This document shows, piece by piece, positions 1 to 64,000 of a stretch of 64,000 nucleotides of DNA. The DNA is from SAR86 cluster bacterium REDSEA-S09_B4 (lineage in GTDB: Bacteria > Pseudomonadota > Gammaproteobacteria > Magnimaribacterales > Magnimaribacteraceae). Numbering within the stretch: the first letter of the stretch is position 1; each line of letters opens with the position of its first letter. A program made the translations under genes and the position numbers. The stretch covers positions 72,103 through 136,102 of the forward strand of contig LUQU01000001.1 of assembly GCA_001628005.1 (NCBI GenBank). The letters run 5' to 3'. The notes below the pieces were generated by a model. That model did no database searches. It was not told where the DNA came from and saw only the letters and a program-made list of their open reading frames with translations.

Positions 1-1642
1 TTGGAAAATTGCTACTTGAAATTTCTATTCTCAATTTATGCCCAGCTTGAAATACATTGCTCGTAGGACGCATACGAATCTTTATTTTCTTAGGAGTTTC
101 TTGATCTACTGACATCTCCTCTATCCGAACTATACCGTCAGAGATGTTATAGGCTGTTCCATCAGGATAAACATCAACAAGCTTAACCGTAAAATCTGTA
201 GTTTTTGCTGAAGACTTTACATATAAGTAAGCTTCCAAAGGACCTGTTATTTCTAGAGGGGTTGACTGGATGGGTCCATCATAAATTAACACATCCTCCC
301 TTTCTTCAATTTCATTTTGTTTCCTTATACCACCCCATGGTCCAAGCATCGCACCCCCTACGCTAGGCACTGGATTGAGAGGATCATAAGTAAATGAATC
401 GAATTCACCGCCTAAACTATCATTGTTAAAGGATAATTTACCATCCCCATGAATAGTATTTGCATTCCCTAGAGACTTTAAATAGAAGGGTTTGAAAGCT
501 GTTCTACTTAGTGGCCACTCATTTTCTTCTCGCCAAGTATTAACTCCCATTACAAAAATCTTAACTTCTGGAATCACACTGTCTCTTTTACCTAAAATTT
601 CATCGAACCAAGGGGTGGTGGGCCAAACACTATTCTCTCTATAAGTAACCTTTTCTCCATTTGGTAAATTAACTGAATCGGCATGCTTCCAAGGTCCAAT
701 TATCAATTTAGTGTTTTTTGCAACAAAAGGATCGGGATGCTCTTTTAACGAATGGAAATCATCTAACTGTGAAATTAAAAAAGGATCATACCATCCAGCT
801 AGATGTAGCACTGGTCCTTTAATAGATTCAGTTCGTTTATTGCCATCAATTTTTTCCCAAAAGGCTAAATTACCCCTATTCATAACCCAGTCATTAAAAA
901 AATCAGTATCTCCTATAGCCACATTATCTGCCTGCATGACAGGAAGAATTTCTACTCCTTTGGCTAAATCATTCAGGTCAACTTCCCTATCTTCTTGACC
1001 TCGGCTTCTTATTGTCCAATACAAGGCTGAAGCTAAAGAAAATGCTCCACCGGGGTAAAACATTTCTTTAAAATTTGAACTTCCAATATGCATAAAATAA
1101 GCCTTTATCTTAGGATCTGTAGAATTAGATATTGCCCATTGCGTATGAGCAAAAGAAGAAGATCCCCACATAAACAGATCTCCATCAAACCAAGATTGAT
1201 TTGTTATCCATTTTAAAGTTTCTAAACCATCTTTACGCTCGTGTATTAAAGGATAAAACTCTCCTGAAGATCGATATCTACCTCTTGTCCCTTGTATAAC
1301 CACTACATATCCCCTAGTAGACCAAAACCTGCCGACAAGCTCTGTTTTAAGAGAATCTGTCAAAGAATAAGTTAGAGGAATTCGTACTAATATTGTTGGA
1401 GCTTTTTCTAATTCTCTGGGTTTAAAAATTCTTGAAGACAGAGTAATGCCTTCTTCTGTTTCTAAAGTTCTATTTTTATAGATATCAACTGAGTAATTAC
1501 CTTTTTTATTTTCTGGATATGAAAACGCCACATCCGATATAAAATTCATTAAATGCCCATAACTTGAATATAAGATGAATAAGACAAGTATGGTTCCAAT
1601 AAATAGGAAATACTTTGAACTGAAAAACTTATTTCGTTCCAT
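1..1642 (-). CDS. CocE/NonD family hydrolase (X-Pro dipeptidyl-peptidase-like), C-terminus truncated by window edge
   Basis: Read by hand on the minus strand from ATG at 1642 (MERNKFFSSKYFLFIGTILVLF...). Contains IQGTRGRYRSSGEFYP, WGSSSFAHTQWAISN and LHLAGWYDPF motifs typical of the CocE/NonD family; open through position 1. Missing from the ORF track because it runs off the edge. Confidence 0.85.
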   Translation of the reverse strand, partial: MERNKFFSSKYFLFIGTILVLFILYSSYGHLMNFISDVAFSYPENKKGNYSVDIYKNRTLETEEGITLSSRIFKPRELEKAPTILVRIPLTYSLTDSLKTELVGRFWSTRGYVVVIQGTRGRYRSSGEFYPLIHERKDGLETLKWITNQSWFDGDLFMWGSSSFAHTQWAISNSTDPKIKAYFMHIGSSNFKEMFYPGGAFSLASALYWTIRSRGQEDREVDLNDLAKGVEILPVMQADNVAIGDTDFFNDWVMNRGNLAFWEKIDGNKRTESIKGPVLHLAGWYDPFLISQLDDFHSLKEHPDPFVAKNTKLIIGPWKHADSVNLPNGEKVTYRENSVWPTTPWFDEILGKRDSVIPEVKIFVMGVNTWREENEWPLSRTAFKPFYLKSLGNANTIHGDGKLSFNNDSLGGEFDSFTYDPLNPVPSVGGAMLGPWGGIRKQNEIEEREDVLIYDGPIQSTPLEITGPLEAYLYVKSSAKTTDFTVKLVDVYPDGTAYNISDGIVRIEEMSVDQETPKKIKIRMRPTSNVFQAGHKLRIEISSSNFP

Positions 1643-1667
1643 AATTTAAATATACGCTTTTACTGTT

Positions 1668-2315
1668 CTAACTACGAAGTTTCAAGGTCTTAAAAAATAA
1701 AGCTATTCCTGACAAAGCACTTATCAATGCCAAGATTGAAAAGAATTTAAGTAAGAAATTATTTATATTATCTCTTTCTCTATAGTCAATAATATGGGCT
1801 CCCCAAAGGAAATCCCAAATTCTCCAAGAATCTGATCTTATGGCTGTAACTGCCCCACTAAAGGCATCTACATAAACATTAATGTCGTCAGATGTAGAAG
1901 TTGTAACTTTATATAAAGGCAGATCTCTACCTCTATATTCCGCTCTTTTTTCTTGGTTATCTATTCTAAAAGCTTCTAGAGGTCTCAGGTTTGTTTTCCT
2001 TTTAACTACTTCTTTAGCTTCTTCTTCATCTAACTCTTCTAATTTTTTTCCACTTAGATCAGAGTAAATCAGACCGCTATCTGTTTCTGCCTTGATAATC
2101 CATTTATCCAGCCTTTTAATAAAGCTTAAATTTTTTGCTGTAAAAGTAATTTCAACTTCTTCAAGATTTAAATCTTCAGCTTGATTCTCAAGTAAATATT
2201 GTTCTCCCCTCACTAATTCAATTTTATTAAAAGCAAAATAAATACCTGAAACAGTCCATAAAAGTAACTGTATAGATATTATTAAACTTAAATACTTATG
2301 AAAAAAACGAATCAT
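1668..2315 (-). CDS. PepSY-domain membrane protein
   Basis: N-terminal and C-terminal TM helices flanking a PepSY-like region (YKVTTSTSDDINVYVDAFSGAVTAI). Confidence 0.65.
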   Translation of the reverse strand: MIRFFHKYLSLIISIQLLLWTVSGIYFAFNKIELVRGEQYLLENQAEDLNLEEVEITFTAKNLSFIKRLDKWIIKAETDSGLIYSDLSGKKLEELDEEEAKEVVKRKTNLRPLEAFRIDNQEKRAEYRGRDLPLYKVTTSTSDDINVYVDAFSGAVTAIRSDSWRIWDFLWGAHIIDYRERDNINNFLLKFFSILALISALSGIALFFKTLKLRS

Positions 2316-2327
2316 TGCAAATTATTT

Positions 2328-2873
2328 TTAAGTAAGGCTAACACCTGATAAATATTCGTGAAAGTTGAAGGCTAGAGCTGTAAACATAGCCCCAAGCACT
2401 ATAGAAAAAATGTCAAAAAGTAACCTTGGTTTAATTTCTTTAACTTGAACTTTTCTACTTTCGGAAACGATAACTGAAATTATTGAATACACCATGAAAG
2501 TACTGAATAAAATAACTGAGACAGTATCTGAGTTAGTTAATAGGTGCACAGCTGACCAAATAGCTATCCCTATAGACATTGGGTGCTTTGAAAACTTCTT
2601 TATAAAGCTGGGAACATTTGCAGCAATAAGAAAAGTTAAAGAGAAAAACATGATGTATTTGGAATACAGGAAAGCTTGTGCATTTATTGCATACAACGAA
2701 TTAGAGCTGGCTTCATAGCCTAGGACTATTAGCAGGAAGCCGAGTAGGCTAATTAGAGAGAAAAATATCATATAAGTATTTTCTCCAAGAGCACTTTTTA
2801 GACTTTCTTTTACTGTAGAAATAAGAGGAACTAAGTGAATTCCAAAAAATATTAAAATACCTGCAATAAACAT
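2328..2873 (-). CDS. NnrU-like integral membrane protein
   Basis: Multi-TM protein starting FIAGILIFFGIHLVPL, with HPMSIGIAIWSAVHLLTN resembling NnrU family. Confidence 0.6.
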   Translation of the reverse strand: MFIAGILIFFGIHLVPLISTVKESLKSALGENTYMIFFSLISLLGFLLIVLGYEASSNSLYAINAQAFLYSKYIMFFSLTFLIAANVPSFIKKFSKHPMSIGIAIWSAVHLLTNSDTVSVILFSTFMVYSIISVIVSESRKVQVKEIKPRLLFDIFSIVLGAMFTALAFNFHEYLSGVSLT

Positions 2874-2891
2874 ATTTATTAGTCTATTCTT

Positions 2892-4382
2892 TTAAAGAAG
2901 AGAGTCCATAGGAATTAACTTCAGAAAAGCTAAAGTTATTTTTTTTAAAATACCTACCTCATCCCCTTTACTTAAACCTGAGACCACCTCCCAACTATTG
3001 TCTAGATACATATCCTTTTCAATACTTGCTTGAAGTTGCGAAGCTAGTTGTTCATTAGTTATCAATACTCCTACTTCTGTATTAAGATTAGCTGATCTAG
3101 GATCAAGATTAAAACTTCCAATAAATATCCTTTTCTGGTCAATAACCATGCTTTTAGCATGGAGAGCAAATTTCAAATTAGGATTAGTTAACTCTTTATG
3201 GCGATCTACTAAATCTTGCTGAACTTTAGCAGAAGGTTTAAATTCAAATAGCTCCACTCCTGCCTGCTCTAAAGCTTCGCGTTGTCGATGATAACCACTA
3301 AAAGCCATAAGGTTATCTGTGGAAGCCAGTGAATTTGTCGAAATTTTTACTTTTACCCCTCTGGATACCAAGGCAGATAAGAGCTCAATCCCTTCATCGG
3401 GCAGTATTACATAAGGGGATTGAATAATTAATGATTGTTTAGCTTCTAAAACCTCATTAATTAAGAGACTATAGCTTTTACTACCGCCTGAAAGACTTAC
3501 AAAGTTTTCAATTTTCCCTGGCCTATCACTGATAAAACTTACGTCTTCCCAAATAAGATTCTTAATTAGCTCTGAAAACTTCTTAGGAAGATTTTCTAAT
3601 GCCAACCTTATTTCAGGTGTGAAGTTAGTTTCATTCAAAGCGTACTCATGTAAAAAATTTTTGTACTCAAGGATTAAGTTTTGATCTAAATCTTCAAGCT
3701 CTGCTTGTAACAACTCTTCAACTGATACAGAAAGATCGGAGTTCCAGAACTCTTCAAAATTTGTGCTCATATCAGCAACAACTTTTCCTAAAAGAAGAAT
3801 GTCTCTATCTCTAAAATTATACTCATGGTCAAAATCGAAATACTCATCTGCCATATTCCTCCCTCCAGTAATTCCAATGCTTCTGTCAAATATGACTACC
3901 TTGTCATGCATTCTTTGATTACTTGAACGAAATGATCTTATGACATTGAATAATCTACGAATTGAAGAAACGCCAACAGAGTGTTTCGGGTTATAAATTT
4001 TTATATCTACGTTAGGGTGATCCGTTAGACCTAAAATAGTTAATTCTTGTGCGTCAACAAGAAGGTCATCAACCAGCACTCTCACTTTTACTCCTCTTTC
4101 TGCTGCTCTTAAGAGAGCCTCACTAGCTAGAGTTCCTATATTGTCAGTACTCCAAATAAAGTACTGAACGTCTATTGAATCTTGAGCCTTATCTGTCAAC
4201 CAAGCCCTAGCCATTAAAGCTTCCTCACCTTTTTCTAAAATAAAAGTGCCTGTTTTAGTTTTCATTTTCACTTGGCACTCAGCACAATATTTGTCTAGCC
4301 ACAAAAGTGAAGTGTCTTCTTCACCTTGTAAGTGAAAGCCTAAAGTCAGAAATAGAAATAAGATAACTCTATAGAACAACAT
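2892..4382 (-). CDS. Phospholipase D / cardiolipin synthase-like protein, exported or membrane anchored
   Basis: Two HKD motifs: MHDKVVIFDRSIGITGGRN and LHAKSMVIDQKRIFIGSFNLDPRS; N-terminal hydrophobic signal. Confidence 0.85.
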   Translation of the reverse strand: MLFYRVILFLFLTLGFHLQGEEDTSLLWLDKYCAECQVKMKTKTGTFILEKGEEALMARAWLTDKAQDSIDVQYFIWSTDNIGTLASEALLRAAERGVKVRVLVDDLLVDAQELTILGLTDHPNVDIKIYNPKHSVGVSSIRRLFNVIRSFRSSNQRMHDKVVIFDRSIGITGGRNMADEYFDFDHEYNFRDRDILLLGKVVADMSTNFEEFWNSDLSVSVEELLQAELEDLDQNLILEYKNFLHEYALNETNFTPEIRLALENLPKKFSELIKNLIWEDVSFISDRPGKIENFVSLSGGSKSYSLLINEVLEAKQSLIIQSPYVILPDEGIELLSALVSRGVKVKISTNSLASTDNLMAFSGYHRQREALEQAGVELFEFKPSAKVQQDLVDRHKELTNPNLKFALHAKSMVIDQKRIFIGSFNLDPRSANLNTEVGVLITNEQLASQLQASIEKDMYLDNSWEVVSGLSKGDEVGILKKITLAFLKLIPMDSLL

Positions 4383-4415
4383 CTCTATTAAGGCCTTACA
4401 TTTGTATCAATAAAG

Positions 4416-5588
4416 TTAAATATCTAGGTGGCTACCTAAGAAAGACTTGAAATTATCTGAATAAAATTTGTTTCTAATTTCTTCACTCAGACCGTCCATG
4501 GTTTTTTCAAACCTTCCAATTGGATCGTCAGTTCCTTCATGGTGCGGGTAGTCGGAAGCAAACATTAGTAGATCTTCTGCCCCTGAAGTGAGTATCCACC
4601 CAATATCTTCTCCAGCAAAAGGGGTAACTTTTATTTGTCGTAAGACATACTCTGAAGGTAGAAGTTTTAACACTGACATATCCTGTAATTTTCTAAATGC
4701 TTTATAGGATTGATCTAAGTGTTTCATCCAAGAAATAATCCAAGAGGCACCTAGCTCTATTACTCCTATCCTTAATTTTGGAAACCTTTCTAATACACCA
4801 TCAAAGATCATAGCTGCTAAAAACAGTTCAGCATTATATTGAATGGCCATATAAGAAAGAGCATCCCCAGGAGCATCCCCTTCTTTGTGGGCGGGAACTG
4901 AACTGGCATTTTTATAAAACGATTTAGGAACTGGACTATATCCTCCATCAACCCCAACATGTAAGGTAATCGCCAAATCAGCTTCTTGTATAAGTGACCA
5001 GACTTTATCGTAATCTGGGTGCGTGAAGGAAATACCTTCTATAGGAGCAATAGTATCAATCAGAACTACAGAAAAATTACTGTTTATAGCTTCTTTTAAG
5101 AACTTAAGAGCTTTATTAGGGCCTAAACCCAAAGGTATGTAGGCACAACCAAATAATCTAATATCGTCCTTACAAAAATCTGATAAGCCTCTATTTAAAG
5201 CTCTCACCCCTCCTTCAAAAATTTCTTGATCTTTTGCTTCTATTACTTGATTGAAAGCGCTGGTAGGGAAAACAATCTGACCTTTAAATCCCAACAGATC
5301 ATTAGCTAGGCTCCTTTCTTTTTTATCAAAAGCTCCAAGACCATTCCAGCCTTTATGTTTCATAGACATAAATTCCTTCTTTGCTTTCCGAAAAATTTCA
5401 GGATCCTTTTGACGACTTTCAAAGTCATTAATGGCCTGCTTAATTTCAGCCAGTGCTCGCTTTCTTCCTCCGACGAAAGGTTCTAGGTGAGGTCTAATTT
5501 TGGGGTCAGCATAATTTGATATCCAATCCGGCGTCTCCATCATGTGAGAGTCAGCATCGTATATTTCTTTTCTATGTGCGTAGACCAT
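4416..5588 (-). CDS. Amidohydrolase family (amidohydrolase 2) metal-dependent hydrolase
   Basis: DADSHMMETP start motif, LHVGVDGG, FASDYPHHEGTDDP near the C-terminus. Confidence 0.85.
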   Translation of the reverse strand: MVYAHRKEIYDADSHMMETPDWISNYADPKIRPHLEPFVGGRKRALAEIKQAINDFESRQKDPEIFRKAKKEFMSMKHKGWNGLGAFDKKERSLANDLLGFKGQIVFPTSAFNQVIEAKDQEIFEGGVRALNRGLSDFCKDDIRLFGCAYIPLGLGPNKALKFLKEAINSNFSVVLIDTIAPIEGISFTHPDYDKVWSLIQEADLAITLHVGVDGGYSPVPKSFYKNASSVPAHKEGDAPGDALSYMAIQYNAELFLAAMIFDGVLERFPKLRIGVIELGASWIISWMKHLDQSYKAFRKLQDMSVLKLLPSEYVLRQIKVTPFAGEDIGWILTSGAEDLLMFASDYPHHEGTDDPIGRFEKTMDGLSEEIRNKFYSDNFKSFLGSHLDI

Positions 5589-5591
5589 TTT

Positions 5592-7076
5592 CTAATTTTC
5601 TGAAAACATTTCTTTATAGAACCTGTACCAATCACTTTGAAACATCTCTTCAGGGTCGTACTTAAGTTTTAATTTTAAAAATCTAGGGAACTGTGGGTAG
5701 GCTTCTAATAATTGATCCTTTCTTGCCCACTTATGATAAGTAAGGAAGTAAGAACCTCCATGGCTTAACGCTACATCTATTAAAAGCCTAAAATCGCTTT
5801 TACCTTTCTCTATGCCATCTTCAGTGTGTTCCACCCTAAGATTTAAGACTATGCAAGCATAATCTTTCTTAGCCCAGGGCAAAAAAGTTTCATTATCAGT
5901 CTTAATTAAACGGACGGTCCCGTAGATGATATCCATATTCTGAGTTTTATTAGCCTCTGAAAGATCATCCATGAAATCGTATATTTTTTCTCTGGGAACA
6001 TAAACCTCGCTGATCATTAGAGATCCTGGTTTGTAGCCAGCAAGATTCTTTGCTAGAAAACTTTCGTAATTCTCATCGTAGTAACCCAGCTGATGAGTGT
6101 CTGTCCAATATATCTGGCCATCTGTACTTAAGTAATAATTAGTATATTCATCGAATACTTGAGCTTTATCAGAATGTGCCAGAACTATAAGATCTTTCCA
6201 TCTATCGCCTGATATTTCTCCTTGCTGTTCAGGTATGAGAGTTTCGGGAGGGACTGGTTTGTAAAAAGAATAGACCCCCTTCTTCAAAAAATCTTTAGCG
6301 CTGCCATCTGTTTTAAACTGGAGATCACCGTAAAGATAACCATCAGCTATCCTTTGAGCAGTTTTCTCAGGAAAGTCCTCTAAATTAATGACTTCAACTA
6401 CTCTTACAATTTTCTGTCTTGGAGTTAACCTAACATCGACTTCCGTAATTACACCAAAAAGACCATAGCCACCTATAACTAAACTAAAAAGTTCAGAATT
6501 CTCTGTTCTACTTACATTGAGGACTTTTCCTTTAGCATTTACCAGTCTAAAGCTTTCAACATCTTGAACCATGGGCTGTAAGACCAGACCTCTTCCATGA
6601 ACATTGGAAGACAGGGCACCGCCTATTGATAAGAGATCAGCACCTGTTTGTTTTTGAGTTATTCCCCACTGTCTTCGAGAATATTTTTGAACTTTTATTA
6701 AATAATCTATCAACTCGGGCCATTGAATTCCAGCTTCAACAGTTACTATCCCTTTGTTTCTATCAAAGCTAAGCACATCATTCATTTTTGACATGCTTAT
6801 ATGTAAAGTCCCCACCCCATACTGTTGACCGCCCATAGAGTGTTGGCCTCCGGAAATACTTACAGACTTGTTGGTCTGCTTAGCCGTTTTTATTAAACCT
6901 AGTACATCAAGAGTAGACTTAGGATAATGTATTGAATCTACTAAAGAAGGATTCAGTCTTGAATGTAAGTCATTCAATAAATTGGGGTTAGATCCAGTAT
7001 CACTAAATCCAGATTGGTATAAGCCAAGCCCTAATAAAAAAGAACAAAAGTATTTGATGGCTTTACCAAGCTTCAA
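5592..7076 (-). CDS. FAD-binding oxidoreductase (FAD_binding_4 / PCMH type), signal peptide
   Basis: SISGGQHSMGGQQ, GALSSNVHGRG, GGYGLFGVITEVDVRL motifs; N-terminal hydrophobic leader. Confidence 0.8.
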   Translation of the reverse strand: MKLGKAIKYFCSFLLGLGLYQSGFSDTGSNPNLLNDLHSRLNPSLVDSIHYPKSTLDVLGLIKTAKQTNKSVSISGGQHSMGGQQYGVGTLHISMSKMNDVLSFDRNKGIVTVEAGIQWPELIDYLIKVQKYSRRQWGITQKQTGADLLSIGGALSSNVHGRGLVLQPMVQDVESFRLVNAKGKVLNVSRTENSELFSLVIGGYGLFGVITEVDVRLTPRQKIVRVVEVINLEDFPEKTAQRIADGYLYGDLQFKTDGSAKDFLKKGVYSFYKPVPPETLIPEQQGEISGDRWKDLIVLAHSDKAQVFDEYTNYYLSTDGQIYWTDTHQLGYYDENYESFLAKNLAGYKPGSLMISEVYVPREKIYDFMDDLSEANKTQNMDIIYGTVRLIKTDNETFLPWAKKDYACIVLNLRVEHTEDGIEKGKSDFRLLIDVALSHGGSYFLTYHKWARKDQLLEAYPQFPRFLKLKLKYDPEEMFQSDWYRFYKEMFSEN

Positions 7077-7102
7077 CTTCTTACCCTTTATATATCTATC
7101 TA

Positions 7103-7624
7103 CTAATTATCAAAATCAGCAGCTTGAGTTTTGTGAACTCCACCATAATTGGCTCCAGAGTAATGTTGACTCTTTACGACCCAGTTTCCATTTTCCCTTA
7201 CCCAATTCATTGTCACCCTAGTTCGATAATCCGATGCTGTACCCCCAGCCTGGACCATACCTTCGGCATAAAATCTAACAAACACTACGTCTTCTGAAAG
7301 CTGTATAGCTTCTGGGTAAAAAATATTAGTTACTCCCCCTTGGCTAAATCTCTGCCATTGTTCAACCGAAGAAATTTGTTTAGGTTTGTGAAAACTTCCA
7401 TCTGAATTTGTGCCATAAGTACCAGATCTGCTCTCCAGCTCAACAACTGTCTCATAATCTTCACTATTCCTTGCTTCAAAATATTTCTGCAAAGAAGCTA
7501 GAACATCTTTTTCGGATTTAAGATGTCCATCAGCACTTAAGACTGTAAAAAATAACAATCCAAAAATTAAAGTTAAGTATTTCATTTTCTCTCCTTTTTT
7601 AAATTTATTGACTAAGCTTAGCAA
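7103..7624 (-). CDS. SnoaL/DUF4440-like (NTF2-fold) secreted protein
   Basis: Signal peptide MKYLTLIFGLLFFTVLSADG, then NTF2-like pattern (ARNSEDYETVVEL...VTMNWVRENGNWVVKSQHYS). Likely start is the internal Met of MKYLTLIFG at ~7585. Confidence 0.6.
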   Translation of the reverse strand: MLSLVNKFKKGEKMKYLTLIFGLLFFTVLSADGHLKSEKDVLASLQKYFEARNSEDYETVVELESRSGTYGTNSDGSFHKPKQISSVEQWQRFSQGGVTNIFYPEAIQLSEDVVFVRFYAEGMVQAGGTASDYRTRVTMNWVRENGNWVVKSQHYSGANYGGVHKTQAADFDN

Positions 7625-7637
7625 AAAGGAAGAACAA

Positions 7638-9455
7638 TTACTTTTCAGCTATCATTTTGTCTACTAGTTCTTCAACGATAAATAAAGGGGGTTGTCCTTG
7701 TTCTAATACTATTGAGTGAAAATCTTTAATGTCAAAATTATCGCCCAATTCCTCTTTAGCTTTCTCTCTTAGCTCTAGGATCTTTAACATTCCAACTTTG
7801 TAGCTACAAGCCTGACCGGGCCAGACAATATACCTTTCAATCTCAACTCTAACTTCGGTATCAGACATACCGGTAATATCTTTCATATAAGCCATGGCTT
7901 CTTCTCTGGTCCAGCGTTTAAAGTGCAAACCGGTGTCTACCACCAATCGTACTGCCCTGAATAATTCACTTTGCAAAACACCTAATTCATCATATGGATC
8001 CTCAGCTAATCCAGCTTCTACGGCTAACCTCTCTGAATAAAGAGCCCAACCTTCACTAAAAGCTGAAGTGCCATAACCAAACCTTCTATACAGAGTAAGA
8101 TCTTCATTTTCTAAGTTGAGAGCAACTTGCAGGTGGTGCCCTGGAATAGCTTCATGAAAAGCTAATGTACGCATACTGTATGTGGGTGTTTGTTTGATGT
8201 CATAAAGATTGGCATAAAAGACTCCCGGTCTACTACCATCAAGGGCTGGCGACATGTAATAGCCTCCGGCTTGATTCTTCTCAGAATACTCAGGAACTGC
8301 CCTTACCTCGACTTTAGATGTTGGCATGTTATGAAAATAATCCCCTGCAATCTGCCAGGTCTCTTCTACGATCGAATTGTAGTCATTAACGACAGTCTCT
8401 TTCCTATCTGGCGTATCTGCATACAAGAAATTGGGATCTTCATTTAATTTATTCATCAATTTGCCAACATTAACTTCTTCTCCATACCCGAGATCCAAAG
8501 CTATAGCTTGCATTCGTTTAGTAATTCTATCGACCTCTGCAAGGCCTATGTCGTGTATATCTTGAGCAGAATAATCTGTGGTTGTATAAACCTTGAGTCT
8601 TAAAGCATAAAATTCATCTCCGTTAGGTAAAGACCAAACTCCGTGAAATTCGTTGGCTTGTGATCTGGTTTCTTTTATAAATTCATATAGAAGCCTAAAC
8701 CCAGGATTAACACTATTTTCTATAGATTCGTCTAATTGAGAGATGAGTTCTTTTATGTCTTCTTCATCTAAATTTAAATCATTGATTTTTCTTATATAAA
8801 CCTTTCTTAAAGGATTGTCGTTTTTAGTGAAGTTTAGGAATTCATCTAACTGACGAACAACATGATCAAAAACAAATTCTGGCGGAAAGATTCCAGCCTT
8901 TTTCTGTTCATTCAAAATCTCTAGAGTTCCTTTAAATGAATCATCAAATAAATCTAATCTTTCAATATAGGCTTCAGCTTCTTTTTTATTTCTTATAGGG
9001 TGAACATCAGTCATAAACTCAACTAGATTTAAATGAATTCCACCGATTTGATTTAGGGGGTAATTATGAAAAGGAAATTCCTCCTCTTCTTTTATGAAGT
9101 TATTCAAGTCAAAAACTGCTATCTTTTTTGTTATCTTCTGTTGCTCAGATAAAGACTCCTCATCATAGGAAAGAAGCATTGCTCTTGAATTTTTAGCATC
9201 AATTAAATCTTCTTCAAGATCATCTAACCCAGATATAGAGATTTTGGATTGATGATTTGTTACCCAATTAAATCGATCTATCGCCCCTAGATAAGTTAGA
9301 GACTCAGGGGAATCCAGCATTTCTGATATAAGCTCTTTGGCTAGATAATGGTCTAAAGAAAAAGGTTTAAATAAAAATAGATTACTTAGATAAATTACCC
9401 CTACAAGCAAGAGTAATCCTAACGAGTAAAGAGCAGCTTTTAAAAACTTTTTCAT
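7638..9455 (-). CDS. DUF885 family putative metallopeptidase, exported
   Basis: HEAIPGHHLQ and EGWALYSERLA motifs, YIVWPGQACSYKVG; signal-anchor N-terminus. Confidence 0.88.
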   Translation of the reverse strand: MKKFLKAALYSLGLLLLVGVIYLSNLFLFKPFSLDHYLAKELISEMLDSPESLTYLGAIDRFNWVTNHQSKISISGLDDLEEDLIDAKNSRAMLLSYDEESLSEQQKITKKIAVFDLNNFIKEEEEFPFHNYPLNQIGGIHLNLVEFMTDVHPIRNKKEAEAYIERLDLFDDSFKGTLEILNEQKKAGIFPPEFVFDHVVRQLDEFLNFTKNDNPLRKVYIRKINDLNLDEEDIKELISQLDESIENSVNPGFRLLYEFIKETRSQANEFHGVWSLPNGDEFYALRLKVYTTTDYSAQDIHDIGLAEVDRITKRMQAIALDLGYGEEVNVGKLMNKLNEDPNFLYADTPDRKETVVNDYNSIVEETWQIAGDYFHNMPTSKVEVRAVPEYSEKNQAGGYYMSPALDGSRPGVFYANLYDIKQTPTYSMRTLAFHEAIPGHHLQVALNLENEDLTLYRRFGYGTSAFSEGWALYSERLAVEAGLAEDPYDELGVLQSELFRAVRLVVDTGLHFKRWTREEAMAYMKDITGMSDTEVRVEIERYIVWPGQACSYKVGMLKILELREKAKEELGDNFDIKDFHSIVLEQGQPPLFIVEELVDKMIAEK

Positions 9456-9874
9456 TTCAATACCAACCTTACTGGCACACCAGAGCAGTTCTCTTTACTG
9501 GTTGCACCAAAGGACAGGATGTCCAACATCTTGTCTGCAAAAGCATATTTCTCCCTCCTCAATTTGTGATAAAAATCGTGTGACTCTCTATTAGCAAAAG
9601 CTTCGTACTTTTGTTCCTTTTCATCTCTGATAATTGAAACTTCTACCCCATCACTTGATTGTTTTATCCAGTAAGACTCATCAGTGCCATGCTCTATCCA
9701 GGAATCATTATCAGAGTCTACTATCCAGACTCTGATATTCTTAGTGCTTCCGTCTGATTCGGGTCTAGTCAGTGTCGCCACTTCACCGCCTAATTCAGAT
9801 AAAGCAACGAGCGAAGTTCCGTAAAGAACTATCGCACCCAATAAGAGCGCAATAAATTTAAAAGTTCTTTTCAT
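9452..9874 (-). CDS. Hypothetical membrane-anchored protein, possibly nitroreductase/DUF385-like
   Basis: Single N-terminal TM then 'NIRVWIVDSDNDSWIEHGTDESYWIKQ'; overlaps the upstream end of the DUF885 gene by 4 nt, suggesting co-transcription. Confidence 0.45.
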   Translation of the reverse strand: MKRTFKFIALLLGAIVLYGTSLVALSELGGEVATLTRPESDGSTKNIRVWIVDSDNDSWIEHGTDESYWIKQSSDGVEVSIIRDEKEQKYEAFANRESHDFYHKLRREKYAFADKMLDILSFGATSKENCSGVPVRLVLK

Positions 9875-9899
9875 AACTTCTTTCTTCTACTTTAAAGTC

Positions 9900-10634
9900 T
9901 TATTTGATTCTGACCATCAAATCATCAGAGTGGTTCCTTATATCTGTTTTTGCATCTGCCAACCCTGATTCAAAAAGGTCTCCAAGAGCACTGCTTTTTT
10001 TAGCGAAATCAGTGTAACTTTCATAACCACAGTAAAAGTACCATGCCATTTCGGGACCCCATGCATGTTCAGCCATGACACAGCCTTCAAAGGCTTCGTT
10101 ATAAGCATCAAATAACATTTTAGCTCTATCACGCATCTCATTTATGGTTAAAAAAGGTCCAAATGTGTAAGTGGCTCTTAGGACATAAGGTGTCCTCTTC
10201 ATAGCATTCCTTTCAACAATAGCAACGAGATGATCTGAATGATCTCCGTAAAGTTGGTTAGGCTCTCTAGCAGCAGGTGCATTAGAATCATTTATCTCAC
10301 CAAATTGCTCCCAGGAATCAAAATAACAATACGAATAGTAAGCTCTCTCTCCTCCAAACTGATGCCTTAGAAGACCACAGTTGTAATAGCCGTTCTCCTC
10401 TAAAGTAGCAAGATTTTCTAAAATTGACCTTTCTACCCTTTGGGGTTGAGACCCAGCGGGGATGGTATAGGTAGAATTATAAGCAAAGTTGTATTCATGT
10501 TCAGATTCAGGACTGTCAGTTTCTTCATGATGTGCAGCAAATATTGTCGTGCTTAAACCCAAGATTAAGATAGTTAAAAAGTTTTTCATTTGTATTCCTC
10601 CAGAATAGTTTTTTATCTTTTTTGACTTTACCAT
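9900..10634 (-). CDS. Secreted hypothetical protein with internal duplication
   Basis: Signal peptide MKNFLTILILGLSTTIFAA; two related ~100-aa halves (see findings). Likely start is the internal Met of MKNFLTIL at ~10589. Confidence 0.6.
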   Translation of the reverse strand: MVKSKKIKNYSGGIQMKNFLTILILGLSTTIFAAHHEETDSPESEHEYNFAYNSTYTIPAGSQPQRVERSILENLATLEENGYYNCGLLRHQFGGERAYYSYCYFDSWEQFGEINDSNAPAAREPNQLYGDHSDHLVAIVERNAMKRTPYVLRATYTFGPFLTINEMRDRAKMLFDAYNEAFEGCVMAEHAWGPEMAWYFYCGYESYTDFAKKSSALGDLFESGLADAKTDIRNHSDDLMVRIK

Positions 10635-10733
10635 TTTTTATTTTTATAAAAACCCCTTTCTTTGAATTAGTAGACATAAGACTTTTGTTAAGATGTATTT
10701 CTAAACCTAAATAAAAAACAGAGGATATAAAAA

Positions 10734-11705
10734 TTGACTGACGATTTTTACAAAAAGAAGAGGCCTGATGGCGATGAGTACAATCCAATGAGTGAGCCTC
10801 GTTTTGCTGAAATTGCTACTTTCATGCGAGCACCTCTAGTTGAATCATTGGACAATGTGGACATTGGTCTTATTGGTGTTCCAACCGACTTGGGGGTTAC
10901 AAATCGTCCAGGAGCGAGACATGGGCCGAGGGAAATCCGTAACTCTTCTAGCTTGATGCGTACTTTTAATTTAGGCATGAATATAAATCCTTATAAATTA
11001 TGTCGTATAGCTGATTTAGGGGATGTAGCCTTTTCTCATCGTTATGACTTAGAAAAGCAAGTTGAAGAAATTGAATCTTTTTACCAGAAAGTTATAGAGA
11101 AGAATATTTTTCCTATCAGCGCTGGTGGTGATCATTCGATCACTTACCCGATCTTAAGGGCAATAGGAAAAAATGAACCTGTCGGAATGGTCCATGTGGA
11201 TGCCCACACCGATACATGGGGGGAGATTTGGGGCTCAAAATTTACTCATGGAGCTCCATTTAAACTTGCTGTAGAAGCAGGAGTTCTTGACCCAAAGAGA
11301 ACAATTCAAATTGGTATCAGAGGGGGTCAAAATTTTATGGACGGTATAGAGTTTTCCCAAGATCAAGGTATGCGTGTGGTTTTTATGGATGAATTCTCTT
11401 CTCTAGGCGTAGATAAAGTCATTGAAGAAGCCAGAAAGGTTGTAGGTGACGGAAGAACTTATATTTCTTTTGATGTAGACGGACTTGATCCAGTTTATGC
11501 CCCCGGTACGGGAACACCAGAAGTAGGCGGAATAACAACCTTAGAAGCACAACAACTTCTAAGAGGCTTAAAGGGACTTAACTTAATAGGAGGTGATGTT
11601 GTTGAAGTAGCGCCTCCATTTGATAACACTGGAAACACAGCTTTAGTGGGTGCGACCATGATGTTTGAAATCCTTTCTTTGATAGCAGATACAAATTTCG
11701 GGTAA
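10734..11705 (+). CDS. Agmatinase/arginase (ureohydrolase) family protein
   Basis: SAGGDHSITYPIL, HVDAHTDTW, SFDVDGLDPVYAPGTGTPEVGG manganese-binding motifs; TTG start in track. Confidence 0.92.
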   Translation: MTDDFYKKKRPDGDEYNPMSEPRFAEIATFMRAPLVESLDNVDIGLIGVPTDLGVTNRPGARHGPREIRNSSSLMRTFNLGMNINPYKLCRIADLGDVAFSHRYDLEKQVEEIESFYQKVIEKNIFPISAGGDHSITYPILRAIGKNEPVGMVHVDAHTDTWGEIWGSKFTHGAPFKLAVEAGVLDPKRTIQIGIRGGQNFMDGIEFSQDQGMRVVFMDEFSSLGVDKVIEEARKVVGDGRTYISFDVDGLDPVYAPGTGTPEVGGITTLEAQQLLRGLKGLNLIGGDVVEVAPPFDNTGNTALVGATMMFEILSLIADTNFG

Positions 11706-11707
11706 AG

Positions 11708-13975
11708 ATGCTTAAAAATCGCTTATCTGTTTTAGCTATTTTTCTTACTTTTATACTCTTTTTTGTACAACACTTCACCACGCAACCCCCTAGCCCAAAG
11801 GGATTAGACACCCCTGAGAATCAATTCTCAGCAGTGAGAGCACACAACATTTTAAAATCTCTTCTCAGAGAAAATAAGCCACACCCTGTTGGCTCTGACC
11901 TTAATAAAATTATTAAAGAAAGACTAAAGAATGAATTAGATCAATTAGGAATAGAACACCAAGAGCAAAAAACTTGGGCTTGTGCTTCAAGATTCGCAAG
12001 TTGTGCTGAAGTAGAGAACCTAATAGGGATTATTCCGGGTAAAACTGACCTACCTTATTTGGCTATTATGGCCCATTACGATTCGGTTCCTATGGCACCA
12101 GGTGCTGGGGATGATGGAGCTGGGGTAGTAGCAATACTCGAAACCGCTAGAGCTCTAAAACTAGAAGCGCCTTATAAACATCCAATTATGCTAATCCTCA
12201 CAGATGCTGAGGAAAATGGTCTTATAGGTGCAGAGGCTTTTTTTAATCAACACCCTTTAGCGAAGGAAGTAGGTATTGTTCTCAATATTGAAGGCAGTGG
12301 ATCTTCTGGAAGCAGCATGGTACTCAGAACTTCAAATAGTAATGAGCTTTTAATAAAAAGTTATTCAAGCGAAAACATAAGTCCTTACGGATTCTCTTTT
12401 ATTAAAGAAATTTTTAAGAGGATGCCTAATGACACGGATTTTAGTGTTGTTGAAAGAGCTAAAATATCAGGCATAGATTTTGCTTTTGCTGGTGAAAGGA
12501 ATCATTACCACACTCCAAATGATACTGTGGGAAATATTGACCTAAGAACTATCCAGCACCATGGAGAAAACATCTTACCTTTGTCTAGAAAATTAGCTTC
12601 CTTAGATTGGCAGAATATGGGAGATGAATTTGTTTACGGAGGAGAAATATATGGTATTTGGACTCAGTGGAAATCTAGCTACAGTCTGTTTATTTGTATC
12701 TTCTCAGCCCTCTTATTGATTACAACTCTTATTAGGTCAAACACCAATATAAAGAAAACAGCGTTGGGAGTAGTATTTTCTCCATTAACTTTATTAACAA
12801 CAATATTGTCTGGTGTTACGGGATTCTATCTGTTGTCCTTCCTTTCAGGAAACGTAGTTAGTTGGCCTGGTATAGATTGGCCTTATCGTCTGTTATTAAT
12901 AGGTACGACAAGCATAGGTGCACTGATAGGAACTGCAATTAGTAGAAAGTTTGTAAACCAAAATGAGATGGTATTTGGTTCTTGGTTCTTTTGGCTCATA
13001 TTGGCTTTAACTATCACTATTTTCTTACCGGATGCAGCCAATGTATTTATCCTTCCGCTAATCTTTGCCAGCATATTGTTGTTCCTTGCAACCTTCTTAA
13101 AAGAAGAGAACCAGCCTATATTCTTACTTCTAACCCTGGTAGTTACGCTTCCGCTAACTTTAGGGCTTATATTTTCTTTAGAACAAAGCCAAGGTTATAA
13201 GTTAGTTTGGGCAGTATTACCTTTTGCAGGTCTGTACGCTCTAATAATCTCGCCTTTCTTATATTCTCTAAATATTAAATCTACTATCTCATATGTTGGT
13301 GTGGTTACCTTTGTAGCTTTAATGGTAGGAAGTTTTGCTAATCTTTATACGGAAAAAAGACCTCAACATGTAAATATTCATTTCTATGAAGACCTTGATT
13401 CAGCTAAATCTTTCATTCATCTGTCAGGCAATTACAAGAATAACTCATCGGATGATCCAGAACCTTTGATTGAACCTTTGTCTTCATTTGTAGACACCCA
13501 AACTACTAAAACTCTCATTCCATTTAGAAAAGAGTATGCCTTAAGATACTGGGCTGAAACCAGCTCCAGTGGATGGAAAGGCCCTTTGATAGAAAAACAA
13601 GAAAAGCTAGATGGTAGTAAATCACTAAAACTTAATCTAAAGAGCACTAGATCTGCAAGCAGAATGGTTTTACTTTTGCCAAAAGAATCTAACTTAGAAT
13701 CCTTTAACTTGGGCTCTTTACAAATTCAACCCACTTTAAGCAGCTGGGGTCTTTATAAAGGCTATTATGTTGTTTATTTAAACGGCGTTTACGATAAAGA
13801 AGTTGAATTAACTCTTAATTTTGAAACAAGTCAAAAAGAAGTAAACGGCTACCTTATAGACATAAGCACTAAACTTCCCAGCCATCTAGATGATTTATAT
13901 AAACAGAGGTCTGGCATATTTTCTCCAGTGCATAGAGGAGACCAAGCAATACTGATTAAAAAGATTTCAATTTAA
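11708..13975 (+). CDS. M28 family metallopeptidase with C-terminal multi-TM domain
   Basis: AHYDSVPMAPGAGDDGAGV, TDAEENGLIGAEAF, NHYHTPNDT zinc-peptidase motifs followed by ~8 TM helices. Confidence 0.85.
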   Translation: MLKNRLSVLAIFLTFILFFVQHFTTQPPSPKGLDTPENQFSAVRAHNILKSLLRENKPHPVGSDLNKIIKERLKNELDQLGIEHQEQKTWACASRFASCAEVENLIGIIPGKTDLPYLAIMAHYDSVPMAPGAGDDGAGVVAILETARALKLEAPYKHPIMLILTDAEENGLIGAEAFFNQHPLAKEVGIVLNIEGSGSSGSSMVLRTSNSNELLIKSYSSENISPYGFSFIKEIFKRMPNDTDFSVVERAKISGIDFAFAGERNHYHTPNDTVGNIDLRTIQHHGENILPLSRKLASLDWQNMGDEFVYGGEIYGIWTQWKSSYSLFICIFSALLLITTLIRSNTNIKKTALGVVFSPLTLLTTILSGVTGFYLLSFLSGNVVSWPGIDWPYRLLLIGTTSIGALIGTAISRKFVNQNEMVFGSWFFWLILALTITIFLPDAANVFILPLIFASILLFLATFLKEENQPIFLLLTLVVTLPLTLGLIFSLEQSQGYKLVWAVLPFAGLYALIISPFLYSLNIKSTISYVGVVTFVALMVGSFANLYTEKRPQHVNIHFYEDLDSAKSFIHLSGNYKNNSSDDPEPLIEPLSSFVDTQTTKTLIPFRKEYALRYWAETSSSGWKGPLIEKQEKLDGSKSLKLNLKSTRSASRMVLLLPKESNLESFNLGSLQIQPTLSSWGLYKGYYVVYLNGVYDKEVELTLNFETSQKEVNGYLIDISTKLPSHLDDLYKQRSGIFSPVHRGDQAILIKKISI

Positions 13976-13992
13976 AGGTTAAAATCCAAAAA

Positions 13993-15108
13993 CTAGAACG
14001 ATTTCCTAAAAACTAAATTTAAAGATTCACTGACTTCCATTTGAGGACCATTAAGTTTTTGTTCTATTGGAAAGGCTAATTCAAGACCTATACTATTTCC
14101 AGAGCCCATTCTTAGTAGCCGATTAACTCCCAAAGCAATTTCATAAGACTTTCCGCCATAATTCTTAGGGTTTGAGGTTTGTACTGGCGCCATTATCTTG
14201 CTATCGCTTCCTTCTATGGACCCTTTATATAAGAAACCACCTCTTACAGAAAACGATAATTGCTCAGATATATCCTTACTAATCCAGATATCTAGAGAAA
14301 AACTATTGCCAAAGTTCCATGCCTTTTTATCAATGGCCTGTTTATTTTTAATTTGAGCGCCATAAGTCCTATTTTCATCCTTTTTTACAAAAGTTACTGC
14401 TGTAATAAGAGAAGTTGATTTATCCCCTATTTGCATTGCATAGGGCAAACGCATTTTCATATTCATATTCATTGGGCTGAGCACTTCATCTTCACTGTCA
14501 TTAGCTCCAATAGATTTTACTAAACCAATTTCTAAGTGAAGATTTGAACTTTTAGTCTCTTTAATTTCAATCAAAGAAGATAAGCTAAGATTTGATAAAT
14601 CGGATGTTTGAGTTTTAAAAGATCCAATATATGACCTATTGGCCATAGCCGTATAAGTGTTCAAACTCATATCTTGGCTAATGTACACGGCCATAAACAT
14701 CAAAGTATATTTATCTGTTAAACCATACATTCCTTCTAACATAGACATCTGCATGTTCATATTTTTAGGAACAACACTTAAATTAGGAGAGAAAGAACCA
14801 TTTTGAAATGGGTTAGGTAAAGAGATTATTTCTTGATCTGTAAGCCTAGTCCCCTGATTACTATTCTTTTCCATGCTCATACTCATTTGCCTGATCGAGA
14901 ACATAAATTCTCCTTGCCTGTGGTATTCCCCTCCCATAACCCCTGAAGGAGAATGATGAGAAGCTTTGTGCATAATGTGATTTTTCATATGAGAATGATT
15001 CATTCTCGTTTCTTCAGAATAACTGCTTAAAGAAAAACAAAGAAGCAATACGAAAGTACTGCTAAATATAAAGAGTTTTCTTGGTCTTAACATTTTAAAT
15101 ATTATCAA
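13993..15108 (-). CDS. His/Met-rich outer-membrane beta-barrel-like protein (copper-associated transporter-like)
   Basis: N-terminus MNHSHMKNHIMHKASHHSPSGVMGG and repeated Met pairs (MNMQMSMLEGM, MNMNMKMRL); amphipathic strand pattern, terminal F. Confidence 0.55.
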   Translation of the reverse strand: MIIFKMLRPRKLFIFSSTFVLLLCFSLSSYSEETRMNHSHMKNHIMHKASHHSPSGVMGGEYHRQGEFMFSIRQMSMSMEKNSNQGTRLTDQEIISLPNPFQNGSFSPNLSVVPKNMNMQMSMLEGMYGLTDKYTLMFMAVYISQDMSLNTYTAMANRSYIGSFKTQTSDLSNLSLSSLIEIKETKSSNLHLEIGLVKSIGANDSEDEVLSPMNMNMKMRLPYAMQIGDKSTSLITAVTFVKKDENRTYGAQIKNKQAIDKKAWNFGNSFSLDIWISKDISEQLSFSVRGGFLYKGSIEGSDSKIMAPVQTSNPKNYGGKSYEIALGVNRLLRMGSGNSIGLELAFPIEQKLNGPQMEVSESLNLVFRKSF

Positions 15109-15160
15109 TAGTGGCGGAGCTTAAGGTTAAAAAGGAAGAAAATCTCCCTTTTTTTATTCC

Positions 15161-15658
15161 TTAGAATTTAATTAAACTGAGTATTTTATTTAGACAAGAG
15201 TCAATTTCCCCTTTGTTTTGAACAATATAATCTGCATATTTCTGATACAGCCTCTCTCTCTCTTTGTAAGCCTCTTGAATAGTTTGATCTGATCTTTTAA
15301 GTAGGCCTCTTTCAGAAAAATCTGATATGCGAGCTGATATATCTTCATAAGGTACTTCAAGATATATCACCATCGAATTTTCTTTAATGTGCTCCATAGC
15401 GGCATCACAAAACACAGCACTACCTCCAGTGGCTAAAACAATCTGGTTAAATTGCACTGAAAGTAAAGCACCTTCTTCAATTTCTTTGAATTTTTTATTT
15501 CCATTCTCGTTCAGAATATTCTGTAAAGATTCACCATATTTTTTTTCAATAATTGAATCACTATCTACAAAATGAAAATTCAAGCGTTTAGCCAGTTTTT
15601 TCCCTATAGATGACTTACCTGCCCCTGCCATACCTATTAATGATATTGAATTATTCAT
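15161..15658 (-). CDS. aroK: Shikimate kinase
   Basis: Walker A GMAGAGKSSIGKKLA, FVDSDSIIEKKYGESLQNI, LATGGSAVF. Confidence 0.88.
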   Translation of the reverse strand: MNNSISLIGMAGAGKSSIGKKLAKRLNFHFVDSDSIIEKKYGESLQNILNENGNKKFKEIEEGALLSVQFNQIVLATGGSAVFCDAAMEHIKENSMVIYLEVPYEDISARISDFSERGLLKRSDQTIQEAYKERERLYQKYADYIVQNKGEIDSCLNKILSLIKF

Positions 15659-15729
15659 TTCTACCTTTATCTCTAACCAAGAAAACCATCTTTGTATCAG
15701 ATTTAAACATTAATACAAATCTGAGTAAG

Positions 15730-15805
15730 TGGTGGAGCTAGTCGGGATCGAACCGACGACCTCTTGCGTGCCACGCAAGTGCTCTCCCAGCTGAGCTATA
15801 GCCCC
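15730..15805 (-). tRNA. tRNA-Ala(GGC)
   Basis: Reverse complement GGGGCTATAGCTCAGCTGGGAGAGCACTTGCGTGGCACGCAAGAGGTCGTCGGTTCGATCCCGACTAGCTCCACCA folds as a cloverleaf; anticodon loop GTGGCAC gives GGC; CCA encoded. Confidence 0.95.
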
Positions 15806-15806
15806 A
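15767..15806 (-). repeat. 40-bp direct repeat, copy inside intact tRNA-Ala (att-like)
   Basis: cgtgccacgcaagtgctctcccagctgagctatagcccca, identical to 17075-17114. Confidence 0.95.
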
Positions 15807-15840
15807 CGAAACGTCATGATACTCCTTTAAGCTAAGAGAA

Positions 15841-16005
15841 ACAGATTGCCTGGTACTTACATTATTTGGGTATGCAGTAGGTGGCATGAATGGTTTTCAG
15901 TTACAAAATAAAGGCACAGAGATAGCAGAGGTTACAGGCCACTCAGAGTTTGATATTGGTAGAGCAGTTGGGATATTGAAGCAGGGAAATTTGGTTAGGG
16001 TTTAG
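15841..16005 (+). pseudogene. Possible decayed C-terminal ORF fragment inside the element
   Basis: Open frame TDCLVLTLFGYAVGGMNGFQLQNKGTEIAEVTGHSEFDIGRAVGILKQGNLVRV* with no good upstream start (in-frame TGA at 15817). Family not assigned; a tyrosine-recombinase C-terminus is only a weak possibility. Confidence 0.25.
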
Positions 16006-16513
16006 TTTTAGAAGCTAGCACAGATTCACTATCTACTAACCTTCTATGAATAGATCTCGTAGAAATAAAAACCTCAAAAACAAAAAATATTAAGGAAATA
16101 ATAAGTAGTACCATGCAAGTTATAAATAAGATGGCAATCAACAAAGAAAAGTCCTTTTCATATAAGTTCCCTACAAATAAAGAAACAATTACAAAGCATA
16201 CAAAGAGTGCACTTGCAGCACATGCACATATAGATGTATAAATTAATTTACTTCTATTAGTAAGCTTATTCCTCTCATCTTCAAGAACCTCTTTACCTTC
16301 CCCATGTATATTCACAAGCGCTTGCTGTAAAACTCGCATCCTATCCTTTATTCTCCCTAATCTTACTCCCAAAACGCTCAAGATAAGACCAACACCGGCT
16401 AGTAAAAATACTGGTGTAACAGCCATCTGCATACTTTCAGCTATTCTAATTGAGCCTTCTCCCCAAGCATTAGTCGCTAACAGTAGGCTTATGAGTAGGA
16501 GTAGTTTTTTCAT
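15995..16513 (-). CDS. DUF2721-like membrane protein
   Basis: AVTPVFLLAGVGLILSVLGVRLGRIKDR motif followed by further TM helices; characteristic of DUF2721. Confidence 0.75.
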   Translation of the reverse strand: MKKLLLLISLLLATNAWGEGSIRIAESMQMAVTPVFLLAGVGLILSVLGVRLGRIKDRMRVLQQALVNIHGEGKEVLEDERNKLTNRSKLIYTSICACAASALFVCFVIVSLFVGNLYEKDFSLLIAILFITCMVLLIISLIFFVFEVFISTRSIHRRLVDSESVLASKTKP

Positions 16514-16543
16514 AAATTCTATTTTTTATCCTGCTTACAAAAC

Positions 16544-16906
16544 TCAAATCAATTCTTTTAATTTATCTAGGCCTCTTTTTATAGGATTGTCTTTTTTCTT
16601 CCCTTCTTTTTCTTGCTTTTCTTCCTCTTTCTTCTTCTCTTCTGTTATTTCTTTTGCCTGCTCAATATCATCACTTTCATCGTGTTCAGTTGAAGTCAGT
16701 TCAACAAATAAACTATTTTGGGGAAAGGCACGAGGGGAATCTAAAGAAAAAGGAGTGGGGAAAAGAGTAGCAAAAGCATTTTTAGATACATCGTAAGCAG
16801 AAAGTATTTTCTCAACATCTCCTATCTTTTTAATTAAATCTTCGTCAGAAGCTGGTGCTCTTCTTTTTTTCATATGCCTTAAGTATACCCCAACAAAAGG
16901 GTACAA
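16544..16906 (-). CDS. Small highly charged hypothetical protein
   Basis: ORF ending ...EITEEKKKEEEKQEKEGKKKDNPIKRGLDKLKELI*; likely start at internal Met (MKKRRAPASDEDLIKK) at ~16873. Confidence 0.5.
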   Translation of the reverse strand: MYPFVGVYLRHMKKRRAPASDEDLIKKIGDVEKILSAYDVSKNAFATLFPTPFSLDSPRAFPQNSLFVELTSTEHDESDDIEQAKEITEEKKKEEEKQEKEGKKKDNPIKRGLDKLKELI

Positions 16907-16997
16907 AAGCTTTAAATCAGTTCTGTACCCTTCTGTCCCACCCCTATCCTTAGTGTTTTAAGAAATAGAGTTCTTGCGAAGAATAGTATCAAAATCT

Positions 16998-17033
16998 TGT
17001 ACATAGAATGTACACAGATCATTTTGTACACAG
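16998..17033. repeat. Cluster of three TGTACA motifs (two as TGTACACAG direct repeats)
   Basis: TGTACA at 16998-17003; TGTACACAG at 17009-17017 and 17025-17033. Confidence 0.7.
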
Positions 17034-17074
17034 TGAGATGTTGTTATAAAAGGATTCTATTAGCGACTACAATA

Positions 17075-17114
17075 CGTGCCACGCAAGTGCTCTCCCAGCT
17101 GAGCTATAGCCCCA
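17075..17114 (-). repeat. 40-bp direct repeat: truncated tRNA-Ala 5' half
   Basis: Same 40 bp as 15767-15806, with no 3' half (flanked on the left by aata). Confidence 0.95.
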
Positions 17115-17122
17115 ATCTAAAA

Positions 17123-17157
17123 CGCGAGTATTCTACCAGCCTTTCTTTAGCTTATAA
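17123..17157 (-). promoter_or_regulatory. Putative tRNA-type promoter upstream of the truncated tRNA half
   Basis: Minus strand TTATAA (17152-17157), 16-bp spacer, TAGAAT (17130-17135), GC-rich CGCG discriminator (17123-17126), then the tRNA 5' half. The -35 match is weak. Confidence 0.35.
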
Positions 17158-17170
17158 GAAACGTTATCCA

Positions 17171-17197
17171 TAAAAAAACAGAGCCGAGGCTCTGTTT
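17171..17197 (-). terminator. Intrinsic terminator reading on the minus strand
   Basis: ACAGAGCC/GGCTCTGT hairpin followed on the minus strand by a T-run (AAACAGAGCCTCGGCTCTGTTTTTTTA). Confidence 0.75.
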
Positions 17198-17463
17198 AGT
17201 TCGAGTTCGAAAGTGTCTAAGTTTGAGTCTTTTTTCTTAGCTCCCTTGATAAATTTCTCTTTTTATCTCGGTGGTCTAAAAGTCTTTTTTGCTAGCTTTT
17301 ACTTTTAGAGCTTTTCGCCTTTCGTTCTCTAACCTTTTTAACTCTCCTTTTCTCGTCTCGAGTTGGTTCCAGGTCGGTTAAATTGGTCTAGTGATATTAC
17401 TCTTATGGAAAAAAAATACAACCCTTTTTTTCAACTTTTTTTAAGTTTTTTTTGACTCCTTTT

Positions 17464-18264
17464 TTACCTAAATTTTGGCTTTCTTTTTTCCATAAAAGCA
17501 CTGACTGCTTCAGCGTGTTCGTCTCGTTCCCAACACTCTTGTAGCAATTTAGTTTCTAGTTCTTCAGCTGCTTTAATATCAGTTGTAACGGCATTTTCAG
17601 TTAGAAGCCTCTTAGTCATTCGTAATTGTGCATCTGGATTCTCAGAAAATAAATTGGCCAACTCAAAAGATTTATCTAGTAGTTCATCTTCATTAACTAC
17701 ATATTCAACTAGGCCGTAGTCAAAAGCTTCCTTTCCTGAATACAGGCTGCCAGAAAGCATCATTTCATTAGCCCTACCCCAACCCACACGACTGACTAAA
17801 AAATGAGTGGAAGCTAGTTCTGGAACAATTCCCATCTTGACAAACACAAAGCCAAATTTTGATTTGTCAGAACACACAATCATGTCAAAAGGAAGAATCA
17901 TAGTGACTCCAATTCCTACTGCAGCTCCATTTACTGCAGCAATTATTGGCTTGGATTCTCTTACAAGACTGATCCAGTCGACTCCAGCTGGCATTCCCCC
18001 TGAACCTCCAGCAGTATCGTTTCCAGGGTCCTCTCCATCAAGTCGTGTTTGAAAGGTATCCCCAATGTCAGCACCTGCACAAAACCCCCTTCCTGCACCA
18101 GTCATAATAATCGAGCCAATTGAACTATCTGCATTAGCCTGCTCTATGGCATGTGCTTGTTCTTCACACATTCTTGGAGTCCATGCATTAAGTTTATCGG
18201 GTCTGTTTAAAGTTATTAAAGCGACAGTGCCTTTGGTTTCATAAATAATTTCTTCGTATTCCAT
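17464..18264 (-). CDS. Enoyl-CoA hydratase/isomerase family protein
   Basis: TLNRPDKLNAWTP, TGAGRGFCAGADIGD, AAVNGAAVGIGVTMILPFD motifs. Confidence 0.92.
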   Translation of the reverse strand: MEYEEIIYETKGTVALITLNRPDKLNAWTPRMCEEQAHAIEQANADSSIGSIIMTGAGRGFCAGADIGDTFQTRLDGEDPGNDTAGGSGGMPAGVDWISLVRESKPIIAAVNGAAVGIGVTMILPFDMIVCSDKSKFGFVFVKMGIVPELASTHFLVSRVGWGRANEMMLSGSLYSGKEAFDYGLVEYVVNEDELLDKSFELANLFSENPDAQLRMTKRLLTENAVTTDIKAAEELETKLLQECWERDEHAEAVSAFMEKRKPKFR

Positions 18265-18268
18265 AATC

Positions 18269-18943
18269 TCACCCCATAATTTGTCGCCAACGATTTATGT
18301 CAGAGATATTTAAATAGACATTTTGATTCTTTGTCTCAGCCAAGCTAGCAGATTTCTCTTCGCTGTAGTGATGTCCTGGATAGAGAATTGTGTCATCCGG
18401 TAAAGAACATAGATGCTGCAAACTGTGATACATCTGATCAGAGTCCGATCCAGGTAGGTCTACTCGACCACATCCATTGATAAAAAGAGTGTCTCCTGAA
18501 ACTAGATTCTTATTTACACTGAAACATTGTGAACCCGGTGTGTGTCCTGGGGTATGCAGGAACTCTATATCATTCTCACCAATTTGAAGATGGTCACCTG
18601 AATCGACTAATTGCAGATCGGAATCTGAAACCCCTGTTACCTTCTTAACGCCTTCAGCTTCGTGTTTATTAACATAAATCTTAACAGGCTGCTTAGCCAT
18701 AATTTCTGCTATACCTGGTATTGATTGACCCATCATTCCACCTCCAATGTGATCAGGATGGTAGTGTGTAACTAGGATCGAAGAGAGCTTTAAGTCATTC
18801 TCTTCAAGGTGCTTAAAAAGAAGATCTATCTCCCAAGCTGGGTCTATTAAAGTTACTTCTCGTGTGCTCTTAGACCCTAAGATATATATAAAGTTTTCCA
18901 TGGGACCAAGCTTTAACTGCTCTAAGTAAAGATCTTCAGACAT
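18269..18943 (-). CDS. MBL-fold metallo-hydrolase (glyoxalase II-like)
   Basis: VTHYHPDHIGG, HTPGHTPGSQC, LYPGHHYSEE motifs. Start chosen at MSEDLYLEQLK (18943), not the track start at 19039. Confidence 0.85.
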   Translation of the reverse strand: MSEDLYLEQLKLGPMENFIYILGSKSTREVTLIDPAWEIDLLFKHLEENDLKLSSILVTHYHPDHIGGGMMGQSIPGIAEIMAKQPVKIYVNKHEAEGVKKVTGVSDSDLQLVDSGDHLQIGENDIEFLHTPGHTPGSQCFSVNKNLVSGDTLFINGCGRVDLPGSDSDQMYHSLQHLCSLPDDTILYPGHHYSEEKSASLAETKNQNVYLNISDINRWRQIMG

Positions 18944-18950
18944 TTTAAAC

Positions 18951-19451
18951 TTAGTTAGATAAACTTCTATTAATAAAAAACTGACGGCAAAAATAGAAAA
19001 GATTTGCAAATAATAAAGTGGCGGACAAACTGCTGGCATAAAAAGGTAAAGCTAAAATATAACATTGCACTAAGCCTTGAATATCTTGGCCGTAAATAGA
19101 AGACCCGAGCCAAACTCCAAAGTTTGTAATTAAGAAAAATAAGGTGGGACTAGATAAACTTAATCCATTTAGTGTGGTTAATTTAGTACTTGAAAATTGA
19201 GAAGCCATAAGTCCAATAAGGAAGAAAGAACCATATGTCCAAATCATAACTGTATGAAAACCGAGGAAAAAATCTGAAATAAGTAGACAAAGGATCGGTA
19301 AACAGATAATTAGCCATTTATCCTTAATTAAAAAAGGAAGAAAAATAGCGCCCGCTATCAAAGGTGTAAAATTTGGAGGATGTGGAATCAGCCTGCTTAA
19401 AATAAGTAGCAAGCAAAAGAAAACTATGCTTTTTAGTATTTCCTTATTCAT
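18951..19451 (-). CDS. DUF6580-like membrane protein
   Basis: LSRLIPHPPNFTPLIAGAIFLPF and TVMIWTYGSFFLIGL patterns. Start chosen at MNKEILKS (19451). Confidence 0.6.
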   Translation of the reverse strand: MNKEILKSIVFFCLLLILSRLIPHPPNFTPLIAGAIFLPFLIKDKWLIICLPILCLLISDFFLGFHTVMIWTYGSFFLIGLMASQFSSTKLTTLNGLSLSSPTLFFLITNFGVWLGSSIYGQDIQGLVQCYILALPFYASSLSATLLFANLFYFCRQFFINRSLSN

Positions 19452-19482
19452 TGGTTTCAATAATAGGTTATAAAATGTAATT

Positions 19483-20463
19483 GTGGACGACAAAGAATCA
19501 TTTATCAATAATCATGAAAAGGCTCCCTTAATTGAACTGGATGATTTTCGTTGTCCCTCAAAACCAAATAGTTTCTATGTTCAGACTAATGATAATAAAA
19601 AAATAAGAATTGCCTTATGGAATAAAGAGTCTAATAAAGGGACTATTCTTCTTCAATCTGGGAGAACAGAATTTATTGAAAAGTATTATGAAGTTATTCA
19701 AGAATTTATAGATAGAGAATTCTGTGTAGTAGCCATGGATTGGCGAGGACAGGGTTTATCAGATCGAACTTCCAATAATATTAGGTTGGGCCATATTGAT
19801 AGCTTTAATGAATACGACAAAGACTTTGAAATGATTATAGAAAAGGTTTACCAACATATATGTCCCAGGCCCTGGATAGGCTTTGGCCATTCAATGGGTG
19901 GTTGCTTATTAGCAACAAACTTTACTAAGCATGAGAATAATTACCGGGCTTTAATTCTTTGTGCTCCCATGCTGACTATGAAAGTCAATATCTGGATTAA
20001 GCGTCTAACAAAATTGATCCTATTCTTACTGCCTTGGTTAAAAAGACTACCTCTTTCTCCCCCCAATTGGGATAAAAAACAAGGTTGGATAGAAGAAGAT
20101 TTTGAGCAGAATAATCTCACCAGTGATAAGTTTAGATTTGATAGAAGCTTTAGACTTATTTGTAAGTGCCCTGAATTAGGAGTTAAAGGCCTAAGTTTTG
20201 GATGGGTAAATGAGGCCTTCAAAAGAGTTGAAGATTTTGATTACCCAGATTGGGGAAAGACTATAAGTAAACCCGTTCTTTTGCTGAGTGCCGGCAAAGA
20301 CCTTTTAGTAGATTCAGGCAAAAATGAATTAATTTGCAGTTCAATTCCAAATAGATCCATATCGCGTATTAATGGAAAACATGAATTGCTAATGGAAGAA
20401 AATGATATTCGAAACGAAACTTGGAAGGCTATAGATGAATTTCTTGAAAAAATTTATGAATAA
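19483..20463 (+). CDS. Alpha/beta hydrolase (monoacylglycerol lipase/lysophospholipase-like)
   Basis: MDWRGQGLSDR, GFGHSMGGCLL nucleophile elbow; GTG start. Confidence 0.85.
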   Translation: MDDKESFINNHEKAPLIELDDFRCPSKPNSFYVQTNDNKKIRIALWNKESNKGTILLQSGRTEFIEKYYEVIQEFIDREFCVVAMDWRGQGLSDRTSNNIRLGHIDSFNEYDKDFEMIIEKVYQHICPRPWIGFGHSMGGCLLATNFTKHENNYRALILCAPMLTMKVNIWIKRLTKLILFLLPWLKRLPLSPPNWDKKQGWIEEDFEQNNLTSDKFRFDRSFRLICKCPELGVKGLSFGWVNEAFKRVEDFDYPDWGKTISKPVLLLSAGKDLLVDSGKNELICSSIPNRSISRINGKHELLMEENDIRNETWKAIDEFLEKIYE

Positions 20464-21836
20464 CTCTTTATTGCCTCTTCTACTCTTTTTATAACCTTCT
20501 CTTTTCCTAGAACCAAAGAGGTTTCATCAACAGAAGCTGAATTCATCCTACCTGTTATAGCTAATCTTAGTGGTTTTCCTACTGAAGCCATTCCAACTTC
20601 ATTCTTTTCCATAACCTCATTAAGTAAACTTTTTATGTCTTCAACTTGCCAGTTTGTTACTTCTTTAAAACCTTCAACTAAATATTTTAAGATTGTTACA
20701 GCTTGTACAGTAAATACCTTACTAGCGTCCTTGCTGTCTATAACTACTGAGTCACCATAAAAATAACTTCCTTCAGTTTCGAATTCTGAAAGTAAGGAAC
20801 ACCTTTCTTTTATTAAATTAATAACCTCGGCGGAGTAATCATCTTGCTTAAATTGATTAGAAGTCGGAACAAGCTGTTCAAGTAAAGTCTTGTTTTCCAT
20901 TTTTAAAAAATATTCTCTATTGAACCAAAGTAGCTTTTCGTAAGAAAAAGATGCTGGGGAATTGTTTAATTTTCCATCCTTAAATATTTGTATCAACTCT
21001 TTAAGCTCAAACATCTCTTGATCTCCATAAGACCACCCCAATCTCACTATGTAATTTAGAAGTGCCTCAGGCAGAACACCCAAATCTTTATAATCAAGTA
21101 CATTCACTGCCCCATGTCTTTTAGACATTCTCTTACCATCCTCACCAAGAATCATTGGTACATGTCCATAAATAGGAACAGATTGCCCCAGGGCTTCGAA
21201 GATATTTATTTGTCTAAAGGTATTGTTAATATGATCATCTCCTCTAACAACATGACTAATATTCATGTCTAAATCATCAACTACGACGCATAAATTGTAA
21301 GTAGGACTTCCATCACTTCTTACTAGAATGAGATCATCTAACTCTTTATTGGCCACTTCCATCTGACCCCTTACTAAGTCTTTAAAAGTAACTGAACCCG
21401 ATTCAGGGTTTTTAAAACGAATAACAGTATTAGGTCCGTTCTCTAGACCTAACTCTCTGCATTTGCCGTCATACTTAGGCTTTTCTCTTTTCTTTTGTTG
21501 CTCCTCTCTAATTTTCTTTAATCGTTCAGGAGAACAATCACAATTGTAAGCCTTTCCTTTATTCACTAGCTCTTGCGCTTTGTCTAAATGGTTGTCTTTA
21601 TTTCTGGATTGGTAGACAGGCTCTTGGTCAAACTCAATACCCATCCACTTAAAACTGTCTATGATCGAGTCTGTGTATTTTTGTTCAGACCTTTCCGAGT
21701 CAGTATCTTCTAGGCGTAAAAGACAGTCTCCTCCTAAACTTTTAGAGTAAAGCCAGGTAAAGAGTGCTGTTCTTGCTCCTCCAATGTGCAATAACCCTGT
21801 AGGACTGGGTGCAAATCTTCCAACAATCTTACTCAT
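20454..21836 (-). CDS. gltX: Glutamate--tRNA ligase
   Basis: RFAPSPTGLLHIGGARTALF, KRMSKRHGA (KMSKR) motifs. Confidence 0.96.
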   Translation of the reverse strand: MSKIVGRFAPSPTGLLHIGGARTALFTWLYSKSLGGDCLLRLEDTDSERSEQKYTDSIIDSFKWMGIEFDQEPVYQSRNKDNHLDKAQELVNKGKAYNCDCSPERLKKIREEQQKKREKPKYDGKCRELGLENGPNTVIRFKNPESGSVTFKDLVRGQMEVANKELDDLILVRSDGSPTYNLCVVVDDLDMNISHVVRGDDHINNTFRQINIFEALGQSVPIYGHVPMILGEDGKRMSKRHGAVNVLDYKDLGVLPEALLNYIVRLGWSYGDQEMFELKELIQIFKDGKLNNSPASFSYEKLLWFNREYFLKMENKTLLEQLVPTSNQFKQDDYSAEVINLIKERCSLLSEFETEGSYFYGDSVVIDSKDASKVFTVQAVTILKYLVEGFKEVTNWQVEDIKSLLNEVMEKNEVGMASVGKPLRLAITGRMNSASVDETSLVLGKEKVIKRVEEAIKSYS

Positions 21837-22555
21837 TTATTTTTCAGCCAAATGGGTTTAGTACCCGTCTCATCTTGCATTTTCTTTAAATACTCTAAAT
21901 TCCTTTTTTCTTCTGATTCGCTAAGTTTAGTGAGTAGAGAGTTATTATTTTTACCATTAGTAACTTTCTTTTTCTTCTCCCTTTGCGATGTATCTGAGCT
22001 CTTACTTTTATGCTCAAAAAGTAGATTGCTTTGGCCACCTGTCATGGCTAGATAAACATCTCCCAAAATCTTAGAATCTAACAACGCACCATGATATTCA
22101 CGATCGTATCCTCCAACTTCATACCTTTGTACTAAAGCATCTAGACTATTTCTTTGACCAGGATGTTTTTCTCTTGCTATTTGAAGAGTATCAACAATCT
22201 TTTCAGTTATTTGATCTATCACCGCGCTTTTTCCTGGGATTAATTTTAATTCGTTATTTAAAAAACCCACATCAAATTCAGCATTGTGAATCAATAATTC
22301 GCTGTCTTTAATAAATTCTAAGAACTCATCAACTATATCTATGAAACGCGGCTTATCTTGAAGAAAATCAAGAGTAAGACCATGTACTTTAGCTGCACCT
22401 TCGTCAATGTCTCTGTCAGGATTCAAATATGTTTGATACTCAGAACCAGTAAATTTTCTATTTATAATTTCTACACATCCGATTTCTATTACTCTATGAC
22501 CAGATTTAAAATCAATGCCTGTAGTTTCCGTATCTAAAACAACTTGCCTAACCAT
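21833..22555 (-). CDS. dnaQ: DNA polymerase III epsilon subunit
   Basis: VLDTETTGID, IHNAEFDVGFLNNEL, HGALLDSKILGDVYLAMTGGQ. Confidence 0.95.
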   Translation of the reverse strand: MVRQVVLDTETTGIDFKSGHRVIEIGCVEIINRKFTGSEYQTYLNPDRDIDEGAAKVHGLTLDFLQDKPRFIDIVDEFLEFIKDSELLIHNAEFDVGFLNNELKLIPGKSAVIDQITEKIVDTLQIAREKHPGQRNSLDALVQRYEVGGYDREYHGALLDSKILGDVYLAMTGGQSNLLFEHKSKSSDTSQREKKKKVTNGKNNNSLLTKLSESEEKRNLEYLKKMQDETGTKPIWLKNK

Positions 22556-22557
22556 AA

Positions 22558-22989
22558 TTAAATCTCATCTATGCCCTTATTAGCTAACTGATCAGCAATC
22601 TCATTCTCTCTGTGTCCGCTATGGCCTTTTACCCATTGCCATTCAATCGAATGCAGGTTTGTTAAGTTATCCAACCGTTTCCACAATTCTTTATTAAGGA
22701 CGGGTTTTTTTGATGCAGTTTTCCAGTTCCTCGTTTTCCAGTTCTTAATCCATTCTGTAATTCCCTGCATAACGTATTTGGAGTCAGTTGTAAGCACTAC
22801 ATTAGAATTTTCAGGAATGTGCTCTAAGGCTTTAATTGCTGCGGTTAACTCCATAATGTTATTAGTGGTACTAATATCGCCCCCATATAAGGATTCTTCA
22901 AGCCCATTTGACCTAATCATGACACCCCAGCCTCCTTTACCAGGATTGCCCCTACAGGCGCCGTCTGTGAAAATTTCTATGCGGTTCAT
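22558..22989 (-). CDS. rnhA: Ribonuclease HI
   Basis: IFTDGACRGNPGKGGWGV, WQWVKGHSGHRENEIADQLAN. Confidence 0.96.
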   Translation of the reverse strand: MNRIEIFTDGACRGNPGKGGWGVMIRSNGLEESLYGGDISTTNNIMELTAAIKALEHIPENSNVVLTTDSKYVMQGITEWIKNWKTRNWKTASKKPVLNKELWKRLDNLTNLHSIEWQWVKGHSGHRENEIADQLANKGIDEI

Positions 22990-23061
22990 ATAGTTTTAAA
23001 CTTAATTGTAGTATACATTTGGCATAAATTTTTGATGAAAAATAGTTTCTGATGGAAAAAA

Positions 23062-24555
23062 ATGAGTAAAAGGATTTCAATATTAATATTTAGTTTTTTG
23101 ATCGGCTGCGTGAACTTGGAGTCAAAGAATCTAGTTCTTGCCGACAATAATGACCTTGCAGCAACTTCTCCCAATGTAGTTGAAGTTGCCATAGATCGAG
23201 AACCATTTGATCTGTGGGAAAGAATAAGGGATGACCTAACTTTCGCTATTCCTAAAAGCTACGGAGATATAGATAGGTATAGAAAAAGATTTGTAAATAA
23301 CCAATATACAGTTAATAGATTAAGCAAATCCGGACAACGTTATTTATTTCATACTGTAAAACGTGCTGAAGAATTAGGTGTGCCCGTTGAGTTGGCTTTA
23401 CTTCCTTTTGTTGAAAGTGAATTTGATCCTTACGCACAATCACTTTATGGGGCTGCCGGTATATGGCAATTCTTACCGGCAACTGGACGAGAATGGGGTT
23501 TAAAGACTAATTGGTGGTATGACGGAAAAAGAGATGTAATAGCTTCTACAGAAGCTGCTCTTAACTTCTTAATATATTTGCATCAGAAATTTGATAATGA
23601 TTGGTTGCTGGCAATAGCAGCCTATAACGCAGGCCCTGGCAGAGTAAATAGGGCCATCCGAGAAAATAAAAGAAAAGGTATGGCTACTGATTTTTGGTCT
23701 CTAAGACTACCAAAAGAAACTTCAGCGTATGTTCCTAAACTATTGGTCTTATGTGAATTGATTAAAGATCCCTCTGGTTTTGGTGTCACATTGCCATCGA
23801 TAGCTAATAGACCTTATTTCACAAAAATAGAGACCCCGGGTCAGGTAGATCTAATGCAAGCAGCTGATCTGGCTGGGATGACTCCTGAAGCCATATACGA
23901 ATTAAATCCAGGTTTTAGTCAATGGGCTACCGACCCAAGTGGTCCCCATTATCTACTTCTACCCACGGGAGTAGCAGATAGATTTCTAATCCAACTTTTA
24001 TCACTTGAAGAAGTAGAACTTGTTCAATGGGACAGGTACAAAATAAAAAGAGGTGATACGCTAACTCGAATAGCTAAACAGTACAGCATCGAGGTACCCG
24101 TCTTGATGGAAATTAATCAAATGGATAGCGACATAATTTACGCTAATCAAGAAATCATGGTACCCAGAGGCCCTGCTTGGGCGAAAACTTTTGTTCCTAA
24201 AGCAAGGACTTATGAAGTTGTAAAAGGAGATACTTTCTGGGGAATATCGAAAAAATTTGGTGTAACCATACAAGATATTTCTTTATGGAATGATTTAGGC
24301 TTAACTACTCCTTTGCAAATTGGTCAAGAAATTAAAATATTCTCTAAGTATGAAAGAGTTAGAGGTAAGACACCTAATAAAAAGACCAGGACCTTACTTT
24401 ATCCAGTTAAATCTGGAGATACTTTATCTAGAATCGGCGCAAGATTTGGTATCGGAGTAAAAGAACTACAGGAATGGAATGAGCTCAAAAGTCCTGAAAG
24501 GATATATCCAGGTCAAGTAATCAAAATAATCTTGGAAGCTGGTGTAGATACTTAA
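23062..24555 (+). CDS. mltD: Membrane-bound lytic murein transglycosylase D with three LysM repeats; lipoprotein
   Basis: Lipobox LIGC; PFVESEFDPYAQSLYGAAGIWQFLP; AIAAYNAGPGRVNRAI; LysM YKIKRGDTLTRIA, YEVVKGDTFWGIS, YPVKSGDTLSRIG. Confidence 0.94.
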   Translation: MSKRISILIFSFLIGCVNLESKNLVLADNNDLAATSPNVVEVAIDREPFDLWERIRDDLTFAIPKSYGDIDRYRKRFVNNQYTVNRLSKSGQRYLFHTVKRAEELGVPVELALLPFVESEFDPYAQSLYGAAGIWQFLPATGREWGLKTNWWYDGKRDVIASTEAALNFLIYLHQKFDNDWLLAIAAYNAGPGRVNRAIRENKRKGMATDFWSLRLPKETSAYVPKLLVLCELIKDPSGFGVTLPSIANRPYFTKIETPGQVDLMQAADLAGMTPEAIYELNPGFSQWATDPSGPHYLLLPTGVADRFLIQLLSLEEVELVQWDRYKIKRGDTLTRIAKQYSIEVPVLMEINQMDSDIIYANQEIMVPRGPAWAKTFVPKARTYEVVKGDTFWGISKKFGVTIQDISLWNDLGLTTPLQIGQEIKIFSKYERVRGKTPNKKTRTLLYPVKSGDTLSRIGARFGIGVKELQEWNELKSPERIYPGQVIKIILEAGVDT

Positions 24556-24557
24556 TT

Positions 24558-25415
24558 TTAATTTGGTCCTGTTCTAGGATCTAAAGCATCTCTTAATCCA
24601 TCCCCAATGAAGTTAAGAGAAAAAAGTGTTAAAGAAAAAGCAAGAGAAGGAAATATTAATAACCACCAATACTCTTCCATTGATACAGCTCCGTCTCTTA
24701 TTAAAAGTCCCCAGGAACTCATAGGTGCTTGAACTCCTAAACCAAGAAAACTTAAAAAAGCTTCTAATAGCATTATTTGAGGAACGGTTAATGTCGCATA
24801 AACAATTACAGGCCCAATGGCATTAGGTATCAAGTGCCTTGAAATAATATCTTTCTTTGAAACTCCCATAGCCTCAGCAGACAATACAAACTCTTGTTGA
24901 CTTAAACTCATTACCTGACTTCTTACTATCCTGGACATGGTTAACCATTCCACTGCACCTATGGCCATGAATAGGAGCACAAGGTTTCTTCCAAAAATAA
25001 CCATCAATAGGATAATCAGGATAATAAAAGGAATGCCGTAAAGAACATCAACAATCCTCATCATTACTGCATCTGTTCTTCCTCCTGCAAAACCAGCAAT
25101 AGTTCCCCACAAAACTCCTATCACCAAAGCTACCATCGTTGCTAAAAAGCCAACCATCAAAGAAATTCTGCTGCCGTACATCATTCTGGTCAGAAGATCC
25201 CGACCTAATGTATCCGTGCCTAATAAGTGTTCTGCTGAAGGTCCAGAAGGACCTAGGTTTAAATCTTGGTAAGCGTAATCGTATGGGGCTATCAAAGGCG
25301 TAAAGATTGCTAAGACTATGAGTAATAAAACGTAGATCCCACCAAAAAGAGACAACTTATTTGAAACTAATCTATCGAAAGCTTTCTTAGCCAGACTTGA
25401 TTCAGCTGTATTCAT
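24558..25415 (-). CDS. Oligopeptide ABC transporter permease (OppC-like)
   Basis: LGTDTLGRDLLTRMMYGSRISL; DppC/OppC family architecture. Confidence 0.9.
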   Translation of the reverse strand: MNTAESSLAKKAFDRLVSNKLSLFGGIYVLLLIVLAIFTPLIAPYDYAYQDLNLGPSGPSAEHLLGTDTLGRDLLTRMMYGSRISLMVGFLATMVALVIGVLWGTIAGFAGGRTDAVMMRIVDVLYGIPFIILIILLMVIFGRNLVLLFMAIGAVEWLTMSRIVRSQVMSLSQQEFVLSAEAMGVSKKDIISRHLIPNAIGPVIVYATLTVPQIMLLEAFLSFLGLGVQAPMSSWGLLIRDGAVSMEEYWWLLIFPSLAFSLTLFSLNFIGDGLRDALDPRTGPN

Positions 25416-26332
25416 TGATCTCTCAGTTTAGGATTTAGACTTGCTGCAACAAGGTCAGACAACAAGTTGAAGGAAATGATCAAGCAAGAAAAGAAAATGG
25501 AAGTACCCAGTATCATTGTGTAATCTCTATTAAAAGCTGCTTCTACATAAAATCTCCCTAATCCTGGAATCCCAAAGATAGTTTCAACTACAAAGGAACC
25601 AGCCAATAAGCCTGCCATAGCTGGCCCTAAAAATGCTATAACAGGAGTTAAGCCTCCTCTAAGTGCATGAACTACGACTACTCTAAACTCACTTAATCCT
25701 TTTGCTCTTGCAGTTCGAATAAAGTCTTGATTAAGGATTTCTAACATTCCGCCTCTGGTCAATCGAGCACAGTACGCGGCGTAAGCTGTGCCGAGAGTAA
25801 TGGTGGGTAGAACTTTATCTCCGGGAATATCTCCCCAACCCGTCACGGGAAGCCAATTAAGCTGTATACCAAAAATTAAAGTTAAAGAAGGTCCTAAAAC
25901 AATGGACGGAATACAAATTCCTGCCATGGCTATGGTCATAGGAACATAATCGTAAGCTGTATTAGGTCTCAGAGAGCTTATTACTCCTGCAATAATCCCG
26001 AGCATTAAGGCAAATAAAATTGCATACAATGCAAGCTCAAAAGTAATAGGTAGCCCTATGGAAATAAGTTCTGTTACTGACCTACTTGGATACCTAAAAG
26101 AAGGGCCGAAATCACCTTGCAGAACATTTCCTAGATAATCAAAATATTGAACCACTAATGGTTCATTTAAGTTATACCTTTCATTTAATTTAACCAGAAC
26201 TTCAGGCGAAACCGCCTTTTCTTCATCAAAAGGTCCACCTGGTGCTGAGTGAACCATCACAAAGGTTAAGGTTATTACGGCAAGTAAAACTGGTATTGCT
26301 GTTCCTAGACGTCTAAGAATGAGAGAAATCAT
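25412..26332 (-). CDS. Oligopeptide ABC transporter permease (OppB-like)
   Basis: PGGPFDEEKAVSPEV, RTARAKGLSEFRVVVVHALRGGLTPVI. Confidence 0.92.
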   Translation of the reverse strand: MISLILRRLGTAIPVLLAVITLTFVMVHSAPGGPFDEEKAVSPEVLVKLNERYNLNEPLVVQYFDYLGNVLQGDFGPSFRYPSRSVTELISIGLPITFELALYAILFALMLGIIAGVISSLRPNTAYDYVPMTIAMAGICIPSIVLGPSLTLIFGIQLNWLPVTGWGDIPGDKVLPTITLGTAYAAYCARLTRGGMLEILNQDFIRTARAKGLSEFRVVVVHALRGGLTPVIAFLGPAMAGLLAGSFVVETIFGIPGLGRFYVEAAFNRDYTMILGTSIFFSCLIISFNLLSDLVAASLNPKLRDQ

Positions 26333-26342
26333 TTTTAAAGAA

Positions 26343-27947
26343 TTATCTTTCTAGATAAACAAATTGATAAGGGTGTGAATCAAGTAAGTTTGGACTCCAA
26401 CCTTTTACATCCTGATTTAACATATATACTCGAGTGTATGTATAGATAGGAATTATGGGTAACTCATCCATTAAAATCTGTTCAGCTTTATAAAAATGTT
26501 TAAATCGCTCTTCTTGTGAAGGGCTTTGTGCTGCCTTGATTAACAGATTATCGTATTCATAATTTGACCAACCTGTCTGATTGTTTCCTCGATCTGAAAC
26601 CATCATATCTAAAAAGGTTTTAGGGTCTGGGTAGTCTCCTATCCACCCTGCTCTGGCTATAGTGTAATCACCTATATTCTGTCTTGATAAGTAAACCTTC
26701 CAATCTGTATTAGCAAGCTCTACATCAATATTTAAGTTCTGCTTCCACATCTGCTGAAAAGCCTGAGCTAATTTCTGGTGTCCTTCGCTGGTGTTGTACA
26801 GATACTCAAAGGCAGGAAGTTTTTCTTGGGAAACTCCTGCTTCCTTAAGAAGGGACTGAGCTAGTACAGGATCATATTCTAATGTGGTTGGAGGAAAGTA
26901 ACTGTTTGGATCAGGTGGAGTAAAAGAAAAAGCTGGGATTTGACCTCCCTTAGCAACTTTTTCAACTATTTCTTTTCTATTAATTGATAAGGATAAGGCT
27001 TTTCTTACGAGCTTATTATCAAAAGGAGCTTTTTTTACATTTACCCTTAAATAATAAGTTCCAAAATAAGGATCAATGTGAATCAGATCGGGGTACTGTT
27101 TTGAATAAACTTCTATTTTTTCTAATGGCACAGTGCTAGTTACATGTAGCTGTCCATTTCGGAACATCAAATCTTCTCTGGTTGCATTGTCTACAGGGAA
27201 AAAATGTATCCCATTTAATCTGACCTTATCTGCATCCCAATAAAGTGGGTTTTTCTTAACTTTGAGTACTTTATTTAACTGCCAATCTTCTAAAGTGAAG
27301 GGTCCATTTCCAACAAAATTACCTGGACGTGTCCATTTACTGCCAATGGTGTCTATTTCTCCAAATTTCTCTATGGTAGGTCTGTGCACAGGCCTGGTGG
27401 TGTAATGCGCTAATAAGCCAAGAAAATAAGGGGCTGGATTCTTTAATCTAACTGATAATATTTTTGTCCCTAAAGACTTAACCCCTACTTTGGAAAAATC
27501 TTTGATAATTCCTTTATTAAATTCTTCTGCATTTACAACGTCATACAACATATCTGGATATTTAGATCCTAAAGAAGGAGTAAGCATTCTTTCCCAAGCC
27601 CATACAAAATCTGAAGCAGTAACCTGATCACCATTAGACCAAATTGCATTCTCTCTAAGTGTAAAGATATATGTTTTTCCATCTTCAGATATAGTCCAAC
27701 TTTCAGCTACAGCGGGTAATGGATCTAGCCCTTCCGGATGTCGCATAACCAAACCTTCCAATAGGGCCATTAAAATATGACTTTCAGGAACACCAGTTAC
27801 CGTGTGGGGATCTAAATCTTTTGGTTCAGTACCGTTGCCAAAATAAAGGACTTGTTCTGTAAGGGCGGAATCTACTTTTGACTCTGATTCACCGCAAGCA
27901 CTTAAGAACACTAGCAAAAGTAGAGAAGCAATGTTTATTTTTTTCAT
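26343..27947 (-). CDS. Oligopeptide ABC transporter substrate-binding lipoprotein (OppA-like)
   Basis: Lipobox LSAC; NGTEPKDLDPHTVTGVPESHI; RAGWIGDYPDPKTFLDMM. Confidence 0.93.
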   Translation of the reverse strand: MKKINIASLLLLVFLSACGESESKVDSALTEQVLYFGNGTEPKDLDPHTVTGVPESHILMALLEGLVMRHPEGLDPLPAVAESWTISEDGKTYIFTLRENAIWSNGDQVTASDFVWAWERMLTPSLGSKYPDMLYDVVNAEEFNKGIIKDFSKVGVKSLGTKILSVRLKNPAPYFLGLLAHYTTRPVHRPTIEKFGEIDTIGSKWTRPGNFVGNGPFTLEDWQLNKVLKVKKNPLYWDADKVRLNGIHFFPVDNATREDLMFRNGQLHVTSTVPLEKIEVYSKQYPDLIHIDPYFGTYYLRVNVKKAPFDNKLVRKALSLSINRKEIVEKVAKGGQIPAFSFTPPDPNSYFPPTTLEYDPVLAQSLLKEAGVSQEKLPAFEYLYNTSEGHQKLAQAFQQMWKQNLNIDVELANTDWKVYLSRQNIGDYTIARAGWIGDYPDPKTFLDMMVSDRGNNQTGWSNYEYDNLLIKAAQSPSQEERFKHFYKAEQILMDELPIIPIYTYTRVYMLNQDVKGWSPNLLDSHPYQFVYLER

Positions 27948-28023
27948 TGAATAGAAATATTGTTTGGTTGAAGAATTATCTATTTTATCACTTATAGATT
28001 TTAATTTAGAAAGACTTAGTACC

Positions 28024-28057
28024 TAAAAAAAAGGGCGATAAAATCGCCCTTTTTTTG
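28024..28057. terminator. Intrinsic terminator downstream of the TonB-dependent receptor
   Basis: GGGCGAT-AAA-ATCGCCC hairpin with flanking A- and T-runs. Confidence 0.85.
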
Positions 28058-28068
28058 TTTGTCTGAGA

Positions 28069-30885
28069 TTACAGACTAATCTTCCATCTAACGTAGGTAA
28101 TTTTACCTCTGTTGTCATAAAGACCAGTGTAAACATCGTAGTTCACGCCACCTTTATCAGGTAGAGGATCTTTATCAGAAGCATTAATAACACCTATGCT
28201 AATCGTGCCATACTTACCGAAGTCAGCTCTGGCTTGAATATCAATAGTGTCATACTTATCCTGATAAGGTCCGGCCTTAGTACAAAGTCCACCTGCTTCT
28301 TGAGACGCACAATTAGAGTTGAATGCAAAGTCACCAATATGACGATTGGTTATTCCTATTCCATAATCACCCCAAGTGTAGTTCAAGATAAGGTTATATC
28401 TGTCTTCAGGCAGTCCGTTAAACCCAGCGTTATTCTGATGAGCGTTACTACCAATAAATGGAGCTCCACCATAATCATCTATGTGTGAGTATTCCAGAGT
28501 AACATCTAAGTCTCCGCCACCAAGTTCTACAGTGTAGTCAATGAAGATATCATAACCTTCTACTTCGTATTCACCTTGGTTAGCATAACTCGCACCAACG
28601 TAATCAATCCTGCCATTAGCACAACTTCTGATTGTGTAAAGAGCAGGCGAAACACCTAGTCGCTTGTAATACGTTGCATCTGCAGGACAAGTAGCACTAG
28701 TACCAGTACCAACAGGGGCACCAGCAGCAGAACCATCACCTTTAAGTCCAGTCGCATCGTAATACTCATAGTTACCAGTTAACAGGTTTCCGTTAGTGAA
28801 ATCAGAGTAAAGTACGTCTTGTGTGGATATAGACGAAATTAAGTCTTCCATCTGAATGTTAAACCAATCAAGTCTCACACTAACGTTACTTAAAGCAGGA
28901 GTTAACTCACCCAAGTCTTGTGAAATACTAAAAGTTGTTGAATCTGAACTTTCAGCAGAAAGATTTGGATTAGAGGTTATCAGAGTTGATACCTGCTTCG
29001 AAGCACAGTCGCTCTGTGAAATACCGGCATTAGCACAAGCTAAGAAATCAGTTGCAGTATTCGCACTAAAGGTTGTAACTCCATACAGAGTATCCATTGT
29101 TGGAGCTCTGAAACCCTCTCCAACATTAAACTTAACCATGGTACCTCTGTTACCTTCCCAAAGGACTCCGACTTTAAATGAATCGTTAGATCCAACGTCG
29201 TCGTAGTCATCACTTCTGACAGCAGCATTTAACTCTACTCCAGCCACAACTGGGATCAAGATCTCACCGAAGTAAGAATCAACTGCCCTTGTTCCGGCTC
29301 CTGAATTACCAGCTGAACCACCGACTAGACCTCCTTCGGAGTGTTTATCGTATTGTGCTGAATAATTGTTATCAAAACCTTCATAGCCCACAACTATATC
29401 TACAGGACCTCCGGGGAGTTCCATGACGTCCGAGATCTGGGCAATAATGTCAGTTTTTTCGTAGTGGTTGTCGTACTCAACTACGGTAGTTGCAGATAAT
29501 GCATAAAGACCATCTTCTGATCCAAAAGCTACATCGTTATAAAGGTTAGAATCTAAACCTGCATAAGAGAGGTAATATCTACCAATATCTGTTCCGTAGA
29601 ATTTGTTCACTTGGTGACTCATAGAAACTTCAATATTATCAGCTGGTTCCCATGTAAGTTCACCTACCCAATCAGAAGCCTGATCAACAAAGTGCATACC
29701 TCTGTTTCCGATTTCTGTCCATCTCCAGTATCCAGTAACCTTTACATCGTAAGGGTTAGCAGGATCAGTTGGAAGAATACCTGGGTATCTAGCAGCAGGA
29801 GGTGCGTAACGGCCTACAGACTCATTTCTTACGAAAGTAGCCCTGCTGTAAAAAGTTAAACTATCGTTGATTTCATGTTCAACATTAGCTGTGATTGTAT
29901 CTCTAAATAATCCAGCATCTTGAACCATGATGTCTGCCCAAGCGTATCCACAAATACCTCTTGGTTGCGCTCCTGGATATGAACCTGTAGTTGTAGCAGC
30001 CTGTCCAAATGCAGCACCACCAAAATTAGGTCCCCACCAAGGAGTAGTAGAACCGTCAATATTTCCTTCACACGTTGGTGCTGCAGCAATATTTCCAGTT
30101 ACTGGATCCGCTAGGTTTCTTGAATACCAACTTAAACCATAAGTTTCAAAGTAAAGGTCAATGACTCCATCACCATTACCATCGGCTGCTCTAGCAGCGG
30201 TATACCATCTGTCTTTAAGATAAATCTCATCTCTTTCGTCGTGCTCAAGAGCAACAGTAATATAACCTTTCTCATTGGTAGATCCGAAAAGCATTGAAAT
30301 TGAATTCTCAACCCCATCATCTCTGGAACGATCTCCAGATCTGACTTGAATATCCATTCCATCAAAGCCTTTCTTAGTAATCACATTTACCACACCAGCA
30401 ATCGCATCAGATCCGTAAATAGCTGACGCTCCGTCTGGTTGAATTTCAATACGATCAACGGATACAGTCGGTATCATATTAATATTAGCAGCACCAGCAC
30501 CACCTAAATGAGGTGAACCTGGTAATCTTCTGCCATCCATAAGAACTAATGTTCTTCCACCACCAAGCCCTCTAAGGCTAATAGTAGTGTTTGACATAGC
30601 GCTGTTACCTGCTGTTGGAGGACTTGAACCAAAAGTATTGTAAGTAGAAAGTCTCAAAGCATCAGCAGTGATTAGAGCCTGACTCTGCTCTATATCTTCA
30701 GCTGTGATTGTTGTAATTACTTGAGCAGAATTAATAGAATCTCTTTTAATTCTAGAACCAGTAACAACTACTTCTTCTACATCGGCTTCGTCATCGTCAG
30801 CAGCAATTAAAGTAGTTGGTGCAAAAAACACCGCTACTAAAGCTGAAAACGCTAAAGTCTTTGTTAAGTTAAATCTAGTTTTCAT
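28069..30885 (-). CDS. TonB-dependent receptor
   Basis: Signal peptide, TonB-box-like EEVVVTGSRIKRD, plug motif LRGLGGGRTLVLMDGRRLPGS, DGASAIYGSDAIAGVVNVITKKGF. Confidence 0.94.
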   Translation of the reverse strand: MKTRFNLTKTLAFSALVAVFFAPTTLIAADDDEADVEEVVVTGSRIKRDSINSAQVITTITAEDIEQSQALITADALRLSTYNTFGSSPPTAGNSAMSNTTISLRGLGGGRTLVLMDGRRLPGSPHLGGAGAANINMIPTVSVDRIEIQPDGASAIYGSDAIAGVVNVITKKGFDGMDIQVRSGDRSRDDGVENSISMLFGSTNEKGYITVALEHDERDEIYLKDRWYTAARAADGNGDGVIDLYFETYGLSWYSRNLADPVTGNIAAAPTCEGNIDGSTTPWWGPNFGGAAFGQAATTTGSYPGAQPRGICGYAWADIMVQDAGLFRDTITANVEHEINDSLTFYSRATFVRNESVGRYAPPAARYPGILPTDPANPYDVKVTGYWRWTEIGNRGMHFVDQASDWVGELTWEPADNIEVSMSHQVNKFYGTDIGRYYLSYAGLDSNLYNDVAFGSEDGLYALSATTVVEYDNHYEKTDIIAQISDVMELPGGPVDIVVGYEGFDNNYSAQYDKHSEGGLVGGSAGNSGAGTRAVDSYFGEILIPVVAGVELNAAVRSDDYDDVGSNDSFKVGVLWEGNRGTMVKFNVGEGFRAPTMDTLYGVTTFSANTATDFLACANAGISQSDCASKQVSTLITSNPNLSAESSDSTTFSISQDLGELTPALSNVSVRLDWFNIQMEDLISSISTQDVLYSDFTNGNLLTGNYEYYDATGLKGDGSAAGAPVGTGTSATCPADATYYKRLGVSPALYTIRSCANGRIDYVGASYANQGEYEVEGYDIFIDYTVELGGGDLDVTLEYSHIDDYGGAPFIGSNAHQNNAGFNGLPEDRYNLILNYTWGDYGIGITNRHIGDFAFNSNCASQEAGGLCTKAGPYQDKYDTIDIQARADFGKYGTISIGVINASDKDPLPDKGGVNYDVYTGLYDNRGKITYVRWKISL

Positions 30886-31130
30886 ATAACTCCCCTAAAA
30901 ACTTCTAAGTAGTTAAAAAACAGGACAAACCGAGCCTTTGCCCAAATTAATGCCCGAATTGTAGCTTATTATCAGATTTTTGCTACTTTTTTGTCATTTT
31001 GATATTTTGTAATAAAACTTAATTAAAAAAATAAAACCGAGCTTTAATCAGATACTATATAATTTACCCATCTAAATAACCCTTCTTTAATGATTAAAAG
31101 CTTTAATTTGCTCTCTTTAAAGGAAATTCT

Positions 31131-31925
31131 ATGTCGCTTTTAAAAGGAAAAAATATATTAATCGTAGGTGTTGCCAATAAACACTCTATAGCTAGTGGTA
31201 TAGCGGCTTCTATGGCTAAACATGGCGCAAATTTAGCCTTCACTTATCAAAATGATAGATTTAAACAAAAAGTAGAGAAATTAGCTAAAGAATGGGGTTC
31301 TAAGGCCTGTTTTCCTTGTGATGTATCAAAGGATGAAGAAATTGATCAAGTTTTTAAAGAATTAAAAAAAGACTGGGATGGTTTAGATTGCATAGTACAT
31401 GCAGTTGGCTTTGCTCCTTCAAACGAACTTGATGGAAATTTCGTTGATGTCACAACCAGAGAAGGTTTTAAAGTTGCACATGATATAAGCGCTTATAGTT
31501 TTGTAGCTCTTGCAAAGGCAGGAAAAGACCTTATGAAAGAGAGAAATGGCTCTCTAATCACTTTATCTTATTTAGGGTCACAAAAAACTATACCTAATTA
31601 CAATGTAATGGGACTTGCAAAAGCTAGCTTAGAAGCCAGCGTAAGATTCTTAGCTACCTCTTTGGGGAAGGAAGGTCATAGAGTTAACGCAATTTCTGCT
31701 GGACCTATTAAGACTTTAGCGGCCTCCGGGGTTAAGAATTTTAGGAAAATGCTTTCCTATAATGCTAATAGAGCTCCTTTGGGAAGAAATATATCTACTG
31801 AAGAAGTTGGAAATGCAGCTACTTTTTTAGCTTCTGACTTGGCTAGTGGAATTACCGGAGAAATACTTTATGTAGATGCTGGCTTCAATATAACTGCAAT
31901 GGGATCATTAGAAGGCCCTAGTTAA
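31131..31925 (+). CDS. fabI: Enoyl-[acyl-carrier-protein] reductase
   Basis: [62 protein letters not shown]. Confidence 0.95.
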
Positions 31926-33801
31926 CAGTTACAGAAGAAGATTCCTGCATACTTGTCTGTAAAGTAAGTAACTCAGTTTCAGCCCTTTCCTCAAGGAAAA
32001 AACTTTTTAGAGAATTTTTCTCTTCATCCGAAACTTCAGTATTAAGCTGTGTAACCTTATCCAACCTAAAGATTATCTCGTCTCCGTTAAGCAAGGAGCT
32101 TGAAGAATAAGATTTTCCGATATTAGATTTAGGTTCATTAAATATCTCCAACAATACATTTCGTGTAAACAAAGATGAGTCTCTATTAATAGATTTATAT
32201 GAGTCTACTGTTAATTGATTTTCCTTAGTTAACGCTTCTAAAGAAGAACCAGCTTCTAATCCGGCTAGTAATTTCGCTTTTAATACTTCCATTTTCTCTT
32301 CAGTTAATTTGTTTGTTAAAAGCTCTTGGGCTTGATTTTTTACAGTTTCAAAATCTATGGTTTTCTCTTCCTGAAAATCTTCCAATTCAAAAATGACTCC
32401 ATATTGATTATCTATTTCTATTAGTTCACTTAAATTTCCTTCTCTAATTGAAAGGTTATTGAAGATGAGGTTTAACAATTCGGTATCCGTAAAAGGCTTT
32501 TCTGCCTCGGCCTTTGAGAAAAAGTCTTTTGTTTTAATTTCTAAATTTAGCTCCTGAGACAAACTATCTAAATTATCATTCGTAAAGGTTAATTCAGCAG
32601 CCAATTCCAGAGTATCTACATATTCTGCATCTGCTGCTTGCTCAATCAGATTTTGTTTTATAGCTTCTTTCCTAGATTCATATTCATCGGGTATTGGGGC
32701 CTGAAAATCTGTAAGCTTAACCAAATGCACACTTTCCTCTAGCGCAATTGGATTACTAACTTGTCCTTCTTCCAATTGTTCTAAGGCTAATTCAAATTCT
32801 TCTGGGAAAGCACTTCCATCGCTAATTCCTAATGAACCACCAGTGTTCTTTGTTCCTTCGTCTTCAGAATATTCTTCTACTAATCTTGTAAAGTCATCAC
32901 CAGAATCTAATTTCTTCTTTATCTGGTTAGCAAGATCTAGAGCTTCTTCTTTAGATCTCTCCGAAGAAATATTTATCATAAGATGCGAAGCAGAGCGCCT
33001 GGCTACTAAATCAAAAGAATCTAAATAAGCCTGATACTCACTCTTAATTTCTTCTTCTTGTATCAATTGGTTTTCTTTAAGCTCTTCCAACGAAATATTT
33101 ATAAACCTTATTTTTGCTTTTTCCACTGAACGAAAATAGGAAGGGTTCTGAGTGTAGAACTTTAATATTTCTTCCTCAGTTACTTTTATATTTTCTTCAA
33201 TACCCCTTTTATTAATTTTTGTAAAAGTTATATCTCTTGTTTGATTAGCCAATTCAATATTTTGATTTAACTCCGTTGAAGTTAAGAAAGAACTGGCTCC
33301 CAACCCTACTCGCCAAAAATTTAAAGCTATATCTTCACTAATACTTTGAATGTACTTTCCTGGTAAAAATCCATTTTGCCTTGCGAAGGTGTTTACTTTA
33401 CCTAAGCTAAACTTTCCTTCTTCTTGAAAAATTTCATTTTGTGCTAGGAGTTTGTAAGCAGACAGGTCTAGCACTTCAACTTTATTTTGTTCAAGAAAAT
33501 CTAAAATTAGGGCATCAGATATTAACGAATTCAATGCTAAGGATCTCAGTGCTTCTTCTTCAATAGAAAAGTCAGGGTCATCAAATCTTTGACTTAGGAT
33601 CGATTGAACTCTTGCCATTTCAAGGTCCAAGTCAAAGACATCTATTTTTTTAGAGTTTACCGAAGCTATAACATTGGCATCATTATCAAATAGAACATAG
33701 TTTCCACCGAAAAATAACGCAAAGGTAACAGCAATAATTCCAACAACTACTTTGGCTGCTGTTCCAGTAAGATTGCTTCTTATGGTTTGTATTAGTGCCA
33801 T
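31918..33801 (-). CDS. ppiD: Peptidylprolyl isomerase (SurA_N + rotamase), PpiD-type
   Basis: N-terminal TM anchor, [48 protein letters not shown]; located next to hup-lon. Confidence 0.9.
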
Positions 33802-33812
33802 AACTATTCAAC

Positions 33813-33848
33813 TAAAAAAAGCGCGCCACTAAGGCGCGCTCTTTATTT
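33813..33848. terminator. Intrinsic terminator between hup and ppiD
   Basis: AGCGCGCC-ACTAA-GGCGCGCT hairpin with flanking A/T runs. Confidence 0.8.
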
Positions 33849-33861
33849 TTTAAAAGTCTTT

Positions 33862-34131
33862 TTAAAGACTTTCTTTTAATGCTTTACCTGCTTTAAAACC
33901 TACTGATTTTGAAGCATTGATATGTATAGCTGCACCTGTTTGCGGGTTACGTCCCATTCTTGCTGCTCTATGACGAACACTGAATGTTCCAAAACCTACA
34001 AGAGAAACACTATCTCCTCCAGAAAGAGCGCCACCAATGGCACTTAAAGTTGCATCAACTGATCTTCCGGCGTCAGCTTTCGACATATCAGCTCTTGAAG
34101 CAACTGAATCTACTAATTGGGCTTTATTCAC
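33862..34131 (-). CDS. hupB: DNA-binding protein HU
   Basis: [12 protein letters not shown]..., [21 protein letters not shown] signature. Confidence 0.95.
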
Positions 34132-34235
34132 ATTTATCTCCTCGAATCTTATTAAGCTAAGTCTGTAATCTACAGACTGGTTCAGGAGATTAAAACCCCC
34201 TCTATATAGCTTGTCAAGCAGGTTTTAACTAATTC

Positions 34236-36635
34236 TTAGTGTGTCCCTATAGACTTTTTGGAAGTTTCTTTCTTTTTTGAAGAAACCTTTTCAGGAATTT
34301 CTTCTTCTTTTTCCCACGGCACAGGTTGACTGGTCAATACCAGATCAAGAACTTCATCAATCCACTTAACGGGTTTTATTTCCAATTCATCTTTAATGTT
34401 GTCAGGAATTTCTTTTAAATCTCTGACGTTACCTTGTGGAATTAATACTGTCTTTATCCCACCTCTTCGAGCTGCTAACAGCTTTTCTTTTAACCCACCA
34501 ATCTTTAAAACTTCACCTCGCAGAGTTATTTCACCAGTCATTGCCACATCTGCTCTTACTGGAATTTTAGATAGAACTGAAGCTACAGCAGTGCACATAC
34601 CAATTCCAGCACTGGGTCCATCTTTTGGAGTAGCCCCTTCAGGAACATGAATATGTACATCTTGATTCTCATAAAAGCTTGGATCAATTCCTAAAGATTC
34701 TGCTCTTGATCTAACAACTGACATAGCTGCCTGAATTGATTCTTGCATGACATCACCAAGTGATCCTGTTTTTATTATTTTACCTTTGCCATCAAAACTA
34801 GCTGCTTCCAAAGTTAGTAACTCGCCTCCAACCTGTGTCCAGGCCAGGCCAGTTACTTGCCCTATTCTGTCTTTCTCATCAGCTTCACCGAAATCAAATT
34901 TTCTGACTCCACAATATTCTTCCAGTAGATTAGGTTTAAGGATTAACTTTCTTGGTTTCTTTTTATTGGAATTATTTTTTACCAACTTTCTACAGATTTT
35001 AGATATCTCTCTTTCTAATGCCCTTACCCCAGCTTCTTTAGTGAAGTACCTTATAAGGTCCTTGATAGAATCTTCAATAATCTTTAATTCGGCTGTTTTT
35101 ATCCCATTGTTTGTCATCTGTTTAGGGATTAAGTATTTATCAGCTATATTTACTTTCTCATCTTCTGTGTAACCTGGCAGTCTTATTATCTCCATACGGT
35201 CTAGTAAAGCTGGGGGTATATTCATACTGTTTGCAGTACAAACAAACATGACATCCGATAAATCGTAATCGACTTCTAAGTAATGATCGTTGAAAGTATG
35301 ATTTTGCTCTGGATCAAGAACTTCTAACAAAGCAGAAGCGGGGTCGCCTCTAAAATCCATTCCCATCTTATCCACTTCATCTAATAAAAATAGAGGATTT
35401 TTCACTCCTGATTTTGAAAGCTTTTGTAAGATTCTTCCAGGCATAGATCCAATATAAGTCCTACGGTGACCTCTAATTTCTGCCTCATCTCTTACGCCTC
35501 CAAGAGACATTCTTATAAATTTTCTATTAGTAGCTCTTGCGATTGACTCACCTAACGAAGTCTTACCTACGCCTGGAGGGCCCACCAAACATAGAACAGG
35601 TCCCTTTAATTTTTTAACTCTTTTTTGTACAGCTAAATATTCCAGTATCCTTTCCTTTACTTCTTCCAAACCATAATGATCAGCTTCTAAAACTTCGCTG
35701 GCCTTTTTAAGGTCACCTTGAATCCTACTTTTTTTCTTCCAAGGAATGCTAACAATCCAATCTATATAGCCCCTGACCACTGAAGCCTCAGCCGACATTG
35801 GGGACATCATCTTGTATTTTTGTAATTCAGTGAGAGCTTTCTGTTCTGCTTCCTTTGACATACCGGCTTCTAGAATCTGTTTTTCTAAGACTTCTGCCTC
35901 TTCAGAATCATCTAGCTCACCTAGTTCCTTTTTAAGAGCTTTCATTTGTTCATTCAAATAATATTCTTTCTGGCTTTTCTCCATTTGTTTTTTTACGCGA
36001 CCTCTTATCTTTTTCTCAACTTTTGTTAAATCTAATTGGGATGCCAGATGGGAAAGAATCTTCTCGGCTCTATCTTTCAGAGAAAAGGTTTCAAGAATGT
36101 CTTGCTTTTCCTTCAGATCAACTGACAAGTGCCCAACTAGAGTATCAGAGAGTTTACTTAACGAATCGATTGAATTAACTGTAGACAAAACTTCCGGTGT
36201 AGCCTTCCTTGTTACCTTTACATATTCTTGAAAATTCTTTCTCAAGCTAGGAACATATTTTTTTAAATCTTTAGTTTCTTCTTCCTCTTCAAGTGGACTT
36301 ACATCGGCAGCGTAGTAGTCTTTGTAGTCTTTTATTTCATTAAGTTTGGCCCTTTGGAATCCTTCAACTAGAACCTTTACTGTTCCATCAGGAAGTTTTA
36401 TTAACTGTAATATTGTGGCAATGGTTCCAACTTCATAAATATCATTAAGGTTAGGATCATCTTTTTGTGGATCTTTTTGAGCCACAAGCATTATCTGTTT
36501 ATCCGCTGCCATGGATGCCTGTAAAGCAACAATCGACTTTTCTCTACCCACAAATAATGGCGTTACTACTGAAGGAAAAATAACCACATCTCTTAATGGT
36601 AAAAGAGGTAGATTTTCTGTTCTTGGATTAGACAT
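34236..36635 (-). CDS. lon: ATP-dependent protease La (Lon)
   Basis: [44 protein letters not shown] catalytic Ser region. Confidence 0.97.
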
Positions 36636-36659
36636 ATTTAGTTTTATTCAATGATTAAA

Positions 36660-37934
36660 TTAACCGCTCTTTTTTTCTTCCGTGCTCTCATAGACCATTA
36701 AAGGTTCATTCTCACCCTGTATTACAGAGGCATCTAGAACTACTTTTTGTAGATTGGATTCAGAAGGCACTTTATACATTGTTTCCATTAAAATTCTTTC
36801 AATAATTGATCGCAATCCTCTGGCACCAGTTTTTCTTTCCATTGCCTTTTTTGCAATCTCGTGGAGAGCTTCTTCTCTAATATCCAGTTCTACTCCCTCC
36901 ATTTCAAATAAACGTTTAAATTGCTTCGTTAAAGCATTTTTTGGTTGAGTTAGTATCTTGACTAAAGCTTCTTCATCCAACTCCTTAAGGGTGGAGGTTA
37001 CTGGAAGTCTTCCTACAAATTCAGGTATTAAACCGTATTTTATAAGATCTTCTGGTTGCACCTGGCTAATTAGTTCATCTGATTTGCCTGACTGGTTGAT
37101 TGAAGTAACTGTGGCTCCAAAACCAATCCCGGTTTCTTCACATCTATGCCTGATAATGTTCTCAAGACCTGAAAATGCACCTCCACAGATAAAAAGGATA
37201 TTTGATGTATCAACTTGCAAGAACTCTTGTTGAGGATGTTTTCTCCCTCCTTGCGGTGGAACCGAAGCAACTGTCCCTTCTATTAATTTTAAAAGGGCTT
37301 GTTGCACTCCTTCCCCAGAAACATCCCTTGTTATAGAGGGGTTGTCAGATTTTCGTGCAATTTTGTCTATCTCATCTATGTAAACAATACCCAGTTGCGC
37401 TCTTTCAATATCGTAATCACATTTTTGAAGTAGCTTTTGAATGATATTCTCGACATCTTCTCCAACATACCCAGCCTCAGTAAGTGTTGTTGCATCTGCA
37501 ATTGTGAAAGGTACATCAAGTAGTCTAGCTAAAGTTTGAGCTAGTAATGTCTTTCCAGAACCAGTTGGGCCTAACAGTAAAATATTACTTTTTGTTAGCT
37601 CAACATCTTCTGTTTCATCTTTTTTTGTTTCTTCTCTAAGTCTTTTGTAGTGGTTGTAAACAGCTACTGAAAGGTTCTTTTTAGCATCCTCCTGACTGAT
37701 CACATATTCATCTAATCTTTCTTTAATTTCTTTTGGTACTAGAAAACTCTCTTCCTCGGAAGTGTCGGCTGCTTCATTTATCTCTTCTTGAATAATGTCA
37801 TTACAAAGATCTATACACTCGTTGCAGATATAAACAGATGGTCCAGCTATTAATTTTCTTACTTCATTTTGGTTTTTACCGCAAAAGGAACAAAAAAGTA
37901 ACTTTTCTTCGTTATTGTCTTTTTTATCTGCCAT
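36660..37934 (-). CDS. clpX: ATP-dependent Clp protease ATP-binding subunit ClpX
   Basis: Zinc finger [45 protein letters not shown]. Confidence 0.97.
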
Positions 37935-37941
37935 TATTTCT

Positions 37942-38556
37942 CTAAGTCCTGGTTTTCATGACGCTGTCAATGAGTCCATATTCAACTGCTTCCTCTGGAG
38001 ACATGAAATTATCTCTATCACTATCTTCTGCAATTTTATCTATGTTTTGGCCTGAATGAGTAGAAAGAATAGTGTTTAATTTTTCTTTAATAGATAGTAT
38101 TTCTTGTGCATGTATTTCAACGTCACTTGCTTGTCCTTGAAAGCCTCCCATTACTTGATGTATTAAAACTCTAGAATTTGGCAAAGCATGTCTTTTCCCT
38201 TTTGCGCCTCCGGTTAAGAGTACTGCACCCATACTAGCTGCTTGACCAACACATAAGGTGCTTACATCAGGTTTTATGAACTGCATAGTATCGTATATAG
38301 AAAGACCAGCAGTGACAGAGCCACCAGGAGAATTAATGTACAGAGATATGTCTTTATCAGGATTCTCTGCTTCTAAAAAAAGCATTTGGGCGACTACTAA
38401 ATTTGCTCCAATATCTTCGACAGGACCCGTTAAAAAGATCACTCTCTCTTTAAGCAATCTAGAATAAATATCATAAGCTCTTTCCCCCCTAGGAGTTTGT
38501 TCTACCACCATTGGTACCAATTGATTGATAGAAGTTGTGTCTTTTGTACTATTCAT
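37942..38556 (-). CDS. clpP: ATP-dependent Clp protease proteolytic subunit
   Basis: [44 protein letters not shown]. Confidence 0.97.
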
Positions 38557-38596
38557 ACCTATTATTTAATACTATTTTGGGTTAAAGGGTAAAAAT

Positions 38597-39907
38597 TCAA
38601 GCCCCTTGCTTACCAGTGACACATTCTTCATAAGTTAGTTCCTCCTCAACTGCGCTAGCTTCAGATAAGAGAATTTCTACAACTTGCTCCTCTAAAGAGA
38701 TGGATTCAATACCCCTTAATTGTTCTTCGTTTGAGTAAAACCAGTTAACTACCTGTTGAGGTTCCTTATACATTGCAGCACGATCTTCAATTATTTTTCT
38801 TACCCTGTCTCCATCTGCCTTAATGCTCTTCTCTTCAATTATCTTGTTTAAAATTATACCTACACTAACTCTATTCTTAGCTTCTTCTTCAAAAGTTTCT
38901 TTGGGGAAAAGATCTTCTTTTAAGTCCTTTGGATCCATGCCTACTCTTCTAGCAGCATCTTCTCTCATATTGTTTATTTCTGACTCTATCATTGCACTAG
39001 GAACCTCAAAAACATTAGCTTCCCTTATTGAATCTAATACACTGGCTTTACTTTTATTTTTTAAAAGATTTTCTAGATCTTCCTGTAATTTTGTCTCTAT
39101 ATCTTTTTTAAATTCATCCAAGTTTTCAGCCACGATCCCAGTCGACTTAAAAAACTCTTCATTTAACGCTGGGAGTTTAGGCTTAAGAACCTCTTTTACT
39201 TCAACACTAAAAACTACATCTTTGGAGGCTAAATCTTTTTTTCCGTAATCCTCCGGGAAAGTTAGCACTAAATCCTTTTTATCAGATGTTTTTAGCCCTA
39301 TTAGCCCTTCTTCAAAACCTTCAATCATTGATTTAGATCCAATTTCTACAACAAAATCTTTTGCTGATCCGCCTTCAAATTCTTCATTCTCAATTTTTCC
39401 AATAAAATCAATTTTGATTTGATCTCCTGAAGAGGCATTATCTTCCTTTGATTCCCAAGAGCACATCCGTTTTCTTATGTTTTCTATAGTTTTATTTACA
39501 TCTTCTTCAGTGACTGAACTCACAGTTTTTGTATAGCTCAGCCTACTTAAGTTACCTAGAGAGATTTCCGGATAAACTTCAAAAGTTGCTCTAAAGATGA
39601 CATCCTTTTCTATTTCTATCCGTTCAGGTATTAAGTTGGGTCGGCCTACAGGTTTTAAATTTTGTTTTTCCACTACTTCATAAAATTTCTTGATTACTGA
39701 GTCATTAATCACATCTTGCCTTATCTCAGGTTCATACATTTTTTTAACTACATCCAATGGAGCTTTACCTTTCCTAAAGCCTTTAATTTTTGCCGTTTTT
39801 TGTGCTGTATTTAGCTTACTCTTAACTTGTTTCTCAATTTCATCTGCAGCAACTGAAATAGTAAGACTTTGCTCTACCTCATTTTTATTTCCAAAAGAGA
39901 ATCTCAT
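38597..39907 (-). CDS. tig: Trigger factor
   Basis: Position upstream of clpP; ribosome-binding GFRKGKAPLDVVKKMY; FKBP-like GDQIKIDFIGKIENEEFEGG. Confidence 0.95.
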   Translation of the reverse strand: MRFSFGNKNEVEQSLTISVAADEIEKQVKSKLNTAQKTAKIKGFRKGKAPLDVVKKMYEPEIRQDVINDSVIKKFYEVVEKQNLKPVGRPNLIPERIEIEKDVIFRATFEVYPEISLGNLSRLSYTKTVSSVTEEDVNKTIENIRKRMCSWESKEDNASSGDQIKIDFIGKIENEEFEGGSAKDFVVEIGSKSMIEGFEEGLIGLKTSDKKDLVLTFPEDYGKKDLASKDVVFSVEVKEVLKPKLPALNEEFFKSTGIVAENLDEFKKDIETKLQEDLENLLKNKSKASVLDSIREANVFEVPSAMIESEINNMREDAARRVGMDPKDLKEDLFPKETFEEEAKNRVSVGIILNKIIEEKSIKADGDRVRKIIEDRAAMYKEPQQVVNWFYSNEEQLRGIESISLEEQVVEILLSEASAVEEELTYEECVTGKQGA

Positions 39908-39926
39908 ATTCTTTTCCTATGTATTT

Positions 39927-40003
39927 TGGGGTGGGTGATGGGGCTCGAACCCACGACCACTGGCACCACAAGCCAGAGCTCTACCAACTGAGCTACACCC
40001 ACC
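39927..40003 (-). tRNA. tRNA-His(GTG)
   Basis: Cloverleaf with extra G-1:C73 pair, anticodon loop TTGTGGT (GTG), acceptor GTGGGTG/CACCCAC, CCA encoded. Confidence 0.95.
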
Positions 40004-40077
40004 AATTTTTTGGCATTCTATCATTTAACCAATAGGAAACTTAAAGAGGCTCTTAAATTTAAACAAAAATTTATTGT

Positions 40078-40347
40078 CTAGTGGATTTCAAAGGAATCTA
40101 TAGATTCGTCCACATTGCTGTCTTGAGTAAGAACATCTTCAACATCCGCTAGATCTGGGCCTTCCCAGCATAAAGCTAATAAGTCATTTAAGGTCTCATC
40201 TTCTCCCTGAATAAAAGCTTCTACTGAGCCATCTGATGCATTCCGAACCCAGCCAAACACGCCTTTTTTTTCTGCACTTTTTTTCATCCAGTTCCTGAAG
40301 CCGACTGCTTGGACCCTACCGTAAATACTTATATGAAGAGCAATCAT
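40078..40347 (-). CDS. Acylphosphatase
   Basis: ISIYGRVQAVGFRNWMKKSAEKKGVFGWVRNASDGSVEAFIQG. Confidence 0.92.
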   Translation of the reverse strand: MIALHISIYGRVQAVGFRNWMKKSAEKKGVFGWVRNASDGSVEAFIQGEDETLNDLLALCWEGPDLADVEDVLTQDSNVDESIDSFEIH

Positions 40348-40449
40348 TAATCTAACTACAGCCTTAGTGATTATTAAAAAATAAATCTATGAGAAAAATA
40401 TAATATTCAAAGCACTTTTAATCAACTTCTTAGAGTGTTTTTTCGAGGA

Positions 40450-40527
40450 TGGCCTCCTCGGCAGGACTCGAACCTGCGACCCACTGCTTAGAAGGCAGTT
40501 GCTCTAATCCAACTGAGCTACGAGGAG
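40450..40527 (-). tRNA. tRNA-Arg(TCT)
   Basis: Cloverleaf; anticodon stem ACTGC/GCAGT with loop CTTCTAA; acceptor CTCCTCG/CGAGGAG, CCA encoded. Confidence 0.95.
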
Positions 40528-40614
40528 ATTATGAAATTATATAAAAAAATATGCCTACTAGCTTTAAAGATATGATTGGTCTTAAGTTTAGCAACGCCTC
40601 TTATCGGCTCAAAA

Positions 40615-41886
40615 TTAAACTGCTCTAGAAGCCAAAAAGGGTTTAACCTCTAGATTGGGCTGCTTTTTAAGCATGAGATCAGCCAGTACATCTCCTGACC
40701 CCATAGCTAAAGTCCAGCCTGAATGCCCATGACCCGTATTAACGAATAAACCTGATATTTTTGTAGGTCCTATGTAAGGCATGCCGTCCGGACTCATTGG
40801 CCTAAATCCATACCACAAAGTCCCTTTATCAAGATCTAATTTAGCCGCAATAGATGGGTAAACACTCTCTAATGTTTTATACAGGTAATCTATCCTTTTT
40901 TGATGAATACCCTCATTAAAGCCAGCAAATTCAGCTGTTCCTGCCACCCTTAAAGAGTAACCTAATGGAGAAAAAGCAGTGTGAATCCGCTCATCTATAA
41001 TAGGCATTTTTGGGGCATCATTTAAGGTTGAGGTATCCAAGGTTAATGAATATCCTTTAACTGGTTTAACGGGCAAATTTAATCTAGTGTTTTTTAATAG
41101 ATGATTTGTCCAACTACCTGAAGTCAATACCACTCTTGAGGTTTTTATTTCGACTCTATCTGTAACAACTGAGTTTACCTTTCTTTTATTAAAATGAATC
41201 CTTTTTACTTCAGTATTTACATGAATTCTTCCACCTTTTTCTTTTATAACTGTTTCCAGCTCCTTACAGAATTTGTAAGCATCTCCAGTCTCATCATCAG
41301 GAAAAATTATTCCTCCAGAAATCCTCTCAGACACATCGCTCAAGCAAGGTTCTTGTTCCACCACTTCCTGATTGTTAAGAACCTTAAAAGTTAAACCTAG
41401 ATCACTTAATCTCTTAACTTCTTGTGAAGCTTTATTGAAACTTGATTCATCGCGAAAAATTTTCATGGTGCCTACTGAAGAATGGTCGTAATTGAAACCA
41501 TATTTCTCTCTAATCTGTTGTGTAAGCGCTAAACTGTGTTGTGCTAATTTGCATATGTTTTCTGTATTGGAACTGTATTTCGATTTGGAAGAATTAAGTA
41601 AAAACCTCATCCCCCAAAAAAATAGAGAAGGTACTTGATTTAGTTTTAAGAGCATGGGTGAGTCTTTCTTACCTATCCCTGAAAGTATATTTACTATATC
41701 AGCCATTGAATTCCAGGGAGCAGCCTGTGAAGGCGTTAACATTCCTGCATTCGCAAAACTGGTCTGAGTGGCAACTCCTGAACTTCTTTCTAACAGTAGA
41801 ACTTCTTCACCTCTGTCTATTAGCGCATTGGCAGTGGCAAGTCCTTGCAAACCTGCCCCGATGATAATTATTGGATTCTCTTTCAT
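40615..41886 (-). CDS. dadA: D-amino acid dehydrogenase-like FAD-dependent oxidoreductase
   Basis: IIGAGLQGLATANALIDRGEEVLLLER, MRPMSPDGMPYIGPTKISGLFVNTGHGHSGWTLA. Confidence 0.85.
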   Translation of the reverse strand: MKENPIIIIGAGLQGLATANALIDRGEEVLLLERSSGVATQTSFANAGMLTPSQAAPWNSMADIVNILSGIGKKDSPMLLKLNQVPSLFFWGMRFLLNSSKSKYSSNTENICKLAQHSLALTQQIREKYGFNYDHSSVGTMKIFRDESSFNKASQEVKRLSDLGLTFKVLNNQEVVEQEPCLSDVSERISGGIIFPDDETGDAYKFCKELETVIKEKGGRIHVNTEVKRIHFNKRKVNSVVTDRVEIKTSRVVLTSGSWTNHLLKNTRLNLPVKPVKGYSLTLDTSTLNDAPKMPIIDERIHTAFSPLGYSLRVAGTAEFAGFNEGIHQKRIDYLYKTLESVYPSIAAKLDLDKGTLWYGFRPMSPDGMPYIGPTKISGLFVNTGHGHSGWTLAMGSGDVLADLMLKKQPNLEVKPFLASRAV

Positions 41887-41897
41887 CTATTTAAGCC

Positions 41898-41974
<77 letters not shown>

Positions 41975-42077
41975 AAGGCCGTGCATGTTAAGTATCCTTT
42001 TATTAAGCGTCAAATAAAAGATTAACTTTCTAGCAGTCAAAAATAATGAGAAAATTGCTTATTAATCTCAATCTTTT

Positions 42078-42920
42078 ATGACAATAATTCTAGATGGTAA
42101 ATCACTCTCCCAATCAACGGAAAAAGATTTGGTAGAGAGAGTTGAATTAATAAAGAAAAAAATAAAGAAAGTTCCGGTCTTGGCAACCATCTTGGTTGGT
42201 GAGGATCCAGCCTCAGCAACCTATGTTCGAATGAAAGGAAATGCCTGTGAAAGAATTGGAATGGATTCTTTGAAAGTAGAATTACCTTCGAACACTTCTA
42301 CAACTGAGCTGTTAAAAGAAATCTCAAAATTGAATAAGAATCCAGATGTTCACGGAATACTTTTACAACACCCAGTGCCTGAACAAATAAATGAAAGACA
42401 ATGTTTTGATGCGATAGCCCTAGAAAAAGATGTTGATGGCGTTACTTGCCTAGGCTTTGGAAAAATGTCTATGGGTGAAGCTGCCTATGGCTCATGCACA
42501 CCAGCCGGTATTATGCGACTTTTAAAGAACTACAAGATAGAGATCTCTGGAAAACATGCTGTAGTTGTTGGACGAAGCCCGATCTTAGGAAAGCCCATGG
42601 CTTTGATGTTGCTAAATGAAAATGCAACTGTAACTATTTGTCATTCAAAAACAGAGAACCTCGCTGAACACATTCAAAAAGCGGACATATTAGTTGGAGC
42701 TGTTGGCATTCCAAGATTTATTCAATCGGATTGGATTAAAGAAAAATCCGTTGTCATAGATGCCGGTTACCATCCTGAGAAATGTGGAGATATTGATCTA
42801 GATGAAGTCGAAGGAAAGTGTTCTGCATATACTCCAGTTCCAGGTGGAGTAGGCCCCATGACCATAAATACTTTATTAAAGCAGACAGTTGAAGCTTGTG
42901 AAAAAAGTATTCAAAAATGA
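42078..42920 (+). CDS. folD: Bifunctional methylenetetrahydrofolate dehydrogenase/cyclohydrolase
   Basis: [54 protein letters not shown]. Confidence 0.96.
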
Positions 42921-42962
42921 CCTTGACCCATATTTTTAGTAATCTAGTAACAAAATATAACA

Positions 42963-44432
42963 ATGAAAGCAGATCAGTCACATTTTAATGTAGTCGTCGT
43001 AGGCGCGGGAATTTCAGGTATTGGTGCCGGATACCATTTACAAAAACAATGCCCAAATAAATCTTTTGTAATACTCGAAGGGAGAGAAACCTTTGGAGGA
43101 ACATGGGATTTGTTTCGTTATCCAGGCATAAGATCTGACTCTGATATGCATACCATGGGGTTCAGATTCAAACCCTGGATAGATGAAAGATTTATTGCCG
43201 ATGGACCTTCAATAATGAACTACTTAGATGAAACAATTGCTGAAAATAATCTCAAAGATAAAATCAAATATCAACATAAGGTTCTGACCTCCTCTTGGTC
43301 TTCTTCTGAATCTAAATGGACATTAGAAGTAGAGAATATTGAATCAGGAACAATTGATAACTACACATGTAACTTTCTTATGTGTTGTGGCGGCTATTAC
43401 AATTATGAAGAAGGCTACAACCCTGCCATTAAGAATCAAGATCAGTTCAAGGGACCCATAATCCATCCTCAAAAATGGCCTGAAGATTTAAATTATCAAA
43501 ATAAAAAAGTGGTCATAATAGGAAGCGGAGCAACAGCTGTAACCATAGTTCCTGCAATGGCTGATGATGTAGAACACATTACGATGCTACAGAGATCACC
43601 TACTTACTTTATGGCTGCTCCGGATAGGGACATGATTGGAAATTTCTTTAAAAAGATATTTCCACAGAAAACTGCTTATTTCCTTACTAGATGGAAAAAT
43701 ATTTTAATGGGGAATTTTTTCTATAACCGCTGTATTAAAAACCCTGAAAAAGTAAAAGAAATGTTAATAAACGGTGTAAGGGATCACTTAGGAAAAGATT
43801 ATGATATTGAGACGCATTTTACTCCCAGATATAAACCTTGGGATGAAAGGTTGTGTTTTGTTCCTAATGCAGATTTCTTTGAAGCAATGAAAGCTGGTAA
43901 GGCTTCAGTTGTAACTGACCACATTGATGAATTTACGGAAACCGGTATAAGACTAAAGTCGGGAAAAGAACTTGATGCAGACATTATTATTAAGGCCACA
44001 GGTTTAAATCTTCAATTCCTGAATGGGATTGATGTCAAGGTGGATAATGAAAAAGTTGATATATCTGAAAAACTAGCCTTTAAGGGAAGAATGTTTAATG
44101 GCATTCCAAATCTTGCTTGCAGTTTTGGTTATGCGAGAGCCAGTTGGACTTTAGGTGCTGACCTAAGTTCAGAGTACACCTGCAAACTTTTGAATTATAT
44201 GGACAAGCATGGCTATGATTACTGCACTCCTGAAGTAGGCGAAGATGTTAAAGAAGAAGGTACTTATTTGAACCTGTCTTCCGGTTACGTAAAAAGAGCT
44301 ATTGATAGGATGCCGAAACAAGGTTCGAAAGCGCCATGGCAAGGCAATCAGAGTTATCTTTCCGATGTAACAGAAGTAAGATGGGGATCAATAACTGATA
44401 ATGACCTACATTTTAAGACTGCAAATCAATAG
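42963..44432 (+). CDS. Flavin-containing monooxygenase (Baeyer-Villiger type)
   Basis: GAGISGIGAGYHLQ, GGTWDLFRYPGIRSDSDMHTMGF, second Rossmann VIIGSGATAVTIVP. Confidence 0.9.
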   Translation: MKADQSHFNVVVVGAGISGIGAGYHLQKQCPNKSFVILEGRETFGGTWDLFRYPGIRSDSDMHTMGFRFKPWIDERFIADGPSIMNYLDETIAENNLKDKIKYQHKVLTSSWSSSESKWTLEVENIESGTIDNYTCNFLMCCGGYYNYEEGYNPAIKNQDQFKGPIIHPQKWPEDLNYQNKKVVIIGSGATAVTIVPAMADDVEHITMLQRSPTYFMAAPDRDMIGNFFKKIFPQKTAYFLTRWKNILMGNFFYNRCIKNPEKVKEMLINGVRDHLGKDYDIETHFTPRYKPWDERLCFVPNADFFEAMKAGKASVVTDHIDEFTETGIRLKSGKELDADIIIKATGLNLQFLNGIDVKVDNEKVDISEKLAFKGRMFNGIPNLACSFGYARASWTLGADLSSEYTCKLLNYMDKHGYDYCTPEVGEDVKEEGTYLNLSSGYVKRAIDRMPKQGSKAPWQGNQSYLSDVTEVRWGSITDNDLHFKTANQ

Positions 44433-44436
44433 TTAT

Positions 44437-45975
44437 CTACTTCCAATAACGATCTTTTAAAAGCCTTTTATATAACTTGCCAGTGGGATGTCTAGGCAAT
44501 TCTTCTTCAAAATCTACACTCCTAGGACATTTCACATGAGAAATTTTTTCTTTACAAAAAGCGATTAGTTCGGCTTCCAAATCTTCTCCTATATCAGACA
44601 TGTTTGCCGGTTGAACTACGGCTTTCACTTCTTCGCCCATCTCTGGATGAGGTACCCCAAAGACTGCTACATCCGCAACTTTAGGGTGCATAATAAGTGC
44701 ATCTTCCGTTTCCTTAGGGTAAATATTTACACCTCCAGAAATAATCATAAAAGCTTTTCTGTCTGTTAAATACAGATACCCTTCGTCATCCACATAGCCT
44801 ATGTCACCTAGAGTGCTGTAGCCTTGCTTTGAAATTGCACTTTGAGTCTTTTCTTTGTCATTGTGGTACTCAAATGAGGTAGCGGTTTCACCTCCAAAAT
44901 AAATTCCTCCCGCTTCACCAGCTGGCAGTTCATTACCTTCATCATCTAGAATATGAAGTTCTCCAACCAACGGCCTTCCAACGGTTCCTTTATGCTCCAT
45001 CCATTCTTCCGAGTTCACAATTGTCATACCGTTGAACTCAGTACCAGCATAATACTCAAATAGTATTGGGCCCCACCAATTAATCATATTCTCCTTTATT
45101 TCAATGGGGCATGGAGCAGCTGCGTGAATTGCAACTTTGTGTGAAGATAAGTCATAAGCTGATCTAAGCGACTCATCTGTCTTAAGGAATCTGACAAACA
45201 TTGTAGGCACCCATTGTGAATGGGTGACTTTATAATCTTGAATTGCTTTTAGTGCTGCTTCAGGATCAAACTTCTCCATAACGATAGAGGTGCCTCCTAA
45301 AGAAAGAAAGCCTGTGTTAAAGCCTAAAGGTGCTGAGTGATAAAGAGGTGCTGGAGATAGATAGATCGTATTTTCATCGCCCCCATAAATACCCTCCACT
45401 ACTCTACCTAAACCAAGGTCATCTTCCTCCTGGGTATAAGGCAAAGGGTTCAGCTGTAATTCTCGGTAGATTCCTTTAGGTCTTCCTGTTGTACCAGAAG
45501 AATAAAGCATGGATCCGCCCTGACATTCGTCTTCTACTGCTTCTTCTGGCATAGACGCAATACTCTCTTCATATGACTCATAGCCCGAAGAAGTTCCATC
45601 TAACATGAACTTTTTTACTCCGCCCAAAACTTCCTCTAAATTTGCTGCGGTTTCCTCCAAAAATTTAGACGTAATAAAAACTTTGGCTTCACAGTCTTTA
45701 ACGATGTATTCAACTTCTGCAGGTTGCAATCTCCAACTAATAGCCGTGTACCTTAAACCGCTTCTCCAAGCAGCAAATGCTATTGGGAAAAAAAGATGAT
45801 GGTTCTCAAGCATAAAAGCTATTGAGTCACCTGGCTTTAATCCTAAAGACCTGAAGAGTTGGGCTCCTTGATTTGATAAATCATTCAATTCCCCATGCGT
45901 AACTGTCTTGCCGCTAGACAACATTACAATTGCCGGTTTATCAGGAAATTTTTTTCCGTTTACTCCTGGATGCAT
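44437..45975 (-). CDS. AMP-dependent acyl-CoA synthetase/ligase
   Basis: MLYSSGTTGRPKGIYRE, YYAGTEFNGMT, YLYLTDRKAFMIISGGVNIYPKE. Confidence 0.93.
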   Translation of the reverse strand: MHPGVNGKKFPDKPAIVMLSSGKTVTHGELNDLSNQGAQLFRSLGLKPGDSIAFMLENHHLFFPIAFAAWRSGLRYTAISWRLQPAEVEYIVKDCEAKVFITSKFLEETAANLEEVLGGVKKFMLDGTSSGYESYEESIASMPEEAVEDECQGGSMLYSSGTTGRPKGIYRELQLNPLPYTQEEDDLGLGRVVEGIYGGDENTIYLSPAPLYHSAPLGFNTGFLSLGGTSIVMEKFDPEAALKAIQDYKVTHSQWVPTMFVRFLKTDESLRSAYDLSSHKVAIHAAAPCPIEIKENMINWWGPILFEYYAGTEFNGMTIVNSEEWMEHKGTVGRPLVGELHILDDEGNELPAGEAGGIYFGGETATSFEYHNDKEKTQSAISKQGYSTLGDIGYVDDEGYLYLTDRKAFMIISGGVNIYPKETEDALIMHPKVADVAVFGVPHPEMGEEVKAVVQPANMSDIGEDLEAELIAFCKEKISHVKCPRSVDFEEELPRHPTGKLYKRLLKDRYWK

Positions 45976-46061
45976 AATTAGTCCTTTAAAATATTTTTTG
46001 AATTAATATTTGTAGATATTGCCATACAATAGATTCTTAAGAAATAGTTGTAAAAAAATAA

Positions 46062-47798
46062 GTGACAAAAAAACCCATACCAGTAATTACTTCTTTTGGA
46101 GGTGTAAATGCTGCCGGCCGTAGTTCCGATCATATTGGTTATCAGAATACGGTTTTTGATTCCCTGTCTAAAGAAGATCAAACCAAGGTTTTAAAGGACC
46201 TTGCAGTAATGCAAGGATTAATTAAAGCCTCGGGTAACAGTTGGTCTAAGGATTCAGAAAAGATTGAAAATCTTAATGATTTCTTAAACCAGAACTCAGA
46301 CCAAATTCGATTAAATACTATGGTTAGAAAGTTGAATAGAGAACTATATGACCCTGATGGAATAATCTTGGATCAGATTAAAGCCAGTGCAGGAGGTCAA
46401 TTACCTACAGGTTTCGATCCTGGAAGTTTTTATTCTTCAAGACAACATGCCAGGGCTTTACAAATGACAATCTTTGGCATGAGTGACACATTGGGCCAAT
46501 TTGGAATTAAATGGTCTGAGATAGAAGAAAAAGTGTCGCCAGATCAAATTGCAGTTTTTAGCGGATCCGCTATGGGTAATCTGGATCACTTTGGGCTTGG
46601 TGGAATGATGCAATCAAGAATTAAGGGGTCAAGGTCTAGTTCTAAAAATCTAGCGTTTGGTTTGATTGGCATGTCCGCAGATTTTATTAATGCATATATG
46701 TTAGGAAATGTAGGGAGAACTGGTCATGCAGCCGGTGCTTGTGCGACCTTTTTATTCAATTTACAGCTGGGGAAGGAAATTATAGAGAATGGAACTTCAA
46801 GGGTAGTGATTGTCGGTAGTGCTGAAGCCCCTATTACACCAGAAATATATGATGGGTTTTTTGCGGTCAGTGGCTTGTCTGATGACAAACGTATGGTTGC
46901 TCTCCAATCGCAACTTAAAGAAAAGGAAAAAGAACCTAATCAAACAAAGGCCTGCAGACCTTTTGGAGACAATATTGGCATGGTTTTGGGAGAGTCAGCC
47001 CAATTTATAATTCTTATGGATGAAGATCTAGCGTTAGAAATAGGTGCTGAAATATATGGTTCTGTACCTACTGTTGCTTCTCATGCAGATGGGTTTAAAA
47101 GCTCTATAAGTGGTCCAGGTATTGGAAACTACATAACCTTAGCTAAATGCGTGGCTTCAGCTAATAAGATTCTCGGATCAAAAACCTTACAAGAACAAAC
47201 TTTCATTCATGCGCATGGAACTGGAACCCCTGCAAACAGAACTTCTGAATCGCATATTCTAGATAAGGTAGCAAAAGCCTTTGGAATTAAAAAATGGCCT
47301 GTTTCTGCCCTTAAATCATTCCTGGGTCACAGTATGGCAGTTGCTGGTGGTGATCAGTTAATTAGTGCCTTAGGAACTTGGGATAAAGGTGTGATACCAA
47401 GAATACATTCCATTCAAAAAACAGCAGAAGATGTTTATGATGATAATTTAGCTATTCTAATAAACGATAAAGTAGAAAAGCCTAATTTCTTTAAAGCTGC
47501 CTTTTTAAATGCAAAAGGATTCGGAGGGAATAATGCTTCCGCTTTAATTTTGGGACCAGATGTTACTTTATCTCAAATAAAAAAACGTCTTACCAATAAA
47601 GCTTTCAAGGATTATGAAAAAAAATTAGAAAAAACTAGGAAATCAATAAAAGCTTATAACGAAAATGCTTCTAAAGGTAACTACAAAACTATATACAAAT
47701 TTAATCATGAAGTTTTGGAAGGAATAGATGATCTAGAAATTACTCAAGAAAAAATTAAATTAAAAGGCTATAAAAAAGAGATTGATCTTGAATCCTAA
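46062..47798 (+). CDS. fabY: Beta-ketoacyl-ACP synthase, FabY-type
   Basis: VITSFGGVNAAGRSSDHIGYQNTVFDSL N-terminus resembling P. aeruginosa FabY; Cys-His-His triad in GHAAGACATF, HAHGTGTPANR, SFLGHSMAVAGG; GTG start. Confidence 0.8.
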   Translation: MTKKPIPVITSFGGVNAAGRSSDHIGYQNTVFDSLSKEDQTKVLKDLAVMQGLIKASGNSWSKDSEKIENLNDFLNQNSDQIRLNTMVRKLNRELYDPDGIILDQIKASAGGQLPTGFDPGSFYSSRQHARALQMTIFGMSDTLGQFGIKWSEIEEKVSPDQIAVFSGSAMGNLDHFGLGGMMQSRIKGSRSSSKNLAFGLIGMSADFINAYMLGNVGRTGHAAGACATFLFNLQLGKEIIENGTSRVVIVGSAEAPITPEIYDGFFAVSGLSDDKRMVALQSQLKEKEKEPNQTKACRPFGDNIGMVLGESAQFIILMDEDLALEIGAEIYGSVPTVASHADGFKSSISGPGIGNYITLAKCVASANKILGSKTLQEQTFIHAHGTGTPANRTSESHILDKVAKAFGIKKWPVSALKSFLGHSMAVAGGDQLISALGTWDKGVIPRIHSIQKTAEDVYDDNLAILINDKVEKPNFFKAAFLNAKGFGGNNASALILGPDVTLSQIKKRLTNKAFKDYEKKLEKTRKSIKAYNENASKGNYKTIYKFNHEVLEGIDDLEITQEKIKLKGYKKEIDLES

Positions 47799-47803
47799 AC
47801 GCT

Positions 47804-48787
47804 ATGTCTAACGACCTTCAATTAAAGATAGAAGAATTTCTACTTAAAAGTGGCAAAGAAGGAAAGGTTTCTGAACTAATTCCTCTAACTGGAGGCGCTT
47901 CAGCCGAAACATGGAAGTTCACTTTTTCTGATAATAAAAACAGCGAACAGCTTATTCTCAGGAAAGGTTCAGGGAAAAAATCGCCTTTAGCTGTTCTTAA
48001 ATCAGAGGAGGCAGAAATACAGCAAAAAGTAAGATCTTCGGGCGCTCCTGTTCCTGAGATAGTGGCTATTTCATCTGATGATAAAGACTTAGGGGATGCT
48101 TATCTTATGAATCTCATACCTGGAGAATCTATAGCTAGAAAGATCCTGAGAGATAAAAAATTCAGTGAAGCTAGGAAAAAATTAGCTTTTCAATGTGGCG
48201 AAGCCTTAGCAAAGATACACTCAGTTGATACAAACGACTTTAGTCAAGTACCAAAAAAACCTATTAGAAAGGAGCTGGAAAGACTGAACTTAACTTATAA
48301 ATCTTTTAATCAACCTCTGCCTGTTTTTGAATACGCTTTTAAATGGTTGAATCAACAAGACTTTACAACAAGAAAAGATACTCTAGTGCACGGCGACTTT
48401 AGATTAGGAAATTTAATGATTGATGAGTCTGGTCTAGCTGCTGTAATCGACTGGGAAATGGTTAGCATAGGAAACCCGATGTTGGATATCGGCTGGATGT
48501 GCATTAACTCGTGGAGATTTGGTCAATCAGAAAAAGTAGTTGGTGGCTTTGGTGATTTGGAAGAGTTTCTTGAAGGATATAACTCTATAAGTAATGAAGA
48601 AATTAATCACGAAGAAGTTAAAATATGGCAGGTACTGGGAACACTTAGATGGGGAGTGATCTGCCTCATTCAAGTCTATGCTCATTTAAATGGAGATATT
48701 AATTCACTCGAAAAGGCTGCAATAGGCAGAAGAGTATCTGAAACTGAAATTGATTTAGTCGATTTATTATTTCTTGGAGGAAAATGA
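47804..48787 (+). CDS. Phosphotransferase (APH/ACAD10-like kinase fold)
   Basis: LVHGDFRLGNLMIDESGLAAVIDWEMVSIGNPMLDIGW. Confidence 0.9.
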   Translation: MSNDLQLKIEEFLLKSGKEGKVSELIPLTGGASAETWKFTFSDNKNSEQLILRKGSGKKSPLAVLKSEEAEIQQKVRSSGAPVPEIVAISSDDKDLGDAYLMNLIPGESIARKILRDKKFSEARKKLAFQCGEALAKIHSVDTNDFSQVPKKPIRKELERLNLTYKSFNQPLPVFEYAFKWLNQQDFTTRKDTLVHGDFRLGNLMIDESGLAAVIDWEMVSIGNPMLDIGWMCINSWRFGQSEKVVGGFGDLEEFLEGYNSISNEEINHEEVKIWQVLGTLRWGVICLIQVYAHLNGDINSLEKAAIGRRVSETEIDLVDLLFLGGK

Positions 48788-49152
48788 TGATTTTTGACAG
48801 GCCAACCAACGCCGAGCTAGTAGAAGTGGTTTCAGAGTTTTTAGAGAAGGAAATAAAAATTAACTTGCCTGACCATCTAGCATTTAAGACTCAAATAGCG
48901 ATTAATGTTCTAAATATTGTTAAAAGAGAACAACAAAATGAAGAAATCCTCTCAAAAGAATCCAAAGAAATTCTTTTAAATTTATTCAAAGACCCCAACA
49001 AGGCTAATATTAGAGAATTAGCTAAACAAATAGAAATGGGAGAGTTAAAACTTGATGACAAAGAACTTCAAGAAGTTTTAATTGAAATCACTAAGAAGAA
49101 AATCTCTGTCGATAATCCTAAATATTCAACTTACAAGAAGTTAATCGAGTGA
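48784..49152 (+). CDS. DUF6285-like protein
   Basis: RPTNAELVEVVSEFLEKEI...LAFKTQIAINVLNIVKREQ; 4-nt overlap with the phosphotransferase gene. Confidence 0.7.
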   Translation: MMIFDRPTNAELVEVVSEFLEKEIKINLPDHLAFKTQIAINVLNIVKREQQNEEILSKESKEILLNLFKDPNKANIRELAKQIEMGELKLDDKELQEVLIEITKKKISVDNPKYSTYKKLIE

Positions 49153-50043
49153 TTTAAGTGGTTTCTTGTCCCTGAATATCATCAGGGGAATCATGAAAAA
49201 GGGCCAAACCCTATGATACTTATTGGGAAAAATTCTTTGAGATAGTTCAAGAAGCTTTGAGTCTAAACCTATAAATATTCTTCTTTTATTCTTCTTAACA
49301 CCGTTGAGAATTATTTGAGCAGCTTTACTTGGATGCATTCCTCCTTCCTTAAATTGTTCTGCCATTGCTTCTACTGTGTCAGGTTGTTCCCTGGTAAAAA
49401 TACTTGACCTTCTTTCTTCTTCGTTTTGCAGCCCTTCATCATCTAATCGTGAATTGGATACGATGTTTGTTCCTACATGTCCTGGATGGACACAATGAAT
49501 CTGCAGATTTTCATTTGATTGAGCCATTTCTAAGGCAAGGCTCTCAGTAAAACCCCTAACTGCAAACTTAGTAGCGTGATAAACCGTTTGGCCTGGAACA
49601 GCTACCATACCAAAAATTGAAGAGGTGTTAACGATGGCAGCTTCAGGTCTATCTATCAAATGTGGAATGAAAGCCCTAGTGCTGTTAATTACACCATGAA
49701 GGTTTATATCCATAACCCAATCCCAGTTTTCTTCTTCCATATCCTTAAAATGTTTTCCAGTTGTAACCCCAGCATTATTAAAAACTAGATCAACCTTTCC
49801 ATGCTGATCAATTACTTTTTGAGGAAGAGCTTCGATAGCTTCTTTGTCTGCTACATCTAAAAGATGAGAAGAAACTGAAACGTTATGTTTGCGTAACATT
49901 TCTACTGTTTCATCTAGGGTCTCTTTATTTACATCACAAGCCACAATATCAGCTCCATCTTTAGCTAATAAAACAGCCAAATAACGACCCATTCCTGAGC
50001 CAGCCCCTGTAATTACCGCTACCTTATCTTTAAAAGTTTTCAT
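49141..50043 (-). CDS. Short-chain dehydrogenase/reductase
   Basis: TGAGSGMGRYLA, NNAG, YHATKFAVRGFTE. Confidence 0.93.
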   Translation of the reverse strand: MKTFKDKVAVITGAGSGMGRYLAVLLAKDGADIVACDVNKETLDETVEMLRKHNVSVSSHLLDVADKEAIEALPQKVIDQHGKVDLVFNNAGVTTGKHFKDMEEENWDWVMDINLHGVINSTRAFIPHLIDRPEAAIVNTSSIFGMVAVPGQTVYHATKFAVRGFTESLALEMAQSNENLQIHCVHPGHVGTNIVSNSRLDDEGLQNEEERRSSIFTREQPDTVEAMAEQFKEGGMHPSKAAQIILNGVKKNKRRIFIGLDSKLLELSQRIFPNKYHRVWPFFMIPLMIFRDKKPLKSLD

Positions 50044-50058
50044 TTTTATTTTCCTGAA

Positions 50059-51000
50059 TTATTCTATGCTGAAAGGAGATACAAAGTCAGGGTCATAAGC
50101 CTTTTCAGGATTTTCTCTTACCTTTTTGTCTAGATTCTTGGCATCATCTCCCACTAATATTCTCCATCTTTTCTCTTTCACACCATTCAATATAATTTCC
50201 GCAGCTTGTGCAGCACTGGTGGGTGCATTAGTTTTAAAGCTCTCCCTTCTTTCCTTAACCATCTGTCTTATCTGATCGTTAGAATAATTATGTACAGGTG
50301 CACCTAATGAGATCCATACTTTTTTCATTTCTTCTATTTCCTCATCGGATAATTCTTCGGCGTCTGCATGTCCTAAAATCTTGCCAGAATTTAGGGCTAT
50401 GGATGTCCCTATATGACCAGGCATAACAACAGAAGCCTTTACATGTGGTGCATTAAGCCTTAAATCTTGGATTAAGGCTTCAGTAAAACCTTTGACCGCA
50501 AACTTTGCAGCAGAATAGGAGGTGTGAGGGAATCCGCCTAAAGAAGCCCAAAATCCATTAACACTACTAGTGTTGATGATATGTCCTTCTGTGCTGGCTA
50601 CTAAATAAGGCATGAAAGCCCTTGAGCAGTAGTAAACCCCGTACCAACATATGGCAAAAGTCCTTTCCCATTCTTCTTGATCGCCTTGCAAGAAACTACC
50701 TCCGCCTCCGATTCCTGCATTATTAAAAAGAAGATTGATGTGATCAGTTTTATGCTCTTCTATTAGCTTGTCTTTGAAAGAAAGGACATCTCCTTCCAAG
50801 GAGACATCACATTTGAAACCAGTAATCTTTACTTCGGGAGATTCTGAAGCCACTATATCAACAGTCTCTTGCATGTTTTCTTCCATCACATCGCACAGAG
50901 CAATGTCGCAACCTTCTTTAGCTAACTGTCTGACTAACTCTCTTCCCATGCCTGCGCCGCCACCGGTAACTACGGCAATCTTATTTTCAAAACTATCCAT
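50059..51000 (-). CDS. Short-chain dehydrogenase/reductase
   Basis: TGGGAGMGRELV, NNAG, YSAAKFAVKGFTE. Confidence 0.93.
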   Translation of the reverse strand: MDSFENKIAVVTGGGAGMGRELVRQLAKEGCDIALCDVMEENMQETVDIVASESPEVKITGFKCDVSLEGDVLSFKDKLIEEHKTDHINLLFNNAGIGGGGSFLQGDQEEWERTFAICWYGVYYCSRAFMPYLVASTEGHIINTSSVNGFWASLGGFPHTSYSAAKFAVKGFTEALIQDLRLNAPHVKASVVMPGHIGTSIALNSGKILGHADAEELSDEEIEEMKKVWISLGAPVHNYSNDQIRQMVKERRESFKTNAPTSAAQAAEIILNGVKEKRWRILVGDDAKNLDKKVRENPEKAYDPDFVSPFSIE

Positions 51001-51018
51001 ATTTAAATTAAGAAGAAA

Positions 51019-51696
51019 CTATTTTTGTAACATTTTAGCTGCTGCTTTTTTTACCTCTTCAGGGTCAACCTCTTTTCTGTCAGGTCTTTTTGGTACATTT
51101 AGACCTGCTTTAAAGCCAGGCCTTTCCCTACACCTTTCAACCCAAGCAGATAAATTTTTTAAGTCACTGATTTCTACACCAGACCACTCATGAATATTAA
51201 CCCAGGGAAAAGTAGCAAAATCTGCAATGGTTAACTCATCACAAATAAAGTCTCTACCGTTGAGTTGAATATCCAGTACTGTATAAAGCCGTTTGGTTTC
51301 ATTCTGATATCTATCAATAGCCGACTGAAGTTTTTCTGGGAAATATCGAAAAAAGACATTGGCTTGACCTTGCATAGGACCTACTCCAGCCATTTGGAAC
51401 ATTAACCATTGAATAACTTCAGAGCGCTTGAGTGAGTCCTGCGGTAAGAACTTTCCACCAGAAATCTCAGCTAAGTACAAAAGAATTGCCCCAGATTCAA
51501 ATACAGCAAAATTATTGTTATCGGTATCTACTATTGCGGGAATACGACCGTTCGGACAAATAGCTAAAAATTCTTCTTTTTTTTGCTCCCCTTCTCCAAT
51601 ATTTACAAGCTTTACTTCATAAGATAGACCCATTTCTTCCAGAGCAATGCTGATTTTGTGACCATTAGGAGTGGGAGCTGTATAAAGCTCTATCAT
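51019..51696 (-). CDS. Glutathione S-transferase family protein
   Basis: [54 protein letters not shown]-like region. Confidence 0.9.
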
Positions 51697-52010
51697 TTTT
51701 TACCCTTTTTATTTGGAAACTCACTAAAAGGGTAAGGTTTATCCGTTTCTTGGTAGGTTACAAAATTTATAATTTGAACCATCCATTCCCTAAATAAAGC
51801 GGCCAGTTCACTCAAGCTCTTATTAGGACTGCCGGTAAATAAGTTAAATAAGAATTGCAACACGGCTATTATGTAAAGAACCATTGAGGCCCATGCATAG
51901 ATAAATAGAAATAAGGCAATCCATAGAAGCCTTAACCACTTGCCCTGATTAAAGACATTTTCTTTCAACTCTTCTGCGTCTATTTTTTCTTCTTCAAATT
52001 TTTTACTCAT
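51693..52010 (-). CDS. DUF4389-like membrane protein
   Basis: [37 protein letters not shown] pattern, [13 protein letters not shown] tail. Confidence 0.65.
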
Positions 52011-52026
52011 AAATATAACTTTTTAA

Positions 52027-53031
52027 TTATCTAGAGAATTCTACATCTTTAGGTTGGTCTGTGCCTAAAACTTTCTCAATGGATCCCTCTAGAGATTCTT
52101 TCCCATAAATGATTTTATATAAGGAATTTACAATCGGCATTTCAATGCCTTCTTCTTTAGCCTTATCCCAAACAACCTTTAGGGTCTTCAAGCCTTCAGT
52201 TGTCTGACCTATCTCTTTTTGAGCTTCATCAATTGTAAGCCCCTTGCCTATTAACTTTCCCAAAGCATGGTTTCTACTTAAGGGAGATGCGCATGTTGTT
52301 ATTAAATCTCCCACTCCAGAAAGGCCCAAAAAAGTCATAGGATCTGCCCCTTGATTTACAGCAAACCTGCTCATCTCAGCAAGACCTCTGGTCATAATCA
52401 TACCTACCGTATTTTCACCAGAATCTAGGCCATCAGCAATCCCGCAGGCAATGGCATAAATATTCTTCAAAGCTCCGCCCAGTTCAACTCCATATGGATC
52501 ATCGTTGGTATACAAACGGAATGAATCTGAAGAAAATATTTTTATGCACTCATCTTGTAGAACCCTACTTTTACTGGCTATTACAGTACCGGTTAGCTGA
52601 TTAAGTGAAATTTCTTGAGCTAAATTAGGGCCGCTTATTACCCCTATGTCATGCCCCTTAGTCTCATTCTCTAAGATTTGACTCATCAGAAGGAATCCTT
52701 CTTCTTCAATACCTTTGGTTGCGCTTATCAAAAAAGCATCGGGATTAATATGTTGAATAGCTTTGGTTAAAACTTCCTTGAATGAATTACTTGGAATGCA
52801 AAAAAGAATAAATAGACTAGACCTAATATCTTCAATATTACTAGTTGCAGTTAGATTTTCATCCAACAAATAGTCGGGTAGGTATCTTGTATTTAAGTTG
52901 GCTTCATTTATTGATCTAATATTCGATTCATCTCTCATCCAGAGGGTCACCTTATTTCCATTTATTGAAGCTAGATTTGCCAAGACTGTGCCCCAACTTC
53001 CTCCTCCTAAGACGGCTATCTCTCTTTTCAT
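52027..53031 (-). CDS. gpsA: NAD(P)H-dependent glycerol-3-phosphate dehydrogenase
   Basis: VLGGGSWGTVLANLAS, SGPNLAQEI, GVELGGALKNIYAIACGI, GVGDLITTC. Confidence 0.95.
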   Translation of the reverse strand: MKREIAVLGGGSWGTVLANLASINGNKVTLWMRDESNIRSINEANLNTRYLPDYLLDENLTATSNIEDIRSSLFILFCIPSNSFKEVLTKAIQHINPDAFLISATKGIEEEGFLLMSQILENETKGHDIGVISGPNLAQEISLNQLTGTVIASKSRVLQDECIKIFSSDSFRLYTNDDPYGVELGGALKNIYAIACGIADGLDSGENTVGMIMTRGLAEMSRFAVNQGADPMTFLGLSGVGDLITTCASPLSRNHALGKLIGKGLTIDEAQKEIGQTTEGLKTLKVVWDKAKEEGIEMPIVNSLYKIIYGKESLEGSIEKVLGTDQPKDVEFSR

Positions 53032-53123
53032 GATGAATTAAATTTAATAAACAAGATCTTGAACTTTGAGGCTATTTTAACAGCCTCTTTATGATTATTA
53101 TCAATCCGAGTTAATATTGCGAC

Positions 53124-54515
53124 ATGGAAGTAGATAGCCAAGAAATAAAATTAGCCCTTCAACAGAAAGGTGTTGAATATGTAAAGGTTGCAATTACTGA
53201 TCTTGATGGCGTGCTTAGAGGTAAATACATGCATGTTGATAAGTTTCTTAAATCCATTGAGTCTGGTTATGGATTTTGTGATGTCATTTTTGGTTGGGAT
53301 AGCTCCGATGCCCTCTATGAGTTTAAAGTTTCTGATGAACAGAATTTATTTACAGGTTGGCATACAGGTTTTCCTGATCAAACTGTCAAAATTCTTTTAG
53401 AATCTAAAAGAACAGTTCCGTTCGAAAAAAATACTCCTCTTTTCCTTTCTGAGTTAAAAGACGGAGAAGTTTGCCCTAGAAGTGTTTTAAAAAAAGTCCT
53501 GAGTCTTTTAAGAGAATCTGGGCTTAAAGGTAAATCAGCGCTGGAGTATGAATTCTTTTTATTTAATGAATCTCCAGTCTCTGTTAGAGATAAAGGGTTT
53601 AAAAACCTGTCTAATTTTACACCTGGGATGTTTGGTTATTCTTTGTTAAGAAGCTCAGTTCATTCAGATTTATATCAGGAAATATTAAAAATGAGCTCGG
53701 TTATGGATTTTCCTCTTGAAGGCTTACATACAGAAACAGGACCGGGTGTTTTAGAGGCTGCTATCGGAGTAGATGAAGCTCTAAACTCAGCAGATAAAGC
53801 TGTCTTATTCAAAACTTTTATGAAAGTTTTAGCGCAAAGAAAAAACCTTATGGCTACCTTTATGGCCAAATGGTCTGAAAAATACCCTGGTCAATCAGGC
53901 CATATACACTGTTCTTTAGTAGATCTAGAAAATAAACCGGTATTTTGGAACGAAGAAAGTGCTGGAATGAGTGAGTTAATGATTAATTTCCTTGGTGGGC
54001 TACAAAAATATAGTAGAGAGTTTATGGCGATGACTGCACCAACTACAAATTCATATAAACGCTTGTGTGTGGGAGCTTGGGCACCAATTAACATGACCTG
54101 GGGGAAAGAAAATAGAACTACAGGATTTAGAGTGATTGAGGGATCACCGGACTCACAAAGAATAGAAAATAGACTGGCGGGTGCTGACGCGAATCCATAT
54201 CTAGCTTTAGCTGCTACTTTCGCTGCAGGCTATTTAGGAATTAGAGAAAAACTACAGCCCACAGAACCTATATCCGGTGAAGCCTACACCATGAAAACAG
54301 AAGAAACCTATAGAGTTCCTAGCACACTATTGCAGGCGGCTGAGCTCTTTAGAAAATCTGAAGCAGCAAGATCTATATGGGGAGATCAGTTTGTGGATCA
54401 TTTTTCCGCTTCTCGACTTTGGGAGCATGAACAGTTCTTAAAAAACAAACCACTATTCGAAAAAGAACAAACAATCTCTAGCTGGGAATTAGAAAGGTAT
54501 TTTGAAATAATCTAA
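53124..54515 (+). CDS. Glutamine synthetase family protein
   Basis: ALEYEFFLF, GLHTETGPGVLEAAI, GQSGHIHCSL, NRTTGFRVI, RIENRLAGADANPYLALAA. Confidence 0.88.
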   Translation: MEVDSQEIKLALQQKGVEYVKVAITDLDGVLRGKYMHVDKFLKSIESGYGFCDVIFGWDSSDALYEFKVSDEQNLFTGWHTGFPDQTVKILLESKRTVPFEKNTPLFLSELKDGEVCPRSVLKKVLSLLRESGLKGKSALEYEFFLFNESPVSVRDKGFKNLSNFTPGMFGYSLLRSSVHSDLYQEILKMSSVMDFPLEGLHTETGPGVLEAAIGVDEALNSADKAVLFKTFMKVLAQRKNLMATFMAKWSEKYPGQSGHIHCSLVDLENKPVFWNEESAGMSELMINFLGGLQKYSREFMAMTAPTTNSYKRLCVGAWAPINMTWGKENRTTGFRVIEGSPDSQRIENRLAGADANPYLALAATFAAGYLGIREKLQPTEPISGEAYTMKTEETYRVPSTLLQAAELFRKSEAARSIWGDQFVDHFSASRLWEHEQFLKNKPLFEKEQTISSWELERYFEII

Positions 54516-54517
54516 AT

Positions 54518-55282
54518 ATGGAAAAAGAAAATCCTTTCGACCTGTCTGGAAAGGTAGCACTCATCACAGGTGCTTCTTCCGGTTTAGGTAAACATTTTGC
54601 TAAAACTCTATCTTCTAATGGTGCCAAAACAATCCTGGCTGCAAGAAGAGTTGAGAAGATGGAAAAATTACAAAGTGAACTCAAGAATGACTCTTTTATT
54701 GTTAATTTAGATGTGACCTCAAAAGAAAGTGTTAACAGTCTTAAAGGGGAAATCGAAAACACTATAGGTCAATTGGATATAGTGATAAATAATGCAGGGA
54801 TATCGGATCCTGTCAGATTTAAAGATATTAGCGAAGACAGTTGGCTAAGCATTTTAGAAACAAACTTAAATGGTGCTTTTAGAATAGCCAAAATGGCAAC
54901 TGATATCATGTTAAAAAATAAAGATGGAGGTAGCATAATTAATATAGCCTCCATTTTGGCAGAGAGAGTTGGTTTAAATCTTGCCAGCTATGCTTCAGCT
55001 AAGGCCGCTTTAGTTCAATTAACCAAGAGTATGGCGCTTGAGCTTGCCAGATCTAATATCAGAGTTAATGCACTTGCTCCTGGTTATATTCTTACGGAAA
55101 TTAATCAGGACTTCTTTGATACCGAAGAAGGTCAGGGATACATAAGCAAAATTCCTATGAAGCGACTTGGCTTAGAGTCCGAACTTGATGGTGCTCTATT
55201 ATTGTTAGCAAGTGATGCGTCTTCTTTTATGACCGGATCAGTAATTACGGTTGACGGAGGTCATGTAATTAATCCTCTCTAA
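54518..55282 (+). CDS. Short-chain dehydrogenase/reductase
   Basis: TGASSGLGKHFA, NNAGISDP, SYASAKAALVQLTKS, TGSVITVDGGH. Confidence 0.93.
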   Translation: MEKENPFDLSGKVALITGASSGLGKHFAKTLSSNGAKTILAARRVEKMEKLQSELKNDSFIVNLDVTSKESVNSLKGEIENTIGQLDIVINNAGISDPVRFKDISEDSWLSILETNLNGAFRIAKMATDIMLKNKDGGSIINIASILAERVGLNLASYASAKAALVQLTKSMALELARSNIRVNALAPGYILTEINQDFFDTEEGQGYISKIPMKRLGLESELDGALLLLASDASSFMTGSVITVDGGHVINPL

Positions 55283-55287
55283 TCCAA

Positions 55288-56724
55288 TTATTCAACTATT
55301 TTAATCAAAGCCCCTACTTTGAGATTTCCAGTAGGATAATCCCCATTAAGTAGTCTCAATCTTTGTTCAGGATCAAATGGAATGGGACTTTTTTCAGCTA
55401 ACAACCTATAAGAGTCTCCTTTCTTTACTCTGTAAGATTTAAGTCTCAGAGGCTTGGCTAATTTAGATTCGCTGAAATTTAGCCCCCGGAAACTTTCAAT
55501 AATAGCTAAAAATTGACTATCGAATCGGTTTATATCAAGCCCATTCTGTTCTGTCGTTCCATAGAAAGTAAATATACTTTTATCTTTAAACACAATTGCC
55601 ACTCGTGCTCTTCCAGAGCTCTCTTCTAAAAGTGCTGAAAAGGCCTGGTGGCCTCCTAATAATAGAGTTTTGGATTGATACAACTCTCCTGATACTAATC
55701 TTTCCAAGTACTCTTTAGGAGTCTCTCTCCTTACCTGATCAGACACACTAACTTGTAAAGAAGCCTCCCCATCCTTGGTAATAAAAAATAGAGAACTTGG
55801 TGTGTTAATAATCTCCCAATTTTTAGGTGAGATTAACCTGATGTCTAAATCTTTATGATAAAAACCATCTTTTCTCCTTACTCCAGCAACCTCACTGTCA
55901 CCGTAGGTCATCCCTTCTAATATTTCCAAGTAGTCTTGGGAATTAAAGCTATTAGTATTTTGTTTTAAATTATCTGCGTCTTTAATAATTTCTTTTAAGC
56001 GATTGTCATTAGATGGGTGGGAAGCAAAAATACCATGGTACGTTTGTTGGACAATCCCTCTTCTTTTAGACACTTCTTTTGAATACATTTCATGTTCTTT
56101 CAAAGCAGCTATGGTATTTATCATGCCAGAGGCCGAATAACCTTGTTTAACCATGTATTCGGCACCCAAAGAATCAGCTTGAAGTTCCATGTCTCTGCCA
56201 TATCCCGCTATCAAGGCTCCGCTAGCTATGTTAGTAAGGTCTCCGGCAGCTGATCCTGCCTTACTAGCGACAGCATATGAAACTATGTTAAGTAACTGAG
56301 CTTGGGAGATTTGCCTGACACTGTGCCTAGCAGTTACATGACCTATCTCATGTCCTAACACTGCTGCAAGCTCTTCTTCTGTCGACAGATAGGCCATCAA
56401 ACCTCTATTGATGAATATGTAGCCTCCGGGGAGAGCAAACGCATTAACTTCGGGACTATCTAAAACTGTGAATCTGTAAATCAGATTTGATCTGTGACTT
56501 GTTTTAGCAAGAGACTCACCTATCGACTGAACATAATTTTGAATTTTAGTATCGTCGTAAACTGATTGAGATTGTAGAATTTGTGAATTGTAATTCCTTC
56601 CCATTTCCAGTTCCGCGTCCTCTGACATCAGAACAAAATCTCTTTCACCGGTTACTGGGTTAACCGAACAAGAAATAACAAAACTGAGTAACGAAAAGCT
56701 AATTAATAGTCTTAGATATTGCAT
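55288..56724 (-). CDS. M48 family metalloprotease lipoprotein with C-terminal LysM-like region
   Basis: Signal with ISCSVNPVTGERDF; VLGHEIGHVTARH; YRVKKGDSYRLLAE tail. Confidence 0.88.
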   Translation of the reverse strand: MQYLRLLISFSLLSFVISCSVNPVTGERDFVLMSEDAELEMGRNYNSQILQSQSVYDDTKIQNYVQSIGESLAKTSHRSNLIYRFTVLDSPEVNAFALPGGYIFINRGLMAYLSTEEELAAVLGHEIGHVTARHSVRQISQAQLLNIVSYAVASKAGSAAGDLTNIASGALIAGYGRDMELQADSLGAEYMVKQGYSASGMINTIAALKEHEMYSKEVSKRRGIVQQTYHGIFASHPSNDNRLKEIIKDADNLKQNTNSFNSQDYLEILEGMTYGDSEVAGVRRKDGFYHKDLDIRLISPKNWEIINTPSSLFFITKDGEASLQVSVSDQVRRETPKEYLERLVSGELYQSKTLLLGGHQAFSALLEESSGRARVAIVFKDKSIFTFYGTTEQNGLDINRFDSQFLAIIESFRGLNFSESKLAKPLRLKSYRVKKGDSYRLLAEKSPIPFDPEQRLRLLNGDYPTGNLKVGALIKIVE

Positions 56725-56728
56725 CTGT

Positions 56729-57616
56729 TTAATTTAAAAGATCAAGGGCCGAGTCTCCAAATTCTTGCCACCAAGCCTCTCCCATCTTCCTTATATTATT
56801 TAGATTCCTTTTATTATTGTCGTCCAATCTCCGATTGACCTTTCCTAAAGGGGAATTAACTCTAATATAGTCCTTACCGATTATTTCGGTTGCTATTTCA
56901 TGATCTAAACTACTTTCCAACATAAGACCAAAAAGATCGTGCATTAACCATCCAATTAAACCCCATTTTTGCGAAGCCTTGCCTTTCAAAGGTCTTTTAT
57001 TCAATCCGGTGCCAACACTCAGAATTTTCACATGACTATTTGGGTAAAGTTTTTTTACTTCAGCGTATCCATGAAGAACAGGGTTGTTTGCCACTATTCC
57101 TCCATCAATAAGATATCGATTTCCTACTCTGGCTGTTGGGTAATAAATTGGAGCTGCACTAGAAGCATGACCAGCATCTATAGCTGAAATATTACCATTC
57201 CCATAAGAGGTTAATAAGAGCGGCTTCCTCTCTTCAATGTCGTAGCTAACAATAGCTAAATCACCGCTTGCATCACCCAATTTCAAATTACCGAAATATT
57301 CAGTTAATACTTGCTCCTTTCCTTTTCCGTCATACTTGGGGTTGATTTGCATGAGACCTAATTTTGAATCCCATAAAGAAGAATCCAGGATTCTTTCAAA
57401 AGTTTCCTCTGACCACAGATCCAACAGATTATCTCCACTCATTTTAGCTATGGACAAGGCCATGGCTGTTATAGCACCAGCAGAGGTTCCAATGAAGAAG
57501 TCAAATTTCTTATAGAGTGGCTCACCTAGCTCTTTTTCTAGGTTAGCCAAAAAGGTGACAGTAGCTAATTCCCTGACTCCACCGCCATCCAAAGAAAGTA
57601 AATATTTATTAGCCAT
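56729..57616 (-). CDS. Patatin-like phospholipase
   Basis: SLDGGGVRELAT oxyanion, FIGTSAGAI nucleophile elbow, YLIDGGIVANNP. Confidence 0.92.
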   Translation of the reverse strand: MANKYLLSLDGGGVRELATVTFLANLEKELGEPLYKKFDFFIGTSAGAITAMALSIAKMSGDNLLDLWSEETFERILDSSLWDSKLGLMQINPKYDGKGKEQVLTEYFGNLKLGDASGDLAIVSYDIEERKPLLLTSYGNGNISAIDAGHASSAAPIYYPTARVGNRYLIDGGIVANNPVLHGYAEVKKLYPNSHVKILSVGTGLNKRPLKGKASQKWGLIGWLMHDLFGLMLESSLDHEIATEIIGKDYIRVNSPLGKVNRRLDDNNKRNLNNIRKMGEAWWQEFGDSALDLLN

Positions 57617-57700
57617 ATTTGGTATTCATAAAATAATTAGCTTTAGTTTATTGGATTCGGTTAGAATATTGCTAGTTTATTTACAATTTTGGGGAGAACT

Positions 57701-60661
57701 ATGGATAAATTATTTAAAATCGTTGTTTTTGCTTTTTTGTTAACGCCTTTTTCTGTTTTTGCAGAGGATGAGGTAGAAGAAGTTGTTGTTACGGGTAGTC
57801 AAATTAAAGGGGCTAAAATAACTGGTGCATTACCTGTATCAATAATTTCAAGTGCAGACATCGAAGCAATTGGAGTTGATTCTGGTGATGATTTACTTGA
57901 AAACATAGTTGAACAGGGTCAAAACTACTTCACTGAAGCGGAAGATGCTTCAGGGGGTGTAAATGCATCTCGTGGAGATATGGGGGCCTACAACTTAAGA
58001 AATCTAGGTGTTGGTAATACTCTTACCCTTCTTAATGGAAGGCGACTAGTAAGTTCACCTGGTTATCAGACTGAGCTAATAGGTGGCGATTATGTCCCAA
58101 CTACCAGCGTAAATTCCAACTTAATTCCGGTAACTGGAATAGATAGAATAGAAATATTACGCGATGGTGCTTCTGCTATTTATGGTGCTGACGCTGTGGC
58201 TGGTGTTATCAACAATGTTTTACAAACGGATTTTGAAGGCCTGACAGTTAGATCTAAAGTTGCCGGATATGACCACTTTGGTGCTAAAGACTCGAAAGTC
58301 ACTTTGAAATGGGGCTCATTCTTTAACGATGGGGCTACCAATATAAGCTTATTTGTTGATTACTATGATCGTGACAACATAAATGCACAAGAAGATCCAA
58401 GGTGGGGTGCAGGAGATCACAGACCTTGGGTTGCCGACGATTCTCCTTGGAAAACAAGTACTTCCTTTAGAAACACAAGCGCTCACTCACTATACGGCCA
58501 ATTCGATATGGTAAAAAGCAGTGAGCATGGAAGCAGCAATCCATACAATCATGTTTTTACTGACTCAAATGGTGAATTCGAAGTCTTTCCTTTAGGCGAT
58601 GCTCGTTGTAACAATCGTTCAAGCCAAGGTGGAGAAATATTTGATACAGGCTATGGAACTTGTATAGCGCAAGATGGAAATGGTGCGGTGAGGAGTAATT
58701 TCTGGGGTTTAACTGATGTTAGATCTGAACTAGAAAGAGCAAATACTGTAGTTTTTATGAATCATGACATGGGTAATGGCACAGAGTCATTTACCGAATT
58801 TGGTTTTTACAAGTCAGACAGTTACAGAACTGCGCATCCTTCGTATGCATTTTCTTCTTCAAAACACAGAGTGGGTCCAGATAATTATTATTTGAATAAT
58901 ATGCGTCTTGATGATGGCACTGCACTTTTTGCTGGATATGAATTGTATATTGACAACTATCGTTATGAAGAAAGGAACAGAAAAGTAAGTGTAAAAAAAG
59001 AAACTTACAGATTCCTTCAAGGTCTCAGGGGTTCAACAGGTACTTGGGACTGGGAAACAGCTTTTGTCACTTCTGAGGCTAAATCCGATGATGTAACGGC
59101 TAATAGAATGTCTAATAACCTTCTAAAAGCAGCTTTGTGGGACAACACTAAAGCAGCTTACAACCCATTTAGTGCTAACAATTACGCTACTAACATAGAG
59201 CGAACTCTTATTGATGTCTACAGAAAAGGTAAAAGCAAACTCACAATGTTTGATTTTAAAATGTCTAGCAATGATTTCTGGTCGCTTCCTGGTGGAGGAG
59301 ATGTGGGTGTCTTGTTAGGTTTTGAGTATCGTGATGAAGAAATGAGTGATGATAGGGATCCAAGGTTAGACGGAACGATTACCTATACTGACTACGAAGG
59401 AGATACCTATCCGTTAGTTGCAGATGTTTTGAATTCATCGCCAACAGGTGATGTTTCAGGCGGAAGACATGTAACTTCTATCTTTACTGAATTACAAATT
59501 CCTTTAGCCGAATCAGCTAATATGCAAATAGCACTTAGAAATGAGGATTATTCTGATTCTGGCAATGCCACTGTTGGAAAAATTGCCTTAGGCTGGGATA
59601 TAGCTCCATGGGCATTTCTTAGGGCTTCAATGTCAACTTCTTTTAGGGCACCAAACATTATCCAAGTGAATGAAACAACTGTTGTAAGATCTGGCACAAG
59701 GTATGACAGAGCAGCATTTCAAGTTAATGCCGTGCAAAGTGTTGAGAATGTGATTGATTCCGATTCTCGATACACCATTCAAAGAATGGCAACTGGTGCA
59801 TCTGGTCTTGATGCTGAAGAATCAGATAACACTTCTATCGGACTTGTACTGACTCCGGCAGATAATTTAGTCATTACTGTTGATGCTTGGACTTTAGAAA
59901 AAGATAAAACCATTGGTTTGTTTGGTCGTGAAAACCAAACAGTCAATGACATGCTCTTAAGATTTGCGAATGGCACCAACAATTGTGACACTTTTGCAGG
60001 AGACCCTTTAGTTGTTAGAGAAGCCCCTGACGATGGTGATGCTGCAGGTTTTGCCGCAGCTGGAGTATGTCCTTTCGGTGAAATCAAATATGTTCGAAAT
60101 GATTACACCAATATGGCTTTAAGGACTGTTGAAGGTACTGATGTTCTAGTTTCATACGGAATTGAAAGCGATGTTGGAGATTTTGATCTTCGATACAATG
60201 GAACTTTTCTAGACAAATTTGAGCAAGAAGCAAGTGGAGAATTTGCTGCCCTTCAAGCCGCAAAAGACAGTGGTGTGATTCCAGAATCAATACCTATAAA
60301 AGGTTTTGGTGATCTACTTGAGAAAGATGGAGTCTATGACAACAAGCACTCTTTAAGGTTATCTTATGATAAAGGTCCTTATAGAGTTAGCTTAACCGGA
60401 CTTAAAAAAGGTTCTTTTGTGCAAACTTCTTTAGGTACAAAGAATGGCGTACCTTACCTAGTGCCTAGTATGACAACTTTGGATTTAACTATGTCTTATA
60501 GTTTTGGTCTGCGAGGTAACGACGCAAGAATTAGATTTGCTATAAAAAATCTTGAGGATGAAAGAGCTCCTACAGCAGATAGATACTATGGTTACTATGC
60601 TGACGCTCATCAGGATTATGGAAGAAACTACTATGTTGATTTCCAAATGAGAGTTAGATAA
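57701..60661 (+). CDS. TonB-dependent receptor
   Basis: Signal MDKLFKIVVFAFLLTPFSVFA, VEEVVVTGSQIKG, NLRNLGVGNTLTLLNGRRLVSS, DGASAIYGADAVAGVINNVL. Start moved from the track's TTG (57689) to ATG at 57701 after GGGGAG. Confidence 0.93.
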   Translation: MDKLFKIVVFAFLLTPFSVFAEDEVEEVVVTGSQIKGAKITGALPVSIISSADIEAIGVDSGDDLLENIVEQGQNYFTEAEDASGGVNASRGDMGAYNLRNLGVGNTLTLLNGRRLVSSPGYQTELIGGDYVPTTSVNSNLIPVTGIDRIEILRDGASAIYGADAVAGVINNVLQTDFEGLTVRSKVAGYDHFGAKDSKVTLKWGSFFNDGATNISLFVDYYDRDNINAQEDPRWGAGDHRPWVADDSPWKTSTSFRNTSAHSLYGQFDMVKSSEHGSSNPYNHVFTDSNGEFEVFPLGDARCNNRSSQGGEIFDTGYGTCIAQDGNGAVRSNFWGLTDVRSELERANTVVFMNHDMGNGTESFTEFGFYKSDSYRTAHPSYAFSSSKHRVGPDNYYLNNMRLDDGTALFAGYELYIDNYRYEERNRKVSVKKETYRFLQGLRGSTGTWDWETAFVTSEAKSDDVTANRMSNNLLKAALWDNTKAAYNPFSANNYATNIERTLIDVYRKGKSKLTMFDFKMSSNDFWSLPGGGDVGVLLGFEYRDEEMSDDRDPRLDGTITYTDYEGDTYPLVADVLNSSPTGDVSGGRHVTSIFTELQIPLAESANMQIALRNEDYSDSGNATVGKIALGWDIAPWAFLRASMSTSFRAPNIIQVNETTVVRSGTRYDRAAFQVNAVQSVENVIDSDSRYTIQRMATGASGLDAEESDNTSIGLVLTPADNLVITVDAWTLEKDKTIGLFGRENQTVNDMLLRFANGTNNCDTFAGDPLVVREAPDDGDAAGFAAAGVCPFGEIKYVRNDYTNMALRTVEGTDVLVSYGIESDVGDFDLRYNGTFLDKFEQEASGEFAALQAAKDSGVIPESIPIKGFGDLLEKDGVYDNKHSLRLSYDKGPYRVSLTGLKKGSFVQTSLGTKNGVPYLVPSMTTLDLTMSYSFGLRGNDARIRFAIKNLEDERAPTADRYYGYYADAHQDYGRNYYVDFQMRVR

Positions 60662-60675
60662 GGACCTTAAAAGTT

Positions 60676-60701
60676 AAAAAGGGAGCTTAGGCTCCCTTTT
60701 T
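60676..60701. terminator. Intrinsic terminator after TonB-dependent receptor
   Basis: AAAAAGGGAGC-TTA-GGCTCCCTTTTTC hairpin. Confidence 0.85.
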
Positions 60702-60721
60702 CTTATAGTATAAGTTTCTTC

Positions 60722-62167
60722 ATGCAAAGAGTTTTAGATAATTTAGGATTTTATTTAGGACTGGGCACATTAGCTTTAGTCCTACTGATGCCAACTCCAG
60801 AAGGACTATCTATAGAAGGTCATAGAACTGCTGCCCTATTCCTGTTAATGGGTGTTTGGTGGGCTACTGAAGCCGTACCTGTAGCAGTTACAGCATTAAT
60901 TCCTCTAGCTCTATTCCCGATTTTCGGGATTTCCGATGTGCAATCAGCAGCTGCTCCTTATGCCAACAAAATTATCTATCTTTTCTTTGGTGGTTTCTTA
61001 ATAGCCACAGCTATCCAAAAATGGAATCTTCACAAAAGAATTGCTTTGATTGTTCTTGAGTCAGCAGGGTCAAATGGGGCGTCTCTCGTAGGTGGATTCA
61101 TGCTAACTGCTGCTTTAATTAGCATGTGGGTTATGAACACTTCTACTACGATAATGCTACTCCCTATTGGATTGGCTGTTATCACTGTAGTGAAAGACAC
61201 TGTTACAGAGCTTTCAGAAAAACAGGCTAGTAATTTTCAATTAGCCCTTCTTTTAGGCATAGCGTATGGAGCTACCATTGGAGGCATGTCAACTTTGATA
61301 GGAACTGGACCCAACGGCATGTTGGCCGGGTTTATGCTAGATAACTACAACCTAGACATAAGTTTCACAGATTGGATGAAAGTAGGAGTTCCTCTAAGTG
61401 CAACCATGCTACCCATATGCTGGTTGATCCTTACCAAAGTTATCTATCCTGTTAACTTTGAAACCTCTCCAGAAACAAGATCTCTTTTAACTGAGCTTAA
61501 AACTGAGTTAGGGAAATTCAGAGGAGCAGAAGTCAGAGTATTTATTGTGTTTGTGCTTACTGCCTTGGCTTGGCTATCGAGAAGTGCTTTAGATAATCTT
61601 CCAGGCTTAACCTATCTGTCTGATGCCGGGATAGCTATGATTGCTGCTTTAATTTTGTTTTTATTGCCCAGTGGTAACTCTGAAAAAAAAGGCCCTCTCC
61701 TGGATTGGAAGGACGCACAAGAAAACGTCCCATGGGGTCTTTTGGTTTTATTTGGAGGGGGATTAAGTTTAGCTAATGCCGTTCAAAGCACCGGTCTAGC
61801 CATCTGGTTAGGTAATTTAATTCCAGGGGGTGTTAGCGTCGTTATCATTGTAATCTTAATTGTTACAATGATAATTTTCTTAACCGAGTTAACTTCAAAT
61901 ATGGCTACAACTGCTACCTTCTTACCAGTCGTTGCTGCTATTGCAATTCAATCTAATTTTGACCCTCTGTTAGTGACGGCTGCCGTTGCGATAGCAGCCA
62001 GTTGTGCTTTTATGTTGCCAGTAGCAACTCCACCAAATGCAATAGTTTTTGGTTCTGGGTTAATAAAGGTTCCGCAAATGGCTAGGGCAGGTTTTCTTTT
62101 AAACGTAATTGGAATAGTTTTGGTTTCTATCGTAGCAGTCTTTTTAGTTCCGGCTTTTTTACTTTAG
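60722..62167 (+). CDS. DASS/SLC13 family sodium-dicarboxylate/sulfate symporter
   Basis: MGVWWATEAVPVAVTALIPLALFPIFGI, GTGPNGMLAGF, PVATPPNAIVFGSG. Confidence 0.9.
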   Translation: MQRVLDNLGFYLGLGTLALVLLMPTPEGLSIEGHRTAALFLLMGVWWATEAVPVAVTALIPLALFPIFGISDVQSAAAPYANKIIYLFFGGFLIATAIQKWNLHKRIALIVLESAGSNGASLVGGFMLTAALISMWVMNTSTTIMLLPIGLAVITVVKDTVTELSEKQASNFQLALLLGIAYGATIGGMSTLIGTGPNGMLAGFMLDNYNLDISFTDWMKVGVPLSATMLPICWLILTKVIYPVNFETSPETRSLLTELKTELGKFRGAEVRVFIVFVLTALAWLSRSALDNLPGLTYLSDAGIAMIAALILFLLPSGNSEKKGPLLDWKDAQENVPWGLLVLFGGGLSLANAVQSTGLAIWLGNLIPGGVSVVIIVILIVTMIIFLTELTSNMATTATFLPVVAAIAIQSNFDPLLVTAAVAIAASCAFMLPVATPPNAIVFGSGLIKVPQMARAGFLLNVIGIVLVSIVAVFLVPAFLL

Positions 62168-63886
62168 ATTAGTTTTACCCTTTGCAGCTGCACCGGGTCT
62201 CCTCGTATCAGCCACACCATAAATGAAAGGTTTATCAATAAATATAGCTTGGACACTTCCCATAGAAGGTGCTGATGTCGGCTTATGGCCTTTTAAAGTC
62301 AATAATTGAATAGTATCTTTACTAAATCCTGTCTCCAACTCTAACTTACCTCCTAGTCTTTGGTTAATTCTAGGAGCCATAACTGCTTCGGCATAACCCA
62401 TATCATGATCTATAACGTTTGAAATAACTTGAGCGACTATATTAGGTATTCTTCCTCCACCAGGAGAGCCGAGAATCATAAATAAATTTCCTTGTGGGCC
62501 AAAAACCATGGTTGGGGTCTGTGTACTAATCATCCTTTTCCCAGGTTGTAATCTATTTGCTGGACTGGTTGATAAGCTTATTCGTTCAGACTTGCCATAT
62601 GAATGAGAGAAATTTCTCATCTGGTTATTCAGTAAAAAACCGCCACCGGGCACGGTGACTCCTGACCCGAATGATGATCCCAAAGTATATGTATTGGACA
62701 CGGCATTTCCTTCAGAATCAATTACAGAAAAGTGAGTGGTATCAGGACTTTCATCTACAACAATAATTTTTCCTGGAAATATTTCACTTGAAGGCGTAAC
62801 ACTGTTTAAATCTATAGAAAGGGCCCTTTCCTTTGAATAATCTTTATTAATCAGTTGATCAATTGGTACTGGGAAATAATCAGGGTCCCCATGATAGCGA
62901 GTTCTATCAGCATATCCCCTCTTCATACTCTCAGACAAAAGATGAATTGCATTCGCCGAATTGTGCCCTTGTTCTCTCAAATCAAAGTTCTCAAGAATAT
63001 TTAGGGTTTGCAATAACACCAACCCTCCACTTGCTGTGGGAGGCATGGTTACCACTTGATAACCCCGATAACTCGTACTGATGGCGGTTCTTTCTTTCGC
63101 TTCATAAGACGCTAGGTCTTTTCGGGTAATTAAACCGCCGTTATTTTTCGAAGCCTGCGAAATTAATTCAGCTGTTTTCCCTTTGTAGAAACCATCTTTT
63201 CCTTTTGTACTAATCCGCCTTAATGTTTTAGCTAGATCAGGTTGAATAAATAATGAATCAGTTGGAAGAGTGTTTTGGCCCGAATCATAAAATTTAATCT
63301 TACTGGTTGTGTCTTCTAAAAGAGAGACTTTTCCAAAGTTAAGAGCTTGGAAAAGATCATAGGTCACCCTGAAACCTTTTGAGGCTAAATCTATTGAAGG
63401 TTCAATAACTTCTTGCAGAGATAAATTTCCGTGTTCTTCATGAGCTTTAATTAACCCCGCTACAGTTCCTGGAACGGCAGTAACTATATAACCGTATCTA
63501 ATAACTCCTCCATTCTTGTTCAAAAACATTTCGCTCTTGGCTTTTTTGGGCGCTGCAGAACGATAATCTATGGTGGATACCTTCTTAGTAGAAGAATCGT
63601 ATATGAGCATAAAACCGCCACCGCCAAGATTTCCTGCTCTTGGTAAAGTTACCGCAAGAGCAAATCCAATTGCCGTGGCCGCATCGACCGCATTCCCACC
63701 TTGCTCGAGTATTTGATAACCAACTTCAGTGGCAATCTGGTTCTGGCTTACCACCATATTAGAATCAGCTATATCAGGATGAACCCTATCAGAATAGCGA
63801 AAAATGGAATCAGGTGCCGCAACTAAAACATTAAAATAAAGAAAGGTAACAAATACCCATACAGTTAAAATTGCGTTTCTTTTCAT
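62159..63886 (-). CDS. ggt: Gamma-glutamyltransferase
   Basis: QGGNAVDAATAIGFALAVTLPRAGNLGGGGFML; catalytic DTTHFSVIDSEGNAVS; LGSPGGGRIPNIVAQV. Confidence 0.94.
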   Translation of the reverse strand: MKRNAILTVWVFVTFLYFNVLVAAPDSIFRYSDRVHPDIADSNMVVSQNQIATEVGYQILEQGGNAVDAATAIGFALAVTLPRAGNLGGGGFMLIYDSSTKKVSTIDYRSAAPKKAKSEMFLNKNGGVIRYGYIVTAVPGTVAGLIKAHEEHGNLSLQEVIEPSIDLASKGFRVTYDLFQALNFGKVSLLEDTTSKIKFYDSGQNTLPTDSLFIQPDLAKTLRRISTKGKDGFYKGKTAELISQASKNNGGLITRKDLASYEAKERTAISTSYRGYQVVTMPPTASGGLVLLQTLNILENFDLREQGHNSANAIHLLSESMKRGYADRTRYHGDPDYFPVPIDQLINKDYSKERALSIDLNSVTPSSEIFPGKIIVVDESPDTTHFSVIDSEGNAVSNTYTLGSSFGSGVTVPGGGFLLNNQMRNFSHSYGKSERISLSTSPANRLQPGKRMISTQTPTMVFGPQGNLFMILGSPGGGRIPNIVAQVISNVIDHDMGYAEAVMAPRINQRLGGKLELETGFSKDTIQLLTLKGHKPTSAPSMGSVQAIFIDKPFIYGVADTRRPGAAAKGKTNLK

Positions 63887-63889
63887 AAA

Positions 63890-64000
63890 TTAAGGGTTCA
63901 CAGCCACAGCACCAGAAGACGGTCTTCGTGGGTCAGCAGCTCCATAAAAGTATTTATCTTTGTAAATGATAGCTTGAACACTTCCCATGGTTCTTGATGA
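63890..64000 (-). CDS. Second gamma-glutamyltransferase, C-terminal fragment cut by window edge
   Basis: Minus-strand read ...SSRTMGSVQAIIYKDKYFYGAADPRRPSSGAVAVNP* aligns by eye with the C-terminus of the neighbouring ggt (APSMGSVQAIFIDKPFIYGVADTRRPGAAAKGKTNLK). Confidence 0.85.
   Translation of the reverse strand, partial: SSRTMGSVQAIIYKDKYFYGAADPRRPSSGAVAVNP

Follow-up and report, generated by a model that had tools for sequence, protein, structure and literature searches.

Among the genomic islands collected in the Islander survey, 159 of 3919 carry a 5′ tDNA fragment, and the other 3760 carry a 3′ fragment (PMC4383910). In the 5′-fragment islands, the tRNA gene is restored, the displaced 5′ fragment lies upstream in the same orientation, and the crossover is at the anticodon (PMC4383910). 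The survey rejects candidates shorter than 2 kb or without an integrase (PMC4383910), and inserts of only one or two genes are thus missed. The window analyzed here, the whole stretch of 64,000 nucleotides from a SAR86 cluster bacterium (genome G000), holds an element that resembles the 5′-fragment islands in all three respects, but would be filtered out on both size and integrase. This 5′-half, integrase-less insert of two genes is a variant of the known tRNA-targeted insertions, and its site-specific insertion into tRNA-Ala is well supported.

The repeat search of the window returned one family of 40-nt repeats, with 100% identity, whose two direct copies at 15767-15806 and 17075-17114 (both minus strand) are identical at 40/40 positions and lie 1308 bp apart from start to start, just as an earlier note on this DNA had described them; such an exact repeat is far beyond chance. 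It comprises positions -1 to 39 of tRNA-Ala(GGC), namely the 5′ half through the anticodon loop, and no further copies were found in the 1.67-Mb assembly with up to 3 mismatches allowed. One copy is located inside the complete, restored tRNA-Ala(GGC) at 15730-15805 (minus strand; ARAGORN; Rfam RF00005, 63.7 bits), a single-copy alanine tRNA gene, and the other gets no tRNA call from ARAGORN, which bears out the pairing of one complete with one truncated tRNA given in the same note. By comparison of upstream sequences across genomes, the second copy is what the original tRNA gene had as its 5′ half, now displaced, and the putative -10 box of that gene still precedes it. The insert between the copies spans 15807-17074 (1268 bp). 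As in tRNA-targeted genomic islands, one end is marked by the complete tRNA and the other by a fragment of it in the same orientation; here the 5′ half is duplicated instead of the usual 3′ half, a rare configuration that the earlier note does not point out.

The relatives used for comparison are mostly draft metagenome assemblies, and several key loci stop at contig edges. The window insert is flanked by a gene for the RNA IMES-1 (17191-17383, minus strand; Rfam RF02034, 123 bits, E 3e-27) and by a shikimate kinase-like gene (15161-15658, minus strand; PF01202, E 2.2e-38). The empty site is seen in G002, a genome from the same genus, in which one tRNA-Ala lies between the 3′ end of IMES-1 and the shikimate kinase gene. 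When the insert is taken out of the window sequence and its flanks are joined, they align with this locus across the junction (423 bp, 88%). The site is also empty in G003, where IMES-1 accompanies a single tRNA-Ala. Other cargo occupies the syntenic locus in G008, which belongs to another genus and shares the neighboring enoyl-CoA hydratase and glutamyl-tRNA synthetase genes; there, a putative lipoprotein gene comes after the half tRNA and element end (96% over 142 bp), and then the contig stops. A tandem case is found on a short contig of G001, where a half tRNA separates the distal part of an element from the proximal end of a second one. Besides the window, an exact-pattern scan of the genome contigs found the element end only in G008 and G001.

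These comparisons also bear on two explanations that do without an insertion event of this kind. A chimeric join at the 40-nt repeat might arise in a draft assembly of 107 contigs, and several related loci do end at contig edges; however, both flanks match the G002 order of IMES-1, tRNA and shikimate kinase, and the junction of half tRNA and element end recurs in the separately assembled G008 and G001. On the G002 empty site and the G008 and G001 junctions, an assembly chimera was rejected, and its probability is close to vanishing. Alternatively, part of the tRNA might have been duplicated in tandem and DNA from nearby captured passively, without site-specific recombination, which would agree with the duplication of just half of the tRNA and the absence of an integrase. 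However, parts of the insert match dispersed places in other genomes and not the neighboring DNA, the break is at the anticodon loop, like the crossovers of known integrases, and half tRNAs in G008 and G001 have this element end beside them too. With the element end shared with another genus (G008) and the site empty in G002, this explanation is largely refuted, and we regard it as very improbable. The earlier note had interpreted the repeats as tRNA-directed integration and had suggested searching relatives for an empty site and for other cargo at the same tRNA; the former was found in G002 and the latter in G008, G001 and G098, and both support that interpretation.

Among 204 genomes of the order, two nearby half-tRNA copies occur only in G000 and in G098, which belongs to another family. 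The G098 insert is 497 bp long and carries one 131-aa lipoprotein gene, co-oriented and stopping just before the complete tRNA, and is an independent case of the same geometry. Half-tRNA copies are also found at contig ends in G062 and G131, and the commoner 3′-type inserts occur at tRNA-Ala(GGC) as well, namely in G012 (501 bp) and G100 (1946 bp).

Structured RNAs were observed near several of these sites. The structured marine RNA IMES-1 (RF02034) immediately precedes tRNA-Ala in G000 and G003, and its 3′ end does so in G002, which gives this RNA a genome context; a literature search on IMES-1 found nothing. IMES-5 RNA (RF02995) lies about 3 kb from tRNA-Ser(TGA) in two genera (L056:4616-4765 in G008:C24 and L092:4218-4367 in G003:C5). 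A possible structured RNA with a terminator-like end, matching no Rfam family at gathering score, is located just before the half tRNA of G001 (L010:1060-1190 in G001:C135).

Read on the minus strand together with the tRNA, the window insert has an end region of 129 bp next to the half tRNA, and continues with a promoter-like module (P1), an ORF of 109 aa and the DUF2721 gene. Between these and the complete tRNA, the opposite strand carries the 61 C-terminal codons of a winged-helix-like gene. The end region (16946-17074, minus strand) is conserved, being 95-96% identical in G008 and about 79-84% in G001, and adjoins a half tRNA each time. It contains three TGTACA boxes (16998, 17009 and 17025), which are candidate integrase arm sites; at least three such boxes were reached in 1 of 100000 mononucleotide shuffles. 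P1 (16871-16919, minus strand), with TATACT at 16882-16887 and ATG at 16871-16873, is repeated ahead of different genes in G003:C13, G003:C4 and G008:C10, and this recurrence before genes suggests that it acts as a promoter. The lysine/glutamate-rich 109-aa ORF starts from the ATG at 16873 (16544-16873, minus strand) and has no Pfam match; its copy in G005:C24 is 90% identical with an intact frame in a different context. The DUF2721 gene (15995-16513, minus strand; PF11026, E 8.7e-34) encodes a membrane protein with a signal-peptide-like N-terminus. The truncated gene (about 15820-16005, plus strand) encodes 61 C-terminal residues and is broken off at the tRNA; its product is 48% identical to a longer copy in G019 and has no Pfam match, HTH_11 appearing only below threshold, and the sequence pattern suggests a winged helix.

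No integrase was found within the insert by Pfam search or in its ORF content. Since Islander requires a tyrosine integrase of autonomous islands and the insert encodes none, it is classed as a non-autonomous variant and not as a full island. The account of the interval in the earlier note thus stands as to the DUF2721 protein, the charged ORF and the lack of an integrase, while the winged-helix-like gene and the adjoining IMES-1 had escaped it. The last 48 nt of the winged-helix-like gene, the E block (15958-16005, plus strand), recur behind unrelated cargo genes, including glyoxalase-like, aldo/keto reductase, DUF2721 and others. As a separate observation, a DEAD-box helicase gene in G003:C4 (L046:646-697) has the E block as an in-frame fusion at its C-terminus, and another unit of E and P1 lies 2 kb away, after an aldo/keto reductase gene.

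DUF2721 was found in 17 of the 204 genomes of the order. Outside G000, G003 and G001, 11 of the 14 DUF2721 loci examined have a tRNA within about 1.5 kb, namely Ala-TGC in eight, Ala-GGC in two and Ser in one, and the eight Ala-TGC cases, all from one genus, may represent a single event. Between the window copy and that of G003:C13, which lies directly behind E and P1 in an arrangement unlike that of the window, pN/pS is about 0.11; therefore, the gene is kept by purifying selection. DUF2721 had no match in phage records, and its plasmid matches were distant (<36% identity), so that no plasmid or phage carrier was identified; a literature search on DUF2721 found only formate tolerance in Shewanella. 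Two further DUF2721 loci were observed at tRNAs. In G137:C15 (L147:4977-6252), an island starting from a tRNA-Ser 5′ half holds DUF2721 and then a complete second tRNA-Ala(GGC), the other tRNA-Ala of this genome being on contig C9. In G093:C2 (L220:1378-2071), DUF2721 lies directly 3′ of tRNA-Ala(GGC) and is followed by what appears by eye to be a decayed tRNA 3′ half, possibly an old 3′-type insert of a single gene.

Larger relatives with an integrase are found at other tRNAs. In the single-contig genome G029 of the same family, a 6.6-kb element lies between the complete tRNA-Val(TAC) and a 50-nt copy of its 5′ half, and an intact 473-aa tyrosine integrase adjoins the half copy, in the same geometry as that of the window element. 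It was the only element found in about 8 kb on each side of the tRNAs in the complete genome G029 and of most tRNAs in G015, and such inserts are therefore not frequent at all tRNAs. A PF00589 search of G000 gave two Xer-like genes and one phage-type integrase on contig C78, the only non-Xer integrase found in this genome; the contig begins inside an apparent tRNA 5′ half and has a phrog_4756 protein, a family without assigned function, in common with the G029 element. These two loci, L090 (G000:C78) and L096:7415-14066 (G029), constitute a candidate autonomous element family of the order located beside tRNA 5′ halves. At tRNA-Ser(TGA), integrase C-termini lie directly before the tRNA in both G003 and G008, as a remnant on contig C5 of the former and, in the latter, in the order winged-helix-like gene, ORF, integrase C-terminus and tRNA. 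When contigs C10 and C24 of G008 are joined at their exact overlap of 55 nt, the winged-helix-like protein at this tRNA becomes complete, with 56 aa. The window piece is a truncated relative, and therefore the window element probably derives from integrase-bearing elements; no integrase was linked to tRNA-Ala(GGC) in any genome examined, and the genome assemblies showed no circular form of the element.

On balance, we lean toward the view that the window element is a non-autonomous tRNA-targeted cassette, inserted site-specifically at the anticodon loop and descended from integrase-bearing parents. The boundaries, the empty site, the alternative cargo, the tandem case and a related element bearing an integrase were seen directly. 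Site-specific recombination in the anticodon loop would have placed the 1268-bp element in tRNA-Ala(GGC), and we infer that a tyrosine integrase, most likely encoded elsewhere and acting in trans, carried this out. The element's own copy of the tRNA 5′ half would then restore the tRNA, and the original host half would end up at the opposite end of the element, where the native tRNA promoter still precedes it. Descent from integrase-bearing parents is suggested by the broken winged-helix-like piece kept at the tRNA-proximal end and by the cargo modules shared with related elements. The purifying selection on DUF2721 across differing contexts, and its place next to tRNA-Ala or tRNA-Ser in the majority of its genomes, agree with this view of the element.

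A somewhat less likely course is that a larger integrase-bearing island at tRNA-Ala lost its integrase and most of its genes in place while keeping the two att copies, so that the present 1.3 kb never moved as such. The truncated winged-helix-like gene abuts the tRNA, and a break at exactly this place speaks for deletion more than for a compact mobile unit; the integrase remnants before tRNA-Ser in G008 and G003:C5 indicate that integrase loss beside tRNAs happens here, and these small genomes are probably under deletion bias. However, tRNA-Ala(GGC) has independently received further very small inserts in which one or two ORFs are intact, as in G098, G012 and G100. The two 40-nt copies are also identical, although the displaced half could drift freely, so that little time remains for shrinkage in steps. 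Both readings, between which the earlier note had likewise not chosen when it named a satellite-like element mobilised in trans and a decayed island, are kept: the recurrent very small inserts and the still-identical repeats favor movement in small form with an integrase in trans, and the winged-helix-like gene broken off at the tRNA favors shrinkage in place.

For the non-autonomous cassette that we favor, the 5′-half geometry poses the question of how a needed tRNA gets expressed with foreign genes between it and its promoter. The likely -10 box of the original tRNA-Ala promoter (TAGAAT, 17130-17135, minus strand) now precedes the half tRNA, and occurs at about the same place ahead of the single tRNA in G002 and G003; in G098, a promoter-like sequence common to G107 and G100 also precedes the half tRNA. 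With the native box left before the displaced half, the insertion separates the restored tRNA from its promoter. In G000, G008, G001 and G098, the four 5′-type insertions at tRNA-Ala whose cargo can be read, the cargo genes run in the direction of the tRNA. A search of the minus strand from the half tRNA to the complete one gave no terminator-like site, and a consensus promoter scan gave sites no more numerous than chance. With the promoter in front of the half tRNA and the cargo co-oriented, the simplest reading is that cargo and restored tRNA probably share one transcript; the 109-aa ORF, the DUF2721 gene and the restored tRNA would then be transcribed together from the tRNA promoter and/or P1.

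A broader and rather unlikely possibility is that tRNA-Ala(GGC) serves in this order as an integron-like capture site, in which single-gene cassettes would enter the anticodon loop via an integrase in trans, the tRNA promoter would drive the captured gene and the restored single-copy tRNA would depend on read-through of the cassette; if so, this dependence would tie the cassette to host survival. If inserts of one or two genes are common in small-genome ocean bacteria, they would let abundant marine cells gain genes on a small scale.

The window element resembles integron cassettes in its layout, with an upstream host promoter, co-oriented units of promoter plus gene, and a short repeated end block (E, judged by eye). 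However, E corresponds to the 3′ end of a winged-helix-like gene, and neither the insert nor its surroundings yielded an integron integrase, the G000 matches to PF00589 being the two Xer-like genes and the C78 phage-type integrase; therefore, integron membership, which the E repeats and promoter modules had suggested, was rejected. The Tycheposons, tRNA-linked cargo transposons described in PMC10872708, share with the window element the occurrence in marine bacterioplankton and the tRNA border, and the full elements have a tyrosine recombinase; they are 4-200 kb long with the recombinase at the tRNA border, whereas the window element has 1268 bp and no recombinase. Further known parallels are the tRNA-targeted cassettes of additive flexible genomic islands in Ca. 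Actinomarinales (PMC7771536) and Alteromonas (PMC4119200), from which the window element differs in duplicating the 5′ half and in being a minimal two-gene unit rather than an addition to a large island. As in the window, the archaeal pTN3-like integrative elements cut off the restored tRNA from its original promoter (PMC8371274). Although those elements are archaeal and integrase-bearing, with the integrase promoter driving the tRNA (PMC8371274), in the window element this role would be taken by the cargo promoter and/or the native tRNA promoter.
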